A stretch of DNA of 64,000 nucleotides from Nostoc cf. commune SO-36 (lineage in GTDB: Bacteria > Cyanobacteriota > Cyanobacteriia > Cyanobacteriales > Nostocaceae). Numbering within the stretch: the stretch's first letter is position 1; the number at the start of each line of letters is the position of its first letter. The DNA is taken from positions 2,052,501-2,116,500 of the forward strand of contig NZ_AP025732.1 of NCBI RefSeq assembly GCF_023734775.1, given 5' to 3'. The position numbers were made by a program, and so were the translations under genes. The notes beneath the pieces were generated by a model. That model was given only the letters and a program-made list of their open reading frames with translations, had not been told where the DNA came from and did no database searches. Positions 1-64,000 of the stretch are shown here, in pieces.

Positions 1-2
1 TT

Positions 3-1112
3 GCACCTTCAATTGGCCCGACATTAGGAGGTTGGTTAACAGAAAACTTTGGTTGGGAATATAACTTTTATATAAATGTAATTCCCGGAGCATTAATGCT
101 AGCTGGTGTTTGGTATGGGATTAAGCAAGAAAAACCCCAAATTAGTTTACTGAAACAAGGAGACTGGTGGGGAATTATTGCAATGGCTATTGGCTTAGGT
201 TCTCTGCAAGTTGTTTTAGAAGAGGGTAGCCGCAAAGATTGGTTTAGTTCAGCATTGATTGTGCGCTTAAGTGTGATTGCAGGAATTTTCTTGGCGATAT
301 TTTTCTATATTGAATTAACTCGTAAGCAACCATTTATTAATTTGCGGCTTTTGTTTAGGCGCAACTTTGGTTTAGCAAGTATTGTTAATGTGTCACTAGG
401 GGTAGGATTATATGGTTCAATTTATATTTTACCGTTGTATCTCGCCCAAATTCAAAAATACAATGCTCTGCAAATTGGTGAAGTGTTGATTTGGGCTGGT
501 ATTCCCCAACTATTTATTATTCCCCTCATACCTAAATTGATGCAACGCATTGATGTGCGTTTAATGGTGGCTGTTGGTGTAACTTTGTTTTCCATCAGTG
601 CATTTATGAACTCTGGAATGACTAATCAAACTGGATTAGATCAGTTACGTTGGTCGCAATTTGTGCGTGCAATGGGTCAACCCCTAATTATGGTACCGCT
701 AACTTCTATCGCCACTGGTGGATTAAGTCCGAAAGAAGCAGGTTCGGCAAGTGGTTTATTTAATATGATGCGGAATATGGGCGGTTCTATAGGGATTGCA
801 TCTTTAGCAACATTGTTAACTAATAGAGAGCAATTTCACTCTAATAGATTGGGTGATACGGTATCTTTATATAACCCAGAAACTCAACAGCGAATTGACC
901 AAATGACCCAGTATTTTGTCAGTCGAGGAGCAGATTTGAGTACAGCACAAAATCAAGCGATCGCATCTATATCTAATATAGTTCGTCGGGAAGCTTATGT
1001 AATGGCTTTTAACGATTGTTTTTACTTTATTGGCATTGCATTGTTACTCAGTGGGCTTGCCGTTTTATTCTTCAAAAAGGTGAAGCCAAGTGGTGGCGCT
1101 ATCGCTCATTAA
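3..1112 (+). CDS. MFS multidrug exporter, DHA2 (EmrB/QacA) family, C-terminal part
   Basis: An open frame runs in from the window edge. The first codons read APSIGPTLGGWLTENFGW, the antiporter motif C region of 14-TM DHA2 exporters, so the gene starts upstream of this window and an internal ATG at 96 is not the true start. The rest has alternating hydrophobic segments typical of TM6-14, ending in a short basic tail. Family members expel drugs or other small amphipaths across the inner membrane using the proton gradient; the substrate cannot be read from sequence. The Uma2 gene starts 48 bp downstream on the same strand but is probably unrelated in function. Confidence 0.9.
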   Translation, partial: APSIGPTLGGWLTENFGWEYNFYINVIPGALMLAGVWYGIKQEKPQISLLKQGDWWGIIAMAIGLGSLQVVLEEGSRKDWFSSALIVRLSVIAGIFLAIFFYIELTRKQPFINLRLLFRRNFGLASIVNVSLGVGLYGSIYILPLYLAQIQKYNALQIGEVLIWAGIPQLFIIPLIPKLMQRIDVRLMVAVGVTLFSISAFMNSGMTNQTGLDQLRWSQFVRAMGQPLIMVPLTSIATGGLSPKEAGSASGLFNMMRNMGGSIGIASLATLLTNREQFHSNRLGDTVSLYNPETQQRIDQMTQYFVSRGADLSTAQNQAIASISNIVRREAYVMAFNDCFYFIGIALLLSGLAVLFFKKVKPSGGAIAH

Positions 1113-1159
1113 ATTTGTTGTATGAGTTAAAATGTTTGATAAAACTCTAAGGTACTAAA

Positions 1160-1741
1160 ATGGTCGTTAGCCAAAGTGAGTACTATATCTCCCCTGAAGA
1201 ATATCTAGAAGGCGAGAAAGTAAGTGAAATCAAACATGAGTACATTGATGGTCAAGTCTACGCAATGGCAGGGGCAAGTGATGCTCATGTCACAGTGAGC
1301 ATGAATGTATCAATGCTGTTGCGAAACCATCTCCGGGGTAGTGGTTGTCGTGTCTATATGTTAGATATGAAAGCACAGATTGATATCATAAATCGCTATT
1401 TTTATCCCGATGTGATGGTGACTTGCGATACACGAGATAAAGAATTTGAATATTTTAAGCGCCATCCTTCCTTAATTATCGAAGTGCTTTCTGAGTCAAC
1501 CGAAGGCTATGACAGAGGTAAGAAATTCGCTAGTTACCGACACTTAGAATCATTACAAGAATATGTACTAATTTCACCAGATAGAATGAGCGTCGAATGC
1601 TTCCGCCGCAATGAAGATGGACATTGGGTACTTTACCCTTACGAGAAAGGCGAAGAGGTGCATTTAGCTAGCGTTGATTTTCGCTGTGCGATCGCAGAAA
1701 TATATGAAGATGTAATATTGATAGATGAAAATATTTCTTAA
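1160..1741 (+). CDS. Uma2 family (DUF820) restriction-endonuclease-like protein
   Basis: This 193-residue protein opens with the usual Uma2 leader (YYISPEEYLEGEKVSEIKHEY followed by the DGQVYAMAGAS motif). It carries the PD-(D/E)XK-like core: YPDVMVTCD near residue 90 and LIIEVLSEST near residue 110. An AAGG ribosome-binding site lies just before the ATG. These proteins are hugely expanded in Nostocales; the nuclease fold is established, the biological role is not. The gene converges with the next Uma2 gene, and the two stop ends overlap by 4 bp. Confidence 0.9.
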   Translation: MVVSQSEYYISPEEYLEGEKVSEIKHEYIDGQVYAMAGASDAHVTVSMNVSMLLRNHLRGSGCRVYMLDMKAQIDIINRYFYPDVMVTCDTRDKEFEYFKRHPSLIIEVLSESTEGYDRGKKFASYRHLESLQEYVLISPDRMSVECFRRNEDGHWVLYPYEKGEEVHLASVDFRCAIAEIYEDVILIDENIS

Positions 1742-2496
1742 TCTAACATTTCTGGGTCAATTCCTAAATCTTTGAGTTGTTCAGCAGATAGACTACGCAA
1801 TTTCTCTACAATTCTCTCTCGCTTTTGTCGCTCAATCACTGCCCGTTCCTCACCCGTTAACAGCAAATTTCCTTGTGCATCCCACCACCGTAGCCAAGGT
1901 AACTCTGCATTCTGATAAAATCCCTGCCAGATTCCTAACTCTACACCCATAGGAGCAATTGGGTAATATCCTCGTTCATTGGGTTGCATCAGTTGATAAG
2001 TATTATCGATTAAATGATACACTTCAACCTGTGCTTTTGCTACTTCATAAATTCCATAATAAGGCACTCGAATTGCCTGCTCATAAACCCAAAACTTACC
2101 AACATTTCCACCTTGCCCTTGAGATGGCGGTGTGTTATTTCGTTCTTCTGAACCATCTCCAGAGACAAATTCAATCACAATCAAGGGCGCGACATACTCC
2201 TTCCACAGTACATAAGAACGCCGCATTTTACCGTTAAGAGTCGGTGGTACATTGGGTATATAAAACCAGTCTGGTGCTTCAGCCCCTTTCTCAGGAGGAT
2301 CTGTCAATCGCCAGTAGATACCAGAATCTTGTCCGATACAATATTGACCGTCAGGATGAAGTTGCTCTAGAACAGGTTTAATTGAATCTGTGATTAAAAT
2401 GCTTTGCGGATGCTCCTGAAGATTTTTCACAAATGTACCATCTGAATCTGGTAACTGAGTGTGATCCGGTAAAGTTAATGCCGATAGGGAAGTCAT
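1738..2496 (-). CDS. Uma2 family (DUF820) protein, long form
   Basis: A 252-residue Uma2-type protein. The nuclease-like core is visible as EAPDWFYIPNV around residue 80 and PLIVIEFVSGDGSEE around residue 110, followed by the KFWVYEQAIRVPYYGIYE segment typical of the long form. The C-terminus is charged and helical (ERQKRERIVEKLRSL). The frame can be extended to a TTG at 2508, but the ATG at 2496 gives the usual MTSLS-type start, so I chose it. No strong ribosome-binding site is visible for either start. Role unknown. Confidence 0.85.
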   Translation of the reverse strand: MTSLSALTLPDHTQLPDSDGTFVKNLQEHPQSILITDSIKPVLEQLHPDGQYCIGQDSGIYWRLTDPPEKGAEAPDWFYIPNVPPTLNGKMRRSYVLWKEYVAPLIVIEFVSGDGSEERNNTPPSQGQGGNVGKFWVYEQAIRVPYYGIYEVAKAQVEVYHLIDNTYQLMQPNERGYYPIAPMGVELGIWQGFYQNAELPWLRWWDAQGNLLLTGEERAVIERQKRERIVEKLRSLSAEQLKDLGIDPEMLD

Positions 2497-2646
2497 AGAC
2501 ACAACCAAGATTATATTTGTATTTCATTTATTATCTCAATAAATCTAACAAATTTTGTTGCGCTATAATAGTTTATACTTGTCAACTTTGCACTTATTTC
2601 GTTTTAGTATATAACGAAAGCTTGGATTAATTTCACTAATTAAAAA

Positions 2647-3342
2647 TTAATAGATCACAAGAGAAGATTTAATCATATTAAGTAATGGCTGTAGAAATAT
2701 ATCCACTATTGTTTTTGCAAAAGCAAGTAAAACCCCAATAGCAATTGTCAAGACTAAAGCCTGTTTAATAGAATAACTCTCTACTTTTTTCTCCAGTTCA
2801 TCCAAACGTTTTACCAAATTAGGAAGAGAAGAAACTAAATCAGGACGATTCATTAAATCAGTAGGAATTGAATTATAACCTATCTTCTTTCGAGGGTCTT
2901 CATCATCTTTATCCAAGTCCGCATACCATATAGGAAAAAGCCTCTCACCCTTTTCTACTTGAATGTTAATAGGCCCAGCATTATAAACAGCAAAAATTAG
3001 TTTGCCATTATAGCCAGGATCGACATGAAAACCTGAAACATTAATCAGTCCATCTGATTTATGTTTAAATTTAATTGAAATAAACGCAAGTGCATTGTTA
3101 GGAACTTTGATTGTTTCAGAAGTTATCAGAAATGCAAACTGACCTGGAGGGATAGGAACAGTTTCCTTCTCTCTAAGAATAATTTTTTTCCGCTCTCTCA
3201 GAGGTGTATCAGGAAGGGCTGAAATATAAACTTCTTCCCCTAAACACAATTCGTATGATGCAGACTGAATTTGATCCTTATTAAATGGTTCAATTAAACT
3301 AGGAAGACGAGAATTCAAAGTTTGTGATGACCAAAAACTCAT
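2647..3342 (-). CDS. membrane-anchored dCTP deaminase/dUTPase-like protein
   Basis: Residues 1-150 match the trimeric dCTP deaminase/dUTPase fold: IQSASYELCLGEEVYI near residue 26 corresponds to the IxPxSxDLRLG motif, and FHVDPGYNGKLIFAVYN near residue 105 to the HRIDPGxxGxIxLExxN strand. The catalytic Glu of true dCTP deaminases (the E of LEFYN) is Ala here, and the SxxxR motif is not recognisable, so deamination is doubtful. Residues 165-190 look like a short coiled coil and 193-215 like a transmembrane helix, an unusual addition. It is the last gene of a four-gene minus-strand set, 40 bp after the MazG-like gene. It may bind or sense dUTP/dCTP at the membrane; that is inference. Confidence 0.75.
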   Translation of the reverse strand: MSFWSSQTLNSRLPSLIEPFNKDQIQSASYELCLGEEVYISALPDTPLRERKKIILREKETVPIPPGQFAFLITSETIKVPNNALAFISIKFKHKSDGLINVSGFHVDPGYNGKLIFAVYNAGPINIQVEKGERLFPIWYADLDKDDEDPRKKIGYNSIPTDLMNRPDLVSSLPNLVKRLDELEKKVESYSIKQALVLTIAIGVLLAFAKTIVDIFLQPLLNMIKSSLVIY

Positions 3343-3382
3343 TTGTTCCCCCGCAATATATCGTTAAGTGAATGTTTTATTT

Positions 3383-4294
3383 CTACAGAGCTAAACGCAG
3401 ACTAGACTCTTCCAAATAGGTTATCAAGCGTGCATCAAGGTCAACCACTACCCTTCCTCCCCGATTTTTCTCTACCTGTCGCCAGACATCATAGCCCATG
3501 AGAATCGCCTTCTCCCAATCACCCAACGAACATTGAGAAACTTCTAGATGTGATGTCATATTTTTGATAGTCTTCAATAGTTGATAATCTAATGTTGAAA
3601 CGCCTTTTAAGAAACCGTGATCTTTGGCATAGGCGAATACGAGTGCTGATACACCTTCCTCAATAGCTATTGCACGACCACCGTCTTCAACCTCGTCAAT
3701 GCGGGGATTGCTTTTACGCTTACATTTAAGAATACTACGAGTGACCACAGACCAACCTAAAACTGCGGCGTAGGAAAAATGGAAAACATCATGAAAGCGG
3801 TAGCCATCACTTTTATAGGAATTATCGGTGAGGTCATTTCCAATTTGTTTTTTGTTGATAAATGCCTTCATTTTGATTAAGTTATCTTTGCTTACCTCCG
3901 TAATTTCTACTTCAAACTGTCGTGGTAAACTTTCATGTTCGGGAAAGTCATTGTCGAATATGTAACTTGTAGCTTTATCATCTATTTTTGCTGAATCTCT
4001 CCATCCCCAACGGTCACTGCACTTTTTCAAATTATCTTCGGCAATTTCTTCCAAATTAAGGTTAAATTTGCTTGCCAAATTGGAAATATACCAAAGCATA
4101 TCCCCCAATTCTTCCGCGATGCCTTCTTTAAATAATTTGTGTGCATCACCGTCGCGTAAATGTTTTTTATATTCAGTCATCAAAGAACCAACTTCACCAA
4201 CTAAACCTAGTAGCGGTATGATTAGTTCAGTACCTTCGACAGCAGGAATTTGGTCTGTATTCAGTGCTTGTGTTTGATATTCAGAAAAATGCAT
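3383..4294 (-). CDS. MazG-like nucleotide pyrophosphohydrolase with extra C-terminal domain
   Basis: The first 100 residues are an all-alpha MazG-type NTP pyrophosphohydrolase. They contain GLVGEVGSLMTEYKK near residue 30 and the EELGDMLWYISNLA helix near residue 61, which supply the acidic Mg2+-binding ExxE/ExxD residues. Enzymes of this fold hydrolyse (d)NTPs to monophosphates. Residues 120-303 form a second domain with HDVFHFSYAAVLGWS and IEEGVSALVFAYAKD, resembling the MazG C-terminal domain described from base-modification gene neighbourhoods (from memory, not searched). The start ATG at 4294 has no strong ribosome-binding site. It lies between the DUF1643 gene and the dCTP-deaminase-like gene, consistent with a shared nucleotide-handling role. 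Confidence 0.85.
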   Translation of the reverse strand: MHFSEYQTQALNTDQIPAVEGTELIIPLLGLVGEVGSLMTEYKKHLRDGDAHKLFKEGIAEELGDMLWYISNLASKFNLNLEEIAEDNLKKCSDRWGWRDSAKIDDKATSYIFDNDFPEHESLPRQFEVEITEVSKDNLIKMKAFINKKQIGNDLTDNSYKSDGYRFHDVFHFSYAAVLGWSVVTRSILKCKRKSNPRIDEVEDGGRAIAIEEGVSALVFAYAKDHGFLKGVSTLDYQLLKTIKNMTSHLEVSQCSLGDWEKAILMGYDVWRQVEKNRGGRVVVDLDARLITYLEESSLRLAL

Positions 4295-4398
4295 AATGAA
4301 ACTGCTTCAATTTAAAAGTTGTTGATTTTTATAGAAAAAAATATAAATATGAGAATTCTTTATAAAGAGTCGTTATTATATATTGTGTAATTCTGCTA

Positions 4399-4974
4399 TT
4401 ATCTTTCTATGTTAAAAGGAAAAATAATTGGTTTTGTATTATCTCTAAGATATAGTGGGTGGCGTGGAAATTTTTGCTTTGTTAGACCTAATGGATATTC
4501 TTTCTCTGTTAGCTTTAGACAATGAAGAGTTTTTTGACCAGAAATTAGATTTAGCACGGCTTCCGCACGGTTCTTAATACTGGGATACTTCCTCGCACTC
4601 ACATTACCAAGTCACGCTCCCCACGCTAAAATAATTAAGTCAGCGCGTTTTGTTGATGATAGAATACAAAGGTCATTTTTTTGTCCCACCGGGTCATCTG
4701 CTTTTTTCAGCTTACTAGGTTTTGTAGCAATATAAGCGAATAGATTAACCACTTCTAGAGAACCATATTTATTCTCATTCTGAGCAAACTTAATACACTT
4801 ATCAAGAGTGGGATCATCTTTATTTTCATCAGCGTAACTTGGGTTAAGCATCACAAAGGTAACTTGAGGTAAACTTTCATCCCATTTACGTCTTAATAAG
4901 TAGCGATAAGTTCTATTATTTTCATCATCAAATTCAGCATACTTTTCAATATTATTATGCTCTTTTTTCTTCAT
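4399..4974 (-). pseudogene. DUF1643 protein interrupted by an in-frame TGA
   Basis: The N-terminal piece (from the ATG at 4974, preceded by AAAGAG) contains TFVMLNPSYADENKDDPT and VVNLFAYIATKP, diagnostic of DUF1643, a small family of unknown function. It ends IILAWGA followed by TGA at 4612-4614. The same frame continues without any shift through LGN and then the normal C-terminal DUF1643 sequence, including LHCLKLTEKEYPLG and PRHPLYL. The lesion is therefore one nonsense codon at residue 121 of about 191, not a frameshift. The downstream GTG at 4602 could start a fragment. Alternatives are a sequencing error or a recent loss-of-function mutation. The gene lies 44 bp after the HMUDK_hel gene. 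Confidence 0.8.
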
Positions 4975-5018
4975 GTTTCTCTTTTGAATTATGTTGAATT
5001 TATAAATATCAAAATACC

Positions 5019-6341
5019 TTAAAACAGACACAACTGTTGAGGCTTCTCTGTATCTTCATTTTGCAAAGCTTTTGATTTTTTACTCTGAGTTTTTTGCTCA
5101 TGTTTTTTAAGGTGTTTTGATAAATTATCTGAGATTTCAGGTGTATTTTTTACCAAAGAATCTAGCTCCAAAGATAATTGCTGACAATGATTATCTAATT
5201 GTTGAAAATCAAAAATCTCTAATGGTGGTAATCTATTTGCTAAACTTTCTTTAACTTGATCGTTAATACGCCATTTGGGAGGATAAAAATAATCAATTGG
5301 TTGAGGCGTTGAAGTAAATTTTGATTTTATCTTTTTGCGATTACTTTTCAAATCAGGGAATGCTGCTCGGCAGTATTTATCAGTTTCACAAAAAAGATTT
5401 TGACAATCTATCGCCTGTAGTGGACGACCCCAGAGTGATTGAAAATTAAACCCCAAACGCTGAAACTCTTTCTCTTGGTTTTGAGTCATCCAATGAATGA
5501 TATCAGTATATGTTTTACCATCTGTATCAATGAAACACTTGTCGATACCACGTTCGGCTCCTGGGCCTGCTATAGTAAAACTGTTTTCGTCAAAGTTGAT
5601 AATTTCACTATAGTTAATATCTGTCGCTAATTGGTAAGCCATAAACTTACCTAGCAATGGATATTCTTGAATTATCTGAAAAACATCTTCAAATTTTTTA
5701 GCCTTGACTATGCGATTATCTACCCTATCTTGGACAACCATTCTATCAATTAATGCCAAATGATTCTGGTGCTTTTTATCATAACCAAACTCTTTGCTGG
5801 CACAAGACATATATGCACTGGTATAAATGACATATCCAAGATTCATAGCCTCTTGTAATATATCTGAATATACATTTGAATCGAAATTAGACAGTGTAAT
5901 ATAATCTCCTAATTTTTTTTCTAAGTATTCCCATGTTTCTATTTTATTAAAGATTTTAAATAGTAGAATCCGTATAATTACTTCTTCTTCATTTTGGCTC
6001 CTCTTCTCATCGTAAATTACGTTTTTGATCAGATATTGTGAAACGCGATCGCTTGCTCGATATGCATTACAAAATTTATAAGTATTAATAATCGGGTCAC
6101 TCGTCCAGGGTGGTGGTACATTATTAATTTTATTGAAAAATACTTCCTGGCGCATAGCAGCAAATCGCCAATATGTATCAAAAATTTCTTGTCTCACTTG
6201 CATACACTCTTCTCCTGGTTTGTGGTCATCAGTTTCAAACTTATTTTTTATCCATGAGGCAAGATTATGCGACAAATGCCGCATAATCATCGTATCAGAT
6301 CGCACTCCAGGCAAAGCATCCTTAAAGCTAATTGTCAGCAA
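5019..6341 (-). CDS. HMUDK_hel / alpha-glutamyl-putrescinyl-thymine pyrophosphorylase-type protein
   Basis: Residues about 54-110 carry the family signature RQEVFFNKINNVPPPWTSDP followed by a conserved YKFCNAYRASDRVSQYL helix. Near residue 320 there is DCQNLFCETDKYCR, the second conserved block. From memory, this is the helical domain of phage 5-hydroxymethyl-dUMP DNA kinases and the aGPT-PPlase clades, enzymes predicted to build hypermodified thymine in DNA. The last 80 residues are low-complexity and basic. Start is uncertain: the frame opens at a TTG (6341) with a purine-rich stretch directly before it; ATG at 6290 is possible. It is the first gene of the four-gene minus-strand set. The substrate and chromosomal role are inference. 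Confidence 0.7.
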   Translation of the reverse strand: MLTISFKDALPGVRSDTMIMRHLSHNLASWIKNKFETDDHKPGEECMQVRQEIFDTYWRFAAMRQEVFFNKINNVPPPWTSDPIINTYKFCNAYRASDRVSQYLIKNVIYDEKRSQNEEEVIIRILLFKIFNKIETWEYLEKKLGDYITLSNFDSNVYSDILQEAMNLGYVIYTSAYMSCASKEFGYDKKHQNHLALIDRMVVQDRVDNRIVKAKKFEDVFQIIQEYPLLGKFMAYQLATDINYSEIINFDENSFTIAGPGAERGIDKCFIDTDGKTYTDIIHWMTQNQEKEFQRLGFNFQSLWGRPLQAIDCQNLFCETDKYCRAAFPDLKSNRKKIKSKFTSTPQPIDYFYPPKWRINDQVKESLANRLPPLEIFDFQQLDNHCQQLSLELDSLVKNTPEISDNLSKHLKKHEQKTQSKKSKALQNEDTEKPQQLCLF

Positions 6342-6377
6342 CTCTTTTTAACTTTTATCTACTGAATAAGATGATGT

Positions 6378-7058
6378 TTATGAAACACCGGGATCATCAG
6401 CAGTTTTAATCTCTTTTAAAATTCGTTCTACTTGGTTAACTTTTTCACCTCTATTTTGTTCTTTGAAAATATTTAAAGCTTTTTCTAAAGAAGATAGCGC
6501 CTCATCTTTTTTATTTGTTTGCCACATTGCCAGCGCAAAATTAGTCAGCGCCTCGCCATAATTAGGATTAATTTCCAGAGCTTTTTTATATTCAGTAATG
6601 GCTTCTTCCCATCGGCTTTGGCTAGCATAAACCATACCGCTCGCATTGTGAGCTAGAGCGTATTTTGGCTGGAGGCGAATGGCTTCTTGATAAGAGCTAA
6701 TTGCTTCTTCTGGTTTCTTTTGCCGAAAAAGCACATTTCCTAGTTGAAAGTGTCCAAAGGCATCTTCTGGAAATTGTTTAATTAATTTGCGTAAATTTTC
6801 CTCTGCACCCGTCAAGTCTCCCTGATTAAATAAAGCATTGGCTTGTTGCAGGAGTTGCGATCGCTCTGATGGGCCTGTGTCTGAAAATTGTGCTAGTTTT
6901 TGTGGTTGTCTCTGTGCATACTGTTTAGGCGAATGCAAAGAAACTTGTTCAGGAACCGCTAACACTAATGGTGATATCCCCATTACGGTGATGATACTCA
7001 GCATCATGCCACTAAAAGATTGAACAAATGCTGATTTGGATTTGCGCTTCACTTTCAT
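6378..7058 (-). CDS. exported tetratricopeptide-repeat protein
   Basis: A 226-residue protein with a basic N-terminus and a hydrophobic stretch (SGMMLSIITVMGISPLVLA) that looks like a signal peptide or membrane anchor. At least four TPR units follow (for example FGHFQLGNVLFRQKKPEEAI and AHNASGMVYASQSRWEEAI). TPR arrays bind other proteins; the partner is unknown. It ends only 36 bp before the start of the HMUDK_hel gene, so read-through into that cassette is possible, but its sequence looks like an ordinary cyanobacterial periplasmic TPR protein. Confidence 0.85.
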   Translation of the reverse strand: MKVKRKSKSAFVQSFSGMMLSIITVMGISPLVLAVPEQVSLHSPKQYAQRQPQKLAQFSDTGPSERSQLLQQANALFNQGDLTGAEENLRKLIKQFPEDAFGHFQLGNVLFRQKKPEEAISSYQEAIRLQPKYALAHNASGMVYASQSRWEEAITEYKKALEINPNYGEALTNFALAMWQTNKKDEALSSLEKALNIFKEQNRGEKVNQVERILKEIKTADDPGVS

Positions 7059-7142
7059 CGCCCTGAATGCCTCAATAATGTTCTAATCTTTATGATAAAT
7101 TGAGGTGCGTTCGCGCGTAATGCATCACAAGAGAGACGATAA

Positions 7143-7162
7143 GGGCGCACATATATGCGCCC
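7143..7162 (-). terminator. hairpin downstream of acetyl-CoA synthetase gene
   Basis: A perfect 7-bp stem, GGGCGCA/TGCGCCC, with a 6-nt loop lies 24 bp after the acs stop codon on the minus strand. The T-tract is weak, so it may stabilise the 3' end rather than terminate strongly. Confidence 0.45.
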
Positions 7163-7185
7163 CTATTAAGCTCATTAGGAATTAT

Positions 7186-9159
7186 TTACACACCTTCCCG
7201 TAACTTATCTAACACACCCCGATCTTCTAATGTTGAAGTATCTCCAGATACTTCTTGCCCAGCAGCAAGATTCCGCAATAAGCGCCGCATAATCTTACCC
7301 GATCGCGTTTTAGGCAAAGAGTCTGTAAAGCGAATTTCTCCCGGACGGGCGATCGCACCTATTTCTTTGACAACGTGCAGTTTGAGTTCTTTAATCAGTT
7401 CTTCACTTCCCTGATAAGTGCCTTCTAGAGTCACAAAAGCAACGACTTCTTCACCCTTAAGTTCATCCGGTTTACCCACTACTGCCGCTTCTGCAACTGC
7501 TGGATGCGAAACTAAAGCTGATTCTACTTCCATTGTACCGAGTCGGTGTCCTGATACATTCAGTACGTCATCCACACGACCCATTACCCAAAAGTAGCCG
7601 TCTTCATCTTGCCTCGCGCCATCACCAGCAAAGTAAGTATAGTTACCATCCTTGGGTGGAATGTGTTCCCAATAGGTGCGGCGGAAGCGTTCTGGATCGC
7701 CGTAGACTGTCCGCATCATTCCTGGCCAAGGATGACGCACTGCTAGATAACCGCCTTCGTTATTGGGTACGGTGTTTCCTTCCAAATCCACGACATCTGC
7801 AATAATTCCGGGGAAGGGAAGAGTTGCGGAACCGGGTTTGGTGGGAATTGCACCTGGTAGCGGTGTAATCATGATACCGCCGGTTTCTGTTTGCCACCAA
7901 GTATCCACAATTGGACAGCGATCGCCACCAATTACTTTCTGATACCACATCCAAGCTTCTGGGTTAATTGGTTCGCCGACGGTTCCCAACAAACGCAACG
8001 AAGACAGGTTTCGCGCATTGGGATGTTGTTCTCCCATCTTAATAAATGCCCGAATTGCCGTAGGTGCAGTATAAAAAATATTAACGCCGTATTTTTCAAT
8101 TACATCCCAGAAACAACCAGGATTAGAAGCACGGGGCGCACCTTCATACATCACCGTGGTTGCACCGTTGGAAAGGGGGCCATAGACAATGTAGCTGTGT
8201 CCCGTAATCCAACCTACATCGGCGGTACACCAATATACATCTGTGTCTTGGAGGTCAAATATCCACTTGGTGGTGATATGGGTATACAAATTATAACCGG
8301 CAGTTGTATGCACAACGCCCTTCGGTTTGCCCGTACTGCCAGAAGTGTAGAGGACAAACAGCATATCTTCGCTATCCATTGGTTCGGCGGGACAATCTGC
8401 TGATACTCCTTTTTGCAAATCATGCCACCAATGATCGCGTCCCCCCAACTGCATATAAGTTTCTTGTCCGGTGCGCTTGACAACTAGGACATTTTCGACG
8501 CTAGGAACAGCACCATCAGCTAAGGCTTTATCTACCTGTTCTTTGAGAGGAACGATCGCATCTTTGCGCCAACCACCATCAGCCGTGATTACTAATTTAG
8601 CTTGAGCATCAATTAAGCGATCACGCAAAGCTTCGGCACTAAAACCACCAAATACTACGCCGTGGGGTGCGCCAATTCGGGCACAGGCTAACATTGCGAT
8701 CGCAGCTTCGGGAATCATTGGCATATATATACCAACGCGATCGCCTTTTTGTACACCCAGTTGCTTCAATACATTGGCGAACTGGCAAACTTCCCGGTGC
8801 AGTTGCGCGTAAGTTAGGGTACGCGAATCACCTGGTTCTCCTTCCCAAATCAATGCAGCTTTATTTTTGCGCCAGGTAGTGAGATGTCTGTCAAGGCAGT
8901 TGTAAGAAATATTAATTTTACCGCCAACGAACCACTTAGCAAAAGGTGGTTGCCAATCTAATACCGTATCCCATTTTTGGAACCATTCTAATTCTGTTCC
9001 AGCCAAATCTGCCCAAAATTGCTGCGGATCAGCTTTGGCTTTGTCGTAGAGACGCTGATAGTCTTCCAGGCTTTTGATATGGGCATTCTGCGAGAATTCC
9101 GAGGCAGGATGAAATAGGCGATTCTCTTGGAGAATTGATTCTATCGTTGGTTGAGACAT
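7186..9159 (-). CDS. acs: acetyl-CoA synthetase (AMP-forming)
   Basis: The 657-residue length is normal for Acs. The adenylate-forming core motif [15 protein letters not shown] is near residue 268, WWQTETGG near 425, [20 protein letters not shown] near 520, and the C-terminal [11 protein letters not shown] with the regulatory/catalytic lysine near 620. The enzyme converts acetate, ATP and CoA to acetyl-CoA in the cytosol, allowing acetate assimilation. The ATG at 9159 gives the standard [10 protein letters not shown] start. It is transcribed away from the nuclease-like gene at 9388, sharing a 228-bp promoter region. Confidence 0.97.
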
Positions 9160-9387
9160 GGTTACATTTACAAACGGTATTGTTAGTGAAAACTATTTTT
9201 AGCTTAGTTGTGCTAGACGCTGTTTAGATTTTCGTTAAGCTAGGTAGAAATTGCCGAGTTATTTAGTTTACATTCATTTTCATCTAGCAAAAGCAAGCGA
9301 TCAAGAAATGTAAAGAGGTTACATTGCAACCTATCTACTGCAAATGTTGCAAAATGTAAGTAGTCTTGACAAACAAAGCCTGAAACT

Positions 9388-10032
9388 ATGCCCCTCACCG
9401 TCGAAGCTAGCAGCTTATCTCTCAATGATATTCATCGCTTTCTCAAATTAGAAGAACTTTCCAATGGTTCATTTACAGACTTTTTAAGTCTAGAACCACT
9501 CTCTGAGTTTGAACAGCAGGATTTATTGCGAATCAGAAATGACTTCCGTCGCTATTTAAGCGCAGGTAAAATTTCTGAAGGCTTGGTTAAATTTATAACG
9601 ATCGCACCATTAATGCGGTTAGCTGGATTTTACGATGTGCCGATTCGGTTGACAATGGAAGATAGCATTGCGATCGCAGTCGAAGATGAAGACAGAAGAA
9701 TTACCGGACGGATGGATATTTTAGCAATCAACAGTCCTCAAAGTAATATTGCGCCGCCTTTTTGGGTTCTAGTGATTGAAACAAAAAATAGTTCGGTCAA
9801 TGTGATTGAGGGTTTACCTCAATTACTCACTTATGCTTTTAAAAGTTTAGATCAACAGCCATCAGTTTGGGGTTTGGTAACTAATGGACAGCTTTATCAA
9901 TTTGTTTATTTAAGACATGACAACCAGTCAACTTATGAATTGATGCCATTATTAAATTTGAGTCAATCTCCAGATGCAATTGAGTTATTGCAAGTATTCA
10001 AAGCCATTTGTAAGTTACCAAGTTTTCAGTAA
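9388..10032 (+). CDS. PD-(D/E)XK nuclease-fold protein, HsdR N-terminus-like
   Basis: A 214-residue protein with a restriction-type core in its second half: RITGRMDILAI near residue 110 supplies the metal-binding Asp, and FWVLVIETKNSS near residue 128 gives the ExK half, followed by a helix EGLPQLLTYAFKSL. The end (WGLVTNGQLYQFVYL) resembles type I restriction R-subunit N-terminal domains. No helicase or methylase gene lies beside it, so it is a stand-alone member of the kind common in cyanobacteria. Biological role unknown. The broken Uma2 gene follows 22 bp downstream. Confidence 0.8.
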   Translation: MPLTVEASSLSLNDIHRFLKLEELSNGSFTDFLSLEPLSEFEQQDLLRIRNDFRRYLSAGKISEGLVKFITIAPLMRLAGFYDVPIRLTMEDSIAIAVEDEDRRITGRMDILAINSPQSNIAPPFWVLVIETKNSSVNVIEGLPQLLTYAFKSLDQQPSVWGLVTNGQLYQFVYLRHDNQSTYELMPLLNLSQSPDAIELLQVFKAICKLPSFQ

Positions 10033-10054
10033 ATAAATCGCGGGGCGATCGCTG

Positions 10055-10782
10055 ATGTCTGAACCTGCTACTCTAGAAATCATCTCTGATGGTATCTCAG
10101 AGGACGAAGTTATTTTTCCTCCTGGCGATATACTGAGTGACGAACCACCCTTGGAAAGTGACCCACACCGAGAACAAATTGATTTGCTGATTCGCATACT
10201 TAAATTGTGGTGGCGAGAGAGGCAAGATTTTTATGCTTCTGGCAATTTGACGATTTACTATAGTCCTAACCAGAAAAAATCAGAATATTTCCGTGGCCCA
10301 GACTTTTTTGTAGTTTTGGGAACCCAAAAAAAGACCGTAAGAGTTGGGTAGTTTCGCAAGAAGACGGCAAATATCCCAATCTGATTGTGGAAATTTTGTC
10401 AAGTTCAACCACAGCAGTTGATAAAGGTTTAAAAAAACAAGTTTACCAAGATACCTTCCGTACACCAGATTATTTCTGGTTTGACCCTGTAACAATGGAA
10501 CTTCAGGGGTTTCATCTAGTTGATGGTAAGTATCAAGAAATTCAAGTAACCACTGATGGCCGTTTGTGGAGTCAGCAGTTAGAACTTTATTTGGGAGTTT
10601 ATGAAGGTAAATTAAGATTCTTCACTACTGAAAATGAATTGATACTATCATCAGAAGAATTGGTGGAACTTGAACATTTACGCGCCCAACAGGCGGAAGA
10701 ACGCGCCCAACAAGCAGAGCAAGAAATTGCTCGACTGCGGGAGGTTTTACGTACACAGGGCATCGACCTAGAGAATATTTAA
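10055..10782 (+). pseudogene. Uma2 family gene with a one-base frameshift
   Basis: The first frame (10055-10351) ends shortly after the FRGPDFFVVLG block, and the second frame (10387-10782) resumes with LIVEILSSST and YFWFDPVTMELQGF, all in normal Uma2 order. The shift lies at a run of seven A residues around 10325-10331; one extra A would restore a continuous protein of about 242 residues. A coiled-coil tail (EERAQQAEQEIARLREVL) ends it, as in many Nostoc Uma2 proteins. The homopolymer site makes sequencing error, or transcriptional slippage producing some full-length protein, realistic alternatives to a dead gene. Confidence 0.8.
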
Positions 10783-10874
10783 TGACATCAGGAAATTAAT
10801 TAAAGACACTTTCAAGTTAATATCTAGTTATTAGTGTGTAAAAAAAGCGTTATCTTCTGAAAGTAGGGCATCGT

Positions 10875-11564
10875 TTGCAAGCAAAAGAAATTAAGGATCA
10901 GCTAAAGTCCCTTACCCTCCAAGCCTCCTCGATAGATCATAATTTAGCGAGAAGATTAGATGAAATCAATCGTTGGGTAAAAGATATCAAACCAGGTTCC
11001 CTGACTGCAAAACCCTTTGTCACTGCCTTTCTCTTAGAGGTAATTACGGATTCGACAATTTGGCTGATAATCAAATCCTTACCTTCAGAAGAAGAACAAA
11101 AAGCAAAGTTCGAGCTTATGACGCCCATTGAGAGATATTGGTATGGTTATCTCTTTCCCAGATGGTTCAATGCAAGTGACTCCAAGTTTTATATTTGGAA
11201 ACAAAAACTGATGGCAGGCGAATTTAATCAGGTCGATCATGATATCATTAAATCTATAGCCCAAGATATTGTCAGTCGAGAAGGTAGTTTTTGGCAGCGT
11301 TATATAGCCGACCTTTCTATGGCAACAGATTTAATTGTTAGTCGTAACAATGAACCACTGTGCATTCAAGTTACTAGTGTTAGCGAAGAACTAAATCAAC
11401 AAAAGTACGAAGCTTGGCAAAATACACTGCGATCGTGGGAAATCGAAAGGGGGCTGTTCTTAAGTTACAATCCCAAGGATGCTAATTTTGTGAACCAGTT
11501 AGTCAACGTGGCCCTGTATAACAGTGATTACCTTTCTGGTGGCAAATATTTAAAATTTTCGTGA
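10875..11564 (+). CDS. unknown protein with possible degenerate nuclease-like core; first gene of a coupled pair
   Basis: A 229-residue protein I do not recognise. The likely start is a TTG at 10875, as no nearby in-frame ATG precedes the conserved-looking region. The C-terminal half has ATDLIVSRNNEPLCIQVTSV followed by a helix, a layout reminiscent of PD-(D/E)XK enzymes with a Q-x-T in place of E-x-K; this is weak evidence. The stop codon overlaps the GTG start of the next gene by 4 bp, indicating translational coupling. No signal peptide or membrane segment is evident. Confidence 0.65.
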   Translation: MQAKEIKDQLKSLTLQASSIDHNLARRLDEINRWVKDIKPGSLTAKPFVTAFLLEVITDSTIWLIIKSLPSEEEQKAKFELMTPIERYWYGYLFPRWFNASDSKFYIWKQKLMAGEFNQVDHDIIKSIAQDIVSREGSFWQRYIADLSMATDLIVSRNNEPLCIQVTSVSEELNQQKYEAWQNTLRSWEIERGLFLSYNPKDANFVNQLVNVALYNSDYLSGGKYLKFS

Positions 11565-12073
11565 ATTTTCAGGAATTTGATACTTCGGGTTTGTGTTCTA
11601 GCCTATATACTTACGTGCTAATTAGAGCTTTTATGGCTAACAAAAGAGAAACTCACTGCAACAATCAAGTAGATACATTTGCTGAAGCTTTAGCAACAGC
11701 GCGACAAATGCAGCAGAACTGGTTAACTTATGGAGTTGATTTTGTCAATATTTATGTTGAAGATGTGGAGGGAGACTGGCTAGAAACGTGGGGACATGAC
11801 GAAATATTAGGTAATTTTCAATTAGATACTATTAAGGAATTCTTGGTAAGTAATGATAGTGTAGCTGTTAGGGTAAGACAGCATTTAGGAGAGCGATCGC
11901 TATTTGATTTTGCACTAAACTTAGATGAATCTTGGAGAATTTCCCAAACCAATGACAGGCTATCTGCTGTAAAAAATCTGCTAGCTGGTGAAGAAAATAG
12001 TATTAATACAGATGATATCAGGTTACTGGATTTAGCAAATACTCTGGTAGTAAAGTTAGCAGAGATTTTGTGA
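11561..12073 (+). CDS. unknown protein, second gene of a translationally coupled pair
   Basis: A 170-residue acidic soluble protein with no motif I recognise. It contains DTFAEALATARQMQQNWLTY and NIYVEDVEGDWLETWGHDE. The GTG start at 11561 overlaps the preceding stop (GTGA overlap), which favours coupled translation and a stoichiometric partnership with the upstream protein. An internal ATG at 11633 is an alternative start. Acidic small partners of nuclease-like proteins are sometimes immunity proteins, but nothing here proves that. Confidence 0.6.
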   Translation: MNFQEFDTSGLCSSLYTYVLIRAFMANKRETHCNNQVDTFAEALATARQMQQNWLTYGVDFVNIYVEDVEGDWLETWGHDEILGNFQLDTIKEFLVSNDSVAVRVRQHLGERSLFDFALNLDESWRISQTNDRLSAVKNLLAGEENSINTDDIRLLDLANTLVVKLAEIL

Positions 12074-12818
12074 AATTTGGAATTATATTTTCGTAAATTA
12101 CTTTCAGAGGCTATTTACATTTATTCCTCACGTTGAAGCATTCATAAGAAAGTTGGAGCATTTGTTGCAAACGTTAAATATTTTCTTATAAATGTTGAAA
12201 CAATTGTTACTCACGTTAAAACTTTGGTTAATAACGTTGAAAGTTTTCCCTTAAGAAAGTATTTGAGAAAAGTATCGAGAAATTCACTGAAGCAGCCCTT
12301 GTAAAAATGGATAAGCTGCGGAAAAAATTCCCTGTCCCGACTGAGTGGACTTTTAATCCTTGAGTATAAAAACTATCGAGATATCCTGTTCCCGATAGGT
12401 TACAGCGCTTCCCGCTATTATGCAATACAGTTTTTCTTATTGCCTCTCTCCTAACATAGCTTTTAGCTTTGAGGATGTACCTCATAGCTGCCGGAAGTGC
12501 TGTATATCTCAGCCAATGCCAAGTAAACAATTTGTTACCTGTGTCTTTGCTACATTTATTACCTTAGACAGAATACAATAAATAATGTCTATAGCGTTTC
12601 AACCGAGAAAGTCTCAACAATACTGATTTAATTTATGAGACTGTTTTATACAGTCATTCACAAGCAAAACTGAATCAAAACCGTTTAAGCACTTAGAGAC
12701 GCTAAGAGACTAACAGATACTTCGAGAACTGGTTAGCGTTTTATTTCCCACTTCCACTAGAAATTCCCAGACCAATGTAAAGTCAAGAATTTACCTTTAA
12801 ATACCGAGGTATTAAATT
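12074..12818. other. 745-bp intergenic region
   Basis: Apart from the 21-nt periodic array at its left end, I see no supported gene. Short open frames on the minus strand here lack ribosome-binding sites and coding character. The right part is the upstream region of the small gene at 12819. Confidence 0.5.
12132..12256. repeat. six-unit degenerate 21-nt periodic repeat
   Basis: GTTGAA/GTTAAA-like cores begin at 12132, 12152, 12173, 12194, 12215 and 12236. Spacings are 20, 21, 21, 21 and 21 nt. The approximate consensus unit is GTTGAAACATTTGTTANAAAC. A 21-nt period equals seven codons; read from the TTG in each core the units give L-K-x-x-L-x-T-like heptads interrupted by stops, so this could be a decayed coding heptad repeat. 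Unit divergence excludes a recent duplication. Confidence 0.7.
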
Positions 12819-12986
12819 ATGCAAGAAATTGAAAGATTCTTTAGCAACTTCTTCAGTGGCATAATCAACCGCTTTAAGTATTCTGCGATGGATGCTGCTG
12901 ATCGGAAAATGAGAGAAACTATCGACGATCAGCTTGAACAACGGCGACAAAAGTCTCAGCCCAAGGATCAAGAAGACCGCCAGTAG
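12819..12986 (+). CDS. small conserved-looking protein of 55 residues
   Basis: ATG at 12819 is preceded by GAGG about 10 nt upstream. The product starts MQEIERFFSNFFSG, continues with an amphipathic, charge-rich helix (DAADRKMRETIDDQLEQRR) and ends KDQEDRQ before TAG. The aromatic N-terminal patch and coiled-coil-like charge pattern look like a genuine small cyanobacterial protein. Function unknown. It sits upstream of rpsB on the same strand. Confidence 0.6.
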   Translation: MQEIERFFSNFFSGIINRFKYSAMDAADRKMRETIDDQLEQRRQKSQPKDQEDRQ

Positions 12987-13137
12987 GCTTTAAAAACAGC
13001 AAGATTTTTATCACTAACAAGCATAGCGTTGTCCAATTGTTGAGTGGGCAGCGCTATTTTCTTCCAGTCACTCAAGCAACTACAACTTTTCAGAATATGC
13101 TAACCTAGTATGGTTAACTAATCTCGCACATCTAAGA

Positions 13138-13190
13138 ATTCGGGTGTTTCCCAGTTGGGAAATACACTTGGATGGAGGTTTAACCCGAAT
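13138..13190 (+). promoter_or_regulatory. structured rpsB leader, nested hairpins
   Basis: An 8-bp outer stem pairs ATTCGGGT (13138-13145) with ACCCGAAT (13183-13190). Inside it a perfect 7-bp hairpin, TTTCCCA-GT-TGGGAAA, spans 13147-13162. The structure ends 16 nt before the rpsB ATG and would include the purine-rich GGATGGAGG stretch in its interior. Ribosomal protein leaders that mimic the rRNA site commonly mediate feedback repression; that function is inferred here. Confidence 0.6.
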
Positions 13191-13206
13191 CGGAGTTGAA
13201 AAATAT

Positions 13207-14001
13207 ATGCCAGTAGTTTCATTGGCTCAAATGATGGAGTCAGGGGTTCACTTTGGGCATCAGACCCGGCGTTGGAACCCGAAAATGTCTCCTTACATTT
13301 ATACTTCCCGCAATGGTGTGCATATTATCGACTTGGTGCAAACTGCCCAGTTGATGGATAATGCTTACAACTACATGCGATCGCACGCGGAACAAGGAAA
13401 GAAATTTCTTTTCGTCGGCACAAAGCGCCAAGCAGCTGGAATTATTGCCCAAGAAGCCAGCCGTTGTGGTTCCCACTACATTAACCAACGCTGGTTGGGT
13501 GGAATGTTAACCAACTGGGCAACCATCAAAACACGGGTAGACCGCCTGAAAGATTTAGAACGCCGTGAAGAAACTGGCGCACTAGATTTATTACCGAAAA
13601 AAGAAGCATCAATGCTACGTCGGGAAATGACGAAGCTTCAGAAATACTTAGGCGGCATTAAAACAATGCGGAAAGTGCCCGATATCGTGGTAATTGTAGA
13701 CCAACGTCGGGAATATAACGCAGTTCAAGAATGCCAAAAGCTGAATATTCCCATTGTGTCCATGTTGGATACAAACTGTGACCCCGATGTAGTAGATATC
13801 CCCATCCCAGCCAACGACGATGCTATCAGGTCAATCAAGCTGATAGTCGGAAAATTGGCGGATGCCATTTATGAAGGTCGTCACGGTCAGCTTGAGGCTG
13901 AAGATGATTACGAAGATTATGACGGTAGTGAGTATGACGATGACTACGAAGAAACCGAATATACTGATGCCGTAATTCCCGACGAGGAAACAGAGGAATA
14001 A
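13207..14001 (+). CDS. rpsB: 30S ribosomal protein S2
   Basis: The protein starts [19 protein letters not shown], the universal S2 N-terminus, so the ATG at 13207 is chosen over an upstream GTG at 13144 in the same frame. Conserved S2 blocks follow: [32 protein letters not shown] and [19 protein letters not shown]. At 264 residues it is slightly longer than the E. coli protein because of a strongly acidic tail of about 30 residues rich in D, E and Y. S2 binds the 30S head-platform junction. It forms the usual rpsB-tsf pair, with a 219-bp spacer. Confidence 0.97.
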
Positions 14002-14032
14002 GCAAAGCCGGGGTGAAGTAAGTGTGCAGCAG

Positions 14033-14068
14033 AGGGCGGTTATTTGCAGAATCGCAATAATCCGCCCT
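14033..14068 (+). promoter_or_regulatory. hairpin between rpsB and tsf
   Basis: A 7-bp GC-rich stem (AGGGCGG/CCGCCCT) is extended inward by TTATT/AATAA and GC/GC pairs with single bulges. No T-run follows, so it is more likely an attenuator, RNA-processing or 3'-end stability element than a full terminator. It may allow unequal rpsB and tsf expression. Confidence 0.5.
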
Positions 14069-14220
14069 TGTCTGCGGCATAAGGTAGGCAAAGGTAGAGG
14101 CGAAAAAAAACTCATACCTGATAACTTCATTATTTTTTCTCCCCCAGCCCTGAGTAAGATAGAAATACTCAACACCCGTGAGCGATTACAACTCGAGGTC
14201 AAGTTAGGAATTGAGGCAAA

Positions 14221-15165
14221 ATGGCGGAAATATCTGCAAAACTCGTCCAAGAGCTACGCCAAAAAACTGGTGCCGGCATGATGGACTGCAAAAAAGCGCT
14301 GATAGAGACTGAAGGCAACGTAGAAGAAGCCGCAGACTGGCTACGGAAAAAGGGCATCTCTAAAGCGGGGGCAAAAAGCGATCGCATTGCGGCAGAAGGT
14401 CTAGTAGACACTTACATTCAGCCAGGTGGTCGAGTGGGTGTACTCATCGAAGTCAACTGCCAAACCGACTTTGTTGCTCGTAACGAGGCTTTTAAAGCTT
14501 TAGTTAAGAACCTGGCAAAGCAAGCAGCGACAGTTGATAGTGTTGAGTCTTTGCTGGCTCAACCCTATATTGAGAATGAAAGTGCGACTGTAGAAGAATC
14601 CATCAAGCAAACTATTGCCACCCTTGGTGAAAACATCCAAGTGCGCCGCTTTGTTAATTTTGCAATAGCAGAAGGCACACAAGGCGTAGTAGACAGCTAC
14701 ATTCACACTGGCGGTCGAGTTGGTGTATTAGTAGAACTGGGTTCCCAAACTGAGTCAGTGGCTGCTAACTCAGAATTTCAAAGCTTGGCACGGAACACTG
14801 CAATGCAAGTTGCCGCTTGTCCAAATGTGGAGTATGTAAGCGTAGACCAAATCCCCGCCGAAATCGCCCAAAAAGAAAAAGACATTGAAATGGGCAAGGA
14901 TGATTTGGCAAACAAGCCAGATAACATCAAAGAAAAGATTGTTCAGGGACGGATTGAAAAACGCCTGAAAGAATTGACTTTGATCGATCAGCCTTACATC
15001 CGCGATCAGAGTATTTCCGTGGAAGACCTTTTTAAGCAATCAAAGGCTCAATTAGGCGGAGATATTCAAGTGACTCGCTTTGTCCGTTATATACTGGGCG
15101 AAGGTATTGAAAAGCAAGAAATTAGCTTTGCTGATGAAGTTGCTGCACAAATGGGCAGCAAGTAA
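14221..15165 (+). CDS. tsf: translation elongation factor Ts
   Basis: The N-terminus [20 protein letters not shown] followed by DCKKAL is the EF-Ts UBA-like domain. The [10 protein letters not shown] motif near residue 80 contacts EF-Tu. The 314-residue length fits cyanobacterial EF-Ts, and two similar core subdomains are visible (VQVRRF/IQVTRF-type segments near residues 140 and 280). EF-Ts catalyses GDP release from EF-Tu. Start is supported by GAGGCAAA immediately upstream and by the standard sequence. Confidence 0.97.
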
Positions 15166-15167
15166 TA

Positions 15168-15228
15168 TTAGTCATTGGTCATTAGTCATTAGTCTTTACC
15201 AAGGACAAATGACTAATGACTAATGACT
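15168..15228. repeat. heptamer tandem repeats in inverted arrangement
   Basis: TTAGTCA/TTGGTCA units on the left and TGACTAA units on the right face each other across a short centre, so the whole block can fold as a long hairpin directly after tsf. This heptamer family recurs at several intergenic sites in the window. Confidence 0.8.
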
Positions 15229-15237
15229 CTTTAGCAA

Positions 15238-15272
15238 ACAGGTCAAGCAAATCGCCTGACCTGTATTTTATT
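15238..15272 (+). terminator. rho-independent terminator of tsf
   Basis: Perfect 8-bp stem ACAGGTCA/TGACCTGT with a 11-nt loop, followed by ATTTTATTT. It closes the rpsB-tsf unit. Confidence 0.75.
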
Positions 15273-15392
15273 TAATACAGACGCAAGATATTTGCATTTA
15301 ATTTAAAATCTAAAATCCTCTGTAAAATTATCCGAAAATAAATTCGTACATTTGTACTATGTAATAGTTCACATGGACAAGAACGAAAAGAT

Positions 15393-16205
15393 ATGGCAAG
15401 AGCAATCGAGCGAATTGAACGGGATATTGCAGCACTCAAAGAAGCGATCCGCGCGATCGCAGTAGAACTAGAAAATGCTTATGTTAGTTATCTAGCCACC
15501 TTGGGGTTAGCTGTACGAAAACAGTTGATTCTCGCAAGTTACCACCTCTGTACTCAAGGATATCCCGAAAACTTTTTGCATTTGTCATTAAATCAGCGCC
15601 AACAATTGCAACAAGCCATCCGCAAGTTGGGCCAACTGGCAGCTGAAGAGTTGCTTGCCTGTATTAAAAGTGAAGCAGGGGGGGATGAAGGGGATGAGGG
15701 GGATGAAGAAGATGAGGAAGTAACATCCTCTTCATCTTCAGTATTTCTGGACACCTCTAATCCTATAGAGTTGGCAAAATGGCAACAGAACTTAGAAGAG
15801 GTCACGCAAGAGATATTAAAAAAACTTTCGCATGATGCTAATGTTTTATTACAAAAAGCTGGGGTATTACCCAAAAAATTACCAGAACCGATTTTAGCAG
15901 CCGCAGCTGCGGCATCAGAAGCATCTGCTGAGGTAATGCCAGGGCCACCCAATTTATTAAACTTAGTGATTGAAATTGAAAATGAGCAGCAGTCAGAAGA
16001 TTCTAGACTGACACAAATTATGGCTATTAACCTGCGGTTAGGAGAAATTGAATTTGCTGATGTAAATCTCTCGTCTGAGCGTAGGCAAATCCGCAGTACT
16101 TTAGTTAAACTAAACAAGCTAGGACGAGAGTATCAAAAGAGACATCAAGAAAAGGCAATTGCTGAAGCTGAAGCTGCATGGCGTGCTAGTTGGTTTGAGG
16201 ATTAG
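15393..16205 (+). CDS. unknown cyanobacterial protein with repeat-derived acidic insert
   Basis: A 270-residue soluble, helix-rich protein without a recognised domain. It begins MARAIERIERDIAALKEAI and ends with a charged helix (KRHQEKAIAEAEAAW). Residues about 92-116 are an acidic low-complexity stretch (GGDEGDEGDEEDEEV then SSSSS) encoded by GGGGATGA-type repeats that look like intergenic short tandem repeats inserted in frame. An Ala-rich segment AAAAAASEASAE lies near residue 170. Function unknown; a 15-residue coiled-coil start hints at oligomerisation. Confidence 0.7.
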   Translation: MARAIERIERDIAALKEAIRAIAVELENAYVSYLATLGLAVRKQLILASYHLCTQGYPENFLHLSLNQRQQLQQAIRKLGQLAAEELLACIKSEAGGDEGDEGDEEDEEVTSSSSSVFLDTSNPIELAKWQQNLEEVTQEILKKLSHDANVLLQKAGVLPKKLPEPILAAAAAASEASAEVMPGPPNLLNLVIEIENEQQSEDSRLTQIMAINLRLGEIEFADVNLSSERRQIRSTLVKLNKLGREYQKRHQEKAIAEAEAAWRASWFED

Positions 16206-16306
16206 TCATTTGTCCTACCCTACGGGTTGCCTTTGGCGGCTCTATGTCCTTTGTCCAAAGTCAAATGACCAATGACCAATGACTAATGACTAATGACCAA
16301 TGATTA
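16205..16306. repeat. short tandem repeats with inserted CCCTACGGGTT element, abutting recG
   Basis: GTCATTTGTCC-type and TGACCAATGACTAATGAC-type heptamers surround a CCTACCCTACGGGTTGCC element that also occurs near 23697. The right end runs directly into the recG start codon: the ATG at 16300 is part of the repeat. Confidence 0.75.
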
Positions 16307-18777
16307 ATGAAAAACCAGATTGGATACGATTGCATAAAGCCTTGGCAATAGAAGCTGAACGTGGCTTTACAGACTTGATGGGCAGACAATACCGTTTCAG
16401 TGAGTTTCTGAGCCTAACTTTGGGCAAATTCCCAACAGGCTTACCCCAAACTGAACGCCGCCGTTGGCAAGGACTAGCGGTGCAATTTGCTAGTTATCCA
16501 CATTTAGCACTGGAAGAAAGACAACATTTAGTAGCAGAGACTCGTAGGTATCTTTCGCAATTACAGCAAGAGGAGCAGGGGAGCAGAGGAGCAGAGGAGC
16601 AAGGGAGAATTTATAAATCCAAAACTCAAAATCCCAAATCTCCAATTGTTACTGAGGTAAGTCGGAGACTTGCACCGAAAATTGACCAAAAACTCAGCGA
16701 TTTACCAGAGATAGGCTTTAAAAAAGCTGATAATTTGGCACGGCTTGGTTTACATACTGTCCGTGACTTGCTTTTCTACTATCCTCGTGACCACATTGAT
16801 TATGCGCGTCAGGTGAATATCCGCGAGTTACAGGCGGGTGAGACGGTGACAATAGTGGCTACAGTGAAGCGTTGCAACTGCTTTACTAGCCCTAAAAATC
16901 AGAAATTATCAATTTTAGAGCTGGTAGTAAAAGATAATAGCGGTCAAATTAAAATTGGTCGTTTTTACGCAGGTACGCGCTTTAGTAGTCGCGCTTGGCA
17001 AGAAAGTTTAAAACGTCGTTATGCAGTAGGTAGTATTCTGGCGGCCTGTGGATTGGTGAAAGAAAGTAAATACGGCTTGACACTAGATAATCCAGAACTA
17101 GAGGTTTTGGCAAGTCCAGGAGATACGATTGAGTCGCTGAATATTGGGCGAGTAGTGCCAATTTATGGACTGACTGAAGGCGTGGTGGCGAATACAGTGC
17201 GACAGGCGGTAATTACTGCTTTGCCTGCTGCGGCTAACCTGAAAGACCCTCTGCCAAGTGGTTTACGACAGAAGTATGGTTTGATGGAATTGAAAGATGC
17301 GATCGCTAATATCCATTTTCCCAGTGATAGCGCCGCTCTACAAGTTGCCCGTCGTCGCCTTGTTTTTGATGAATTTTTCTATCTACAACTTGGTTTACTG
17401 CAACGTCAACAGCAAGCAAGAGCGATTCAAACCAGCGCCATCCTTGTCCCACGCGGTCAACTTGTAGAGAAATTCCACGAAATATTACCTTTTCAACTTA
17501 CTGGCGCACAGCAACGAGTTCTCAACGACATCCTCAACGATTTACAAAAACCTGTGCCAATGAATCGTTTGGTGCAAGGCGATGTTGGTTCTGGTAAAAC
17601 GGTTGTCGCCGTGTTAGCTATCCTCGCAGCAATTCAATCTGGCTACCAAGCGGCACTGATGGCTCCCACAGAAGTTTTGGCAGAACAACATTATCGTAAG
17701 TTGGTTAGTTGGTTTAACCTCCTACATTTACCAGTGGAATTACTGACAGGTTCCACTAAAACTGCTAAACGAAGACAAATACATTCTCAGTTAGGGACTG
17801 GTGAATTGCCCCTGTTAGTGGGAACTCATGCCTTGATTCAAGACTCTGTAAACTTTCAGCAACTGGGATTAGTGGTGATAGATGAACAACATCGTTTTGG
17901 GGTAGAACAACGGGCGCGTTTGCAGCAAAAAGGCGAGCAACCCCATGTGTTAACTATGACAGCCACCCCGATTCCCAGAACCTTAGCACTGACGATACAC
18001 GGGGATTTGGATGTAAGTCAGATTGATGAGTTACCACCAGGACGGCAAAAGATTCAGACAACAGTATTGTCAGGACAGCAACGCAACCATGCTTACGACC
18101 TGATCCGCCGAGAAATTGCTCAAGGTAGACAAGTTTATGTGGTTTTACCCTTGGTAGAAGAATCAGAAAAGCTGGATCTGCGATCGGCAACAGAGGAGCA
18201 TCAAAAGCTACAAGAAAGTGTTTTTCCCGATTTTCAAGTAGGGCTACTACATGGTCGCATGAGTTCAGCCGATAAGGATGAAGCAATTACTAAATTCCGC
18301 GATAACCAAACGCAGATTTTGGTTTCTACTACAGTTGTTGAAGTGGGTGTAGACGTACCCAATGCGACAGTAATGCTCATTGAAAATGCAGAGCGATTTG
18401 GCTTATCACAACTACACCAACTGCGGGGGCGTGTTGGTCGTGGCGCAGCTCAGTCTTACTGTCTGTTGATGAGCAGTTCTAGGAATCCTGATGCTCAACA
18501 ACGGTTGAAGGTATTGGAACAATCTCAGGATGGTTTTTTCATCTCTGAAATGGATATGCGTTTTCGCGGCCCAGGGCAAGTACTGGGAACTCGCCAATCT
18601 GGAGTGCCAGATTTTACCTTAGCAAGTTTGGTTGAAGATGAGGAAGTTTTACTTTTAGCACGACAAGCAGCAGAGAAAATAATAGAGATGGATGCAACTT
18701 TAGAGCGTTGGTATTTGATGAAAGAAGAGTTGAAATATCGGTATGAGCGGTTGATGGGTGGGGCGATTTTGACATAA
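16300..18777 (+). CDS. recG: ATP-dependent DNA helicase RecG
   Basis: 825 residues, as in cyanobacterial RecG, longer than the E. coli enzyme because of an N-terminal extension. The wedge/OB domain covers about 190-290; Walker A GDVGSGKT is near 427, VIDEQHRFG (DExH type) near 527, TATPIPRT near 555, and the C-terminal QLRGRVGRG and FRGPGQVLGTRQSG motifs are present. RecG remodels stalled replication forks and Holliday junctions. Residues about 88-113 are a linker encoded by GGAGCAG and AAAATCCCAAATC repeats matching intergenic DNA. The start codon lies within a heptamer repeat with no clear ribosome-binding site. Confidence 0.96.
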   Translation: MINEKPDWIRLHKALAIEAERGFTDLMGRQYRFSEFLSLTLGKFPTGLPQTERRRWQGLAVQFASYPHLALEERQHLVAETRRYLSQLQQEEQGSRGAEEQGRIYKSKTQNPKSPIVTEVSRRLAPKIDQKLSDLPEIGFKKADNLARLGLHTVRDLLFYYPRDHIDYARQVNIRELQAGETVTIVATVKRCNCFTSPKNQKLSILELVVKDNSGQIKIGRFYAGTRFSSRAWQESLKRRYAVGSILAACGLVKESKYGLTLDNPELEVLASPGDTIESLNIGRVVPIYGLTEGVVANTVRQAVITALPAAANLKDPLPSGLRQKYGLMELKDAIANIHFPSDSAALQVARRRLVFDEFFYLQLGLLQRQQQARAIQTSAILVPRGQLVEKFHEILPFQLTGAQQRVLNDILNDLQKPVPMNRLVQGDVGSGKTVVAVLAILAAIQSGYQAALMAPTEVLAEQHYRKLVSWFNLLHLPVELLTGSTKTAKRRQIHSQLGTGELPLLVGTHALIQDSVNFQQLGLVVIDEQHRFGVEQRARLQQKGEQPHVLTMTATPIPRTLALTIHGDLDVSQIDELPPGRQKIQTTVLSGQQRNHAYDLIRREIAQGRQVYVVLPLVEESEKLDLRSATEEHQKLQESVFPDFQVGLLHGRMSSADKDEAITKFRDNQTQILVSTTVVEVGVDVPNATVMLIENAERFGLSQLHQLRGRVGRGAAQSYCLLMSSSRNPDAQQRLKVLEQSQDGFFISEMDMRFRGPGQVLGTRQSGVPDFTLASLVEDEEVLLLARQAAEKIIEMDATLERWYLMKEELKYRYERLMGGAILT

Positions 18778-18935
18778 TATATCAAATGCCGACGAACTCT
18801 GTGCTGTTCGCCTCTAGCCTATGGCTGATTAATTTTAAATTTTAGATATTAGGTTATATTAAAAAAATACAATATCAGGTTCCAGAGTATTTGCATACAT
18901 CCTATAGGAAGATGCCCTATACATATAATAATAGG

Positions 18936-19007
18936 TAAATTAATGCGGGATGTTGTTATGCACTGGATTTATATAAAGGTTTGGCTCACCGCCAAACCTT
19001 TTTTTAT
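18936..19007 (+). ncRNA. candidate small RNA of about 70 nt
   Basis: A TATAAT hexamer at 18924-18929 is followed about 45 nt later by a perfect intrinsic terminator. There is no convincing -35 box and no coding frame of typical character. It could instead be only the 3' end of the recG transcript. Confidence 0.4.
18975..19007 (+). terminator. strong rho-independent terminator
   Basis: Perfect 11-bp stem AAAGGTTTGGC/GCCAAACCTTT with the loop TCACC, followed by a T-run. It ends either the recG transcript or the proposed small RNA. Confidence 0.8.
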
Positions 19008-19212
19008 ATACAGCAGTTTGCAAGTAACATCAGGATCGGTTAAAAACTTGTAATATTTCTAGGTTGAGTTGAGGAACGAAACCCAACATTTTCCAGCCTT
19101 TGTTGGGTAACACTAAAGTTCAACCCAACCTACAATTATTCTTAACCCAAGCGTATTGGGATATAAGCATCTGTTAATAGTTAAGTTTTATAATATTTAT
19201 GTGAAAGTAAAG

Positions 19213-20916
19213 TTAAAAACTAAAAGTACTTCGCAGAATGCCGACGGTAACTGAGTCACTATCTGGTGTATTACCAGGTTGTAAAATATGAATTACTCCT
19301 GGTGTAATGCTGATATTATCTGTTAGCTGAAAACGATAAAATGCCTCAATTTGAGTGGTTGTTCCTGGTTGTCCACCTGCACGTCCTAAACCAGTATTAA
19401 CAAAATCAGGGACATTATTCCCTATTGGTAAGTCGCTACTGGTGATTTTAGGAGGTTGACCGACATAAATTCCCCCTAAATTTCCTCTAGCAAATAAGTC
19501 GGGGAAATTCAGAAACACCATATAATTTGTCGTCTCTACATGTCCCGATAGCCCAGGAATATAAGATTTAGTATAACCACCCCATGCACCTGCGCTAATG
19601 TAGGGAGAAATTTGCCAAGTTACAGTCGCACCTATGGCGTTGGTTTGTAGGGGTGCTGATTTCCCGGTAGTGGTATTAACCGCAGTTAAGCATTCATCAC
19701 CAACAAAGGTTAGTAAACAGCCATCGGAAGAGTAATTGTTAACGTAATACAAACTTAAATCTAGAGTATCGGTTGGTGTCAGCAGCAATTGGACACCTGT
19801 AGTAGTGGTTCCATCAAATAAACCGCTATTTTTACCAGGGTTTCCTGGTAGATAACTAGTATAAATTGCCTGTAAACTAGCGCGTTTAGCAAATTGCCAA
19901 TCAATAGCTATACCGCCGTGACCATATCCCATATTTAAAATTGGGTTTCTTTGGGCAAAATAAGACAATGGCCCAGTTGCAGCACTTTCTACCCGATTGG
20001 GGCCTCGGAAAGCAGCTGGCATACTTACGCCTTCTGTTCCCACCATTACTGCTAAGTTATCTGTCACCAACCAATGAAAATTGAGGTCACTTACAATCAA
20101 GCTATCTGTAGGAAATTCGTAGCCAAGTAAAACATCATTTCGGGAAACACTATTGGTAAATCTAGGTGTAGTTTTTCCTCTACCATCTATAAGACCTGTA
20201 AACAAGTAACTAGTAGGAGTGATTTGGCTAGTTAAATACAGTTGCGCCAGTGATAGGACATTAGTGTTTGTCCCTGCATCATCCGTATCTTTTTGTCCAT
20301 CTCTAGGGTTAACATCACCACGATTGTTAGTCCGTCCTTGAATGCCAACTATCAGTAGTCCACTGAGTTTGGTTGTGGTTGAGAATTGATTGGCTTCAAT
20401 TTCAGTCGTTTTGGCTTCTAAGCTATCGACACGACCCCGCAAAGTTGCTAATTCTGGGGCAAATTCTGACTGCAATTTTTGTAATATTGCTAAATCTTCG
20501 CGGGTGGCTAAATCGCTGGTGGCTGTAGCAATTAATTCGTTAACTCTATCTAAACAAGCATTCACACCCGCAGCAAATTCGTACCGAGTTAAGGCGCGAT
20601 TACCGCGATAGCTGCTATCTGGATAGCCAGCTATACAACCATAGCGTTCTACCAAAGACTGCAATGCTTGGAATGCCCAATCGTTGGGTTGTACGTCCTT
20701 GAGTTGAGAAACCGATGTAACTTGCGCCATCGGTTCTTCTAGGGAGAGAGATGAGGGAATAATATTATCGCCCTTAACTCCTAACTGCTGAGTAATTTCT
20801 GTATTTATGTACTCTTGTGCTAGTGCTTTTTGTGCAACTCCATTTACTCCCGCAATTAGTAACCATGCAAGCATCCAGGTTTGGCGATGACTGCGGCTAA
20901 TAAGTATACCTTTCAA
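19213..20916 (-). CDS. SLH-domain outer-membrane porin (OprB-like, cyanobacterial)
   Basis: A signal peptide (LAWLLIAGVNGVAQKALAQ) is followed by an SLH domain at about 65-130 (VQPNDWAFQALQSLVERYG and ALTRYEFAAGVNACLDR), a coiled coil at about 130-165 and a long beta-strand region ending in a terminal Phe, the hallmark of outer-membrane beta barrels. The SLH domain attaches the barrel to peptidoglycan-linked polymer. Such porins pass inorganic ions and small solutes. At 567 residues it is of normal family size. The ATG at 20916 lies in front of a clear signal peptide. Confidence 0.92.
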   Translation of the reverse strand: MKGILISRSHRQTWMLAWLLIAGVNGVAQKALAQEYINTEITQQLGVKGDNIIPSSLSLEEPMAQVTSVSQLKDVQPNDWAFQALQSLVERYGCIAGYPDSSYRGNRALTRYEFAAGVNACLDRVNELIATATSDLATREDLAILQKLQSEFAPELATLRGRVDSLEAKTTEIEANQFSTTTKLSGLLIVGIQGRTNNRGDVNPRDGQKDTDDAGTNTNVLSLAQLYLTSQITPTSYLFTGLIDGRGKTTPRFTNSVSRNDVLLGYEFPTDSLIVSDLNFHWLVTDNLAVMVGTEGVSMPAAFRGPNRVESAATGPLSYFAQRNPILNMGYGHGGIAIDWQFAKRASLQAIYTSYLPGNPGKNSGLFDGTTTTGVQLLLTPTDTLDLSLYYVNNYSSDGCLLTFVGDECLTAVNTTTGKSAPLQTNAIGATVTWQISPYISAGAWGGYTKSYIPGLSGHVETTNYMVFLNFPDLFARGNLGGIYVGQPPKITSSDLPIGNNVPDFVNTGLGRAGGQPGTTTQIEAFYRFQLTDNISITPGVIHILQPGNTPDSDSVTVGILRSTFSF

Positions 20917-21114
20917 CTTTTTACACTCTGCTCACATACTTAAGCGAAGAGTGTATCCGCGATTATCTATTATTTACATGGGCACATTTACGGATTTTGT
21001 TCCAAATTAGACTCAATGCTTCTGGGCAAGTTCTGAAAGGGCGAGTATAACAGGGTATTGGATATTGGGGCTGGACACTAGGTACTGGGTATTGAGGACT
21101 AGGAAAGAGTTTTC

Positions 21115-21183
21115 TCAATCCCTAATCCCTAATCCCAGTCTCTAATTCCTAATCCCTAATCCCTAATCCCTAATTCTTAATCT
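21115..21183. repeat. CCCTAAT heptamer tandem repeats
   Basis: Variants of TCCCTAA/CTAATCC repeat about nine times and end directly at the start codon of the next gene. A looser GGTATTGG-type repeat precedes them at 21052-21098. Confidence 0.85.
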
Positions 21184-23538
21184 ATGGCAAATCGCTCACG
21201 CAAGCCCACGCCAAAAGGCTCGAAACTAAATCAACCTCGTGCTGGTGGGATGAAACGTGTCGCTAAAAACCCCCAGAAAAAGCTAAAACGGGGGAGTTGG
21301 TTGTCATCAATGCTAGCGATTGCAATTCTCTTAAGTAGTGCTAGTCTAATTATGGCTTTTGCCTGGATTAGTGTTCTCTTCATCTTCAATCCAGATCAAG
21401 TAAGCTGGCTAAATAAAATTTTACCTGCATGGGCACAAATTCCCCTTGGTAATCACGAACGCCCCCAAACTCTCAAACAAATTCAATTAGATTTGAGTCG
21501 AAAAAACCAAATATTTGGGGAAACTCTGCCTATAAATCAAAATGCGAAAAACTCATTTTTATTGCCAGTTTTTCAACAGCGTGCTAATTGTCAATCTGAT
21601 TGTAAAGAACTTGTGGAACTCAGGGTTTACCAGCTATCAGAGGAGTTAGAGTTTAAATCTCAGTCAGAAAATTACTACTATCTAGCAACTCAATTACCTG
21701 TAACTGGGCCAGAAGAATCCTTTGTGATTTCTCCGTTGCTTGATGAGACATCAGAACCCGATGTCAGTATTTCCCTACCTTTAACTGAAGTGCAACGCTT
21801 TGAAGGTGGCACGCCATCACCAGGGGTTTGGTTTGATTTGCGGGGTAAACGCCAACAAGGAACTGGTACTATCACTTATGGTCAAGTTATATACTACAAT
21901 CTAGAACGCACGAATTTATTACAAATGTTGTATTGGACTAGTCCTAATGGACAATTACCCAAATGGCAGCAGGTAACTGGTGATGGTACAAAAGAGTTAG
22001 TTGTTGATCAAAGTATAGGTTTAGAAACGCACTTACAGGTTTACCAAGTCAAGCCTTTGAAGTTATTCTTTAAACCAATTCAACTGGAGGCGATTACCCT
22101 TAAATCATCAGTCCTCAAGGATTCTGCATATCAAAACGCCCTGTCAATTGCCCGTAGTGGACTGTGGACACCAGCCTTTGAATGGTTAAAGTTCATCAAA
22201 AAACAGCGCAAAGGAATTTGGACAGAGGCGGCGCAAGCCCAAATGGATTTGATTCGCTTCCATTCCCAACTTACTAAAACCCAAGCCGAGAAAACTTGGG
22301 CAAGTCCTAGTCAAGAAGTGCTGGCAGATTTGATTGATGGTCGTTGGGAGAAAGCATTACAGGTATTTGAAGCATCGCCACATAATGCCCAAGAAATTGC
22401 TACTCTACTCAAAGCTGATGAAAAACGGTTGTGGAATCGCACAGCAGAGGCGTTGCGGGTGAACCCTAATAGACGAGAGGTGCAAGCTTGGTTTGCCTTG
22501 ATTTTAAAAGTTCAGCAAGGAGAAGAACATGCTGATTCTTGGTTAAGGGCGCAACCAAAAATTACAAAAGATAATCTTGCCTATATTCAAGGTCTGTTAG
22601 CAAGACTCAATGGTGAAGGTACATCGCAAATATCCTCTACTCACCTTAGTCAGATTGTTGGTACAGTACAACCAATCACTCAAGTTAACAATGCCGAGTG
22701 GCTGCAACCAAATTCTTCAGCAGATTTACAACTCACAGATAATCAAGTTTGGTATCAGGTGGAGGTGAGTGCATTTCATGACGGGAAACGCTGGCTAAAT
22801 TCCCCCTTTGAGAATTTCAACCTACCTAAAATTGATACCGCCAAATTTTTCTGGAAAACTTTGGGAATCACTTCTGACCCAGAAATTCAGATTGTGGTTT
22901 GGTTGCCAAATGGAGAACAACAAATTACTATAGCTGCTATCAAAGCGGTGCAACTACGGGGTAAAGTTTTACGCCTTTTAGCTGCTGGCCCAAAAATTCC
23001 AGAGAATCAAAACAATGTCCTTCAACCCAAGCCTTTAGCCTTGACAAATGCAGCACTGGAATGGGTGCAACCATCTCCCATTACTCTCCAACAACTGCAT
23101 CAACAAAATCCCCAAAGGGTGAAGGTAATACTATCGAGTGTGTGGCAATCTTTGCAGAAATCTCGTGAAGTTCCGGGTGGGGCTATTCCTAGCTTTGAGC
23201 AGATGCAGGAAAAGTTAGGTGATTGGCCGGTTCAAGTGGTTGATTTAACAAATAACGCTCAACCAGAAATAATACTGACTATCTCACCAGCAGCAATAGT
23301 ATCTTTGAATCAGTCTACACATGAAAATCTGGGGGAAAACCCAGAGAAACGCCGTGACCGGACTATAATTTTTTCTGATAGCAATAAAGTCATTTACACC
23401 GATTTTACAGGAAATTACTCACAAAGACTATCTGCGATCGCCAAGCTTTCAGACGTGCAATCTTTAGCTTTATTAGTAGAAAACGCTCATAACTACAGTT
23501 TGAAGCGCTGGTCAACGAAAAATCAACGCTTTGAATAG
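21184..23538 (+). CDS. large membrane-anchored protein of unknown function
   Basis: 784 residues with a very basic N-terminal tail (SRKPTPKGSKLNQPR), one transmembrane helix at about 40-65 and a long region that should lie outside the cytoplasm if the basic tail obeys the positive-inside rule. A cysteine pair (RANCQSDCKEL) lies near residue 137. The middle (about 310-480) is helix-rich and TPR-like in spacing; no catalytic motif is seen. It appears to be a cyanobacterial conserved protein. The ATG directly abuts heptamer repeats, so no ribosome-binding site is present; an internal ATG at 21250 exists but would cut the basic tail. Confidence 0.75.
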   Translation: MANRSRKPTPKGSKLNQPRAGGMKRVAKNPQKKLKRGSWLSSMLAIAILLSSASLIMAFAWISVLFIFNPDQVSWLNKILPAWAQIPLGNHERPQTLKQIQLDLSRKNQIFGETLPINQNAKNSFLLPVFQQRANCQSDCKELVELRVYQLSEELEFKSQSENYYYLATQLPVTGPEESFVISPLLDETSEPDVSISLPLTEVQRFEGGTPSPGVWFDLRGKRQQGTGTITYGQVIYYNLERTNLLQMLYWTSPNGQLPKWQQVTGDGTKELVVDQSIGLETHLQVYQVKPLKLFFKPIQLEAITLKSSVLKDSAYQNALSIARSGLWTPAFEWLKFIKKQRKGIWTEAAQAQMDLIRFHSQLTKTQAEKTWASPSQEVLADLIDGRWEKALQVFEASPHNAQEIATLLKADEKRLWNRTAEALRVNPNRREVQAWFALILKVQQGEEHADSWLRAQPKITKDNLAYIQGLLARLNGEGTSQISSTHLSQIVGTVQPITQVNNAEWLQPNSSADLQLTDNQVWYQVEVSAFHDGKRWLNSPFENFNLPKIDTAKFFWKTLGITSDPEIQIVVWLPNGEQQITIAAIKAVQLRGKVLRLLAAGPKIPENQNNVLQPKPLALTNAALEWVQPSPITLQQLHQQNPQRVKVILSSVWQSLQKSREVPGGAIPSFEQMQEKLGDWPVQVVDLTNNAQPEIILTISPAAIVSLNQSTHENLGENPEKRRDRTIIFSDSNKVIYTDFTGNYSQRLSAIAKLSDVQSLALLVENAHNYSLKRWSTKNQRFE

Positions 23539-23760
23539 CACGTCCCTGACTCAAATTTAGAATACAGAGGGCAAAAGCGTAGGCGTAGCCCGTCGTAGAC
23601 ATCGCTATCTAAGTAGGTAGGCACAAATAAATCTAACTATATTACAAAAGGTAAATTGCTTAAAAGCCTTGCGATTGCTTCACTCCGGGTTGCTCCGTAC
23701 CCTACGGGTTCCGCCCTTGGCGGTACGCAATGACATAGTGATAAATTTCTCCGCCCACCT
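23539..23760. repeat. nested Nostoc-type repeats
   Basis: 23571-23611 holds GCGTAGGCGTAGCCCGTCGTAGACATCGC, a mosaic of short palindromic words. At 23672-23742 a GATTGCTTCACTC ... CGCAATGACAT palindromic half-element (compare 40125-40189) is interrupted by CGTACCCTACGGGTTCCGCCCTTGGCGG, the element also seen near 16215. Quoted words are given in pieces; the block as a whole is non-coding on the plus strand. Confidence 0.65.
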
Positions 23761-23967
23761 ACTTATCAAGATTGATTTATTTTTTTGGTTAGTTTCTGCT
23801 ATACGTTGGTTCTTGAGGTTTTCCAACTGCTGCAACAAGGAGTCTACCTCTGCTTGTAAATGCATCAATTTAGCTTGCTGATCGTCTTGATAATAAGACT
23901 TAGTTAACTTGCTCACCCAGGCGGCCTGGGACTCGCGATCGGAAACACTAGATAAATAAGTAGGCAT
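23680..23967 (-). CDS. small coiled-coil protein ending in repeat DNA
   Basis: The first 70 of 95 residues look genuine: MPTYLSSVSDRESQAAWVSK, then a leucine-rich coiled coil (LMHLQAEVDSLLQQLENLKN). The last 25 residues (AKGGTRRVRSNPE end) are translated from the nested intergenic repeat, so the original C-terminus was probably replaced when the repeat inserted. Weak ribosome-binding site. Function unknown. Confidence 0.5.
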   Translation of the reverse strand: MPTYLSSVSDRESQAAWVSKLTKSYYQDDQQAKLMHLQAEVDSLLQQLENLKNQRIAETNQKNKSILISRWAEKFITMSLRTAKGGTRRVRSNPE

Positions 23968-24725
23968 CGCTAATTAAATCCACAACTTAACTCACACCAT
24001 TAGAAATATTATAATAATGCTATTTTAAGCTTTATTAAATTATTGTATATTTTCAATCAACTACTCTAATGGATTTTAGTCTCAATCATAAAAGACGATC
24101 ATCATAATAGCTGTGTTCCAAAAAACATTCTCCCAAGTCTGTAAAGCTTGCTTCCACTGTACGGTACTTAGGAACAGTTAATTTATAACCTGTCAATTAT
24201 GGTTGTACAAATTATTATCGCCGTTTTTGGGGAATTTACGTAAGAAATTATATGTAGACTTTATCAAGAATTAGTCTAAATTATGAAAACACGTAGGGCG
24301 AAGCACTTGCGATTAGAGCAGTTTCTCGTAGATAAGGGAAGTAGAAGGCTACCAAAAAAGAGGCGACTATTGCGTATTTTCCTTTAGCAATAAAAGCCAA
24401 TAGCGTGGGAAAATACACAAATAGTTCCCAAATTTATCAATAAGTACCTAAAATTACAGCCAAATACTTTTCAAGTAACTCTAGGTAATTTGTTAAACCG
24501 AAGGTCGCCGTGGCGGTTTATGATAAAGTAACGTTCTAAATAAAAATAGAAGTGAAACGCCTGCACCAGAAAAAATAATATTCTTAATAAGATTCTTTTG
24601 GATTAGGGAACTCTGAACTGGTAACTGGCAACGAAAAATTCACTTTCTTCCTCTTCCCCATTCTGCGCGTCCCGATCCCAAACTTTCTAAATATCCAATC
24701 CTTACATTAAGAAATTTTAAATACT
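23968..24725. other. 758-bp intergenic region upstream of thrC
   Basis: No gene seen. It contains a long imperfect inverted repeat at 24366-24425: ACTATTGCGTATTTTCC faces GGAAAATACACAAATAGT across a 25-nt centre. The remainder is AT-rich and could hold the thrC promoter, but no clear -35/-10 pair stands out. Confidence 0.45.
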
Positions 24726-25814
24726 GTGACTTTGAGCCTGTCTGTTGCTAAATCTTATCGCCAACCCTGGCCCGGACTGATAGAAGCCTATCGGGAATAC
24801 TTGCCTGTCACCGAAGAAACACCGATTGTCACTTTGTTGGAGGGCAACACGCCTCTAATACCAGTGCCAGCGATCGCAGAACGTATTGGCAGACAAGTAC
24901 GGGTTTTTGTAAAATACGATGGTCTTAATCCCACCGGCAGCTTCAAAGACCGGGGGATGACTATGGCAATTTCCAAGGCAAAGGAAGCAGGGGCTAAAGC
25001 AGTAATTTGTGCCAGCACGGGCAATACCTCAGCCGCCGCCGCCGCTTATGCAAGGCGTGGGGGCATGAATGCCTTTGTACTTATTCCCGACGGTTATGTA
25101 GCGCTGGGCAAATTAGCTCAAGCGTTGCTATATGGGGCAGAAGTATTGGCATTAAAGGTAATTTTGACCAAGCCCTAGAAATTGTCCGCGAGATGGCCGA
25201 AAGCTATCCGATCACTTTGGTGAATTCGGTCAATCCCTACCGCCTCGAAGGGCAGAAAACAGCAGCTTTGAAATTGTCGATGCGCTGGGTGATGCGCCAG
25301 ACTGGTTGTGTATTCCCGTAGGCAATGCCGGGAATATCACAGCATATTGGATGGGTTTTTGTCAATATCACCAAGCAGAAAGTGCGATCGCTTACCCCGG
25401 ATGATGGGATTCCAAGCCGCAGGTGCAGCCCCCTTAGTACATGGTCAGCCAGTAGCCAATCCCGAAACCCTAGCGACAGCAATTCGCATTGGCAACCCCG
25501 CTAGTTGGGATTTAGCGATCGCAGCACAAACCGCCAGTCAGGGAAATTTCCACGCCGTTACTGATGCCGAAATTCTCGACGCTTATCGACTTTTAGCATC
25601 ATCAGAAGGTATCTTCTGCGAACCTGCTAGCGCTGCTTCTGTAGCCGGGTTATTGCAGGTGAAAGATCAAATTCCCACAGGGGCAACAGTAGTTTGCGTC
25701 CTCACAGGCAATGGTCTAAAAGATCCAGATACAGCAATCAAACACAATTACAGTCAATTTAAACAGGGTATTGCAGCAGAATTGGGCGCAGTAGCTGACG
25801 CAATGGGATTTTAG
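24726..25814 (+). pseudogene. thrC: threonine synthase with three one-base deletions
   Basis: Continuous homology to cyanobacterial threonine synthase is spread over three frames. The N-terminal frame has [13 protein letters not shown] and the PLP-lysine motif [10 protein letters not shown] near residue 75, then [18 protein letters not shown]. One-base deletions near 25158, 25270 and 25380 move the reading through NSVNPYRLEGQKTAA, the SKxxx-like [14 protein letters not shown] and finally [14 protein letters not shown] to the normal end. Restoring the three bases gives about 362 residues, the usual length. Start is a GTG. The enzyme would make threonine from O-phosphohomoserine. No nonsense substitutions are seen, which favours sequencing error or very recent decay. 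Confidence 0.85.
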
Positions 25815-25855
25815 GGCATTGGGCATTGGGCATTGGGCATTGGGCATTGGGCATT
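25814..25855. repeat. GGGCATT heptamer tandem repeat
   Basis: Six consecutive GGGCATT units directly follow the thrC stop; a CCCCTGCC-type pyrimidine repeat follows at 25865-25925. Confidence 0.9.
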
Positions 25856-25907
25856 AGTTATTATCCTGCTTCCCCTGCCTCCACTGCCCCTGCCCCCTGC
25901 CCACTCC

Positions 25908-26369
25908 CTACTTCCCCTTTTCCCCTGCCCCGGCTCGTTCGCGTGTCAAGCTATCAATAGCATCACCCAAGGCAGTAGTTAGACTATTGCGGGTTTGGGC
26001 GTGGTTGTCTTGCTCAGTTTTCAAAGCTTGTAAAAGGCGATCGCGTTCTTTAATTACAGTGATAAGTTTAGCTTGCAATTCCTCCACAGATTTGAGTTGT
26101 TCTATTTCTTGCTGGATAGCTGTGACTGGTGTAATAGTCAGTGTCTCCATCTCAAAACCTTGGAGTTTATGCAAATCTGCCTTGAGGGATGCGATCGCCT
26201 GCTGGGATAATTGGGCATCTGTGCGGCGTTGTTCTGCTTCTGTGTTATAAAGTTGACGCCATTTTTGGGCACTTTCCCAACCCGCATCGTGATCGTTTTG
26301 CAGCCCCGTCATCTGCTCTTTGAGTAGCTGGATTTCTGTTAACCACTGTTGTGTTAAATCTTGATTCAT
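25908..26369 (-). CDS. coiled-coil protein of unknown function
   Basis: 153 residues, almost entirely predicted helix with heptad spacing: QQWLTEIQLLKEQMTGLQND at the start and LKSVEELQAKLITVIKERDR near residue 95. Glu/Gln/Leu-rich, no membrane segment. The last residues (ERAGAGEKGK) are encoded by GGGGCAGGGGAAA repeat-like DNA, so the tail may be repeat-derived. The start ATG faces GTCATTA heptamers. Function unknown; likely a scaffold or filament-forming protein. Confidence 0.7.
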   Translation of the reverse strand: MNQDLTQQWLTEIQLLKEQMTGLQNDHDAGWESAQKWRQLYNTEAEQRRTDAQLSQQAIASLKADLHKLQGFEMETLTITPVTAIQQEIEQLKSVEELQAKLITVIKERDRLLQALKTEQDNHAQTRNSLTTALGDAIDSLTRERAGAGEKGK

Positions 26370-26373
26370 AAAT

Positions 26374-26436
26374 TATTAGTCATTAGTCATTAGTCAATGT
26401 TCATTAGTCATTAGTCATTAGTCAAGAGTCATTAGA
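26374..26436. repeat. GTCATTA heptamer tandem repeats
   Basis: TTAGTCA units repeat about nine times with two variant spacers in the region between the divergent coiled-coil and BrkB genes. Confidence 0.9.
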
Positions 26437-26541
26437 CAAGAACTCTCCGCCTCGGTATGCTTGCTGTAAAAACATAGATGCGATCGCTACGCAAAATTTG
26501 GCACAGTAATTAAGAAACCCAATCAATTTTTACTCTAAATC

Positions 26542-27438
26542 ATGCCAAAGCCTCGCTTTTTCCGCTTCTTTCGCCACCTCAATTGGCACACGCTCAAAAA
26601 AACTTTTGCTAGGACAACGGAAAGGCGACTTTTGGGACTTGCCTCGGAAATCGCTTATATTGCGATACTATCGCTGTTTCCAGCAATTCTTGCTATCCTC
26701 ACAGCCATTGGCTTATTAGAAGAATCTTTACAAAACACCTTTAATCAACTGGCGGTGCAACTAAGCCAAGTGCTACCTGAAGAAGCCCTGGATCTAATTC
26801 GTGATTTTGCCACTACAGAAATTACCAACTCCAAAAACAGTGGTTTGTTTTCTCTGAGCTTTGTATTAGCAATTTGGACTGCTTCTGGGGCGGTGAATAC
26901 GGCTATGACAGCCCTCGACCAAATCCATCAAATTCCTTCAGAAAAGATACGCCCCTTTTGGAAAGCCAAGCTCGTTTCTCTGGCATTAACAGTTGGCACT
27001 ATGTTGCTTTTGATGTTGGCTTCTTTCTTAGTGTTTATTAGTGATTGGCTATTGGCAATGGTAGTGAACCAAAATAGCTCTTTAATCTTCTTGGTGCATC
27101 TTTGGCAGTTGTTACGCTGGCCTTTAGCTTTAAGTATTGTTGCTACCGCCTTTGGCTTTGTCTATCGCTATGGGCCAAGCCAGTGGAACTCAGGCACACC
27201 AATGATGCCTGGAGCAATTTTAGCAGCTGTTTTTTGGGCAATATTATCTGCCCTATTTCGGATGTATGTGGCGAATTTTGGCAATTATAATAAAGTATAT
27301 GGTGCTGTAGGGGCTGTGATAGTTTTAATGCTCTGGCTGTCAATGAGCGCTGCTGTTCTGTTAATCGGCGATCAGTTGAACGTGACTGTCGGCGAAGATA
27401 TGCGCTTAAAAGCGCAGTCGCCACCTAGAGAAAAATAG
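26542..27438 (+). CDS. YihY/BrkB-family inner-membrane protein
   Basis: 298 residues with about six transmembrane helices. Diagnostic segments are RLLGLASEIAYIAILSLFPA near residue 28, WTASGAVNTAMTALDQ near 113, FGFVYRYGPS near 207 and the GAILAAVFWAILSALFRMYV / YNKVYGAVGAVIVLMLWL pair. The family was once called RNase BN, which is a misnomer; it is now regarded as a membrane transporter or envelope protein of uncertain function. The gene is intact although both neighbouring regions carry frameshifts. Confidence 0.92.
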   Translation: MPKPRFFRFFRHLNWHTLKKTFARTTERRLLGLASEIAYIAILSLFPAILAILTAIGLLEESLQNTFNQLAVQLSQVLPEEALDLIRDFATTEITNSKNSGLFSLSFVLAIWTASGAVNTAMTALDQIHQIPSEKIRPFWKAKLVSLALTVGTMLLLMLASFLVFISDWLLAMVVNQNSSLIFLVHLWQLLRWPLALSIVATAFGFVYRYGPSQWNSGTPMMPGAILAAVFWAILSALFRMYVANFGNYNKVYGAVGAVIVLMLWLSMSAAVLLIGDQLNVTVGEDMRLKAQSPPREK

Positions 27439-27521
27439 TAAATCCCTGAGAAATTTATTGCAAAAGCTCAGTTGGGGAGTAGAATATCTAACGATTCAAT
27501 ACAAAGTTAGCGATCGCTTTC

Positions 27522-28028
27522 ATGCCTGATTCTCCTCCTGGATTTTCAATGATTGAACCTGATATTAAAGCACCAACGTTGAAGCGCTTGCGCCAGTTAA
27601 GTCGGCTGCTGGATAATGTTATTACTATTCCTGGCACACAAATTGGTTTTGGACTAGATCCAATTTTAGGACTCATACCGATTGGTGGTGATTTTTTGGG
27701 AGTCATGTTTTCTAGCTACATCATCCTAGAAGCTGCGCGGCTAGGTGTATCTAGAGCCACTTTAGGTAAAATGGTTTTGAATGTGATTATTGATGGTTTG
27801 GTAGGCGCAGTCCCCGTTTTGGGAGACTTTTTTGATTTCGCCTGGAGAGCTAACACTAATAATATCAAGCTATTAGAAGACTATTTAAAGTTTCCCAGCC
27901 AGCAAAAGAGTGCAGACAGATGGTTTATATTTGCCGTTTTGGTTGGATTGTTGTTAATATCTATTGTTTTAGTAGCATTGCCCGTGATACTAATTAGAAT
28001 TTTGTGGAACGCCTTAACAGGCGGTTAA
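27522..28028 (+). CDS. DUF4112 membrane protein
   Basis: 168 residues. The DUF4112 signature is clear: LLDNVITIPGTQIGFGLDPI near residue 30, LIPIGGDFLGVMFSSYIILEA and PVLGDFFDFAWRANTNN near residue 100. Two or three hydrophobic helices, the last near residue 140, place it in a membrane. Function unknown. The alpha/beta hydrolase gene begins 2 bp after its stop, suggesting an operon. Confidence 0.9.
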   Translation: MPDSPPGFSMIEPDIKAPTLKRLRQLSRLLDNVITIPGTQIGFGLDPILGLIPIGGDFLGVMFSSYIILEAARLGVSRATLGKMVLNVIIDGLVGAVPVLGDFFDFAWRANTNNIKLLEDYLKFPSQQKSADRWFIFAVLVGLLLISIVLVALPVILIRILWNALTGG

Positions 28029-28029
28029 A

Positions 28030-28981
28030 TTGTTTATTGATAAAAGAATGAAAGATTGGTGGCAAGCTACTTTTCCCAAAGGTCGGCAAAGTCTAGTTAT
28101 TACTGATGCTAAAGGCTATCCTGTACAAATTGCTTATGGCGAAAAAGGTAGAGGTAAACCGCTAATTTTATTACATGGTATGGGGAGTTGGAGCTACAAT
28201 TGGCGTCACAGCGTAGCAGCGTTATCTAAATATTATCGGGTAATTTGCTTTGATGCCAAAGGTTTTGGTTTTTCGGAAAAACCATTGTCTCGTAGAGAAC
28301 ACAATGGTCATCAAGTTATTGAGTTTCAAAGAATTATTCAGGCATTATGTGATGAACCAGCAGTGATTGTGGCTGAATCTCTGGGGGGATTAGTTGCCCT
28401 TGCTCTTGCTCAAGAGAATCCGCAATTAATCGGACGGCTTGTAGTAGTAAATGTACCTGTTTTTGCCGAACAACTACCTCATTGGTCTATGTGGTTGCTT
28501 GCCCAAACGCCCCTAGAAGTAATGCAAACAATTGACTCCTTACGTCTGACATATCTGTTTGCACCTCTATTTAGAGAAGTTATGGCAATAGAAAGACGTA
28601 GGGTATTATTCGACCCCTCAATCTTGACACAGGAAGATATTTATTGGATAACTTACCCGTTTACTGAATTGCCTGGTACGATCGCAAAAGTTGCCGAAGA
28701 ATTACAAATAGCCGCGCGCGAAATTGAAAATTGGCAAGCAAACAAGCCAAATATGCTCACCAAAATTCAAAATAAACTGAATGCAATCAAGTGTCCCACA
28801 CTAGTTTTGTGGGTGTGAACAAGATAGTTGGTTTCCTGCTAGTCATGGTGAAAAATTGCATCAGTGTATCCCTAATTCCAAATTACAGATTTTGTCTAAC
28901 TGCTGTCATGATGCCTCTAGTGGTGCTTCTAAGGTGCTGAATGCAGCGATTCTTAAATTTTTGCAAGATACTAATTTTTAA
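28030..28981 (+). pseudogene. alpha/beta hydrolase with a one-base frameshift
   Basis: The first frame contains ILLHGMGSWSYNWRHS (oxyanion region), VICFDAKGFGFSEKP and the nucleophile elbow VAESLGGLVALALA with Ser near residue 124. It stops at 28818 after CPTLVLWV. The expected WGEQDSWFPASHGE continuation, with the acidic and His (SNCCHDA) triad region, lies in another frame and ends at 28981, so about one extra base is present near 28812. Restored length is about 316 residues, normal for cyanobacterial hydrolases of this type. The start may be TTG (28030, with AGGCGG upstream) or ATG (28048). Substrate unknown. Confidence 0.8.
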
Positions 28982-29118
28982 AGCAATACACTTCAATTAA
29001 GCAATTTGTTTCTTCTCTTTCTTCTCTCTCTGTGTACTCTGCGCCTCTGTGGTTCGTAAAAAAAACGGCTTTAACAAAGAGTGCTAGCCTTAACTGAAGC
29101 ATATTGATTTTTAAAGAA

Positions 29119-29163
29119 GAATTCAGGAGTCAAAATTCATTTTGAATTCTGACTCCTGAATTC
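29119..29163. repeat. near-perfect 45-nt palindrome
   Basis: Two 21-nt arms (GAATTCAGGAGTC and partner) with one mismatch and a 3-nt loop. The sequence resembles dispersed GGAGTCAGAATTCAGG-type elements of Nostoc genomes. It could also act as a bidirectional terminator. Confidence 0.75.
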
Positions 29164-29171
29164 TGTTTCAA

Positions 29172-29350
29172 TAAAAAGAGAGTGGGAGGAAGCATATCCG
29201 TCAGCTTTCAAACTCCCACTCTGCCATTTGCTGCTGAAGTGAACAGGAATGTATACAGACGTTTGCCCGTTATTTGGGGGCTAATGCGTACTTCAACAAC
29301 AACGCCCATACGCATTTAATATTCCTGTTGCAGCAAATGCCAAACTTAAT
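29172..29350 (-). ncRNA. structured non-coding RNA with own promoter and terminator
   Basis: Reading the minus strand: promoter TTGCAG (29386-29381), 18-nt spacer, TAAATA (29362-29357). The RNA has a long stem pairing 29330-29341 with 29223-29234 (11 of 12), then AACAGGAAT/ATTCCTGTT (29242-29250 with 29321-29329), enclosing a hairpin ATGCGTA/TACGCAT (29284-29290 with 29309-29315) and a smaller GCCC/GGGC hairpin. It ends with a perfect 10-bp terminator stem (29213-29222 with 29179-29188) and CTTTTTATT. I cannot assign it to a known family with certainty. Confidence 0.65.
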
Positions 29351-29806
29351 TATTGGTATTTATTTGCTGAGAAAAATACTCTGCAAATAATTGATATTGA
29401 TAGTTTTTTGTTCTTGTAAATCACTTAGTAAATAGTGTTTTACAAAAGGAATTTGCATACTTGGTAGCCCCTGAAAACAAAACCCTTGAAGTCGTTTATC
29501 TTTATATAATTTAACTTGATTGATAAAAAGCTGGTTGCCATTTTGGCATATTTTAAAATTTTCTAATTGCTCATATCTAACTTTTTAAAAGTAGTTAATC
29601 TGCTATATAAGAGATTCTCTATGAAAGGTTGCGCCAACGCGTTCTCTAAAGGAGTACGCAATGACTGTAAATATTTTTGTCCAGCTACTTATGCAATAAA
29701 TCATTCGTACATAACAAGATTCCCGACTTTTTAAAAAAGCCGGGAATCTAAGCCAAGTTAATTGGCAAAAAGCGTTAATTTAACGGGGTTTTACCTTACA
29801 GTAGTA
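29351..29806. other. intergenic region
   Basis: Holds the promoter of the non-coding RNA at its left end and a terminator hairpin at 29717-29749. A GCGCCAACGCG...GGAGTACGC repeat word lies near 29631. No gene seen. Confidence 0.4.
29717..29749 (-). terminator. hairpin terminator downstream of the 29807-30458 gene
   Basis: AGATTCCCG and CGGGAATCT arms enclose a CTTTTT/AAAAAG inner stem, giving a nearly perfect 15-bp palindrome. It can terminate from either direction. Confidence 0.55.
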
Positions 29807-30458
29807 TTAATACTGGCGTAAAATTGCAGATAATGGACTATTTTTACGAAGATCCATCAAGTCTGCTAAAGGTTCTATGTGCGTATCCAGGTGATGCTTG
29901 TGTTCTGCTGGTAGAACCGTTACCAAATGCTTTGTTTTAGGTTGCATCTGCATAACGGGCATCAGTTGTGGCTGTGGCACAAAGATTGGCTGTTTCTTGG
30001 GAAGATGTGGTTCCAATCTTTGGTAATTGTTCTGTGCCAAGCGTGGTTGATGGCGATTAACCTGTTTTTGCACTTTATTGCTAATCTTTGTCCGGTTGAG
30101 CATTCGGAAAATGAGCAAAGAACCACTACCACAACTGAGGGCGATCGCAGCTACCATCCATAAAGGTGTAGGATTACCATTCTCAGAGGGCAGATTGATT
30201 GGTTCTTCAACTATAACTGGGATTTTTTCTGGTTCTTCTTGTGGTACCGGGCCTGCATTACCTAAGCTATACAAGGCAAAGGCACCACCTCCCATAAACA
30301 TGGCTAAAAACCCAGTTAGCAATAGCCAAGGATGGTGTGTAACCAGATATATCAGAACATTCGAGCTTTGTTTTAGTCTCGATTTCCTGTTTGTCAGCTC
30401 TGGAGTAGCCCTTTTGAATTGGTGTTCGCTCGCGCTGTACACTCTGACGTTTTTCCAT
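29807..30458 (-). pseudogene. two-TM unknown protein with a probable frameshift near the N-terminus
   Basis: ATG at 30458 with GAAAG upstream starts MEKRQSVQRERTPIQKGY. The sensible continuation SSNVLIYLVTHHPWLLLTGF lies in a second frame that runs to 29807. A one-base indel near 30358-30366, in an AAAACAAAG run, would join them into about 215 residues. The joined protein has a basic cytoplasmic start, transmembrane helices near residues 50 and 100, and a basic Pro/Gln/His-rich tail ending LSAILRQY. Function unknown. If the shift is real, the protein could still start within the second frame at a GTG (30442). Confidence 0.6.
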
Positions 30459-30659
30459 GATTACTTTCAGATTTGTACCCCTCTAGTCAATAAATTGTAC
30501 TGGAGGAGTCAAGCATCAGGTATCCGTAACAAAATTTCCGATTCAAGTAGCTTTTTTGTAAAGTAGATGCTACTAAATCTGGCCAAATTTTGCCGAAGTT
30601 ATGTATTTATTGTGACTTTTCGCCGTAATAATCTGAAATCAGTTCGGTTATTTTATCCG

Positions 30660-31766
<1,107 letters not shown>

Positions 31767-31846
31767 TTTGGGTTCCTCCACACTTCTCAAGCAGATAGCG
31801 TATCACAACCTACAAAAGTTGCCATGTTTTTCTATATTATTTTTTT

Positions 31847-31869
31847 GCCCCCTGCCCCCTGCCCCCTGC
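31847..31869. repeat. CCCCCTG tandem repeat
   Basis: Three GCCCCCT units in the ddl upstream region; part of the same repeat class as 25865-25925. Confidence 0.75.
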
Positions 31870-31981
31870 TTCCAATTAAAATAATCGTGTTGTCAGCTAC
31901 AGTTCTATTCCAGGAAAATGGGCAACAATATTGATAAATAACTAGAAATGCAGCCCTACCTGTAAAAGATGCTGCCGTTTC

Positions 31982-33673
31982 ATGAAACCCAGAATTATTG
32001 TTTGTGGCTTAGGACGTACCGGATATAAAACCTTTCGTCTGCTGAGACATCAGGGAGCCTTCGTTGTTGGCATTCATCACCAATCTATCCCTGGCGAAAC
32101 ATCAGGAGATGTGATTGTTGGCGATTTACAAGCAGCTTCTACCCTAACAGCAGCAGGAATTCAACAGGCACACACTTTAGTCATCGCTGGATCTAAAGAT
32201 GCTCTGAATTTGTCTATTATGATGCAAGCACGGGTACTGAATCCCCAGATTCGGATTATCAACCGTTTGTATAATACAAATTTAGCGGAGCGCCTAGATC
32301 AAAGTTTGCCAGACCATTTGAGTATGAGTGTTGTCGGATTAGCAGCACCCGTATTCACCTTTGCAGCGATGGGAAACCGAGCGATCGGCCAAATCAAATT
32401 ATTTCAGCAAACTTGGCCAATTCATGAAGAATACATCGATGAAAACCACTTCTGGAGGGGTCGAAAGCTGAGTGAATTGTGGGAAGATCGATCGCGGATG
32501 ATGATTTATTACTTGCCAGTAAAAGGTGAGATGGATTTGGTGTCAGGTGTAATATCCGGGCAAGAGATACAAGTAGGCGATCGCTTAATTGTTGGCACTC
32601 AACCTCGCATCCGTTCTCACCGGAGATCATTACTGAGAAAACTGTTGAAAGCCCTCACCAATTTTAGGCAGTTTCAGCAACACGGGCGATCGGTAGTGGT
32701 GGGTGCTATTGTTTTATTTGCGGTTATTGCGATCGCTACACTCACTTATATGTCGGCTGAGTTGAGTTTGTCTCCTGTCGATGCTCTATATTTTTCTGTC
32801 GGCATGATTACCGGAGCCGGTGGTAACGACAAAGTAGTAGAAAATGCTCCTAACAGTATTAAGTTATTTACAGTTGTAATGATGCTGGTTGGAGCAGTGG
32901 TGATTGGTATTTGGTATGCCATGCTCACCGATTTTGTCTTAGGAAGCCGCTTTAAGCAATTTTGGGATGCCGCCCGAATTCCCCAACGATATCACTACAT
33001 TGTCTGTGGCTTGAGTGGTATTGGAGTGAGAATTGTCCAGCAACTCCACGCTAGTGGATATGAAGTTGTAGTAGTTGAACCCGACTCCAACAATAAACAT
33101 ATCAACACCGCCCGCGAACTCGGTATTCCCGTCATTCAGGGCGATGCTAGTTTCCGCACAATACTCAAATCCAGCAATATAGACTCTGCCGCCGCAGTGC
33201 TTGCTGTTACTAGCAATGATGCCACCAATCTGGAAATTGCCCTCAAAGCCAAAGGCTTGACACCCAGCATTCCGGTGATTGTTCATTATGCGGATCCCGA
33301 TTTTGCTGGCATAGCGCAACACCTATTTGGCTTCGAGGCTGTGCTGAGTCCGGCTGAATTGGCAGCCCCAGCTTTTGCCGCCGCCGCACTAGGGGGACGA
33401 ATCCTCGGCAATGGCATTACAGCAGATAGTCTTTGGGTGGCTTTTGCAACTGTGATTACACCTTCACACGTTTTTTGCGGCCAGTGGGTAAAAGATGTAG
33501 CAATGTCTGGTGATTGTGTACCTTTATACGTAGAAACAAACAACGAAACCCTTCATGGCTGGGATTTGTTAGAAACTAACCTCTGTGCTGGCGATGTTTT
33601 ATATATGACTATGCCCGCAACGCGACTATATCAATTGTGGCGGCATGAGGAAGTTTGCGAATCACACGTTTAA
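31982..33673 (+). CDS. two-RCK-domain potassium-channel-like protein
   Basis: 563 residues: an N-terminal Rossmann NAD-binding RCK/TrkA-N domain (IIVCGLGRTGYKTFRLL near residue 4), a linker domain to about 210, a first membrane helix at about 238-260, a pore loop near 265-280, a second helix at about 293-315, and a second RCK domain (YIVCGLSGIGVRIVQQL near 338). The layout RCK-2TM-RCK is known in bacteria. The selectivity filter position reads MITGAGGND instead of TVGYGD, so ion selectivity may differ from that of a classical K+ channel. Acts in the inner or thylakoid membrane, probably gated by nucleotide or Ca2+ binding. Confidence 0.85.
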   Translation: MKPRIIVCGLGRTGYKTFRLLRHQGAFVVGIHHQSIPGETSGDVIVGDLQAASTLTAAGIQQAHTLVIAGSKDALNLSIMMQARVLNPQIRIINRLYNTNLAERLDQSLPDHLSMSVVGLAAPVFTFAAMGNRAIGQIKLFQQTWPIHEEYIDENHFWRGRKLSELWEDRSRMMIYYLPVKGEMDLVSGVISGQEIQVGDRLIVGTQPRIRSHRRSLLRKLLKALTNFRQFQQHGRSVVVGAIVLFAVIAIATLTYMSAELSLSPVDALYFSVGMITGAGGNDKVVENAPNSIKLFTVVMMLVGAVVIGIWYAMLTDFVLGSRFKQFWDAARIPQRYHYIVCGLSGIGVRIVQQLHASGYEVVVVEPDSNNKHINTARELGIPVIQGDASFRTILKSSNIDSAAAVLAVTSNDATNLEIALKAKGLTPSIPVIVHYADPDFAGIAQHLFGFEAVLSPAELAAPAFAAAALGGRILGNGITADSLWVAFATVITPSHVFCGQWVKDVAMSGDCVPLYVETNNETLHGWDLLETNLCAGDVLYMTMPATRLYQLWRHEEVCESHV

Positions 33674-33762
33674 TACAAAATTCAGGTGATTAATTATAAT
33701 AAAATTTCTCAATTGCCAACAGAATTCAAAATATAGAAAGCCTGCCTGCTACCCAAGATGTA

Positions 33763-33786
33763 GGTAGCACAGCTAGCTGTGCTACC
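33763..33786. repeat. 24-nt perfect palindrome
   Basis: GGTAGCACAGCT directly abuts its reverse complement AGCTGTGCTACC, 57 bp beyond the rpmB stop codon. It could act as a terminator hairpin for rpmB (minus) and the channel gene (plus), or be a dispersed palindromic element. Confidence 0.7.
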
Positions 33787-33843
33787 CTATGAATCACCTA
33801 TATTCCACCCTACGAAAGTTTCTGGTTATGAAATCCAGATTAC

Positions 33844-34080
33844 TTAGTAATGATTTAGGTTAATGCCAGCTTTTTTTGCCATTGCTTCTAACCCATTAAT
33901 TTGTAAGGTTTTGATTGCTTTGGTTGATAGCTTTAATCTCACCCAACGATTTCCACCTTCCCACCAAACCCGCTTGTCTTGCAGATTAGCGTGCTGAAGG
34001 CGTTTAGTACGACGGTGGGAGTGGGAAACAGCAAAAGCGTTATTTGCTTTTTTACCAGTTAGTTCACAGCGACGGGACAT
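33844..34080 (-). CDS. rpmB: 50S ribosomal protein L28
   Basis: 78 residues starting [20 protein letters not shown], the standard L28 N-terminus, with [19 protein letters not shown] and ending in [12 protein letters not shown]28 helps assemble the 70S subunit interface. Monocistronic here: the next gene upstream on this strand, htpG, is separated by a long repeat block. Confidence 0.97.
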
Positions 34081-34138
34081 AGCAACTATCTCCAGATTTT
34101 TATTTTAATACAGCCTTTCCATTTTAGGTCTTAGGCAG

Positions 34139-34356
34139 CAGAAGTGGGGAGATGAGGAAGCAGAGGGAGCAGGGGGAGCAGAGGGAGCAGGGGGAGCAGA
34201 GGGAGCAGGGGGAGCAGAGGGAGCAGGGGAAGCAGGGGAAGCAGGGGAAGAATAATCATTAAACAATTTCCAATGCCCAATGCCCCATGCCCAATGCCCA
34301 ATGCCCCATGCCCCATGCCCCATGCCCCATGCCCCATGCCCCATGCCCCATGCCCC
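34139..34356. repeat. large short-tandem-repeat block
   Basis: Two sub-blocks: 34148-34250 is built from GGGAGCAGA/GGGGAGCAG units, and 34272-34356 from ATGCCCC and ATGCCCA heptamers (about twelve units). Both strands have open frames here that are only repeat translations. The block separates htpG from rpmB. Confidence 0.95.
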
Positions 34357-34364
34357 ACTCATCA

Positions 34365-36356
34365 CTATTTACTTGCTTGTTCTGTCAGCTTGGTGAGTAC
34401 CTCATTCGATCGCTCTACGAAAGATTTCATTCCCTCAGCGTCAAATCCTTTCTGAGACATCAGCGCTAAATCGTAGACGTGTTGGCAAATCAAGTTGACT
34501 AACTGATCTGTAGACGATTCACCGTTACCTTGAATGATAATACCTTGGTTCAGATTTGCCAGATTTTGAATCAACGGGTGAGCAGTATTCACCAGCAAAA
34601 CGTGATCTTCGGGAAACTCTACTGTCTGCTGCTGCATCATCATAGCGTTCATTTCCCGCATACGGCGGAGAATCTCTGGTAAAAGAACGATCGCAGGTGG
34701 TGTACCTTGAGGATCGTCTGATTTCAACGCTTCGGTACGGATGTTGAGTTTGGGTTTGTTGAGGGATTTCTCAAATAACTCTTTGATTGTCTCACTCCGG
34801 GTTTTGTTCGTCTTGGGATCGACAATTTCCTTATCTTTATCTTGTTCCAGCAGAGTATTGTCTAAATCTGAGTCTACTCGCGTAAACTTGACATCCTGAT
34901 ATTCCCGTTCGAGGAAGTTGATAAAGTGGGTATCGATAAAGGAGTCCATAAACAGGACTTCCAAGCCTTGATTTTTGTGCAGTTCTATGTATGTAGCTTG
35001 GGTTGCTTCCTCGGTGCTGTAGAAAACCCGATTTTCGTTGCGTTCTTTGTTGCGTTCTAGATATTCTTTCAGCGTAGTATAGGGAGCGCTAGGTGCTGAG
35101 TTCTCTGCACTGGGTGAGGGAGTGACATCTTGCCAAGCATCCCCGTCTGAAGATTGGACTTCAACCACTGGAGTTTCCGCCGCAGGTTTTTCTGTCAGTT
35201 TGGCGGTGGTGCGGAAGACGATGATATCTTCGATTTGTTTTTTGAATTTCTCGTCGTTGAGAACGCCGAATTTTACAAAAGTACCAAGATCCTTCCAAGC
35301 GCTAATGTACTGTTCACGATTATCGCGGAAAAGTTCTTTGAGGCGATCGCCTACTTTTTTGGCAATATAATCACCAATTCGCTTCACGGTGCGATCGCCT
35401 TGCAAGGCACTCCGCGATACGTTCAGGGGAATATCGGTACTATCAATCACACCCCGCATCGGCATCAAAAACTGCGGGATAATTTCTTCGCAGTTATCGC
35501 TAACAAAAACTTGATTGCAGAATAGCTTGATCTGACCTTTCGTAACATCGACATCCGGCCTCATTTTCGGGAAATACAGAATACCGTTGATGATAAAGGG
35601 ATAGTCAGTATTTAGATGTACCCATAACAAAGGTTCTTCCTGAAAAGGATAGAGATAGCGGTAAAACTCTAAATAATCTTCTTGAGTCAGATTACTCGGA
35701 GACTCTCGCCACGGTGCTTTTTGCTTATTTATTACTTCGCCATCTAGTTTAATTGGGACTGGCAAAAAGTCGCAGTATGTCTTGACAAGATTTTTTATTC
35801 GTGCTGATTCGAGAAATTCCTCTTCTTCCCCTTGCAGGCTGAGAATAATAGTAGTACCGCGAGTTGTCCGGGAAGATTCTTCGAGAGTGAAAGCTGGCGA
35901 ACCATCACAAGTCCAGTGAACCGCCTGCGCTCCTTCTTGATAAGATAAAGTATCAATTTCTACCTTTTGCGCCACCATGAAGGAAGAGTAGAAACCAAGA
36001 CCGAAGTGACCGATTATCGGTTGATCTGATTTGCCTTCGTATTTATGAATAAATTCTTCAGCACTAGAAAAGGCAACTTGATTGATATATTTCTTAACTT
36101 CATCTGCGGTCATTCCGATACCGTTATCGGAGATGGATAGAGTTTTCTTATCTTTGTCAATGGCAATTTCAATTTCTGGTTCGCCGATATCTCCAGCATA
36201 ATCGCCGGCGCGGGATACCATTTTTAGCTTTTGGATGGCGTCTACAGCGTTGGATACCAGTTCCCGCAAGAAGATTTGATGATCTGAGTAAAGCGACTTC
36301 TTGATGATTGGGAAAATATTCTCAGTATGAATACTGATAGTGCCTTGTTCTAGCAT
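34365..36356 (-). CDS. htpG: molecular chaperone HtpG (Hsp90)
   Basis: 663 residues. The N-terminal ATPase domain is clear: MLEQGTISIHTENIFPIIKK, the ELVSNAVDAIQKL helix (Asn motif), SDNGIGMTADEV near residue 77 and GHFGLGFYSSFMVA near 116. The middle domain (LPVPIKLDGE, then FNVSRSALQGD-like PLNVSRSALQGD) and C-terminal dimerisation domain (VLLVNTAHPLIQNLANLNQG) follow. A Pro/Ser-rich insertion near 390-410 is the usual variable linker. The cytosolic chaperone assists stress tolerance and folding of phycobilisome and other clients in cyanobacteria. Confidence 0.97.
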   Translation of the reverse strand: MLEQGTISIHTENIFPIIKKSLYSDHQIFLRELVSNAVDAIQKLKMVSRAGDYAGDIGEPEIEIAIDKDKKTLSISDNGIGMTADEVKKYINQVAFSSAEEFIHKYEGKSDQPIIGHFGLGFYSSFMVAQKVEIDTLSYQEGAQAVHWTCDGSPAFTLEESSRTTRGTTIILSLQGEEEEFLESARIKNLVKTYCDFLPVPIKLDGEVINKQKAPWRESPSNLTQEDYLEFYRYLYPFQEEPLLWVHLNTDYPFIINGILYFPKMRPDVDVTKGQIKLFCNQVFVSDNCEEIIPQFLMPMRGVIDSTDIPLNVSRSALQGDRTVKRIGDYIAKKVGDRLKELFRDNREQYISAWKDLGTFVKFGVLNDEKFKKQIEDIIVFRTTAKLTEKPAAETPVVEVQSSDGDAWQDVTPSPSAENSAPSAPYTTLKEYLERNKERNENRVFYSTEEATQATYIELHKNQGLEVLFMDSFIDTHFINFLEREYQDVKFTRVDSDLDNTLLEQDKDKEIVDPKTNKTRSETIKELFEKSLNKPKLNIRTEALKSDDPQGTPPAIVLLPEILRRMREMNAMMMQQQTVEFPEDHVLLVNTAHPLIQNLANLNQGIIIQGNGESSTDQLVNLICQHVYDLALMSQKGFDAEGMKSFVERSNEVLTKLTEQASK

Positions 36357-36580
36357 AATTGGTAATTTTCGATTTCGTATCTGAAATGATGATAGTGGCT
36401 AATACAGGCTAACCCTCTGTTTTCCAGGATAAACCCGGAGAACACAGAAGGGCATGATACCAATTAGAATTTTAAAAGCATAGCTTAGGCGATGCACCTT
36501 TTTTGAGCATAGTTTGCCCCCATTTTCTGATTCGGATTTCCCTACTCCCAACCCCCGATTTTCAACGCAGATCTATTAGT

Positions 36581-37240
36581 CTAGTTGAGACTGCTGTCTA
36601 ATGTATTGCTGGAATTCTTCTCTAACACCAAAAAATAGTGGTATGGATAAGTAGGATCGATAAATTCTTGCTTGACAGTTAACCCAGCGTTGGCAACAGA
36701 GTTTAAAATCCGCTTTTTGGGATATCCTTTCAAACCCATTTCCCAGTAGTGTTCGTCACAGACTGGCTTTGTACTCCAGAATTTTGGCATATTGAGTAAT
36801 AAATGCCTTGGTCTGCCGGAGAAAGAGGTTTTAAGCTGAAACGAGAGGTATTGGGTGCAATAGGGAATCGAAATCACTAAAAATTTCTTGGTTGCAATGG
36901 CAAGTTTTTTCAATGCTTCTTCTGACTGTTCGTAGGGGAAATGTTCTAGCACTTGAAACAGGACAATAGCATCAAATTTATCTTTCGGTAAGGAAAAATC
37001 TGTAGTTAAATCCAAAATCATTTCTGGCTTGAGGTTGGGGTCAACATCAGCAGTAGAGACGTTGTATCCATTATTCTTTAATAGGTCTGTTAACAGAGAA
37101 TTAAAAATCCCAATTTCCAGAACGTTTTTTACTTGATTACCCAGTGAAAAAATTAAACGCAACTGGTGATGGTAGCTGATGAGGCGATTTTTGGATAAAT
37201 ATTCCGAATTTCTAATATCTAAGGAGGTGATGAGTTGCAT
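36581..37240 (-). CDS. class I SAM-dependent methyltransferase
   Basis: 219 residues. SAM-binding motif I is VLEIGIFNSLLTDLLKNNG near residue 40, the acidic end of strand 2 is STADVDPN, and motif IV/post-IV is FDAIVLFQVLEHFPYEQSEE near residue 90, as in ubiE/COQ5-like methyltransferase families. The substrate cannot be inferred. Monocistronic, with an AGGAGG-like sequence beneath its N-terminal codons rather than upstream. Confidence 0.85.
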   Translation of the reverse strand: MQLITSLDIRNSEYLSKNRLISYHHQLRLIFSLGNQVKNVLEIGIFNSLLTDLLKNNGYNVSTADVDPNLKPEMILDLTTDFSLPKDKFDAIVLFQVLEHFPYEQSEEALKKLAIATKKFLVISIPYCTQYLSFQLKTSFSGRPRHLLLNMPKFWSTKPVCDEHYWEMGLKGYPKKRILNSVANAGLTVKQEFIDPTYPYHYFLVLEKNSSNTLDSSLN

Positions 37241-37713
37241 AAAAAATACCTACCTAAGTTGATAGATTAACAAATTTGGTGCGTATACAACTACAGAATT
37301 CCCGAAAAAATTGTGAAAGTAACAGCATCTTATACCCCCAGAAGATTGGGAAAAACCCCAACCAGTGTCAAAAAACTGGTAGAGGAAATGGCGCAGAAAA
37401 TAGAACAACAGGAAAAGAAACTAACAGAAGTCCTGACAGTTAATGCTGCTAAACGAGCTATTCGTCCTGCTGTAATCTAGCGACGGACTAGTTTTGGCTC
37501 TCAAACCAAGACTGGCAGTGTTTTTGTGGCTCAGATGTTAACTGTGGTTACAACCCTCAAGCCTCAAAAGCGTTTATTTATTTGTATGAAAATATATGTA
37601 AATTCTTATGATATCAATAAGAAAATTGATTCGGCATACGTCTAACGATAGATAGATTTTATCAAACAAATGGTTTAGATTTGTAACAGATTACACAGAA
37701 CTAGGTAAAACAC
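37241..37713. other. intergenic region with transposase relic
   Basis: Apart from the IS66-like fragment described separately, an ATG-less open stretch around 37320-37450 (PRRLGKTPTSVKKLVEEMAQ) may be more of the same relic. The last 80 bp contain the promoter region of the fasciclin gene. Confidence 0.45.
37450..37590 (+). pseudogene. IS66-family transposase C-terminal relic
   Basis: In one frame the sequence reads KRAIRPAVI, a TAG stop, then RRTSFGSQTKTGSVFVAQML and TVVTTLKPQKR. This matches the conserved IS66 transposase end (RPAVIWRxTSFGxQ, GSxFVAxxLTVVTTL), with the conserved Trp codon changed to TAG. No inverted repeats or other IS66 genes are near, so it is a dead fragment. Confidence 0.6.
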
Positions 37714-38115
37714 ATGGCCAATATAGTTGATACCGCCGCTAATAATGGTTCTTTCAACACACTAGTTGCAGCAATCCAAGCAGCCGGTCTAGTAGATACA
37801 CTGAAAGGCCCCGGCCCATTTACCGTCTTCGCACCCACTGATGAAGCGTTTAACAAGCTTCCAGCAGGTACAGTAGACGCATTACTGAAAGATATTCCCA
37901 AGCTCAAGAAAATCTTGACCTATCATGTAGTCTCAGGAAAAGTATTAGCTGCTGATGTAGTTAAGCTGAAGACAGCTACAACAGTTGAAGGTTCAGATGT
38001 AAAAATTGACGCTTCTAATGGCGTTAAAATCAATGATGCAACTGTTGCAGCAGCAGATGTTGCTGCTGATAACGGCGTCATCCACGTAATTGACACAGTT
38101 TTGATTCCTGCATAA
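37714..38115 (+). CDS. fasciclin (FAS1) domain protein
   Basis: 133 residues forming one FAS1 domain and nothing else. The H1 motif [14 protein letters not shown] is near residue 37, YHVVSGKV near 70 and the H2 motif [13 protein letters not shown] at the end. There is no signal peptide, so it may be cytosolic or exported by a non-classical route. FAS1 domains mediate adhesion or carotenoid/lipid binding in different organisms; in cyanobacteria the role is unclear. GG-TAAAACAC precedes the ATG. A strong terminator follows. Confidence 0.92.
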
Positions 38116-38220
38116 GCAAGCTTCAGAATAGCCAATGCTATTTCTGGGACGGCGACTACCTATAGTCGTTTCTTAATTACTGTCTGGTTGAATGTTTTTT
38201 ACTAAACATCAATTACCAAT

Positions 38221-38260
38221 AAATCCATCTAGATACTCTCTAGATGGATTTATTGTTTTA
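38221..38260 (+). terminator. strong terminator after fasciclin gene
   Basis: Perfect 13-bp stem AAATCCATCTAGA/TCTAGATGGATTT with the loop TACTC, followed by ATTGTTTTA. It can also serve sfsA on the opposite strand. Confidence 0.85.
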
Positions 38261-38285
38261 TGCGTTTATATTTGATTAGATGTAA

Positions 38286-39011
38286 TCAAATTTTTAGTTT
38301 TGCCAAACCCAAATAACGGATACCTTCGGGGGAAATGTCAAAACGGCAAGGTAAGACTTCTAAACCGAGAGCGATCGCATCCCGCAATAATTTACCATAT
38401 ATAGGATCTGTGCGATCGCCAGGGGAGAACTCGATACAATCACCGCGATTAATAAAGTAAAGCATCACCGCACGAGTTAGAGGTAGTAGCGCCATTAGTT
38501 CTCGCAAGTGCTTTTGTCCTCTGGTAGTCTCCGTGTCAGGAAATAGCGCTAATCTACCCTCAGACAAAGTTGTATTTTTTACTTCTAAATAAATCGGGGG
38601 TTCCTCATCACTCCCCGTCAAGAAAAAATCCACTCGACTTTTTTTATCTAGTCCATAAACCACCTCGCCCTTAATTTGGCTATAATCACCCAGTTCTGAG
38701 AAAAGGTGTTTCGCCAAAGCTAGCTTTACTACCCGATTGGGCAAAAAAGTATTTATACCTACCCAAGTCGGCTCGTTGTCATGTACCTGAATTAGTTCTA
38801 AAGTGTAAGCCAATTTGCGGTTAAGATTATCGCTTTTAGAAAGCTGTACCGCACTTTGGAGAGTCGATACTCCAGTCATTGGCCCTGTATTGGGACAGTG
38901 CGCTGTGACTATTTCGCCAGAAGTAAGTTGAACGTCAGCAAAAAACCGCTTGTAACGCTTGAGCAAAATACCGGGATACAAAGGCGGGTAACGGTAAAGC
39001 CAATCTATCAT
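38286..39011 (-). CDS. sfsA: SfsA family DNA/RNA nuclease
   Basis: 241 residues. N-terminal FADVQLTSGEIVTAHCPNTG and MTGV motif; the PD-(D/E)XK-like core is SRVDFFLTG near residue 115 and YLEVKNTTL near 133; LFPDTETTRGQKHLRELM follows. E. coli SfsA was named as a sugar fermentation stimulation protein but is now regarded as a nucleic-acid-binding nuclease. Monocistronic, convergent with the fasciclin gene. Confidence 0.93.
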   Translation of the reverse strand: MIDWLYRYPPLYPGILLKRYKRFFADVQLTSGEIVTAHCPNTGPMTGVSTLQSAVQLSKSDNLNRKLAYTLELIQVHDNEPTWVGINTFLPNRVVKLALAKHLFSELGDYSQIKGEVVYGLDKKSRVDFFLTGSDEEPPIYLEVKNTTLSEGRLALFPDTETTRGQKHLRELMALLPLTRAVMLYFINRGDCIEFSPGDRTDPIYGKLLRDAIALGLEVLPCRFDISPEGIRYLGLAKLKI

Positions 39012-39250
39012 TATGGAACCTTGTTGCTGTTAGTAAATATACGTCGATTCCTTGCCCACCGAACCCCCATCAGCAAAACTTTTCAGCACCAACTCCGCCC
39101 TATGACAGAATTCCAGTAACTTCACATATCATGTATTGTCACTTTTTGTAGTTAAATTTACAACATTTTAATAAAAAGTAGCATATACTAGGTATTATAA
39201 GACTCCCATAAAAAACCGGGAAAATTTCAACGTGCAAGGAGGTAAATCCT

Positions 39251-39920
39251 ATGCAAAAAGTGTGGACATCAACGGAATTAGAATATGCTTTTCTGTTTAC
39301 TCTCAGAAAAGTAACTTCAATTAATCCAAAAGGTTTCAAGCCATTTTTTAGTAATATGCCTATTGACCCTTATATCAAAGGCTATTACCGTTCCAGAAGA
39401 TTATCTCGGTTCACAGTTTCGGGAAATCAGTTAATCAAATTACCTCATGGCTACCTCTTTCAAAGTAAAGAGTACAATCCATTAGTGGGTGACATCAAAA
39501 GAGAGTTTGCAGAATTAGAAGATGCACTCATAGAACTTGATATTTTTAAGAATCTTCTCTTAGCATTTAGTGATTCTTGTAGACTTCATCCTGAAGCTGA
39601 AATCGGAGTCCATCAAATTAGAAACTATTTGTTCAGTAGATAATTTGGGTAATCCAGCGCCTGAAGGTATCCATCAAGATGGTACTGATTTTATTGGCAT
39701 ATTTTCAGTAGATAGAGATAATATTCAAGGTGGAGAAACACATCTATATGCTGGCACAAAAGAAAAGCCTGTGTTTAGTAAAGTTCTAAATCCGGGAGAA
39801 CTCTTATTAGTCAATGATCATGATTTTTTCCACTTCACTACTCCTATCAAACCACAGATTGATGCTCAGGGAAGTAGGGATGTTTTTGTACTAACTTCTC
39901 CCAGCTTACTTTCGGAATAA
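39251..39920 (+). pseudogene. 2OG-Fe(II) dioxygenase (PF10014 type) with a one-base insertion
   Basis: The N-terminal frame (MQKVWTSTELEYAFLFTL ...) ends at 39643 after EIGVHQIRN. The catalytic half lies in another frame and contains GIHQDGTDFIGIFSVDRDNI, with the HxD iron ligands, GGETHLYAG, and LVNDHDFFHFTTPI, with the second His. One extra A near 39625 (in AGAAACT) explains the break; restored length is about 222 residues. The family includes bacterial amino-acid hydroxylases such as isoleucine dioxygenase; the substrate here is unknown. AAGGAGG lies upstream of the ATG, an excellent ribosome-binding site. Confidence 0.8.
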
Positions 39921-40355
39921 TTTTAGTTAACCGTAAATATTTTACAATCTACGAGATATGGGGAATTGAATTTAGTTATTTCCCCAGCTTTTTTATTTGT
40001 AATTGGAAATAATCGTGCTGATAGTGGTTTATCTAACTTGATGGCTAAAGTTGCCAAATATCTTCACAAACAGGAAGCATCAGCCTAGAGTAACCATAGA
40101 TTTTTACTGATAATAATATGTTCCGTCATTGCGAGTGAAGCAAAGCAATCGCAAAGTCTCTGGGATTGCTTCGCTTCACTCGCAATGACATCTTATTATT
40201 GAATCATGCCTACTTACTTAACAACATAGGGTAGTGTGTTGGTTTTACTTCCCAAAAAGTACGAAATATACTTAAAATATGAAGGTGAGTGCATAGGTTA
40301 GACTACCAAACAAGCCTGCTGGAATTCAACTAAGTGAATCAACCAAACAAATGCC
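39921..40355. other. 435-bp intergenic region
   Basis: Contains the palindromic element at 40125-40189. An open stretch around 40011-40088 (LMAKVAKYLHKQEASA) may be a fragment of a gene, but no more can be recognised. Confidence 0.4.
40125..40189. repeat. 65-nt palindromic repeat element
   Basis: Two 26-nt arms starting GTCATTGCGAGTGAAGCAAA and ending in its complement, with one mismatch and a 13-nt centre. It is the complete form of the half-element interrupted near 23680. Such MITE-like palindromes are dispersed in Nostocales. Confidence 0.85.
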
Positions 40356-41624
40356 ATGAATGACGAATTCTACAATAGAGGATTGGAAAAGGCTAGGCGA
40401 AAAGACTACGCTGGAGCAATTGAGGAATTTAACCATGCTTTACAACTGACACCTTACTTTAGCGAAGCTTATTTGCAACGGGGTTTGGCACATTATGACT
40501 CAGGAGCAATCCTTAAAGCTGTTTCAGATTATACCGAAGTAATAAAGCTGAATCCTGAGAGTGTAGAGGCATATTATTGTCGTGGATTGGCTAGGGTGGC
40601 GCTGAAAAATTTGTCAGGGGCGCTGGAGGATGTTGAACGCGCTATCCGTCTCAATCTCAATTATGCTGCTGCTTATAATCTGCGGGGAATGGTGCGGCGC
40701 AAACAAGGTTACATTCAAGATGCGATCGCTAACTTCAAAAAGGCTGCACAATTATATCTAGAGCAACAAGACAAAGAAAATTGTCGTCTTTGTTTAGAAC
40801 GAATTAAACAGCTACAACCCCCAGAAAAATCTCCTCTTCAGGAATCCCATTCTACTAATGCGCCGATTTTATCCACCAATGATTATTTCACGCAATTGTT
40901 AGAAAAGGCTGAGAAGGGAGATACCCAAGAGGCACTTGCCGATTTAAACTGGGTATTAAAAGCTGATCCGCAAGATGCCCAAGCTTACTGCTGCCGTGGA
41001 GTTGTGCGTTGTAAAATGGGGGATTATCGAGAAGCAATCGCAGATTTTAATCAAGCATTGCAACTAAATTTTCAAGATGCCATTGTCTATCGTAACCGAG
41101 GCAAAGCACGTTCTGCATTGGGAGATCATCAAGGAGCGATCGCAGACTTTAACCAAGCACTCCAGATGCAACCACAAGATCCCCTAGTATATATTGCTAG
41201 AGGTAATACTTATCGGGCAATGGGAAATCATCTTGATGCAATTCAAGATTACACCCAAGCACTGCAAATCAATCCTGATGATGCTCAAGTTTACTACAAT
41301 CGTGGCATTGCCTATACTTGCATAGAAGAAATACAAAATGCCGTGGAGAATTATCAACGGGCGGCGAGTATTTTTTGTGAACAAGAAGATTGGGGAAACT
41401 ATCAACAAGTCTTAAGTAGCCTAGAAAAAATCCAGAAATTTAGTCCTGAGTCAAAAAAGCAAAAATCTCATCTGTTACGCCAGCGAATTTTGCGAATGGT
41501 TGGGGGATATTGGGAAATTGCCGAACGATTAATTCAGCATAAGCAAGATTACCATCCTGGAATGTCAGATGAGTGGTATTTGCAAAAAGTCATTGATGAT
41601 TTAGAACGCGATCGCGGTAGATAA
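40356..41624 (+). CDS. tetratricopeptide-repeat protein
   Basis: 422 residues with two TPR blocks: about 1-150 (for example AYLQRGLAHYDSGAILKAVS) and about 185-345 (VYYNRGIAYTCIEEIQNAVE), separated by a Ser/Pro-rich linker. The last 80 residues are a basic helical tail. No signal peptide, so cytosolic. The conserved W/Y-RG pattern marks it as the cyanobacterial photosystem/chaperone-like TPR type in general, but no specific partner can be named. Confidence 0.88.
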   Translation: MNDEFYNRGLEKARRKDYAGAIEEFNHALQLTPYFSEAYLQRGLAHYDSGAILKAVSDYTEVIKLNPESVEAYYCRGLARVALKNLSGALEDVERAIRLNLNYAAAYNLRGMVRRKQGYIQDAIANFKKAAQLYLEQQDKENCRLCLERIKQLQPPEKSPLQESHSTNAPILSTNDYFTQLLEKAEKGDTQEALADLNWVLKADPQDAQAYCCRGVVRCKMGDYREAIADFNQALQLNFQDAIVYRNRGKARSALGDHQGAIADFNQALQMQPQDPLVYIARGNTYRAMGNHLDAIQDYTQALQINPDDAQVYYNRGIAYTCIEEIQNAVENYQRAASIFCEQEDWGNYQQVLSSLEKIQKFSPESKKQKSHLLRQRILRMVGGYWEIAERLIQHKQDYHPGMSDEWYLQKVIDDLERDRGR

Positions 41625-41650
41625 AATATAAATACCACTACACATATAAA

Positions 41651-41676
41651 TTCACCCGTACACTTATACGGGTGAA
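41651..41676. terminator. bidirectional hairpin terminator
   Basis: Perfect 10-bp stem TTCACCCGTA/TACGGGTGAA with a 6-nt loop, between the converging TPR and PEP-CTERM genes. Confidence 0.6.
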
Positions 41677-41744
41677 AATTCGCTCACTCACTTGTTATTT
41701 TTTTCACAAACTAAACGTACCTTACATTAAGCACGTTTCAAAAT

Positions 41745-42587
41745 TTAGTTAGAAGTGCGACTTTGACGGCGACGACGCAATCCAAACATACTAACTGCTC
41801 CCACTGCAAACATTGATAGAGTAACAGATGGTTCAGGAACGCTAGCACCGATTAACGCTTTAACATTTGCCTCGCCGATATCAAGAACGACGACAACATC
41901 ATTAAAGTCACGATCAGAACCTTCGTTCTGCTTACCAGTTTTAGAATCTACCCCTGAAGCGTTTAGACCTCCGTATAAATCCTCGAATGCTAGGAGGATA
42001 TAGTTGTTGTAAGCGTAAGCAACTGCGTGCTGTAGTCCGTCAGCGTTAGAACCAGTTTCAGTACCAAAGATATTGGCAGAGTTGCCACGATTAAAACCAT
42101 CAGCTCTTAACCAGAAGTCAAGTTGACTGCCTCCGGTAATATTACCAATTTTGACCCCATCACCTAATTTTAGTGTATTACTCCCGCCAAGAATACACCC
42201 GGCTCCTGCACAAGAAATATCATTAAAAAGCAGTCCAGACTTATTAGTAGTTCCTGTAGAATCGAAGGCTAACTGATTTCTATAACCTGCGCCTTCATTG
42301 ATGAAGTAAACAGAAACATCGTAGTCGTATTTTAGGTTTAAGTTACTAGGATCTAATTTGAATTGCCCGCTATTTGGTAGAGCTACGCTTTCTGCTTGGA
42401 CAAATTGTTGAAAAGGGGTGTCGTTAAAACTAGTTTGAGACTTGTTATATACCGTTGGCTGAGTCCATGCACTATTCCAAGTAAAACCAGTAGCAGATGC
42501 AGTTTCTACTTGAGAAAATAATCCGCTCAAGGTAGCTGTAGCTGCAATGAAGGCAGTAAATAAATTATGTTTCATATTAGGAGTCAT
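41745..42587 (-). CDS. PEP-CTERM sorted exoprotein, DUF4114-like
   Basis: 280 residues. A signal peptide ends at about residue 32 (ETASATG). The body contains FEDLYGGLN and SDRDFNDVVVVLDIG, the DUF4114-type segment. The C-terminus has the PEP-CTERM signal SVPEPSVTLSMFAVGAVSMF followed by RRRR. Such proteins are exported and processed by an exosortase-like enzyme for anchoring or release into the extracellular matrix. A cysteine pair CAGAGC lies near residue 125. Function otherwise unknown. Confidence 0.88.
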   Translation of the reverse strand: MTPNMKHNLFTAFIAATATLSGLFSQVETASATGFTWNSAWTQPTVYNKSQTSFNDTPFQQFVQAESVALPNSGQFKLDPSNLNLKYDYDVSVYFINEGAGYRNQLAFDSTGTTNKSGLLFNDISCAGAGCILGGSNTLKLGDGVKIGNITGGSQLDFWLRADGFNRGNSANIFGTETGSNADGLQHAVAYAYNNYILLAFEDLYGGLNASGVDSKTGKQNEGSDRDFNDVVVVLDIGEANVKALIGASVPEPSVTLSMFAVGAVSMFGLRRRRQSRTSN

Positions 42588-43312
42588 TAAGTAGGGAAAG
42601 CAATTTAGATAATGCTATTTTCAGCAGTTATCTGTGTTCGATATCTTTTAGTTGTAACAAATACAATTTTGCGAAGTCAATCTGTTTTTTTGTTTTTATT
42701 AGTATATTTAAATAGCTCTTTATTTAAAGTATTTATACTGAAAATAAACTATTTATGGTCTGGAGACACACTGTTATTGACACTTAGGCTGGAAACGTTG
42801 TATGTAATGAAAAATTGATTAAAAATTTATATTTTTTATAAAAATCAGATATGCAATTTATATAGTAAAGGCTAAAAGCTTAATCTATAAGGATTTTTAT
42901 TTGAATGAGGTCGATAAGTAGTAGTACGCTGTCATGGGTATCAACTTAGCTTTGATCAAAGTTACTTGCTTCTATACAAGCAAAGTTTATCTGCGTACTT
43001 ACGTTGGGAAACGTAGTAGTCTATCTAATCGATGAAACCTGGGTGAATAAGTTTATTTTTTGGAGTAAGCAATTCAGTGCTTACTACCTAAGCTGTTATG
43101 TATACAACTTGTCTTATCTAGGGGGCAATGTCAAAATTAACTTCAGTATCGTCAGAATTTGGAAGTCTCTTATGCTGAGGATGGGAGACAATTTAAGGGG
43201 ACTGTTATTTAGGATGACAGTCTTTGCTTGGACTTGACGAATATCTTTATAAGGTTAAAATAATCAAGCTTTTCCAGAGCTACATTTCCCCTCTCACAGA
43301 TAAAATTTATAT
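42588..43312. other. 725-bp intergenic region
   Basis: AT-rich, with no supported gene. Short plus-strand frames at 42612 and 43004 have no coding character or ribosome-binding site. It must contain the divergent promoters of the PEP-CTERM gene and argS; a convincing -35/-10 pair is not evident. Confidence 0.45.
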
Positions 43313-45076
43313 ATGAACTCTACACAAGAAAAACTAAAAGATCAGGTTAAGAAGGCTTTAGTCGCGGCTTTTGGCGCTGATGTCGCTGGAGTAGATCCAA
43401 TTTTGGTTCCTGCTAGTAATCCTAAATTCGGCGATTATCAGGCGAATGTGGCTTTATCTTTGAGTAAAAAGAAAGGATTGCAACCAAGAGCGATCGCATC
43501 TGCGATCGTTGATAAATTAGATGTATCCGAAATCTGCGAACCGCCAGAAATCGCTGGGCCAGGATTTATCAATCTCAAATTGAAAACGGCATACTTAGAA
43601 GCACAACTAAATGCAATCCAAGCTGATCCTAGACTAGGAGTTCCAGCCGCGAAAACGCCGAAGCGGGAAATTGTGGATTTTTCCAGTCCGAATATTGCTA
43701 AAGAAATGCACGTCGGACACTTGCGTTCGACAATTATTGGTGATTCCATAGCCCGAATTTTAGAATTCCAAGGGCACGATGTCTTGCGGTTAAATCATGT
43801 AGGTGATTGGGGTACGCAGTTTGGAATGTTAATTACCTATCTGCGGGAAGTTTACCCAGACGCACTTACCACCGCTAATGCTTTAGATATTGGAGATTTA
43901 GTCTCTTTTTATCGCCAAGCCAAACAACGCTTTGAAACAGACGAAGCTTTTCAGGAAACAGCACGGCAGGAAGTCGTCAGATTACAAGCAGGTGCAGAAG
44001 ATACACTGCATGCTTGGAAACTGCTGTGTGAACAATCACGGCAAGAGTTTCAAATAATTTATGACTTGCTAGATGTGCAAGTCATTGAACGCGGAGAATC
44101 TTTCTATAATCCCTTACTGTCTGGCGTTGTGGAAGATTTAGAAAAATCTGGATTACTGGTAGAAAATCAGGGCGCAAAATGCGTTTTTCTGGAAGGGTTT
44201 ACAAATAGAGAAGGTGAACCTTTGCCCTTAATTGTGCAGAAATCAGATGGCGGCTATAACTACGCCACGACAGATTTAGCATCCCTCCGCTACCGGATTC
44301 AGCAGGATAAAGCAAAACGGATAATTTATGTAACCGATGCTGGACAAGGAAACCACTTTGCTCAATTTTTCCAAGTAGCACAGAAAGCTGCATGGATTCC
44401 CGATGATGTGGAATTAGTGCATGTTCCCTTTGGGTTGGTGCTAGGAGAAGATGGCAAGAAATTTAAAACTCGTTCTGGGGATACTGTGCGGTTACGGGAT
44501 TTGTTAGATGAAGCTGTTTCTCGTACTCATGCAGACCTAAAAGCTAGATTACAAGAAGAAGAGCGCCAAGAAACTGAAGAATTTATTAATAAAGTTGCTA
44601 GGATCGTTGGCATCAGTGCAGTTAAATATGCAGACTTAAGCCAAAATCGCACCAGTAACTACATCTTCAGCTATGACAAAATGCTGGATCTCAAAGGTAA
44701 TACTGCGCCCTATATGCTGTATGCTTATGCCCGGATTCAGGGGATTAGCCGCAAGGGTGATATTAACTTTAAGGAGTTGGGAAACAATGCCGTTCTGTTG
44801 CAGCATGAAACAGAATTAGCGTTGGCAAAATATTTACTTCAACTGGATGAAGTTATTAGTATTGTAGAGCAAGACTTGCTGCCCAATCGTTTATGTGAAT
44901 ATTTGTATGAACTGAGTAAGAAGTTTAATCAGTTTTATGATCGCAATCAGGGAGTGCAAGTTTTGGATGCGGAGGAACCACAGCGCACATCTCGTTTGGT
45001 TTTATGTGATTTGACTGCTAGAACTCTGAAGTTGGGGCTATCTTTGTTGGGAATTGAGGTATTGGAGAGGATGTAA
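43313..45076 (+). CDS. argS: arginyl-tRNA synthetase
   Basis: 587 residues, a normal class Ia ArgRS. The N-terminal add-1 domain ([18 protein letters not shown]) is followed by the HIGH-type motif [20 protein letters not shown] near residue 122, VGDWGTQFG near 163, [17 protein letters not shown] near 311 and the KMSKS-equivalent [11 protein letters not shown] near 381. The C-terminal anticodon-binding domain ends [12 protein letters not shown]. It charges tRNA-Arg and, unlike most synthetases, needs the tRNA for amino-acid activation. Confidence 0.97.
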
Positions 45077-45177
45077 TTTTTTAACGCATAGGTACGCAGA
45101 GTAAGAGTTAAGCTGATTTTTTCTTTGCGTCTTTGCGGTTTGTTAATCAAAATTGCTGGGCTTGGAGGCGATCGCTT

Positions 45178-45741
45178 ATGGTACGGACAGCATCAAAAAA
45201 CATAACTCTGGCAGAGTTTTTAATGTTATCAGAAACAAAACCCGCTAGTGAATACATCAATGGTCAAATTATTCAAAAACCAATGGCACAGGGAGAACAC
45301 AGCACTATTCAAGGTGAACTGATTATTTTTATTAATGCTATATTGAAACCCCAAAGAGTTGCACGAGCATATCCAGAACTGCGGTGTACTTTTGGTGGCA
45401 GATCAATTATCCCGGATGTAGCGGTATTTACTTGGGAGAGAATACCTCGCAAAGAAAATGGCAGGGTAGCAAATTTATTTTCAGCAGCTCCCGATTGGAC
45501 TATCGAGATTCTATCACCTGACCAAAGACAGACGAAAGTTACAAAAAATATTCTGCATTGCCTAAATTATGAAACACAAATGGGTTGGCTGATTGATCCA
45601 GAAGAACAAACGGTATTTGTATACATCCGCAATCAACAGCCAGTCATGTTGGATGAACTAGAAGCTTTACTCCCTGTGCCAGATTTTGCAAGTGAGTTGA
45701 GGCTGACTGTAGGAGATTTATTTGGTTGGCTATTGGAGTAA
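45178..45741 (+). CDS. Uma2 family (DUF820) protein
   Basis: 187 residues from the ATG at 45178, which has GGAGG ten bases upstream; an earlier ATG at 45133 is rejected. Core motifs: KPASEYINGQIIQKPMAQGE near residue 20, IIPDVAVFTW near 78 and WTIEILSPDQRQTKV near 106. It is the most distant Uma2 copy in the window and is followed 37 bp downstream by a cobE/cbiG-type gene. Function unknown. Confidence 0.9.
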   Translation: MVRTASKNITLAEFLMLSETKPASEYINGQIIQKPMAQGEHSTIQGELIIFINAILKPQRVARAYPELRCTFGGRSIIPDVAVFTWERIPRKENGRVANLFSAAPDWTIEILSPDQRQTKVTKNILHCLNYETQMGWLIDPEEQTVFVYIRNQQPVMLDELEALLPVPDFASELRLTVGDLFGWLLE

Positions 45742-45778
45742 ACCAAACTCTGACGAATTGAATAAGGAAATACACCAA

Positions 45779-46246
45779 GTGCAACAAGTTTTATGGGTAG
45801 GAATCGGTTGTAAACGGGGAACCTCATGGCAGTTGATTGATCAAGCAATTGAGCAAGTCTTTCGAGAAAATCAACTTTTTCAAAGTGCGATCGCAGGTAT
45901 TGCTACCATTGACACTAAAGCCTCAGAATTTGGTTTAGCAAAACTTTGCCATCTCCGCAACTTGCCCCTAAAAACCTTTTCTGCCGAAATCCTTCGCTGT
46001 GTCTGTGTTCCCAACCCTGCCACAATTACCGACCATAAAGTAGGTACACCTAGCGTAGCAGAGGCAGCGGCTATTCTTGCAGCCTCTCAACTCACATCGT
46101 TGACTGTTTACCCCTTTACAAACATAGAGGAATTGCAAGTCAAGTTCTTAGTTCCTAAACAAATTTTTCAGCTACAAGGGCAACCAGGAGCATTAACGCT
46201 AGCTGTTGCCCAAGCTTCAAATATTAGTATTACAGAACTTCACTAA
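45779..46246 (+). CDS. CobE/CbiG C-terminal-type cobalamin biosynthesis protein
   Basis: 155 residues from the GTG at 45779, with AAGGAA upstream. The family signature is WVGIGCKRGTSWQLIDQAI near residue 6, IATIDTKASEFGLAKLC and PSVAEAAAILAAS near residue 100. The domain acts in corrin-ring precorrin chemistry, usually fused to CbiG or present as CobE; this copy is free-standing. No other cobalamin genes are visible in the window. The exact step is uncertain. Confidence 0.8.
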   Translation: MQQVLWVGIGCKRGTSWQLIDQAIEQVFRENQLFQSAIAGIATIDTKASEFGLAKLCHLRNLPLKTFSAEILRCVCVPNPATITDHKVGTPSVAEAAAILAASQLTSLTVYPFTNIEELQVKFLVPKQIFQLQGQPGALTLAVAQASNISITELH

Positions 46247-46251
46247 TTTTT

Positions 46252-46605
46252 CTACTCAACAACTCTCAAAAAATAGTTAATTACGCTAGAAACAATTGCT
46301 AGCACAATTGAACCTAACAAAGCAGGTAAAAAGCCATTAATCTCAAAACCAGAACCAGGAGTTAGGGCACTTGCCAGCCAAAGGGTTAAGGCGTTAATTA
46401 CTAATGTAAATAAACCAAAAGTGAGTAAGGTAATCGGGAACGTTAAAATTCGCAAAATTGGTCTAATAAATGCATTAACCAGACCAATAACAAGGGCAGC
46501 GATCAAGGCAGTCACAAAATTCTTGATAAAGAATCCTGGAATAATATTAGCAGTAATGAATAACGCTACCGCAGTACCGAGCCAAGTTAATAAAAAGTGT
46601 TGCAT
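46252..46605 (-). CDS. phage-holin-like family IV membrane protein
   Basis: 117 residues with four transmembrane helices: LTWLGTAVALFITANIIPGF, VTALIAALVIGLVNAFI, ITLLTFGLFTLVINALTLWL and ALLGSIVLAIVSSVINYFL. This is the PF04020 family, called holin-like but widely distributed in non-phage settings; a membrane housekeeping role is more probable than lysis. It converges with the cobE-type gene with a 5-bp gap. Confidence 0.9.
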   Translation of the reverse strand: MQHFLLTWLGTAVALFITANIIPGFFIKNFVTALIAALVIGLVNAFIRPILRILTFPITLLTFGLFTLVINALTLWLASALTPGSGFEINGFLPALLGSIVLAIVSSVINYFLRVVE

Positions 46606-46969
46606 AAGTTTTTTTAGATGAATTAGCAGTAAGTTTAATTAATTTCACTATTGCCAGTTGTGATCTGTAACACGATTAGGCGTCATTGTGCTTGACTTTT
46701 AAAGTTGCCATTATCTTTTATCAGGACAAAAGCAATGTAATTTTTTAGTGCTAGGCATAAAGAGATATTTCTAATCGGCATATCTTTATCGTATTGCAGG
46801 ATGTACCGCAATGAATTGATAAAAAATGCTGTGAAGCATAAAACCCCTACGGAGGTTTCTCGAAGTTGAAAAACCTCTGTACTTTGGGGATTTCCAATAA
46901 ATGCACCTTATGGTTACAGACGCGTGATGTGGGATGCTGTATTTAGCAAGCTTGAAGGTAGGGCTAAGG
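46606..46969. other. intergenic region
   Basis: Contains a hairpin at about 46851-46877 (GAGGTTT/AAACCTC with an 11-13 nt loop) and otherwise nothing recognisable. It may end the peptidoglycan-binding gene transcript on the minus strand. Confidence 0.4.
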
Positions 46970-48001
46970 TTAACGCCGTAAAAGAACCTCCCAAGTAGAG
47001 CCACCAACTACACCGTCAGCTTCTAAACCATAGCGCTTTTGTGCAGCTTTCACGGCGGCTTCGGTTGTCTCGCCAAAGTCTCCATCGGCATCGCCTTTCA
47101 AGAAACCAAGCTTTTTCAGTTGTTGTTGCAACTTAACAACTTCAGAACCACGTAATCCTATACGCAAAATTGGCATTCCTTCTGAGGTGTATTGAATACC
47201 AGGGGTTCGCTTAGTAGTTGTGTTTGGCTGAGTTCGAGTAGTTTGCCGAGTCTGTGTGTTTGACTGAGTTCGAGTAGTGGATGTAGGCCGATTCGGCGTT
47301 TTCTGCGTGCTTGAAGTTGTAGTTCTTCTTGGGGTAGCCGGTCTTGGTTCAGGGCTTTTCGGAACTTGTGTTACAGCTCTTCTTGGGGTGGTAGGTCTTG
47401 GTTCAGGGCTAGTCGGAACTTGTGTTACAGCTCGTCTTGGGGGGTTGGGGTTGATATTTGCAACGTTGGTGAGGTTGTTAGTCTGGTTTGGAACCGGAAA
47501 ATTTGTAGCCGAGTTAAATCTTGGCTGGGGTGAAAGGACGTTTGATGCTGCTATCGGTTCTTTTGGGAAAAGTCTTTGCCAAGTGCTGGCATCAACAATG
47601 CCATCTGGATTCAAGCCAGCTGCTTGTTTAAACCGGGCAACAGCACTGGCCGTATTTTCATTATATGTACCATCTACAGCACCAGAGTAAAAACCCAAAA
47701 GTTTCAGAGCTGCCTGAAGTTCAGTTACGCGTTCACCTTGACTACCAACTTTAAGGGTAGGGCGGTTGATGGTATCTCCAGGATTTATTTGAGCAATTTT
47801 TTGTGGTGCTGCTATTGATACTACAGCCGTTGAGGCAATAAGCAGAGGCGTAATGCAGAACAAGAGTATTTCGATGGCTGATAAAGATTTAGACCTCTTT
47901 GTCCACCAAATTTTTTGCCGTTTTTCCATTCTACAGCGATTTACAGTTGGGTCTAGTAATTTTAAGTAACTCAAAATACTTGCTGTCAGGCTGCTTTGCA
48001 T
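46970..48001 (-). CDS. secreted protein with two peptidoglycan-binding domains
   Basis: 343 residues. A membrane/signal segment (AIEILLFCITPLLIASTAVV) near residue 43 is followed by a PG_binding_1 domain (VGSQGERVTELQAALKLLGF near 85), a Pro/Thr/Arg-rich linker made of PRRAVTQVPTSPEPRPTT-type repeats, and a second PG_binding_1 domain (LRGSEVVKLQQQLKKLGFL near 285) ending EVLLRR. No catalytic domain is present. It probably attaches to cell-wall peptidoglycan. The TTG/ATG start is uncertain; an internal ATG at residue 25 is possible and would still retain the signal segment. Confidence 0.88.
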   Translation of the reverse strand: MQSSLTASILSYLKLLDPTVNRCRMEKRQKIWWTKRSKSLSAIEILLFCITPLLIASTAVVSIAAPQKIAQINPGDTINRPTLKVGSQGERVTELQAALKLLGFYSGAVDGTYNENTASAVARFKQAAGLNPDGIVDASTWQRLFPKEPIAASNVLSPQPRFNSATNFPVPNQTNNLTNVANINPNPPRRAVTQVPTSPEPRPTTPRRAVTQVPKSPEPRPATPRRTTTSSTQKTPNRPTSTTRTQSNTQTRQTTRTQPNTTTKRTPGIQYTSEGMPILRIGLRGSEVVKLQQQLKKLGFLKGDADGDFGETTEAAVKAAQKRYGLEADGVVGGSTWEVLLRR

Positions 48002-48188
48002 GGAATTTACTCCCAGAATATTCTCATGCTAATGGTACAGCCGCTTGGTCTAAAAAACAGCTGCTATAGAAAGTGATCACACATAATTCAATATCCTTGG
48101 GTTCAGAATTGCTCCTCCTTGTGACTTTTCAAAGTATTGAACACCTAAGCTAAATCCCTGTCACAAAACGTAATTACGAATTACGTTA

Positions 48189-48218
48189 GCGGAGCCTCTT
48201 CTCTACGAGAGGCTCCGC
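48189..48218. repeat. GCGGAGCCTCT palindrome
   Basis: Perfect 11-bp arms GCGGAGCCTCT/AGAGGCTCCGC around TCTCTACG-type centre, embedded in AATTACGAATTACG repeats; a common dispersed Nostoc element. Confidence 0.8.
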
Positions 48219-48301
48219 CAACTAGTCATTGAGCGTCATGACGAATTACGAATTATTTAATTCTCTATGCCCCATACCCTAGTTTTGGTCAGCAACTGAA
48301 G

Positions 48302-50263
48302 TTAAACAATCGCTAAGTTAGCCAAGTTGCCTTTGTAGTCACTAATCTCAATTACGGCATCTGTGAGGGCAGAGAATCCATTAATATTATCATTGAGTGC
48401 TAAAAAAGTCTGTCGATTATTGCCTGTACCGAAAGTAAAAGTTGCCGCACCTTTAGCCACAAAAGCAGTTGCAGTCAATATCTGTTGGACATCTGCGAGA
48501 TTTAAACTAGCAACAGTGCCAAGTTGAACTAAATTAGCAGCGTTAACTGCATATAGCCCATCAATTTTATCTTCACAAATGTTCAAGTCAGTAATTCTAT
48601 CAAAGCCAGACAGCAACGAATCACTCAGACTGTTGAACACAAATTTATCAGTACCACGATCGCCTGTTAGAGTATCACGCCCAGTGCCACCATTAAGAAT
48701 GTCATCACCGTTACCACCAACTAGTTTGTCATTTCCGGCTAATCCTAAAAGCAGATCGTTGCCGTTTTTGCCAGAAATTTTATCATTACCAGCCCCACCA
48801 GTGAGTTTATCTGCACCGTTACCACCATTTAGAGTAATGTTTAGCACATTTCCCTCTGTGGTGGTCTTGCTGATTAATTGACCATTGGTATCATATAGAT
48901 AAGTAGCAATGGCATCAGTAGTGCCATCACTGTTGCTATCAATATCTGCTGAAGTCAGTTTGCCGTTGGCATCATAGTTGTAAGTGATAATCTCGTCAGC
49001 AATGCCATCATTATTTTTGTCAGCTACCTGTGCAGCTAGTCTGTTGTTAGCATCATAGCTGTAAACAGTTACTTGATCAAAGATTCCATCACGATTATTG
49101 TCAATCTTCTGTGAGGTCAGCTTGCCGCTCAAATCGTAGCTGTAAATGCCAACCGCATCAATTACACCATCATTGTTGAGGTCATAGCTAGCGGATGCAC
49201 GTCCATAAGTAGAAGTTACAACATAATAAGGTATGCTGTTGCCGTTGTCATAACTGCTAGAGGATGTGATCCTGCCATTGGCATCATAAGTAAAAATCTC
49301 AACAGCATCATTGCCGAAGCCGTTAGTGCTAGAGGATGTCTTGTTGCCGTTGGCATCATAAGTATAAGTTTTGATATAATCGACTATGACATCGCCATTT
49401 TCATCAAGACTAAAGGATGTCTGGTTGCCCTTGGCATCATAAGTATAAGTTTCGATATAATCAACTATGCCGTCGCCCTTGTCGTCACGGCTAAAGGATA
49501 TCTTGTTGCCGTTGGCATCATAAGTATAAGTAGAAGTTTGGATATAATCAACCATGCCGTCGCCGTTGGTGTCCTCACTCAAGAATGTCTGGTTGCCCTT
49601 GGCATCATAAGTATAAGTTTGGATAGCATCAACTATGCCGTCGCCATTTTCGTCACTGCTAAAGGATATCTTGTTGCCCTTGGCATCATAAGCATAAGTG
49701 TAGATACGATTAGGTATACTGCCGCCGTAGTCCTCGCTAGAGGATATCAGGTTGCCGTTGGCATCATAAGTATAAGTGTAAGTAAAACTAGGTATACCGT
49801 CGCCGTTGTCGTCAAAGCTATAGGATGTCTGGTTGCCCTTGGCATCATAAGTATAAGTTCGGATCTCATCAACTATGCCGTCGCCGTTGTAGTCAAAGCT
49901 AGATGATGTCTGGTTGCCGTTGGCATCATAAGTATAAGTTTGGATAAAACTAGCTATACCGTCGCCGTTGTCCTCCCTAAAGGATGTCAATTTGCCGTTG
50001 GTATCATAAGTAGAAGTTTGAATACTATCAACTATGCCGTCGCTATTTTCGTCACGGCTCAAGGATATCACGTTGCCGTTGGTATCATAAGTAAAGGTTG
50101 AGACAACATCATTTATGCTCTGGCTCTCATAATCAGCGATAATTAATGTCGCGTTGTAGCGGTAAGTAATAACTGAGTCTATAGTCCCATCACTGTTGTT
50201 GTCTATCCTCTCAGCTATTAAGTCACCAGCAGCATCGTAAGTATAAGTTGTGGTTGAGTTCAT
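48302..50263 (-). CDS. YD-repeat/Ca-binding-loop protein with RTX C-terminus
   Basis: 653 residues. The first 480 are about sixteen repeats of roughly 29 residues, each pairing a YTYDANGN motif (RHS/YD type) with a DxNGDGIVD-like calcium-binding loop (EF-hand/dockerin type). Residues about 480-550 hold RTX nonapeptides (GGAGNDKISGKNGNDLLLG and GGTGRDTLTGDRGTD), and the tail is the FTFGTGNNRQTFLALND-type segment found in cyanobacterial RTX proteins. RTX proteins are usually exported by type I secretion, signal at the C-terminus; no signal peptide is seen. DNA repeats of about 87 bp are nearly identical, indicating recent expansion. Confidence 0.85.
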   Translation of the reverse strand: MNSTTTYTYDAAGDLIAERIDNNSDGTIDSVITYRYNATLIIADYESQSINDVVSTFTYDTNGNVISLSRDENSDGIVDSIQTSTYDTNGKLTSFREDNGDGIASFIQTYTYDANGNQTSSSFDYNGDGIVDEIRTYTYDAKGNQTSYSFDDNGDGIPSFTYTYTYDANGNLISSSEDYGGSIPNRIYTYAYDAKGNKISFSSDENGDGIVDAIQTYTYDAKGNQTFLSEDTNGDGMVDYIQTSTYTYDANGNKISFSRDDKGDGIVDYIETYTYDAKGNQTSFSLDENGDVIVDYIKTYTYDANGNKTSSSTNGFGNDAVEIFTYDANGRITSSSSYDNGNSIPYYVVTSTYGRASASYDLNNDGVIDAVGIYSYDLSGKLTSQKIDNNRDGIFDQVTVYSYDANNRLAAQVADKNNDGIADEIITYNYDANGKLTSADIDSNSDGTTDAIATYLYDTNGQLISKTTTEGNVLNITLNGGNGADKLTGGAGNDKISGKNGNDLLLGLAGNDKLVGGNGDDILNGGTGRDTLTGDRGTDKFVFNSLSDSLLSGFDRITDLNICEDKIDGLYAVNAANLVQLGTVASLNLADVQQILTATAFVAKGAATFTFGTGNNRQTFLALNDNINGFSALTDAVIEISDYKGNLANLAIV

Positions 50264-50429
50264 AAACTTATGTTCCTGATCTGAAGAATGAAGTACAAAA
50301 GTAGTATTGCTATAATACTTTTTGGTTAGGGGGAAAGTCTAAGTGAATTCATCTTTAACCGTTATCCTTTCAGATCATCTCATACCAAAAGGGACATTTT
50401 TCAGAAACACTGCGATCGCACGTTAAAAA

Positions 50430-51707
50430 TCAAGCAGATGCGATCGCTCGATTAATTGCTTCTTCTTGACCAACTAAAGACAGGTAAGGCTCTTTTAAAT
50501 ACTTACAAGCGGAAGCGATCGCATCTTGGGCACTCACAGCCATAATCAATTCTTGGAACTTGGTGTCAAAATCAATTCCTAAGCCCAAAATTTCGTACCA
50601 ACCGTATATTTGAGCAATTTGACCGTTCGTTTGTTTGCCCAAGGCATACTGTCCCAAAATTTTGTTTTTAGCAGCTTGGAGTGCGCTTTCGGATACTTCC
50701 GTAGTACACAATAAATCTACTTCTGTACGTAGTCCTTCTAGGGCGATGCTGGTGTTCTCTGGTGCTGTACCTATGTAAACTACAAAGGATGCTGGAAATA
50801 GCCTTGTGGAGTAAAATGCAGATACTTCGTAAGCTAAACCGCGTTTTTCCCGCAATTCGACAAACAAGCGGCTAGAAAGCCCATTTCCCAAGTAGGTACA
50901 CAACAACTTTAGTGGGGCGTAGTCAACAGAACTTACCGATGTCCCCAAATAACCAAGCATCACGATTGATTGTTGTGTCTGTACTGGTTTAATTTTTACC
51001 TGTGGTTCAACTTTAATTTCAGGTAAATTCAGTATTGGTAGTGCTTGGGCTGGCGCTTGCCAATCAGCAAAAACTTCTTCTACCAACGTTGCTGCATCTG
51101 TGGGTGTGATTCTGCCAGCAATGCTAATTACTACATTATCTGGGCGGAAATAAGTTTGGTGATACTCCACTAAATCTGTGCGAGTTAAGCTACTCATAGT
51201 GGTTTCATCTCCCAGCACTGACATAGAGTAGGGATGATTTTGGTACATTACCTGCCGCATTTGTTCAAAGGCGACATTGAACGGTTGCTCTTTTTGGGAA
51301 CGAATATCTTGGAGTGCTAAACGCCGTTCTAGTTCCACTTGAGTTTCAGGAAAAGTAGGCGATCGCAAAAGCCGCCCTGCCAATGCTAAAATTTCCGCAA
51401 AATCAGATGTTACCGTCTTGAAAGATAACAAAAAATAATCAGTGCCAGCATCCGCACTCAAACTCGCCCCTACAGACTCGACAATTTCAGCAATTTCCAA
51501 ACTAGAAAGTCCATCACATCCCTTTGTCATCACTGCCGATAGCAAATGTGCCAACCCTGCTTGCTCCCGGTTTTCGTTACAACTACCAGCACGCACAAAG
51601 ATTCGCGCCGCAACAATGTCCGCAGCAGGGTTTTCTGTAACTAGCACGACAATGCCATTATTTAATACGGTGCGATGGATAGATGATTTTTGCAGCAAGG
51701 TTGTCAT
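50430..51707 (-). CDS. M16 family peptidase-like protein, inactive-type partner
   Basis: 425 residues with the M16 fold. Where active members have HxxEH this one reads GLAHLLSAVMTKG, so the zinc ligands are missing. The C-terminal half keeps the glycine-loop region (LGNGLSSRLFVELREKRGLAYEVS near residue 275) that shapes the chamber. It lies 52 bp after the active M16 gene on the same strand and is best read as the non-catalytic subunit of a heterodimer, as in mitochondrial processing peptidases and chlamydial/cyanobacterial pairs. Confidence 0.88.
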   Translation of the reverse strand: MTTLLQKSSIHRTVLNNGIVVLVTENPAADIVAARIFVRAGSCNENREQAGLAHLLSAVMTKGCDGLSSLEIAEIVESVGASLSADAGTDYFLLSFKTVTSDFAEILALAGRLLRSPTFPETQVELERRLALQDIRSQKEQPFNVAFEQMRQVMYQNHPYSMSVLGDETTMSSLTRTDLVEYHQTYFRPDNVVISIAGRITPTDAATLVEEVFADWQAPAQALPILNLPEIKVEPQVKIKPVQTQQSIVMLGYLGTSVSSVDYAPLKLLCTYLGNGLSSRLFVELREKRGLAYEVSAFYSTRLFPASFVVYIGTAPENTSIALEGLRTEVDLLCTTEVSESALQAAKNKILGQYALGKQTNGQIAQIYGWYEILGLGIDFDTKFQELIMAVSAQDAIASACKYLKEPYLSLVGQEEAINRAIASA

Positions 51708-51713
51708 TTATCT

Positions 51714-51750
51714 TTTGTCCTTTGTCATTTGTCATTTGTCATTTGTCTTT
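51714..51750. repeat. GTCATTT heptamer tandem repeats
   Basis: TTTGTCA units, about five, fill most of the spacer between the two M16 genes. Confidence 0.85.
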
Positions 51751-51759
51751 TACTAATGA

Positions 51760-53025
51760 CTAACACGGTTTAAGTACAGTAACCGCGTAATTCTCCGGTG
51801 AGAGATACTGTTTAGCTAATTTTTGCAGTTCTTTGGCATCAAAAGACTGAATCTGCTGGGGATATGTCACAGCTAATTCAGCTTGGGCAATGGTATTGTA
51901 ATATCCATAAAGCCCTGTAAGTTGATTTGGTGTTTCGGTGGAAAAAGCATACTCGTTACATAGCAGCCTGCGTGTACGAGCAAGTTCTTGTTCGCTAATT
52001 CCTTTAGTCTGCAAATCATCTAAATGAGCGCAAATTAAAGACTCAACTTCTTCCAAATTTTCTGGTTCTAACCAAGCAGTAATTGTAAATAAACTCGATT
52101 CCCGTTGTAGAGAAAAACTACTGCAAATTCCCTGTACTAATTGCAAATCTTCTCGCAAATCACGCACTAAACGCGAAGTCCGCCCTTCTGCCAATAACAC
52201 TGACAAAAAATCTAAACCATAGCCAGTACGGATATCTTCTACTCCAGGAACCAGCCACGCCATCAATAATCGCGCTTGTTCTATGCGTGGTAAACACAGT
52301 TCTTGACGATGAATACCTGTTATCACAGGCTTTGCCACTTTCTCCAACTGCGGACAATTAGAGCGTTCGGCAAAATCAGCAAATGAGTGATTTACCATTT
52401 CCCAAGCTGGTTGCTGGGCTATACCCCCGGCAATTACCACCGTCATATTTTCCGGCTGATAGTGGGCGTGATGAAAACAGCGCATTGCTTCTGGTGACTG
52501 CTGCATCAATTCTTGCTCAGTACCCAACACCGAACGTCCGTAAGGGTGATGCGGATAGATGCTTTGAATTAGAGCTTGAAATCCTATCCAGTCGGAATCG
52601 TCCTGACAAGAGCGAATTTCTTCTAGCACTACATCCCTTTCTCGGCTAAATTCATCTTCGGGAATTGCCGCATTGAGTAGTAGTTCTCCCAAGTAGGGCA
52701 GAGTATCTTTTAAATAAGGGGCAGCTGTGGTGAGTGAATAATGAGCATAATCATAGCTTGTCGCCGCATTACTCACGCCACCCCGGTTTTCAACTTTGGA
52801 ATCGAACATTCCAGGGGGTAGCGTCGCCGTACCTTTAAAAATCATGTGTTCTAAAAAGTGCGCCATGCCAAACCACGGTTTTGGCTCTAGGCTGGCTCCA
52901 GCACGCACCCAAACATCCGCCACAACTACAGGAGTAGTGGGAATTTCTTGATGAATAAAAGTTAAACCACTCTCTAGTCGGAAGACCGAGGCTGGAAATA
53001 CGGTATTAGTTAGTTGTTTTAACAA
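51760..53025 (-). CDS. M16 family zinc peptidase, active-type
   Basis: 421 residues. The inverse zinc motif HFLEH is intact in GMAHFLEHMIFKGT near residue 55, and the distal Glu lies in ERDVVLEEI near 129, so catalytic competence is expected. The chamber-forming C-half has VLLAEGRTSRLVRDLREDLQ. These enzymes degrade or process peptides inside a closed chamber; in cyanobacteria a possible role is transit-peptide or small-peptide turnover. It is the upstream gene of the M16 pair. Confidence 0.93.
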   Translation of the reverse strand: MLKQLTNTVFPASVFRLESGLTFIHQEIPTTPVVVADVWVRAGASLEPKPWFGMAHFLEHMIFKGTATLPPGMFDSKVENRGGVSNAATSYDYAHYSLTTAAPYLKDTLPYLGELLLNAAIPEDEFSRERDVVLEEIRSCQDDSDWIGFQALIQSIYPHHPYGRSVLGTEQELMQQSPEAMRCFHHAHYQPENMTVVIAGGIAQQPAWEMVNHSFADFAERSNCPQLEKVAKPVITGIHRQELCLPRIEQARLLMAWLVPGVEDIRTGYGLDFLSVLLAEGRTSRLVRDLREDLQLVQGICSSFSLQRESSLFTITAWLEPENLEEVESLICAHLDDLQTKGISEQELARTRRLLCNEYAFSTETPNQLTGLYGYYNTIAQAELAVTYPQQIQSFDAKELQKLAKQYLSPENYAVTVLKPC

Positions 53026-53192
53026 TTTTTTGTAGTTTTGACCACAATTTAAGGCAATTGTGTCATTTTAACTCTGAACGCTACCTCATTTAGAATCAAG
53101 TTATACAGATTTAGTAGAATTATGCTGTTCCTGTTCTCCAGATTACCGAAAAATTAGAAGCGTTATGCATTGAGAGGAAAATCGCAAATTAA

Positions 53193-56100
53193 TTAAAATA
53201 CTGGAATCTCAATGACAAATTCTGTTCCTTCACCAAGCACAGAATTGCACCTCAACCGCCCATTGTGGGTTTCTTCGACAATTTGACGAGCGATCGCTAA
53301 TCCTAATCCTGTTCCCTTTCCAACCTCTTTAGTTGTAAACAGGTGGTCAAATATCCGCGTTCTAATCTCCTCTGGCATCCCCTGACCATTATCTTTGATG
53401 CGAATTGCTACCATGTTTTTCTCACTGGATACTTCGGTGTGAATCAGTATTTTGTGATGATTGTCTTGGGCTTGGGCAAAAGAAAGCCCCTCACACGAAG
53501 TATCTAAGGCATCAATAGCGTTAGCAAGGATGTTCATAAATACTTGATTTAACTGTCCTAAAAAGCACTTAACTGGTGGTAAATTTCCATATTCGGTGAT
53601 AACTTCAATTGCTGGACGCTTTTCATTAGCTTTGAGGCGATACTTCAAAATCAACAGGGTACTCTCAATCCCTTCATGGAGATTACAAGCAACTTTTTCG
53701 GTTGTATCGGCTCTGGAGAAAGTGCGAAGACTAATGCTAATGTCTTTAATCCGTTCTGAAGCCACCTTCATTGAGCTTACGAGCTTTGGTAAGTCTTGAG
53801 CCAAGAATTCTAGGTCAATTTCTTCGCCATGCTCAATGACTGCGATCGCTGGAGTGGAATGATGTTGTTGGTAGCATTGGATATGGGCGAGTAAGTCTTG
53901 AATATACTCTTCGGCATTGTTGAGGCTGCCTTTGAGAAACCCAATGGGATTATTAATTTCATGTGCCACTCCAGCAACCAAGTTACCCAAGGTTGCCATT
54001 TTCTCATTTTGCACCATTTGTAATTGGGCTTGTTGGAAATTTTGCAGCGCTTCTTCTAAATCCTGAGATTTGTGCCGTAAATCAGCTTCAGACTCTTGTA
54101 GTGCGGCTTCAGCAAGTTTGCGTAAGCGAAGCTCCTCGTAGAGATCGCTAATATCTATGATTACACCATCCCATATAATCGAGCCATCAGCTTGCCGCTC
54201 TGGTTGGGAAGCACCTTGAAGCCATTTTATGGTTCCTGAAGATGTGATAATTCGCCATTCGTGTCGAAATGGTGTGATGTTTTCAGCAGAGTAGCTCATC
54301 GCCTGCTGAATACTGGCAAAATCATCTGGATGTTCCATAGAACGAAAACTCTGCTTTCCTGTCATTATTTCCTCTGCTGTCACCTCATAAAGGTTGTAGC
54401 AGCCAGAACTGACGTAGGGCATTGAAACTGAACCGTCAGCATTTAAATGTAGTTGGTAAATTGCCCCAGGAATATTATCAGCGAGCTTCTGGAAGCGAGC
54501 TTCGCTAGCACGAAGTTGAGCAAGCGATCGCTCTAATTGATGGGCATAATTTTGAGATTCTTGATAAAGACGGGCATTTTCTAGAGAGATGGCGGCTTGA
54601 GCGCATAGCAGTTGGATAACTTCGGTGCGATCGCTTGTAAATGCGCCAATCGTCAATTTATTTTCCAGATATATTAACCCGATTAATTGGCCATGACGCA
54701 AAATCGGCGTACACAACGCACTTTTGGGTTGTTGCTGCATCAAATATTGGTCAGTAATAAAATCGTTTTTTACTGTTGCATCATCCAGCACTACAGTTTT
54801 TAAGGTGTGTTTGACATAGTTTACCAATGCGATCGGAATGTTTTGGCTGCTTGACAATGGTACAGATACTAAATTCACCCCTTCATTGATGGTGGCTACA
54901 GCTTTAACCATTAAGTTGCCCTGTTCGAGTACAAGTAAAGCAGCTTTTTTCGCTCCAGCATTTTCCATCACCACTTGCAAAAGGGTAGTGAGTAATTGCT
55001 CTAATTGAATTTCACTGGAAAGAACTTGTGCGGCTTTAAAGATGGTGGCAAAATCGAGAGCTTCAGAAATACTGCTGCTAGAAAGGTTTGTGTGGATGGT
55101 TTGATGTGGAAATGATGATGAATCGACAGTTGAACTTATTTGAAAGCGATGATGCTGCCCTTGTAAGATGGGAGCCAGGAGTTGAGGATAGCGTTTTTCT
55201 AAGTCTTCACTTTTGGCTTTAGCGCCCCAACGAGCATAGCAGTAATAAGCTTCTTGCATATAAGCTTGGGCGATTTTTTCTTTGCCCCATTCGAGGTAGA
55301 ACTTGGCAGCTAACTCATTACTCAAGGCTTCTTCTTGGATATATTCGTTTTCTTTCGCTAAAGTGATGGCGCGATCGTATAATTCTATCGCTGCTATTTT
55401 TTCACCCAAAACCCGATGGCGTTCTGCTTCCACCAAATCAAATTTATGCTGGAAATTCATCGGTGCAAATTTGGCTCGAAACTGCAATTTTTCTTGATTT
55501 TCACTAACCTTTAAGAGTAATTGCTCCTGTTGAGATGGTTCCGCAGTTGCATAGACAGCCAGACGAGACAGAGAATCGTAATAGTAGAAAACAGGCACAG
55601 ATAACATTCCTGCGCCACCATTGAGGTATTGCTCTCCCTGATTTCCACTCTCAACTGCCGCCGAAAAATTCTCAAACAAATAACTGAGTGTTAACTTACT
55701 TAAGAAAAATATATGTAGTGTTAATTCGTCCTTTTCTTGGAGAAGCGCAGATAAGAGTTCTTCTTGACAATCTTCACCAATCAAGGAGTCTGGATAGTCA
55801 TAGTCACTATATTCGGTGAGATTTTTAATGGTTTGAGAAACGATATTAGACCAATTTAATAAGCGTTGATTATGGGCATAATTAGACTCGTAAGCTTTGA
55901 TATCTGCTAAGAGAATTTCCAAAACTTCTGTGCCACTTAAATAGACATAGAATAACTTAAAAATCATCGATGCCAGCACATGAAAAAAATCGCCTGTCTC
56001 TAATCCAAAAGTATGGGATTCCTGTAATAACCTAATTGAGGTGCGAATATGTTGTTTATTAAATTGATTCAATGCACCCACTTTAAATAGAGTCATGCTT

Positions 56101-59081
56101 TGAACAGATTTTGCTTGAAGTCTATCCACAAGCATTAAACCTAGCTGGCCAAATTCGTAGCCTGATTCGAGTTGGTTACAAATATTAAGTACAATTCCAA
56201 AATCTGCATATCCTGGTGCAGAAAGTGGTGCATTGCCGTATTTAAGAGATAAATTCACCTCTTCACAGGCAATAATTGGGAACAGATAAGGGGCTGTTTG
56301 GTGGATGGCGGGAGTAATGCTAGCCATAATCCGTAACGCAACCAAAGCTTTGGTATCGTCCATCAATGGCAAATCAACTAAGCCCTCAATACTTCTGCCA
56401 GCCAAGGTGGAGAGTGTGTTGACTACAGATTGTTGAATGTCTGGAGGTGTTACTGATTCAGGTAATGTTACCCCAAGTTGAGCGAGAAGTTCACGCCCAA
56501 TTGCGATCGCTTTGAATGATTGATTCCGTACCTGATAAGCTTGGAGTTGCACTTCATAAACTTTCACTCTATCTAGTAAGGTGGTTGTTTTTTCGATAAC
56601 GACCTGGATTAGAGATTCCATCTGGTCAAATTCATTATTGAGAAAGGCAGCTTCGGCAGCTTCTTCGTATAAACTTCGAGTCAGTTCGTAGGCGATTTCC
56701 CAACTATTAATTGTCAGCAGCTGCATTCCAGAATAGAAGTAATGAATTGCTGCACCATAAGCTGTAGCTTCTTTCGCTTTTCGACCAGCATTCAGATCTA
56801 ACTGAGCTAATTGTTGACGCTCAGTCGGTTGGGTGATTAGCAATATTCCTCGATTTAACTGACTGACAATCTCAAAAATTCGCTCCTCTTGCTGAAACTC
56901 AGATGTGTTTTGTAAGAGTAATTGACCAATTTTAAGATGTGTAAATTGTTTCTCTTCGTCTGGAATTAGCGAATAGGCAGCTTGCTGCACACGGTCATGT
57001 AAAAATTTGTAGATAGGGAGTTGGAAATTGGAATTTAAAGGATTGGAGCCAGAATCATGCCCATTCTCTTGAAAGAATTTATAAACTTCACTAGTAGGTA
57101 AAACTAACCCTTCTTGCAAAGCTTTCCATAAAGATGCTGCCGTTTCGGTTTCAGATTGTTCAGAAACAATTGCTAAGGTTAGCAAATCAAAAGAGTTGCC
57201 AATACACGCGGCTAATTTCAACACATTTTGCGTTGCTGCTGACAACTTCTGCAATTGTAATGCTACGAACTCTACCACATCATCGGTGAGAGCCAGAGAT
57301 TTCACAGCAGCAATATCACATTGCCAATACCCTTGAGCAAAATTAAACGTAATCAGTCCATCTTCATACAATACTTTGAGAAATTGCGTTATAAAAAATG
57401 GATTTCCCTGAGTTTTTTGATAGACGAGTTGCGTTAGAGGTTGGGCAGCTTTAACTGAACAACTCAAGGTATCAGCCACCAATTGATTTAAACTAGCTTT
57501 AGTAAGTGGGGCTAAAGTAATGCTGTGAATCGTAGCATTAGCTTTGCGAATTTCCGTTAAAGTCAACATCAACGGATGTGCGGTAGAGACTTCATTATCT
57601 CGATAAGCTCCAATTAAAAGTAAAGAGCCACTTCCTGACTCGTTCATCAGCAGCTGCATCAATTTGAGTGACGCAGAATCAGCCCACTGCAAATCATCAA
57701 GGAAAATTACTAGTGGATGTTCTTTGGTGGTGAATATCTGAATGAATTTTTGGAAGAGTAAATTAAAGCGATTTTGGGCTGCACTTGGTGAGAGTTCCGT
57801 TGCAGGTGGTTGTTGACCAATAATTTGTTCTAGTTCTGGAATTACTTCAAGAATAACTTGCCCCTGATCGCCCAGCACTTGTAAAATTTTATTTTTCCAA
57901 GTTGACAATTGGATATCACTTTCACTTACCAATTGCCTCATTAAGTCTCGAAATGCCTGGACAAAAGCGGAGAAGGGAATATTACGATTAAACTGGTCAT
58001 ATTTCCCTTTAATAAAGTAGCCTCTCTGCCGGAGAATGGGTTTGTGAACCTCGTTGACCAAAGCAGTTTTACCAATACCAGAAAAACCAGCTACCAGCAT
58101 TAATTCCGTCTGATTGTTGGTAACGCGGTCAAAGGCTTTGAGCAGAGTTTCAACTTCTTGCTCACGACCATAGAGTTTTTCTGGGATAATAAAGCGATCG
58201 CACACATCCCGTTGAGCAATTGGAAAACTTACAATTTTCCCCGTTTCTTTGAGTTGAGCCAAACAATTTTCTAAATCATATTTCAGCCCAAATGCGCTCT
58301 GATAGCGGTTTTCGGCATTTTTCGCCATCAATTTGCAGATAATAGATGAGAGTACAGGCGCAATTTGGGGATTAATCTCATGTACTAAAGGCGGAAGTTT
58401 GGCAATATGACAATGTACCAATTCCATCGGATCGGATGATTGAAATGGTAATTCCCCCGTTAATAACTCGTAAAAAGTTACACCTAAAGAGTAAAAATCA
58501 GTACGGTAATCAATCCCCCGATTCATTCGTCCAGTTTGCTCTGGTGATAAATAGCCTAGTGTTCCTTCTAACACATTAGGACTCATCAAGATTTGAGTTT
58601 CTCGTGGCAACAAAGATGCAATACTAAAGTCTATTAACTTAACTTCTTTAGTTTCTGGATTAATTAAAATATTGGCGGGTTTAATATCTTTGTGGATCAC
58701 TCGATTACGAATTAGAATATCTAATGTATTGCACAGTGCGATCGCTACTTGTAAAAACTCTTGTAAAGACGCGATATATTGTGTCTCTACAGAGGTCAAA
58801 TAATCTTTGAGAGAAATTCCCCCAAAATCTTCCATCACTAACACATAGCCATTCTGATAGGGTTCCAGACTAGAGGTTTGGATGATTCCAGGTAGATTTA
58901 AATTTTTGGCGATGGTGAACTGGTTCCGAAACTGGATTAATTCGCTGAAACTGGGATAAACAGTTTTCATCAGCTTAATCACCACAGATTTTTGGTCACT
59001 TTCTCGATTAGCGCGATAAACCAAGGTTCGAGAACCATTGTAAAGTTCTTTGCTAACGTGATATCCGGGAATGCTGACCAT
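53193..59081 (-). CDS. hybrid Ser/Thr kinase - AAA - GAF - PAS - histidine kinase
   Basis: 1962 residues. Residues 1-265 are a protein Ser/Thr kinase (VIHKDIKPANILI near 130; the Mg2+ loop reads DFS rather than DFG). An AAA ATPase domain follows (GFSGIGKTALVNE near 332; Walker B LVIFLDDLQWADS near 460). A long helical TPR-like region runs to about 1330, then GAF (about 1345-1510), PAS (about 1527-1660), HisKA with the H-box VAGVAHEINNPIGFLK near 1707, and HATPase_c with NILANAIDAL, DNGQGMPEEI and GKGTGLGLAIARQIV. Such dual kinases are typical of Nostocales and join light/chemical sensing with both phosphorylation chemistries. The signal is unknown; no response regulator gene is adjacent. Confidence 0.94.
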   Translation of the reverse strand: MVSIPGYHVSKELYNGSRTLVYRANRESDQKSVVIKLMKTVYPSFSELIQFRNQFTIAKNLNLPGIIQTSSLEPYQNGYVLVMEDFGGISLKDYLTSVETQYIASLQEFLQVAIALCNTLDILIRNRVIHKDIKPANILINPETKEVKLIDFSIASLLPRETQILMSPNVLEGTLGYLSPEQTGRMNRGIDYRTDFYSLGVTFYELLTGELPFQSSDPMELVHCHIAKLPPLVHEINPQIAPVLSSIICKLMAKNAENRYQSAFGLKYDLENCLAQLKETGKIVSFPIAQRDVCDRFIIPEKLYGREQEVETLLKAFDRVTNNQTELMLVAGFSGIGKTALVNEVHKPILRQRGYFIKGKYDQFNRNIPFSAFVQAFRDLMRQLVSESDIQLSTWKNKILQVLGDQGQVILEVIPELEQIIGQQPPATELSPSAAQNRFNLLFQKFIQIFTTKEHPLVIFLDDLQWADSASLKLMQLLMNESGSGSLLLIGAYRDNEVSTAHPLMLTLTEIRKANATIHSITLAPLTKASLNQLVADTLSCSVKAAQPLTQLVYQKTQGNPFFITQFLKVLYEDGLITFNFAQGYWQCDIAAVKSLALTDDVVEFVALQLQKLSAATQNVLKLAACIGNSFDLLTLAIVSEQSETETAASLWKALQEGLVLPTSEVYKFFQENGHDSGSNPLNSNFQLPIYKFLHDRVQQAAYSLIPDEEKQFTHLKIGQLLLQNTSEFQQEERIFEIVSQLNRGILLITQPTERQQLAQLDLNAGRKAKEATAYGAAIHYFYSGMQLLTINSWEIAYELTRSLYEEAAEAAFLNNEFDQMESLIQVVIEKTTTLLDRVKVYEVQLQAYQVRNQSFKAIAIGRELLAQLGVTLPESVTPPDIQQSVVNTLSTLAGRSIEGLVDLPLMDDTKALVALRIMASITPAIHQTAPYLFPIIACEEVNLSLKYGNAPLSAPGYADFGIVLNICNQLESGYEFGQLGLMLVDRLQAKSVQSMTLFKVGALNQFNKQHIRTSIRLLQESHTFGLETGDFFHVLASMIFKLFYVYLSGTEVLEILLADIKAYESNYAHNQRLLNWSNIVSQTIKNLTEYSDYDYPDSLIGEDCQEELLSALLQEKDELTLHIFFLSKLTLSYLFENFSAAVESGNQGEQYLNGGAGMLSVPVFYYYDSLSRLAVYATAEPSQQEQLLLKVSENQEKLQFRAKFAPMNFQHKFDLVEAERHRVLGEKIAAIELYDRAITLAKENEYIQEEALSNELAAKFYLEWGKEKIAQAYMQEAYYCYARWGAKAKSEDLEKRYPQLLAPILQGQHHRFQISSTVDSSSFPHQTIHTNLSSSSISEALDFATIFKAAQVLSSEIQLEQLLTTLLQVVMENAGAKKAALLVLEQGNLMVKAVATINEGVNLVSVPLSSSQNIPIALVNYVKHTLKTVVLDDATVKNDFITDQYLMQQQPKSALCTPILRHGQLIGLIYLENKLTIGAFTSDRTEVIQLLCAQAAISLENARLYQESQNYAHQLERSLAQLRASEARFQKLADNIPGAIYQLHLNADGSVSMPYVSSGCYNLYEVTAEEIMTGKQSFRSMEHPDDFASIQQAMSYSAENITPFRHEWRIITSSGTIKWLQGASQPERQADGSIIWDGVIIDISDLYEELRLRKLAEAALQESEADLRHKSQDLEEALQNFQQAQLQMVQNEKMATLGNLVAGVAHEINNPIGFLKGSLNNAEEYIQDLLAHIQCYQQHHSTPAIAVIEHGEEIDLEFLAQDLPKLVSSMKVASERIKDISISLRTFSRADTTEKVACNLHEGIESTLLILKYRLKANEKRPAIEVITEYGNLPPVKCFLGQLNQVFMNILANAIDALDTSCEGLSFAQAQDNHHKILIHTEVSSEKNMVAIRIKDNGQGMPEEIRTRIFDHLFTTKEVGKGTGLGLAIARQIVEETHNGRLRCNSVLGEGTEFVIEIPVF

Positions 59082-59177
59082 AGGGCGTAATTCTTGAAAC
59101 CTCAGTATCTAGGTTTCCCAAAAACATGACAATCTTTACTGTCAGTTCGCTTATTTTAAACTGATTGAAATAATTAA

Positions 59178-59208
59178 AGCTCCCAAATTCTAACTGATTT
59201 TGGGAGCT
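59178..59208 (-). terminator. terminator downstream of the 6S RNA candidate
   Basis: Perfect 10-bp stem AGCTCCCAAA/TTTGGGAGCT with an 11-nt loop, followed on the minus strand by TTTAATTATTT. It separates the RNA from the hybrid-kinase gene. Confidence 0.75.
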
Positions 59209-59218
59209 AATAATTTTA

Positions 59219-59401
59219 AGTTCACCGCGACGCCGTTTTACCTAAGTTTATGACCTGGGTTTATCCAGGTGGGAACCTAAATTCCTCGTTTAAAGTTTCC
59301 GGGTACATGCCCGGTATACTGCCACGAGAACAGTTGACTCCCTTGTCATTAAAGGCATAGATCAAAAAACTTGATGGCAGTCACCAACGTCGTAGTGCAA
59401 C
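59219..59401 (-). ncRNA. ssaA: probable 6S RNA (ssrS/ssaA)
   Basis: About 183 nt, transcribed in the same direction as purK and ending 3' of it. A TATAAT -10 box (59413-59408) precedes the start. The ends pair as a closing stem (CAC/GTG, CGACG/CGTCG). The middle forms a long hairpin capped by CCGGG-CATGTA-CCCGG and flanked by CTCGT/ACGAG; a small CCTGG/CCAGG hairpin lies on the 3' side, as in the central bubble of 6S RNAs. Position next to purK agrees with my recollection of cyanobacterial 6S loci. 6S RNA mimics an open promoter and sequesters RNA polymerase; not verified by a covariance search. Confidence 0.6.
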
Positions 59402-59407
59402 TAACTC

Positions 59408-59413
59408 ATTATA
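59408..59413 (-). promoter_or_regulatory. -10 box (TATAAT) of the 6S RNA candidate
   Basis: TATAAT on the minus strand, seven bases before the proposed transcript start. An exact -35 hexamer at the right distance is not obvious. Confidence 0.5.
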
Positions 59414-59461
59414 GCTTTTCAAAAGATGTTGTGTGTTCAACATCAAAAGTTTCTGATCGAC

Positions 59462-60619
59462 TTACCTGGGATACCAGATAGATTCTATGGTCTGGGCGAT
59501 CGCGATCGCTTCCTCTCGATTCTGATTATCCAGCAAAACGGTAACATGTCCCAACTTCCGCCCAGGACGTGATTCTGTCTTCCCATACCAGTGAACGTGC
59601 GCTTGGGGAATTTCTGCTATTTGTTGACGCTGGCTTTGATAGTCGCTGTGAGAATTTTCATACCCCAGTAGGTTCACCATCACAGCGCCAGCGCATTGCA
59701 AAGCCGGATTCCCTAAAGGTAAACCACAAACTGCTCTCAAGTGCTGCTCAAACTGAGAAGTTTCACAGGCATCAATAGAAAAATGCCCAGAATTGTGGGT
59801 ACGGGGTGCAATTTCATTTACCAGGATTTTGCCATTAGTACCCAGAAATAGCTCAATTCCAAAAATTCCTACTACTTCTAGGCTATTTAATAGAGTATGT
59901 GCGATCGCTTGGATTTCTGCTACTTGATTAGGTGTAATCTCGGCTGGCGCCATCACCCGCCGACACACTTGTTGTTCTTGTTGAGTTTCCACTACTGGAT
60001 AAGTTACAATTTCTCCCTCTACAGAACGCGCTGCAATTATTGCTAGTTCTCTTTCAAAAGGGATAAATTCTTCTAACAAGAAAAATGATTGATTTAAAGT
60101 TGTTGTGGTTTCATCACTTAGCTTTTGCTCTAAAGTAGCAAAATCCTGGATTATGAAAGTACCTTGACCATCATAACCGTGGCGGCGGGATTTCAAAACT
60201 ACTGGAAAACCTAGATATTCTACTTTTGATTTGAGATTTTCTACATCGTCAAGGGCGAAAAATTGGGGAACTGGTAAGCCCAAATCGCGTAAATAGCAAC
60301 GCTGATGATATTTATCTAAAAGAGGAGCTAAAGCTTCTAACCTGGGACGAAAACAAACGCCTTGCTGTGCTAAATCAGATAAAGCTTGCAGATTAACAAA
60401 TTCGTTTTCAAAGGTGATAATATCGCATTTTTCAGCTAATATTTCCGTAGCACTTGCATCATCAACTGGAGCGAAAACAGTTTCCTGAGCGATTGACACG
60501 GCCGGATCGTGTTCGCTAGGAGTTTGTATTACCAATTCTACTCCTAGCTTCTGTGCTGCATCCGCCATCATCCAGGCAAGTTGTCCGCCACCAATTATAC
60601 CAACACGTTTCATTGACAT
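59462..60619 (-). CDS. purK: phosphoribosylaminoimidazole carboxylase ATPase subunit
   Basis: 385 residues with the ATP-grasp fold: VGIIGGGQLAWMMADAAQKL at the N-terminus, LPVPQFFALDDVENL near 117, FPVVLKSRRHGYDGQGTF near 138, LLEEFIPFERELAIIAARS near 180 and NEIAPRTHNSGHFSIDAC near 265. PurK converts AIR, ATP and bicarbonate to N5-CAIR in purine synthesis. Its start codon overlaps the last codons of the pentapeptide gene by 10 bp, indicating a common transcript, and the 6S RNA candidate lies just downstream. Confidence 0.97.
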   Translation of the reverse strand: MSMKRVGIIGGGQLAWMMADAAQKLGVELVIQTPSEHDPAVSIAQETVFAPVDDASATEILAEKCDIITFENEFVNLQALSDLAQQGVCFRPRLEALAPLLDKYHQRCYLRDLGLPVPQFFALDDVENLKSKVEYLGFPVVLKSRRHGYDGQGTFIIQDFATLEQKLSDETTTTLNQSFFLLEEFIPFERELAIIAARSVEGEIVTYPVVETQQEQQVCRRVMAPAEITPNQVAEIQAIAHTLLNSLEVVGIFGIELFLGTNGKILVNEIAPRTHNSGHFSIDACETSQFEQHLRAVCGLPLGNPALQCAGAVMVNLLGYENSHSDYQSQRQQIAEIPQAHVHWYGKTESRPGRKLGHVTVLLDNQNREEAIAIAQTIESIWYPR

Positions 60620-61135
60620 CCTAGAGAATCACGAGTTTGCACGCCTGTTTTGGAATTCACACCACTGGCTTTTGTACACAGTTCTTTGATTTGCGCTCGA
60701 TCCAAAATTGCATCTGTAAAATCTGCACCGTTTATATTCACATCATTAAATATGGCGCGGAGCAAAAGAGCTTCTTTGAAAACTGCATCGCTCAAAATCT
60801 GCCTTAGTCAAGTTTACCTGATCAACCATTGCATTAGTTAAATCTGCTCCGTGGAGATTTGCTTTTGTCATCACCGAAGCGCTCATGACTGCTCCCCGCA
60901 AATCAGCGTTTGTAAAGTTAGCCAGTTCCATATTGGCATTAGAAAACTCTGCTGCTTGTAAACTTTCACCAGAAAAATCACGTCTTGACAACTCTGCATT
61001 GCTAAATGACAGTGGATGAGTCCAGTCTACTGCCAGTGCGGGATCTGCCACGCACCAGATAATAATTCCTAGAAGGAGCGCCAACCCTTGTCGCCAAAAC
61101 ATATCGAGAGTCAATTTGGTATCTAATCGCTGCAT
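60610..61135 (-). pseudogene. exported pentapeptide-repeat protein with a one-base frameshift
   Basis: ATG at 61135 starts a signal peptide (LALLLGIIIWCVADPALAVDW) and pentapeptide repeats (FSNANMELANFTNADLRGAV and following). After VDQVNLTKAD the frame is lost: one extra T near 60793 shifts the reading, and the normal continuation SDAVFKEALLLRAIF, INGADFTDAILDRAQIKELC lies in the other frame up to 60610. Restored length is about 174 residues. The protein would form a right-handed beta-helix in the periplasm or lumen, as in thylakoid-lumen pentapeptide proteins. It overlaps purK, so it probably belongs to that operon. Confidence 0.8.
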
Positions 61136-61645
61136 TTAATTACCGCATTTGAATATTAGCAAGACTGGATTATCCTAATTGGACTCGCAGCCTTGCCACT
61201 GGACTTGGGGATGTATATTTCCTAGCTTAATATTTTGTAACGTAATGAATTTACAATTTCCAAAGTCTGAGCCTTTAGCATAACTTAGCTATGCGTTAGC
61301 GACTCACGTTACGAGCAAACTTTTTACTTCTCAAATCAGTTGATTTATATTTCCTCCTAATATAGCGATTTGTAGGCGTATATGTGCAGTGGTTATTTAT
61401 AACCTATATAACTAGCGATCGCTAAAACCTACATATCCTTAGTTAACAATATATCTACTATAAAAACCTCAATCCAAATAGTTAATTTTAATTGTACTTA
61501 AAGAATAAGTAACTTAAATAAAGATGTAATTAACAATACGAAAAAAGTTTACAAACTAGATTTTGAAGAAGTAGCTACAGCACAGAGTAATATCATTAAG
61601 TTTCGCAAATAATGATATTGAATTCAGTACCGATACTGGCAGATT
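61136..61645. other. 510-bp intergenic region
   Basis: AT-rich with one GCGATCGC site (61416) and a TAGCTATGCGTTAGCG repeat word near 61286. No gene or strong hairpin recognised. Confidence 0.4.
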
Positions 61646-62248
61646 TTAAAAGTCATCAACCGTAAAAGGAACTATAGATGGTGAAAATATTTTCAGTGAT
61701 GGATAAAATTCTAATCTTGCTGCATAATCATCTGTTTGTGATACTTCTAGTTCAACTGTTTGCTGCTCTTTTTCATCAAAAAGTAACTGGATTTGATAAT
61801 TTGTCCAGAATTGCTCACCTAGTTCATCTTCTAAATCAAAAATCTGTTCTTCATCACCCCATATATTCGACCAAAGGACTATCTTATTAGCCCGGAAATG
61901 ATTTTGACCTGTTGTATCTGCAATTACAAAATATGCTTCGATATTTAAATCGAATCCCAAGTCATCGACCTCTGCATCTAGTATTTGACAGTTAACCACT
62001 ATTAAGGTGTCTGGGTTAACGTTTACTACCTGATCTTGGCGCTTTAATAATTCTTGAAGTACAAAAATAGGCAACAACTGAGAACTTTTTTCAAGGGCTT
62101 TTTTCTGAGTTTCTGGCGAGTAGCGAGTTTTTAATTCTTGCGTAACTAAACTTAAAATTTTTTCACTGGTTAAATTGACAATTATCTTTTGATTTGTGGG
62201 ATTAAGGAAACATCCTTGATTAAGCTCAATGCGTTTTTTAATTGGCAT
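61646..62248 (-). CDS. unknown acidic protein
   Basis: 200 residues without a recognised domain. It begins MPIKKRIELNQGCFLNPTNQ, has a strand-rich middle (VVNVNPDTLIVVNCQIL, NIEAYFVIADTTGQ) and a tail rich in Asp/Glu. No signal peptide or membrane helix. The frame is clearly coding by composition. It stands alone between two intergenic regions. Confidence 0.6.
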   Translation of the reverse strand: MPIKKRIELNQGCFLNPTNQKIIVNLTSEKILSLVTQELKTRYSPETQKKALEKSSQLLPIFVLQELLKRQDQVVNVNPDTLIVVNCQILDAEVDDLGFDLNIEAYFVIADTTGQNHFRANKIVLWSNIWGDEEQIFDLEDELGEQFWTNYQIQLLFDEKEQQTVELEVSQTDDYAARLEFYPSLKIFSPSIVPFTVDDF

Positions 62249-62470
62249 AGTTATCTAAAATCTTTTTAATGTGAACAGGGTATTTACAAATTAAGCTAAA
62301 ATGAACACAAAGAACAAATATCACCTCAGCTTCATTTAGTAGGGTTTTATGTTTTGCCTAATAATCAAGCATAGTCTTATGTTGAGCTATTTGGGCAAAA
62401 ACTCGACTACTTTTTTTAGCCAAGGTATTGATTCATTACAATTTATCAAAACTGTCAGATATTTAATTTA
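62249..62470. other. short intergenic region
   Basis: No gene or clear hairpin seen; it presumably carries the promoter of the 61646-62248 gene. Confidence 0.35.
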
Positions 62471-63256
62471 CTACTTTATTCTTGCTGAAGTCTCCCTAAT
62501 ATCTCGATGCCATCGTCCATCTTTACCTTGTCCAGGAATTTCATTGATTCCTAAAGTTCTTCTCAAAGCTAAATACGACTTACCTTCTTCTGTAATATGA
62601 AAATAGTTTTTCAAATCTCCCTTTCCATCTTGTTGAACTTTTTCAAGCCCTTTATCCAGAAAATTATTAATAAATCCCATTGCTCGAAGATGCTTCAGTT
62701 CCCTTGCTAAATCATTGTCAAATTCAAAGTTAAATTCTTCTTGGGAATCAAGCTGAATCATATGCCGAAGCTCATTGCCATCAATCAGATATCTAACTAG
62801 AAATTGTAATGTTGCTGATTGTTGATCCTGAAGCAAGTCAATTCGCCTTTGTTGTCTATTTAGTTCGGCGATTTGCTCATCTTGCAATTTATTGATATCA
62901 TCCTGAACTTCTTGCTTAAGTCTCCTGAGTGCAATTCCCGTCCCTGAAATTGAGATATCATCTATGCTATCTAGCAAACCTGAGTTAAACAGCAAAATCA
63001 AACTAAATATAATAACTTCTGTATTCCCAATTCTACGGTTTTCTTGAGGAGTTGGGGTAGGAGAAAGTACGATAAAAAGTAAATATAATAATCCTGTAAT
63101 AGACGCTATTTTTAGAAACCACCAGTTCATAGTTGGCTTAAGCTTTTCTTTGGGTAAGCTAGCCTTGGAGTTTAGCAGTGACAATGGCTGTTCTAAACCG
63201 CGCTCAGATTGGTTAAAAGCTAGTTTTTTGAGCGTTTCTAGCTCTTTATTAGCCAT
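62471..63256 (-). CDS. membrane-anchored coiled-coil protein with winged-helix-like end
   Basis: 261 residues. Two hydrophobic helices near 48-66 (IASITGLLYLLFIVL) and 80-96 (VIIFSLILLFNSGLL) are followed by a coiled coil at about 105-150 (INKLQDEQIAELNRQQRRID). The last 90 residues (LKHLRAMGFINNFLDKGLEK, FHITEEGKSYLALRRTLG) have the spacing of a winged-helix DNA-binding or nucleotide-sensing domain with its beta-wing. Such membrane-tethered sensors occur in defence and stress loci; here the function is unknown. Confidence 0.65.
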   Translation of the reverse strand: MANKELETLKKLAFNQSERGLEQPLSLLNSKASLPKEKLKPTMNWWFLKIASITGLLYLLFIVLSPTPTPQENRRIGNTEVIIFSLILLFNSGLLDSIDDISISGTGIALRRLKQEVQDDINKLQDEQIAELNRQQRRIDLLQDQQSATLQFLVRYLIDGNELRHMIQLDSQEEFNFEFDNDLARELKHLRAMGFINNFLDKGLEKVQQDGKGDLKNYFHITEEGKSYLALRRTLGINEIPGQGKDGRWHRDIRETSARIK

Positions 63257-63328
63257 TTGGATTAGTTGGTGGGATAGGGTACAGAAGATATTGATTGCAG
63301 GGAGTGTGATCTGTATGCTAAATGGGAA

Positions 63329-63360
63329 AGCGCCACCTTGGTAAAAGATGGTGTAGCGCT
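63329..63360 (-). terminator. hairpin downstream of the DUF2171 gene
   Basis: AGCGC-CACC pairs with GGTG-(TA)-GCGCT around an 11-nt loop, 23 bp beyond the stop codon of the 63383-63652 gene. The T-run is short. Confidence 0.45.
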
Positions 63361-63382
63361 ATCCACTCAACAATTAACAATT

Positions 63383-63652
63383 TTAAATACCACTAGGCTG
63401 CTCACTGAGCAATTCTTCTATCACTTCATTCACCGTTTTTTTCAGATAAACGGCTCGTTCATCTACTGCCCTTACCCACTCAATAGGAAACCAGTGGTGT
63501 TGCCCATCAGGAGCATTATTCTTCGTCAATTTGATATACTTGCCTTCCTCCACGGAGTCGATATTTCCAATATGTGTGTCAGATGCCCCTGATAACCCGC
63601 CTGGGCCTTCTGCATAAACAGGAAGATGTTCTTTAATCTGTGATACGTCCAT
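63383..63652 (-). CDS. DUF2171 (PRC-barrel-like) protein
   Basis: 89 residues: MDVSQIKEHLPVYAEG, then THIGNIDSVEEGKYIKLTKN, WFPIEWVRAVDERAVYLKK and a helical tail. The GxVdxxxxxxIkL and WIPxxxV layout matches DUF2171, a small barrel resembling PRC domains. Cytosolic; role unknown. Confidence 0.8.
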   Translation of the reverse strand: MDVSQIKEHLPVYAEGPGGLSGASDTHIGNIDSVEEGKYIKLTKNNAPDGQHHWFPIEWVRAVDERAVYLKKTVNEVIEELLSEQPSGI

Positions 63653-64000
63653 TTTGTACCTATTAATTGAATTGGTAAAATGTAAAACCTAAATCTTACA
63701 GAGTCGTTTTGTTTGTAAACAGATAAGTTTTTATGCAATTACATTAGAGAATACTTTGCACTCTTGACGATATGCTTCAATCTACAGACAGATGGTATTG
63801 CACCAAAATAAGTAATTTACAGCAGATTTCAAGGAAGGTGAAGTACACAACGATAGGTCTGTCAGTAGACCAAAAAGTTTTGCGATGCCTTATGCGTATG
63901 ATAAATAGCGTTTTTTGGGAAATTTACAAAAGGTGATTGCTAGGGATAAATCATAGATTTAATTTAAACCTCAAGATAGGGGAATAGGATACTAAATAAA
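63653..64000. other. 348-bp intergenic end of window
   Basis: No gene seen. Upstream of the DUF2171 gene there is AT-rich sequence only. Confidence 0.35.

Follow-up and report, generated by a model that had tools for sequence, protein, structure and literature searches.

A chromosomal four-gene cassette in Nostoc cf. commune SO-36, possibly a reduced anti-phage relative of operons with phage-like thymidine-hypermodification chemistry

Four minus-strand genes of Nostoc cf. commune SO-36, found in a window of 64,000 nucleotides (the whole stretch of DNA that was analysed), are tentatively read here as an accessory cassette acting against phages and as the reduced kin of an operon, widespread in bacteria, whose chemistry resembles phage thymidine hypermodification; we give this reading slightly less than even chances. 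Because some relatives occur in larger operons beside known anti-phage genes, the cassette is most likely a worn-down anti-phage base-modification system. The genes, the variable stretch that holds them and the conserved flanks are:

1738..2508, minus strand: Uma2-family gene, conserved flank, 91-94% identity in three congeners
2499..6321, no strand: variable stretch, missing from the corresponding site in three genomes of the genus
2647..3342, minus strand: DCD-fold protein of 231 aa with a C-terminal membrane segment (PF22769, E 3.5e-17), usual deaminase residues absent
3383..4294, minus strand: MazG + MazG_C pyrophosphohydrolase-like protein of 303 aa (Pfam)
4399..5031, minus strand: DUF1643 gene (PF07799), TGA in frame at 4612-4614, likely start ATG 4974
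5019..6203, minus strand: HMUDK_hel gene (PF18723, E 1.9e-108), about 394 aa, P-loop absent
6378..7058, minus strand: TPR-repeat gene, conserved flank, 85-89% identity in three congeners

The first-pass annotation had recognised the four genes and their families, all of which Pfam confirms, but had taken DUF1643 as unbroken, overlooking its in-frame TGA; the gaps of 44, 104 and 40 bp that it gave are reproduced if DUF1643 starts at ATG 4974 and its stop is read through. The TGA interrupts the PF07799 domain, which is thus not complete in one open frame: the N-terminal piece matches with an E-value of 4.6e-38 and the C-terminal piece, at 0.012, falls below the cut-off. A genome-wide search found a single DUF1643 copy, with this one internal TGA. 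The AT-richness claimed for the cassette holds (GC 34.5% at 2647-6241 vs 40.7% for the window), with 0.66% of 303 same-length windows having a GC content as low or lower, and since the comparison is with the whole window, it goes beyond the contrast with acs that had been pointed out. No cassette protein was matched by PADLOC, and promoter and terminator scans gave a signal no higher than in shuffles.

The variable stretch is replaced by 506 bp in one congener (G334), by 1629 bp in a second (G191, match resuming at 6372) and by 1742 bp in a third (G375, match resuming at 6352), and the cassette is patchy, being present in 13 of 388 genomes and in none of the three other same-genus genomes. These empty sites and the neighbourhoods of relatives support the proposal of an accessory nucleotide/base-modification unit on the chromosome; as to its suggested transfer, they point to a probable gain or loss of the block as a whole. 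Failure of the HMUDK_hel and MazG_C profiles, or homologues with no shared neighbourhood, had been named as grounds for abandoning the proposal: Pfam confirms both families, and they co-locate far beyond chance. The loci were collected through HMUDK_hel and gene frequencies in them are conditional on it. HMUDK_hel occurs in other contexts too, as 43 loci of the Bacillota/Mollicutes group have it without MazG within 6 kb (with the profile used here, and on contigs some of which are short). Among the relatives of the cassette, some are XRE/ImmA-linked and three loci are Argonaute-linked, the latter probably representing two independent cases since MazG is identical in two of them (L018 and L025).

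The lead gene, HMUDK_hel, probably starts at ATG 6203, which is preceded by AGGAG, rather than at TTG 6341: the frame is open up to the TTG with an added part that is flank-like, and the alignment of short-form homologues begins at residue 34 of the long frame. The kinase label attached to this protein is not borne out, as its frame has no Walker A motif and its fold is that of a glycosylase/transferase; no kinase family was found by Pfam in any cassette protein. An AF2 model (mean pLDDT 87.3), searched with Foldseek alone against the PDB, gave no match at E < 0.001; the 5-PmdU glycinyltransferase PUGT (PDB 8z2n) and the amino acid:DNA transferases are among the closest known systems. Thymine hypermodification is known in the kin of phage MP1412, and the clusters of Vi01 and MP1412 share the HMUDK_hel family with the cassette (E 4e-83 and 8.8e-59), the cassette protein being 27% identical to that of Vi01 (E 1e-30) and 24% to MP1412_14 (E 5e-24). 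In MP1412 the family stands alongside an hmdU kinase (PF18748, 6.9e-18), TS, Nmad5 and a gene that matches radical SAM weakly; Vi01 has it next to a gene annotated as MazG-like, whose product has no sequence similarity to the cassette MazG. Unlike these phage clusters, the cassette is host-encoded and its window holds neither hydroxymethylase nor kinase. A passage of PMC6449724 describes phage ViI as hypermodifying thymine.

With its only DUF1643 copy interrupted, the cassette might be a decaying relic, formerly functional and no longer working in the present strain. We consider this unlikely, even if the DCD-like gene is broken in another genome (G136) and Nostoc linckia (L059) retains HMUDK_hel without the other three genes, for in the present strain HMUDK_hel, MazG and the DCD-like gene retain unbroken frames, which share 93%, 93% and 84% identity, respectively, with their counterparts in L060. 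In the preferred reading, the cassette probably keeps only part of its function here. The DCD-like gene is a loose member, present in 5 of 14 short-form loci, the broken copy included.

The MazG protein combines a strong MazG_C domain (PF18722, E 3.6e-84) with a MazG domain just above threshold (PF03819, 8.2e-5; 23.2 bits, cut-off 22). Positions 34, 37, 62 and 65 are presumably its four acidic metal ligands; among the 35 rows with letters, three are kept (E34 in 34, E62 and D65 in all 35) and position 37 is S in 21, including the present protein, E in 9, Q in 4 and A in 1. This conservation, together with profile matches to nucleotide pyrophosphohydrolase (0.0011) and dCTP pyrophosphatase 1 (0.013), would also suit a house-cleaning role, in which MazG and its partners clear damaged or foreign dNTPs with no part in defence. 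Such a role is improbable for an accessory cassette in a variable site with XRE/ImmA- and Argonaute-linked relatives, and in a genome that retains a separate, ordinary Dcd.

Anti-phage dCTP deaminases exist and have the DCD fold in common with the cassette protein (PF22769, 63.3 bits, cut-off 27; PDB profile matches to dCTP deaminases), which differs from them by an extra C-terminal membrane segment (a hydrophobic 19-mer beginning at residue 195) and by the replacement of Glu by Ala or Ser in 14 of 14 sequences. Using the genome's own Dcd as reference, whose Glu of TLEF and Ser and Arg of KSTYAR we take to be catalytic, the Ser and the Arg are each kept in 1 of 14. Action as a dCTP deaminase thus finds no support in the residues, and the protein misses the curated equivalog cut-off of TIGR02274 (71 vs 92.8 bits). 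Glu loss alone is no proof of inactivity, since 9ln0 and 8y1w, the PDB chains nearest to its profile and named dCTP deaminase, align a Met at the expected Glu.

A profile for the TS-like hydroxymethylase of the long operons, which detected the enzyme in 5 of 5 long-form genomes, found none in the present genome or in three other short-form genomes. ThyA-type thymidylate synthase (PF00303) is likewise missing from the genome, in a search confined to this type, as distinct from flavin-dependent Thy1, and positive in 9 of 14 controls; hmdU kinase (PF18748) also gave no match, but its control was positive in 0 of 14, so absence does not follow. Lacking both a TS-like and a ThyA-type enzyme, the genome is unlikely to make hydroxymethyl-dU unaided, and the modified base would need a different source, either an incoming phage or another enzyme. 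Phage-like modification of thymine in the host's own DNA, suggested by the homology of HMUDK_hel to proteins of hypermodifying phages, is therefore very improbable, all the more as HMUDK_hel is devoid of a P-loop and the cassette so patchy.

In the preferred anti-phage reading, the glycosylase-like fold of HMUDK_hel would flip out a 5-hydroxymethyl- or 5-phosphomethyl-pyrimidine, within invading DNA or on nucleotides, and then conjugate or bind it, MazG/MazG_C would hydrolyse the matching dNTPs, and the membrane-anchored DCD-like protein may bind pyrimidine nucleotides and report or act at the membrane. According to parts of PMC13092281, DefensePredictor validated defence systems in which domains of thymidylate synthase and of 5hmdU kinase occur; a figure legend there names TS, dNMP kinase, 5hmdU kinase and NMAD without stating that they share one system, and MazG, MazG-C, aGPT-PPlase and dUTPase domains appear in these parts as predicted only, without validation. 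As far as these parts describe them, the systems hold the same kinds of enzyme as the long operons, a likeness of domain kinds, and the cassette compares to them as a short form.

A 97-aa protein of the long operons may be a carrier protein, a weak but supported assignment from sequence comparison: its PDB profile list is led by an ACP (E 0.016), followed by ACPs mixed with unrelated chains, PP-binding matches three of the 13 members, with 4.1e-4 as the best value, and Phe-Asp-Ser is invariant in all 13. Aligned to E. coli AcpP by hhalign, it reached a probability of only 2.9 (E 0.016, Ser aligned; XRE control E 0.38). It is conceivable, though rather unlikely with all parts taken jointly, that bacteria own an XRE/ImmA-inducible pyrimidine hypermodification pathway with a carrier-delivered adduct, of which the Nostocales short form keeps a part. 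A TS/CMP-hydroxymethylase-like enzyme would form the 5-hydroxymethyl base, a kinase would activate it, and HMUDK_hel would couple it to an adduct delivered by the phosphopantetheine carrier protein with its own holo-ACP synthase, thereby marking or poisoning phage DNA; the short form would retain coupling or recognition and nucleotide control, with the pseudo-deaminase as membrane sensor. The predicted chemistry, a carrier-linked modification of hmdU, is testable in vitro. A phage DNA-hypermodification enzyme family is now connected with operons that lie on chromosomes, on plasmids or alongside Argonaute. Annotations such as 'nucleotide kinase domain' or 'dCTP deaminase' on such genes may mislead. 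Our literature search for the long-operon gene combination gave no match, a prior description being possible in Iyer 2013, Lee 2018 or Burroughs 2015, which lay outside it; PMC10452541 does contain MazG, thymidylate synthase and acyl carrier protein. At the DNA level, the P. syringae relative had no match in genomes of E. coli, the species whose proteins DefensePredictor validated.

As to the origin of the short form, constraining the short and the cyanobacterial long HMUDK_hel together was not rejected (p-AU 0.093), and a chimeric origin is consequently a lead and no result. MazG of the short form nests among the cyanobacterial long forms (83). In the HMUDK_hel tree, for which thinning left 22 Bacillota rows and short-match rows, L065 and L066 were excluded, the short form clusters with the Bacillota/Mollicutes group, with an SH-aLRT of 93 with viral rows and of 99.9 once 7 long viral rows were dropped.

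The four minus-strand genes are flanked by a TPR gene on one side and a Uma2 gene on the other, in the neighbourhood of acs, and the families proposed for them in the first-pass annotation are borne out by Pfam, namely HMUDK_hel (1.9e-108), DUF1643, MazG with MazG_C (3.6e-84) and a DCD fold (3.5e-17). All four products also match PHROGs, in order phrog_2396 (unknown function), 3230 (unknown), 229 (MazG-like) and 1663 (dCTP deaminase), and a PADLOC search of the same proteins gave no match. While the four genes are indeed present, DUF1643 is not a single open gene, as an in-frame TGA occurs at 4612-4614; a second copy was not found in the whole genome of the window, and the gene is intact in relatives (e.g., loci L060-L064). 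The HMUDK_hel gene, previously given a start at 6341, most likely begins at 6203 judging from sequence features: this start is preceded by AGGAG, and the alignment with homologues from the short form (the Nostocales cassette as in the window) only opens at residue 34 of the extended frame. Residues 4-29 of that extended frame have weak matches in the three congener stretches, one of which, L166, contains two short DNA matches to window 6259-6346.

Each family was searched independently in one set of 388 genomes from the class, and HMUDK_hel was identified in 13 and MazG_C in 11. Nine genomes carry both, and the two domains lie 0.5-1.4 kb apart in all nine, which upholds the shared neighbourhood that the annotation had proposed as a check. 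Four genomes have HMUDK_hel without a MazG_C match: in G245 the contig stops within the MazG gene, G366 offers a 3.8-kb contig devoid of MazG, and MazG_C was not found in the stretches read of G028 (8.4-kb contig) and G133, the latter being counted on a 56-residue match that our own profile does not confirm. Conversely, G072 and G103 have MazG_C without HMUDK_hel. In a Gemmataceae genome, HMUDK_hel and MazG are fused in a single 659-aa frame (L120:9887-11866).

An alignment search of genome contigs yielded at least 278 HMUDK_hel relatives, of which 80 were kept, and eight more in viral contigs; 100 loci were mapped, including the window and excluding L024. Since loci were found via HMUDK_hel, the following counts, taken within 6 kb and labelled by our own profiles built from clusters of these very loci, are conditional frequencies; by our profile, L028 lacks HMUDK_hel, and L023 is probably one contig with L065, the two being equally long. 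The 34 loci of the long form (a larger bacterial operon) or other forms contain TS-like (28), MazG (26), ImmA (24), XRE (21), AcpS (19), a 97-aa protein (14), kinase (11), DCD-like (10), a second thymidylate synthase (TS; 7), DUF1643 (5), Nmad-like (4), Argonaute (3), PD-(D/E)XK (2) and radical SAM (2) genes. The 14 Nostocales short-form loci contain DUF1643 (12), MazG (11) and DCD-like (5), and the eight viral loci ImmA (4), TS-like (3), XRE and kinase (2 each), and MazG, 97-aa, radical SAM and second TS (1 each). The 43 loci of the Bacillota/Mollicutes group have radical SAM in 16 (L076:8959-9984 being a SPASM protein), XRE in eight, kinase in one and MazG in none; the radical SAM neighbours are reminiscent of phage MP1412, where HMUDK_hel is preceded, at a distance of two genes, by one that weakly matches radical SAM. 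A Nostoc plasmid typed as conjugative bears the long form without AcpS, and a Rhizobium plasmid groups acpS, XRE, ImmA, a TS-like stretch, DCD-like and HMUDK_hel.

By profile search, the TS-like enzyme is present in the five long-form genomes examined (G022, G023, G247, G318 and G028) and absent from the four short-form genomes, G000 (that of the window), G136, G336 and G363, with the long-form genomes as positive control. In the window's genome, PF00303 was not found (control positive in 9/14) and PF18748 gave no match, nor did it in any control. In the TS-like protein, a Pro-Cys pair is invariant (18/18 rows), and its profile matches a CMP 5-hydroxymethylase (6.8e-4) and thymidylate synthases (0.05-0.08); hhalign against the MP1412 and L021 thymidylate synthases gave 5.6e-5 and 3e-6 (probabilities 66 and 88), and the Pfam thymidylate synthase family matches one of 18 members (0.0025). 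In G022 (L019:8366-13183), the two parts of the TS-like gene are separated by about 2.8 kb that contain two other frames, as might result from an insertion.

Modest evidence designates the 97-aa protein of the long operon as carrier-like, a reading strengthened by the adjoining PPTase gene (PF01648, 1.2e-16 in L018). Among phages, SP-15 provides a precedent for thymine modification involving a carrier-linked gene, since an 'acyl carrier protein reductase' is among those listed for it in PMC5977210. Three operons with carrier-like, XRE, ImmA, TS-like, kinase and HMUDK_hel genes (L018:5000-13148, L021:17-7362 and L025:4226-12367) lead directly into a prokaryotic Argonaute. This is a class II pAgo in L018, where it is split over two frames, and in L025, accompanied by a Cas4-like nuclease (PADLOC name for L018, own-profile match for L025); their MazG are identical, so both may represent a single lineage. 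L021 has another pAgo, after a second TS.

Fifteen linked DCD-like sequences were found, leaving 14, window included, once a broken L022 fragment was excluded. Compared with the ordinary Dcd of the window's genome, the Glu is replaced by Ala or Ser in 14/14; of the KSTYAR motif, the Ser persists in 1/14, as does the Arg (1/14). However, the best PDB matches, 9ln0 (5.7e-23) and 8y1w (2.8e-22), both named dCTP deaminase, align a Met at this Glu position, which counts against reading the protein as a lost deaminase, although they do keep RSSLAR. A C-terminal hydrophobic 19-mer occurs in 14/14 (mean hydropathy 1.36 to 3.22, above 1.8 in 13). In G025 (L174:8005-9350), a 67%-identical DCD-like membrane relative is directly followed by DUF1643, and neither HMUDK_hel nor MazG was found in the 16 kb read around them; DCD-like and DUF1643 thus form a second, smaller pairing.

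The cassette locus beside acs is a swappable site. Indeed, three same-genus genomes have both flanking genes (TPR and Uma2) at 85-94% identity but not the 3.8-kb cassette (GC 34.5%), and the site holds 506 bp in G334, a 1629-bp segment in G191 that includes a 474-aa frame (L165:2480-3901; no PADLOC match) and a 1742-bp segment in G375 that encodes a 462-aa ATPase (L166:1682-3067; PADLOC best match HEC-04, 2.5e-41, among 68 families). Uma2-family genes flank the cassette (window 1160-2508), and each of the three congeners has 20 to 26 Uma2 matches.

What the analysis establishes is the families and their linkage, the match of HMUDK_hel to a glycosylase/transferase fold, the substituted deaminase residues, the interruption of DUF1643, the variability of the site and the lack of a TS-like enzyme. 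The cassette may be a reduced anti-phage base-modification unit, which would involve base flipping and conjugation, dNTP hydrolysis and membrane signalling. The DefensePredictor study (PMC13092281), which cites a 2015 bioinformatic study, newly validates ten domains in defence, 5-hydroxymethyluracil kinase and thymidylate synthase among them, with dNMP kinase and NMAD also named in one of its figure legends, and gives aGPT-PPlase, MazG, MazG-C and dUTPase as predicted defence domains without validation; this kinase and this synthase are enzyme kinds that the long operons share. HMUDK_hel proteins are also encoded by Nodularia phages, which infect members of the Nostocales (nine records, some duplicates; e.g., L150:5992-6951), possibly as the source of a modified base or as a counterpart.
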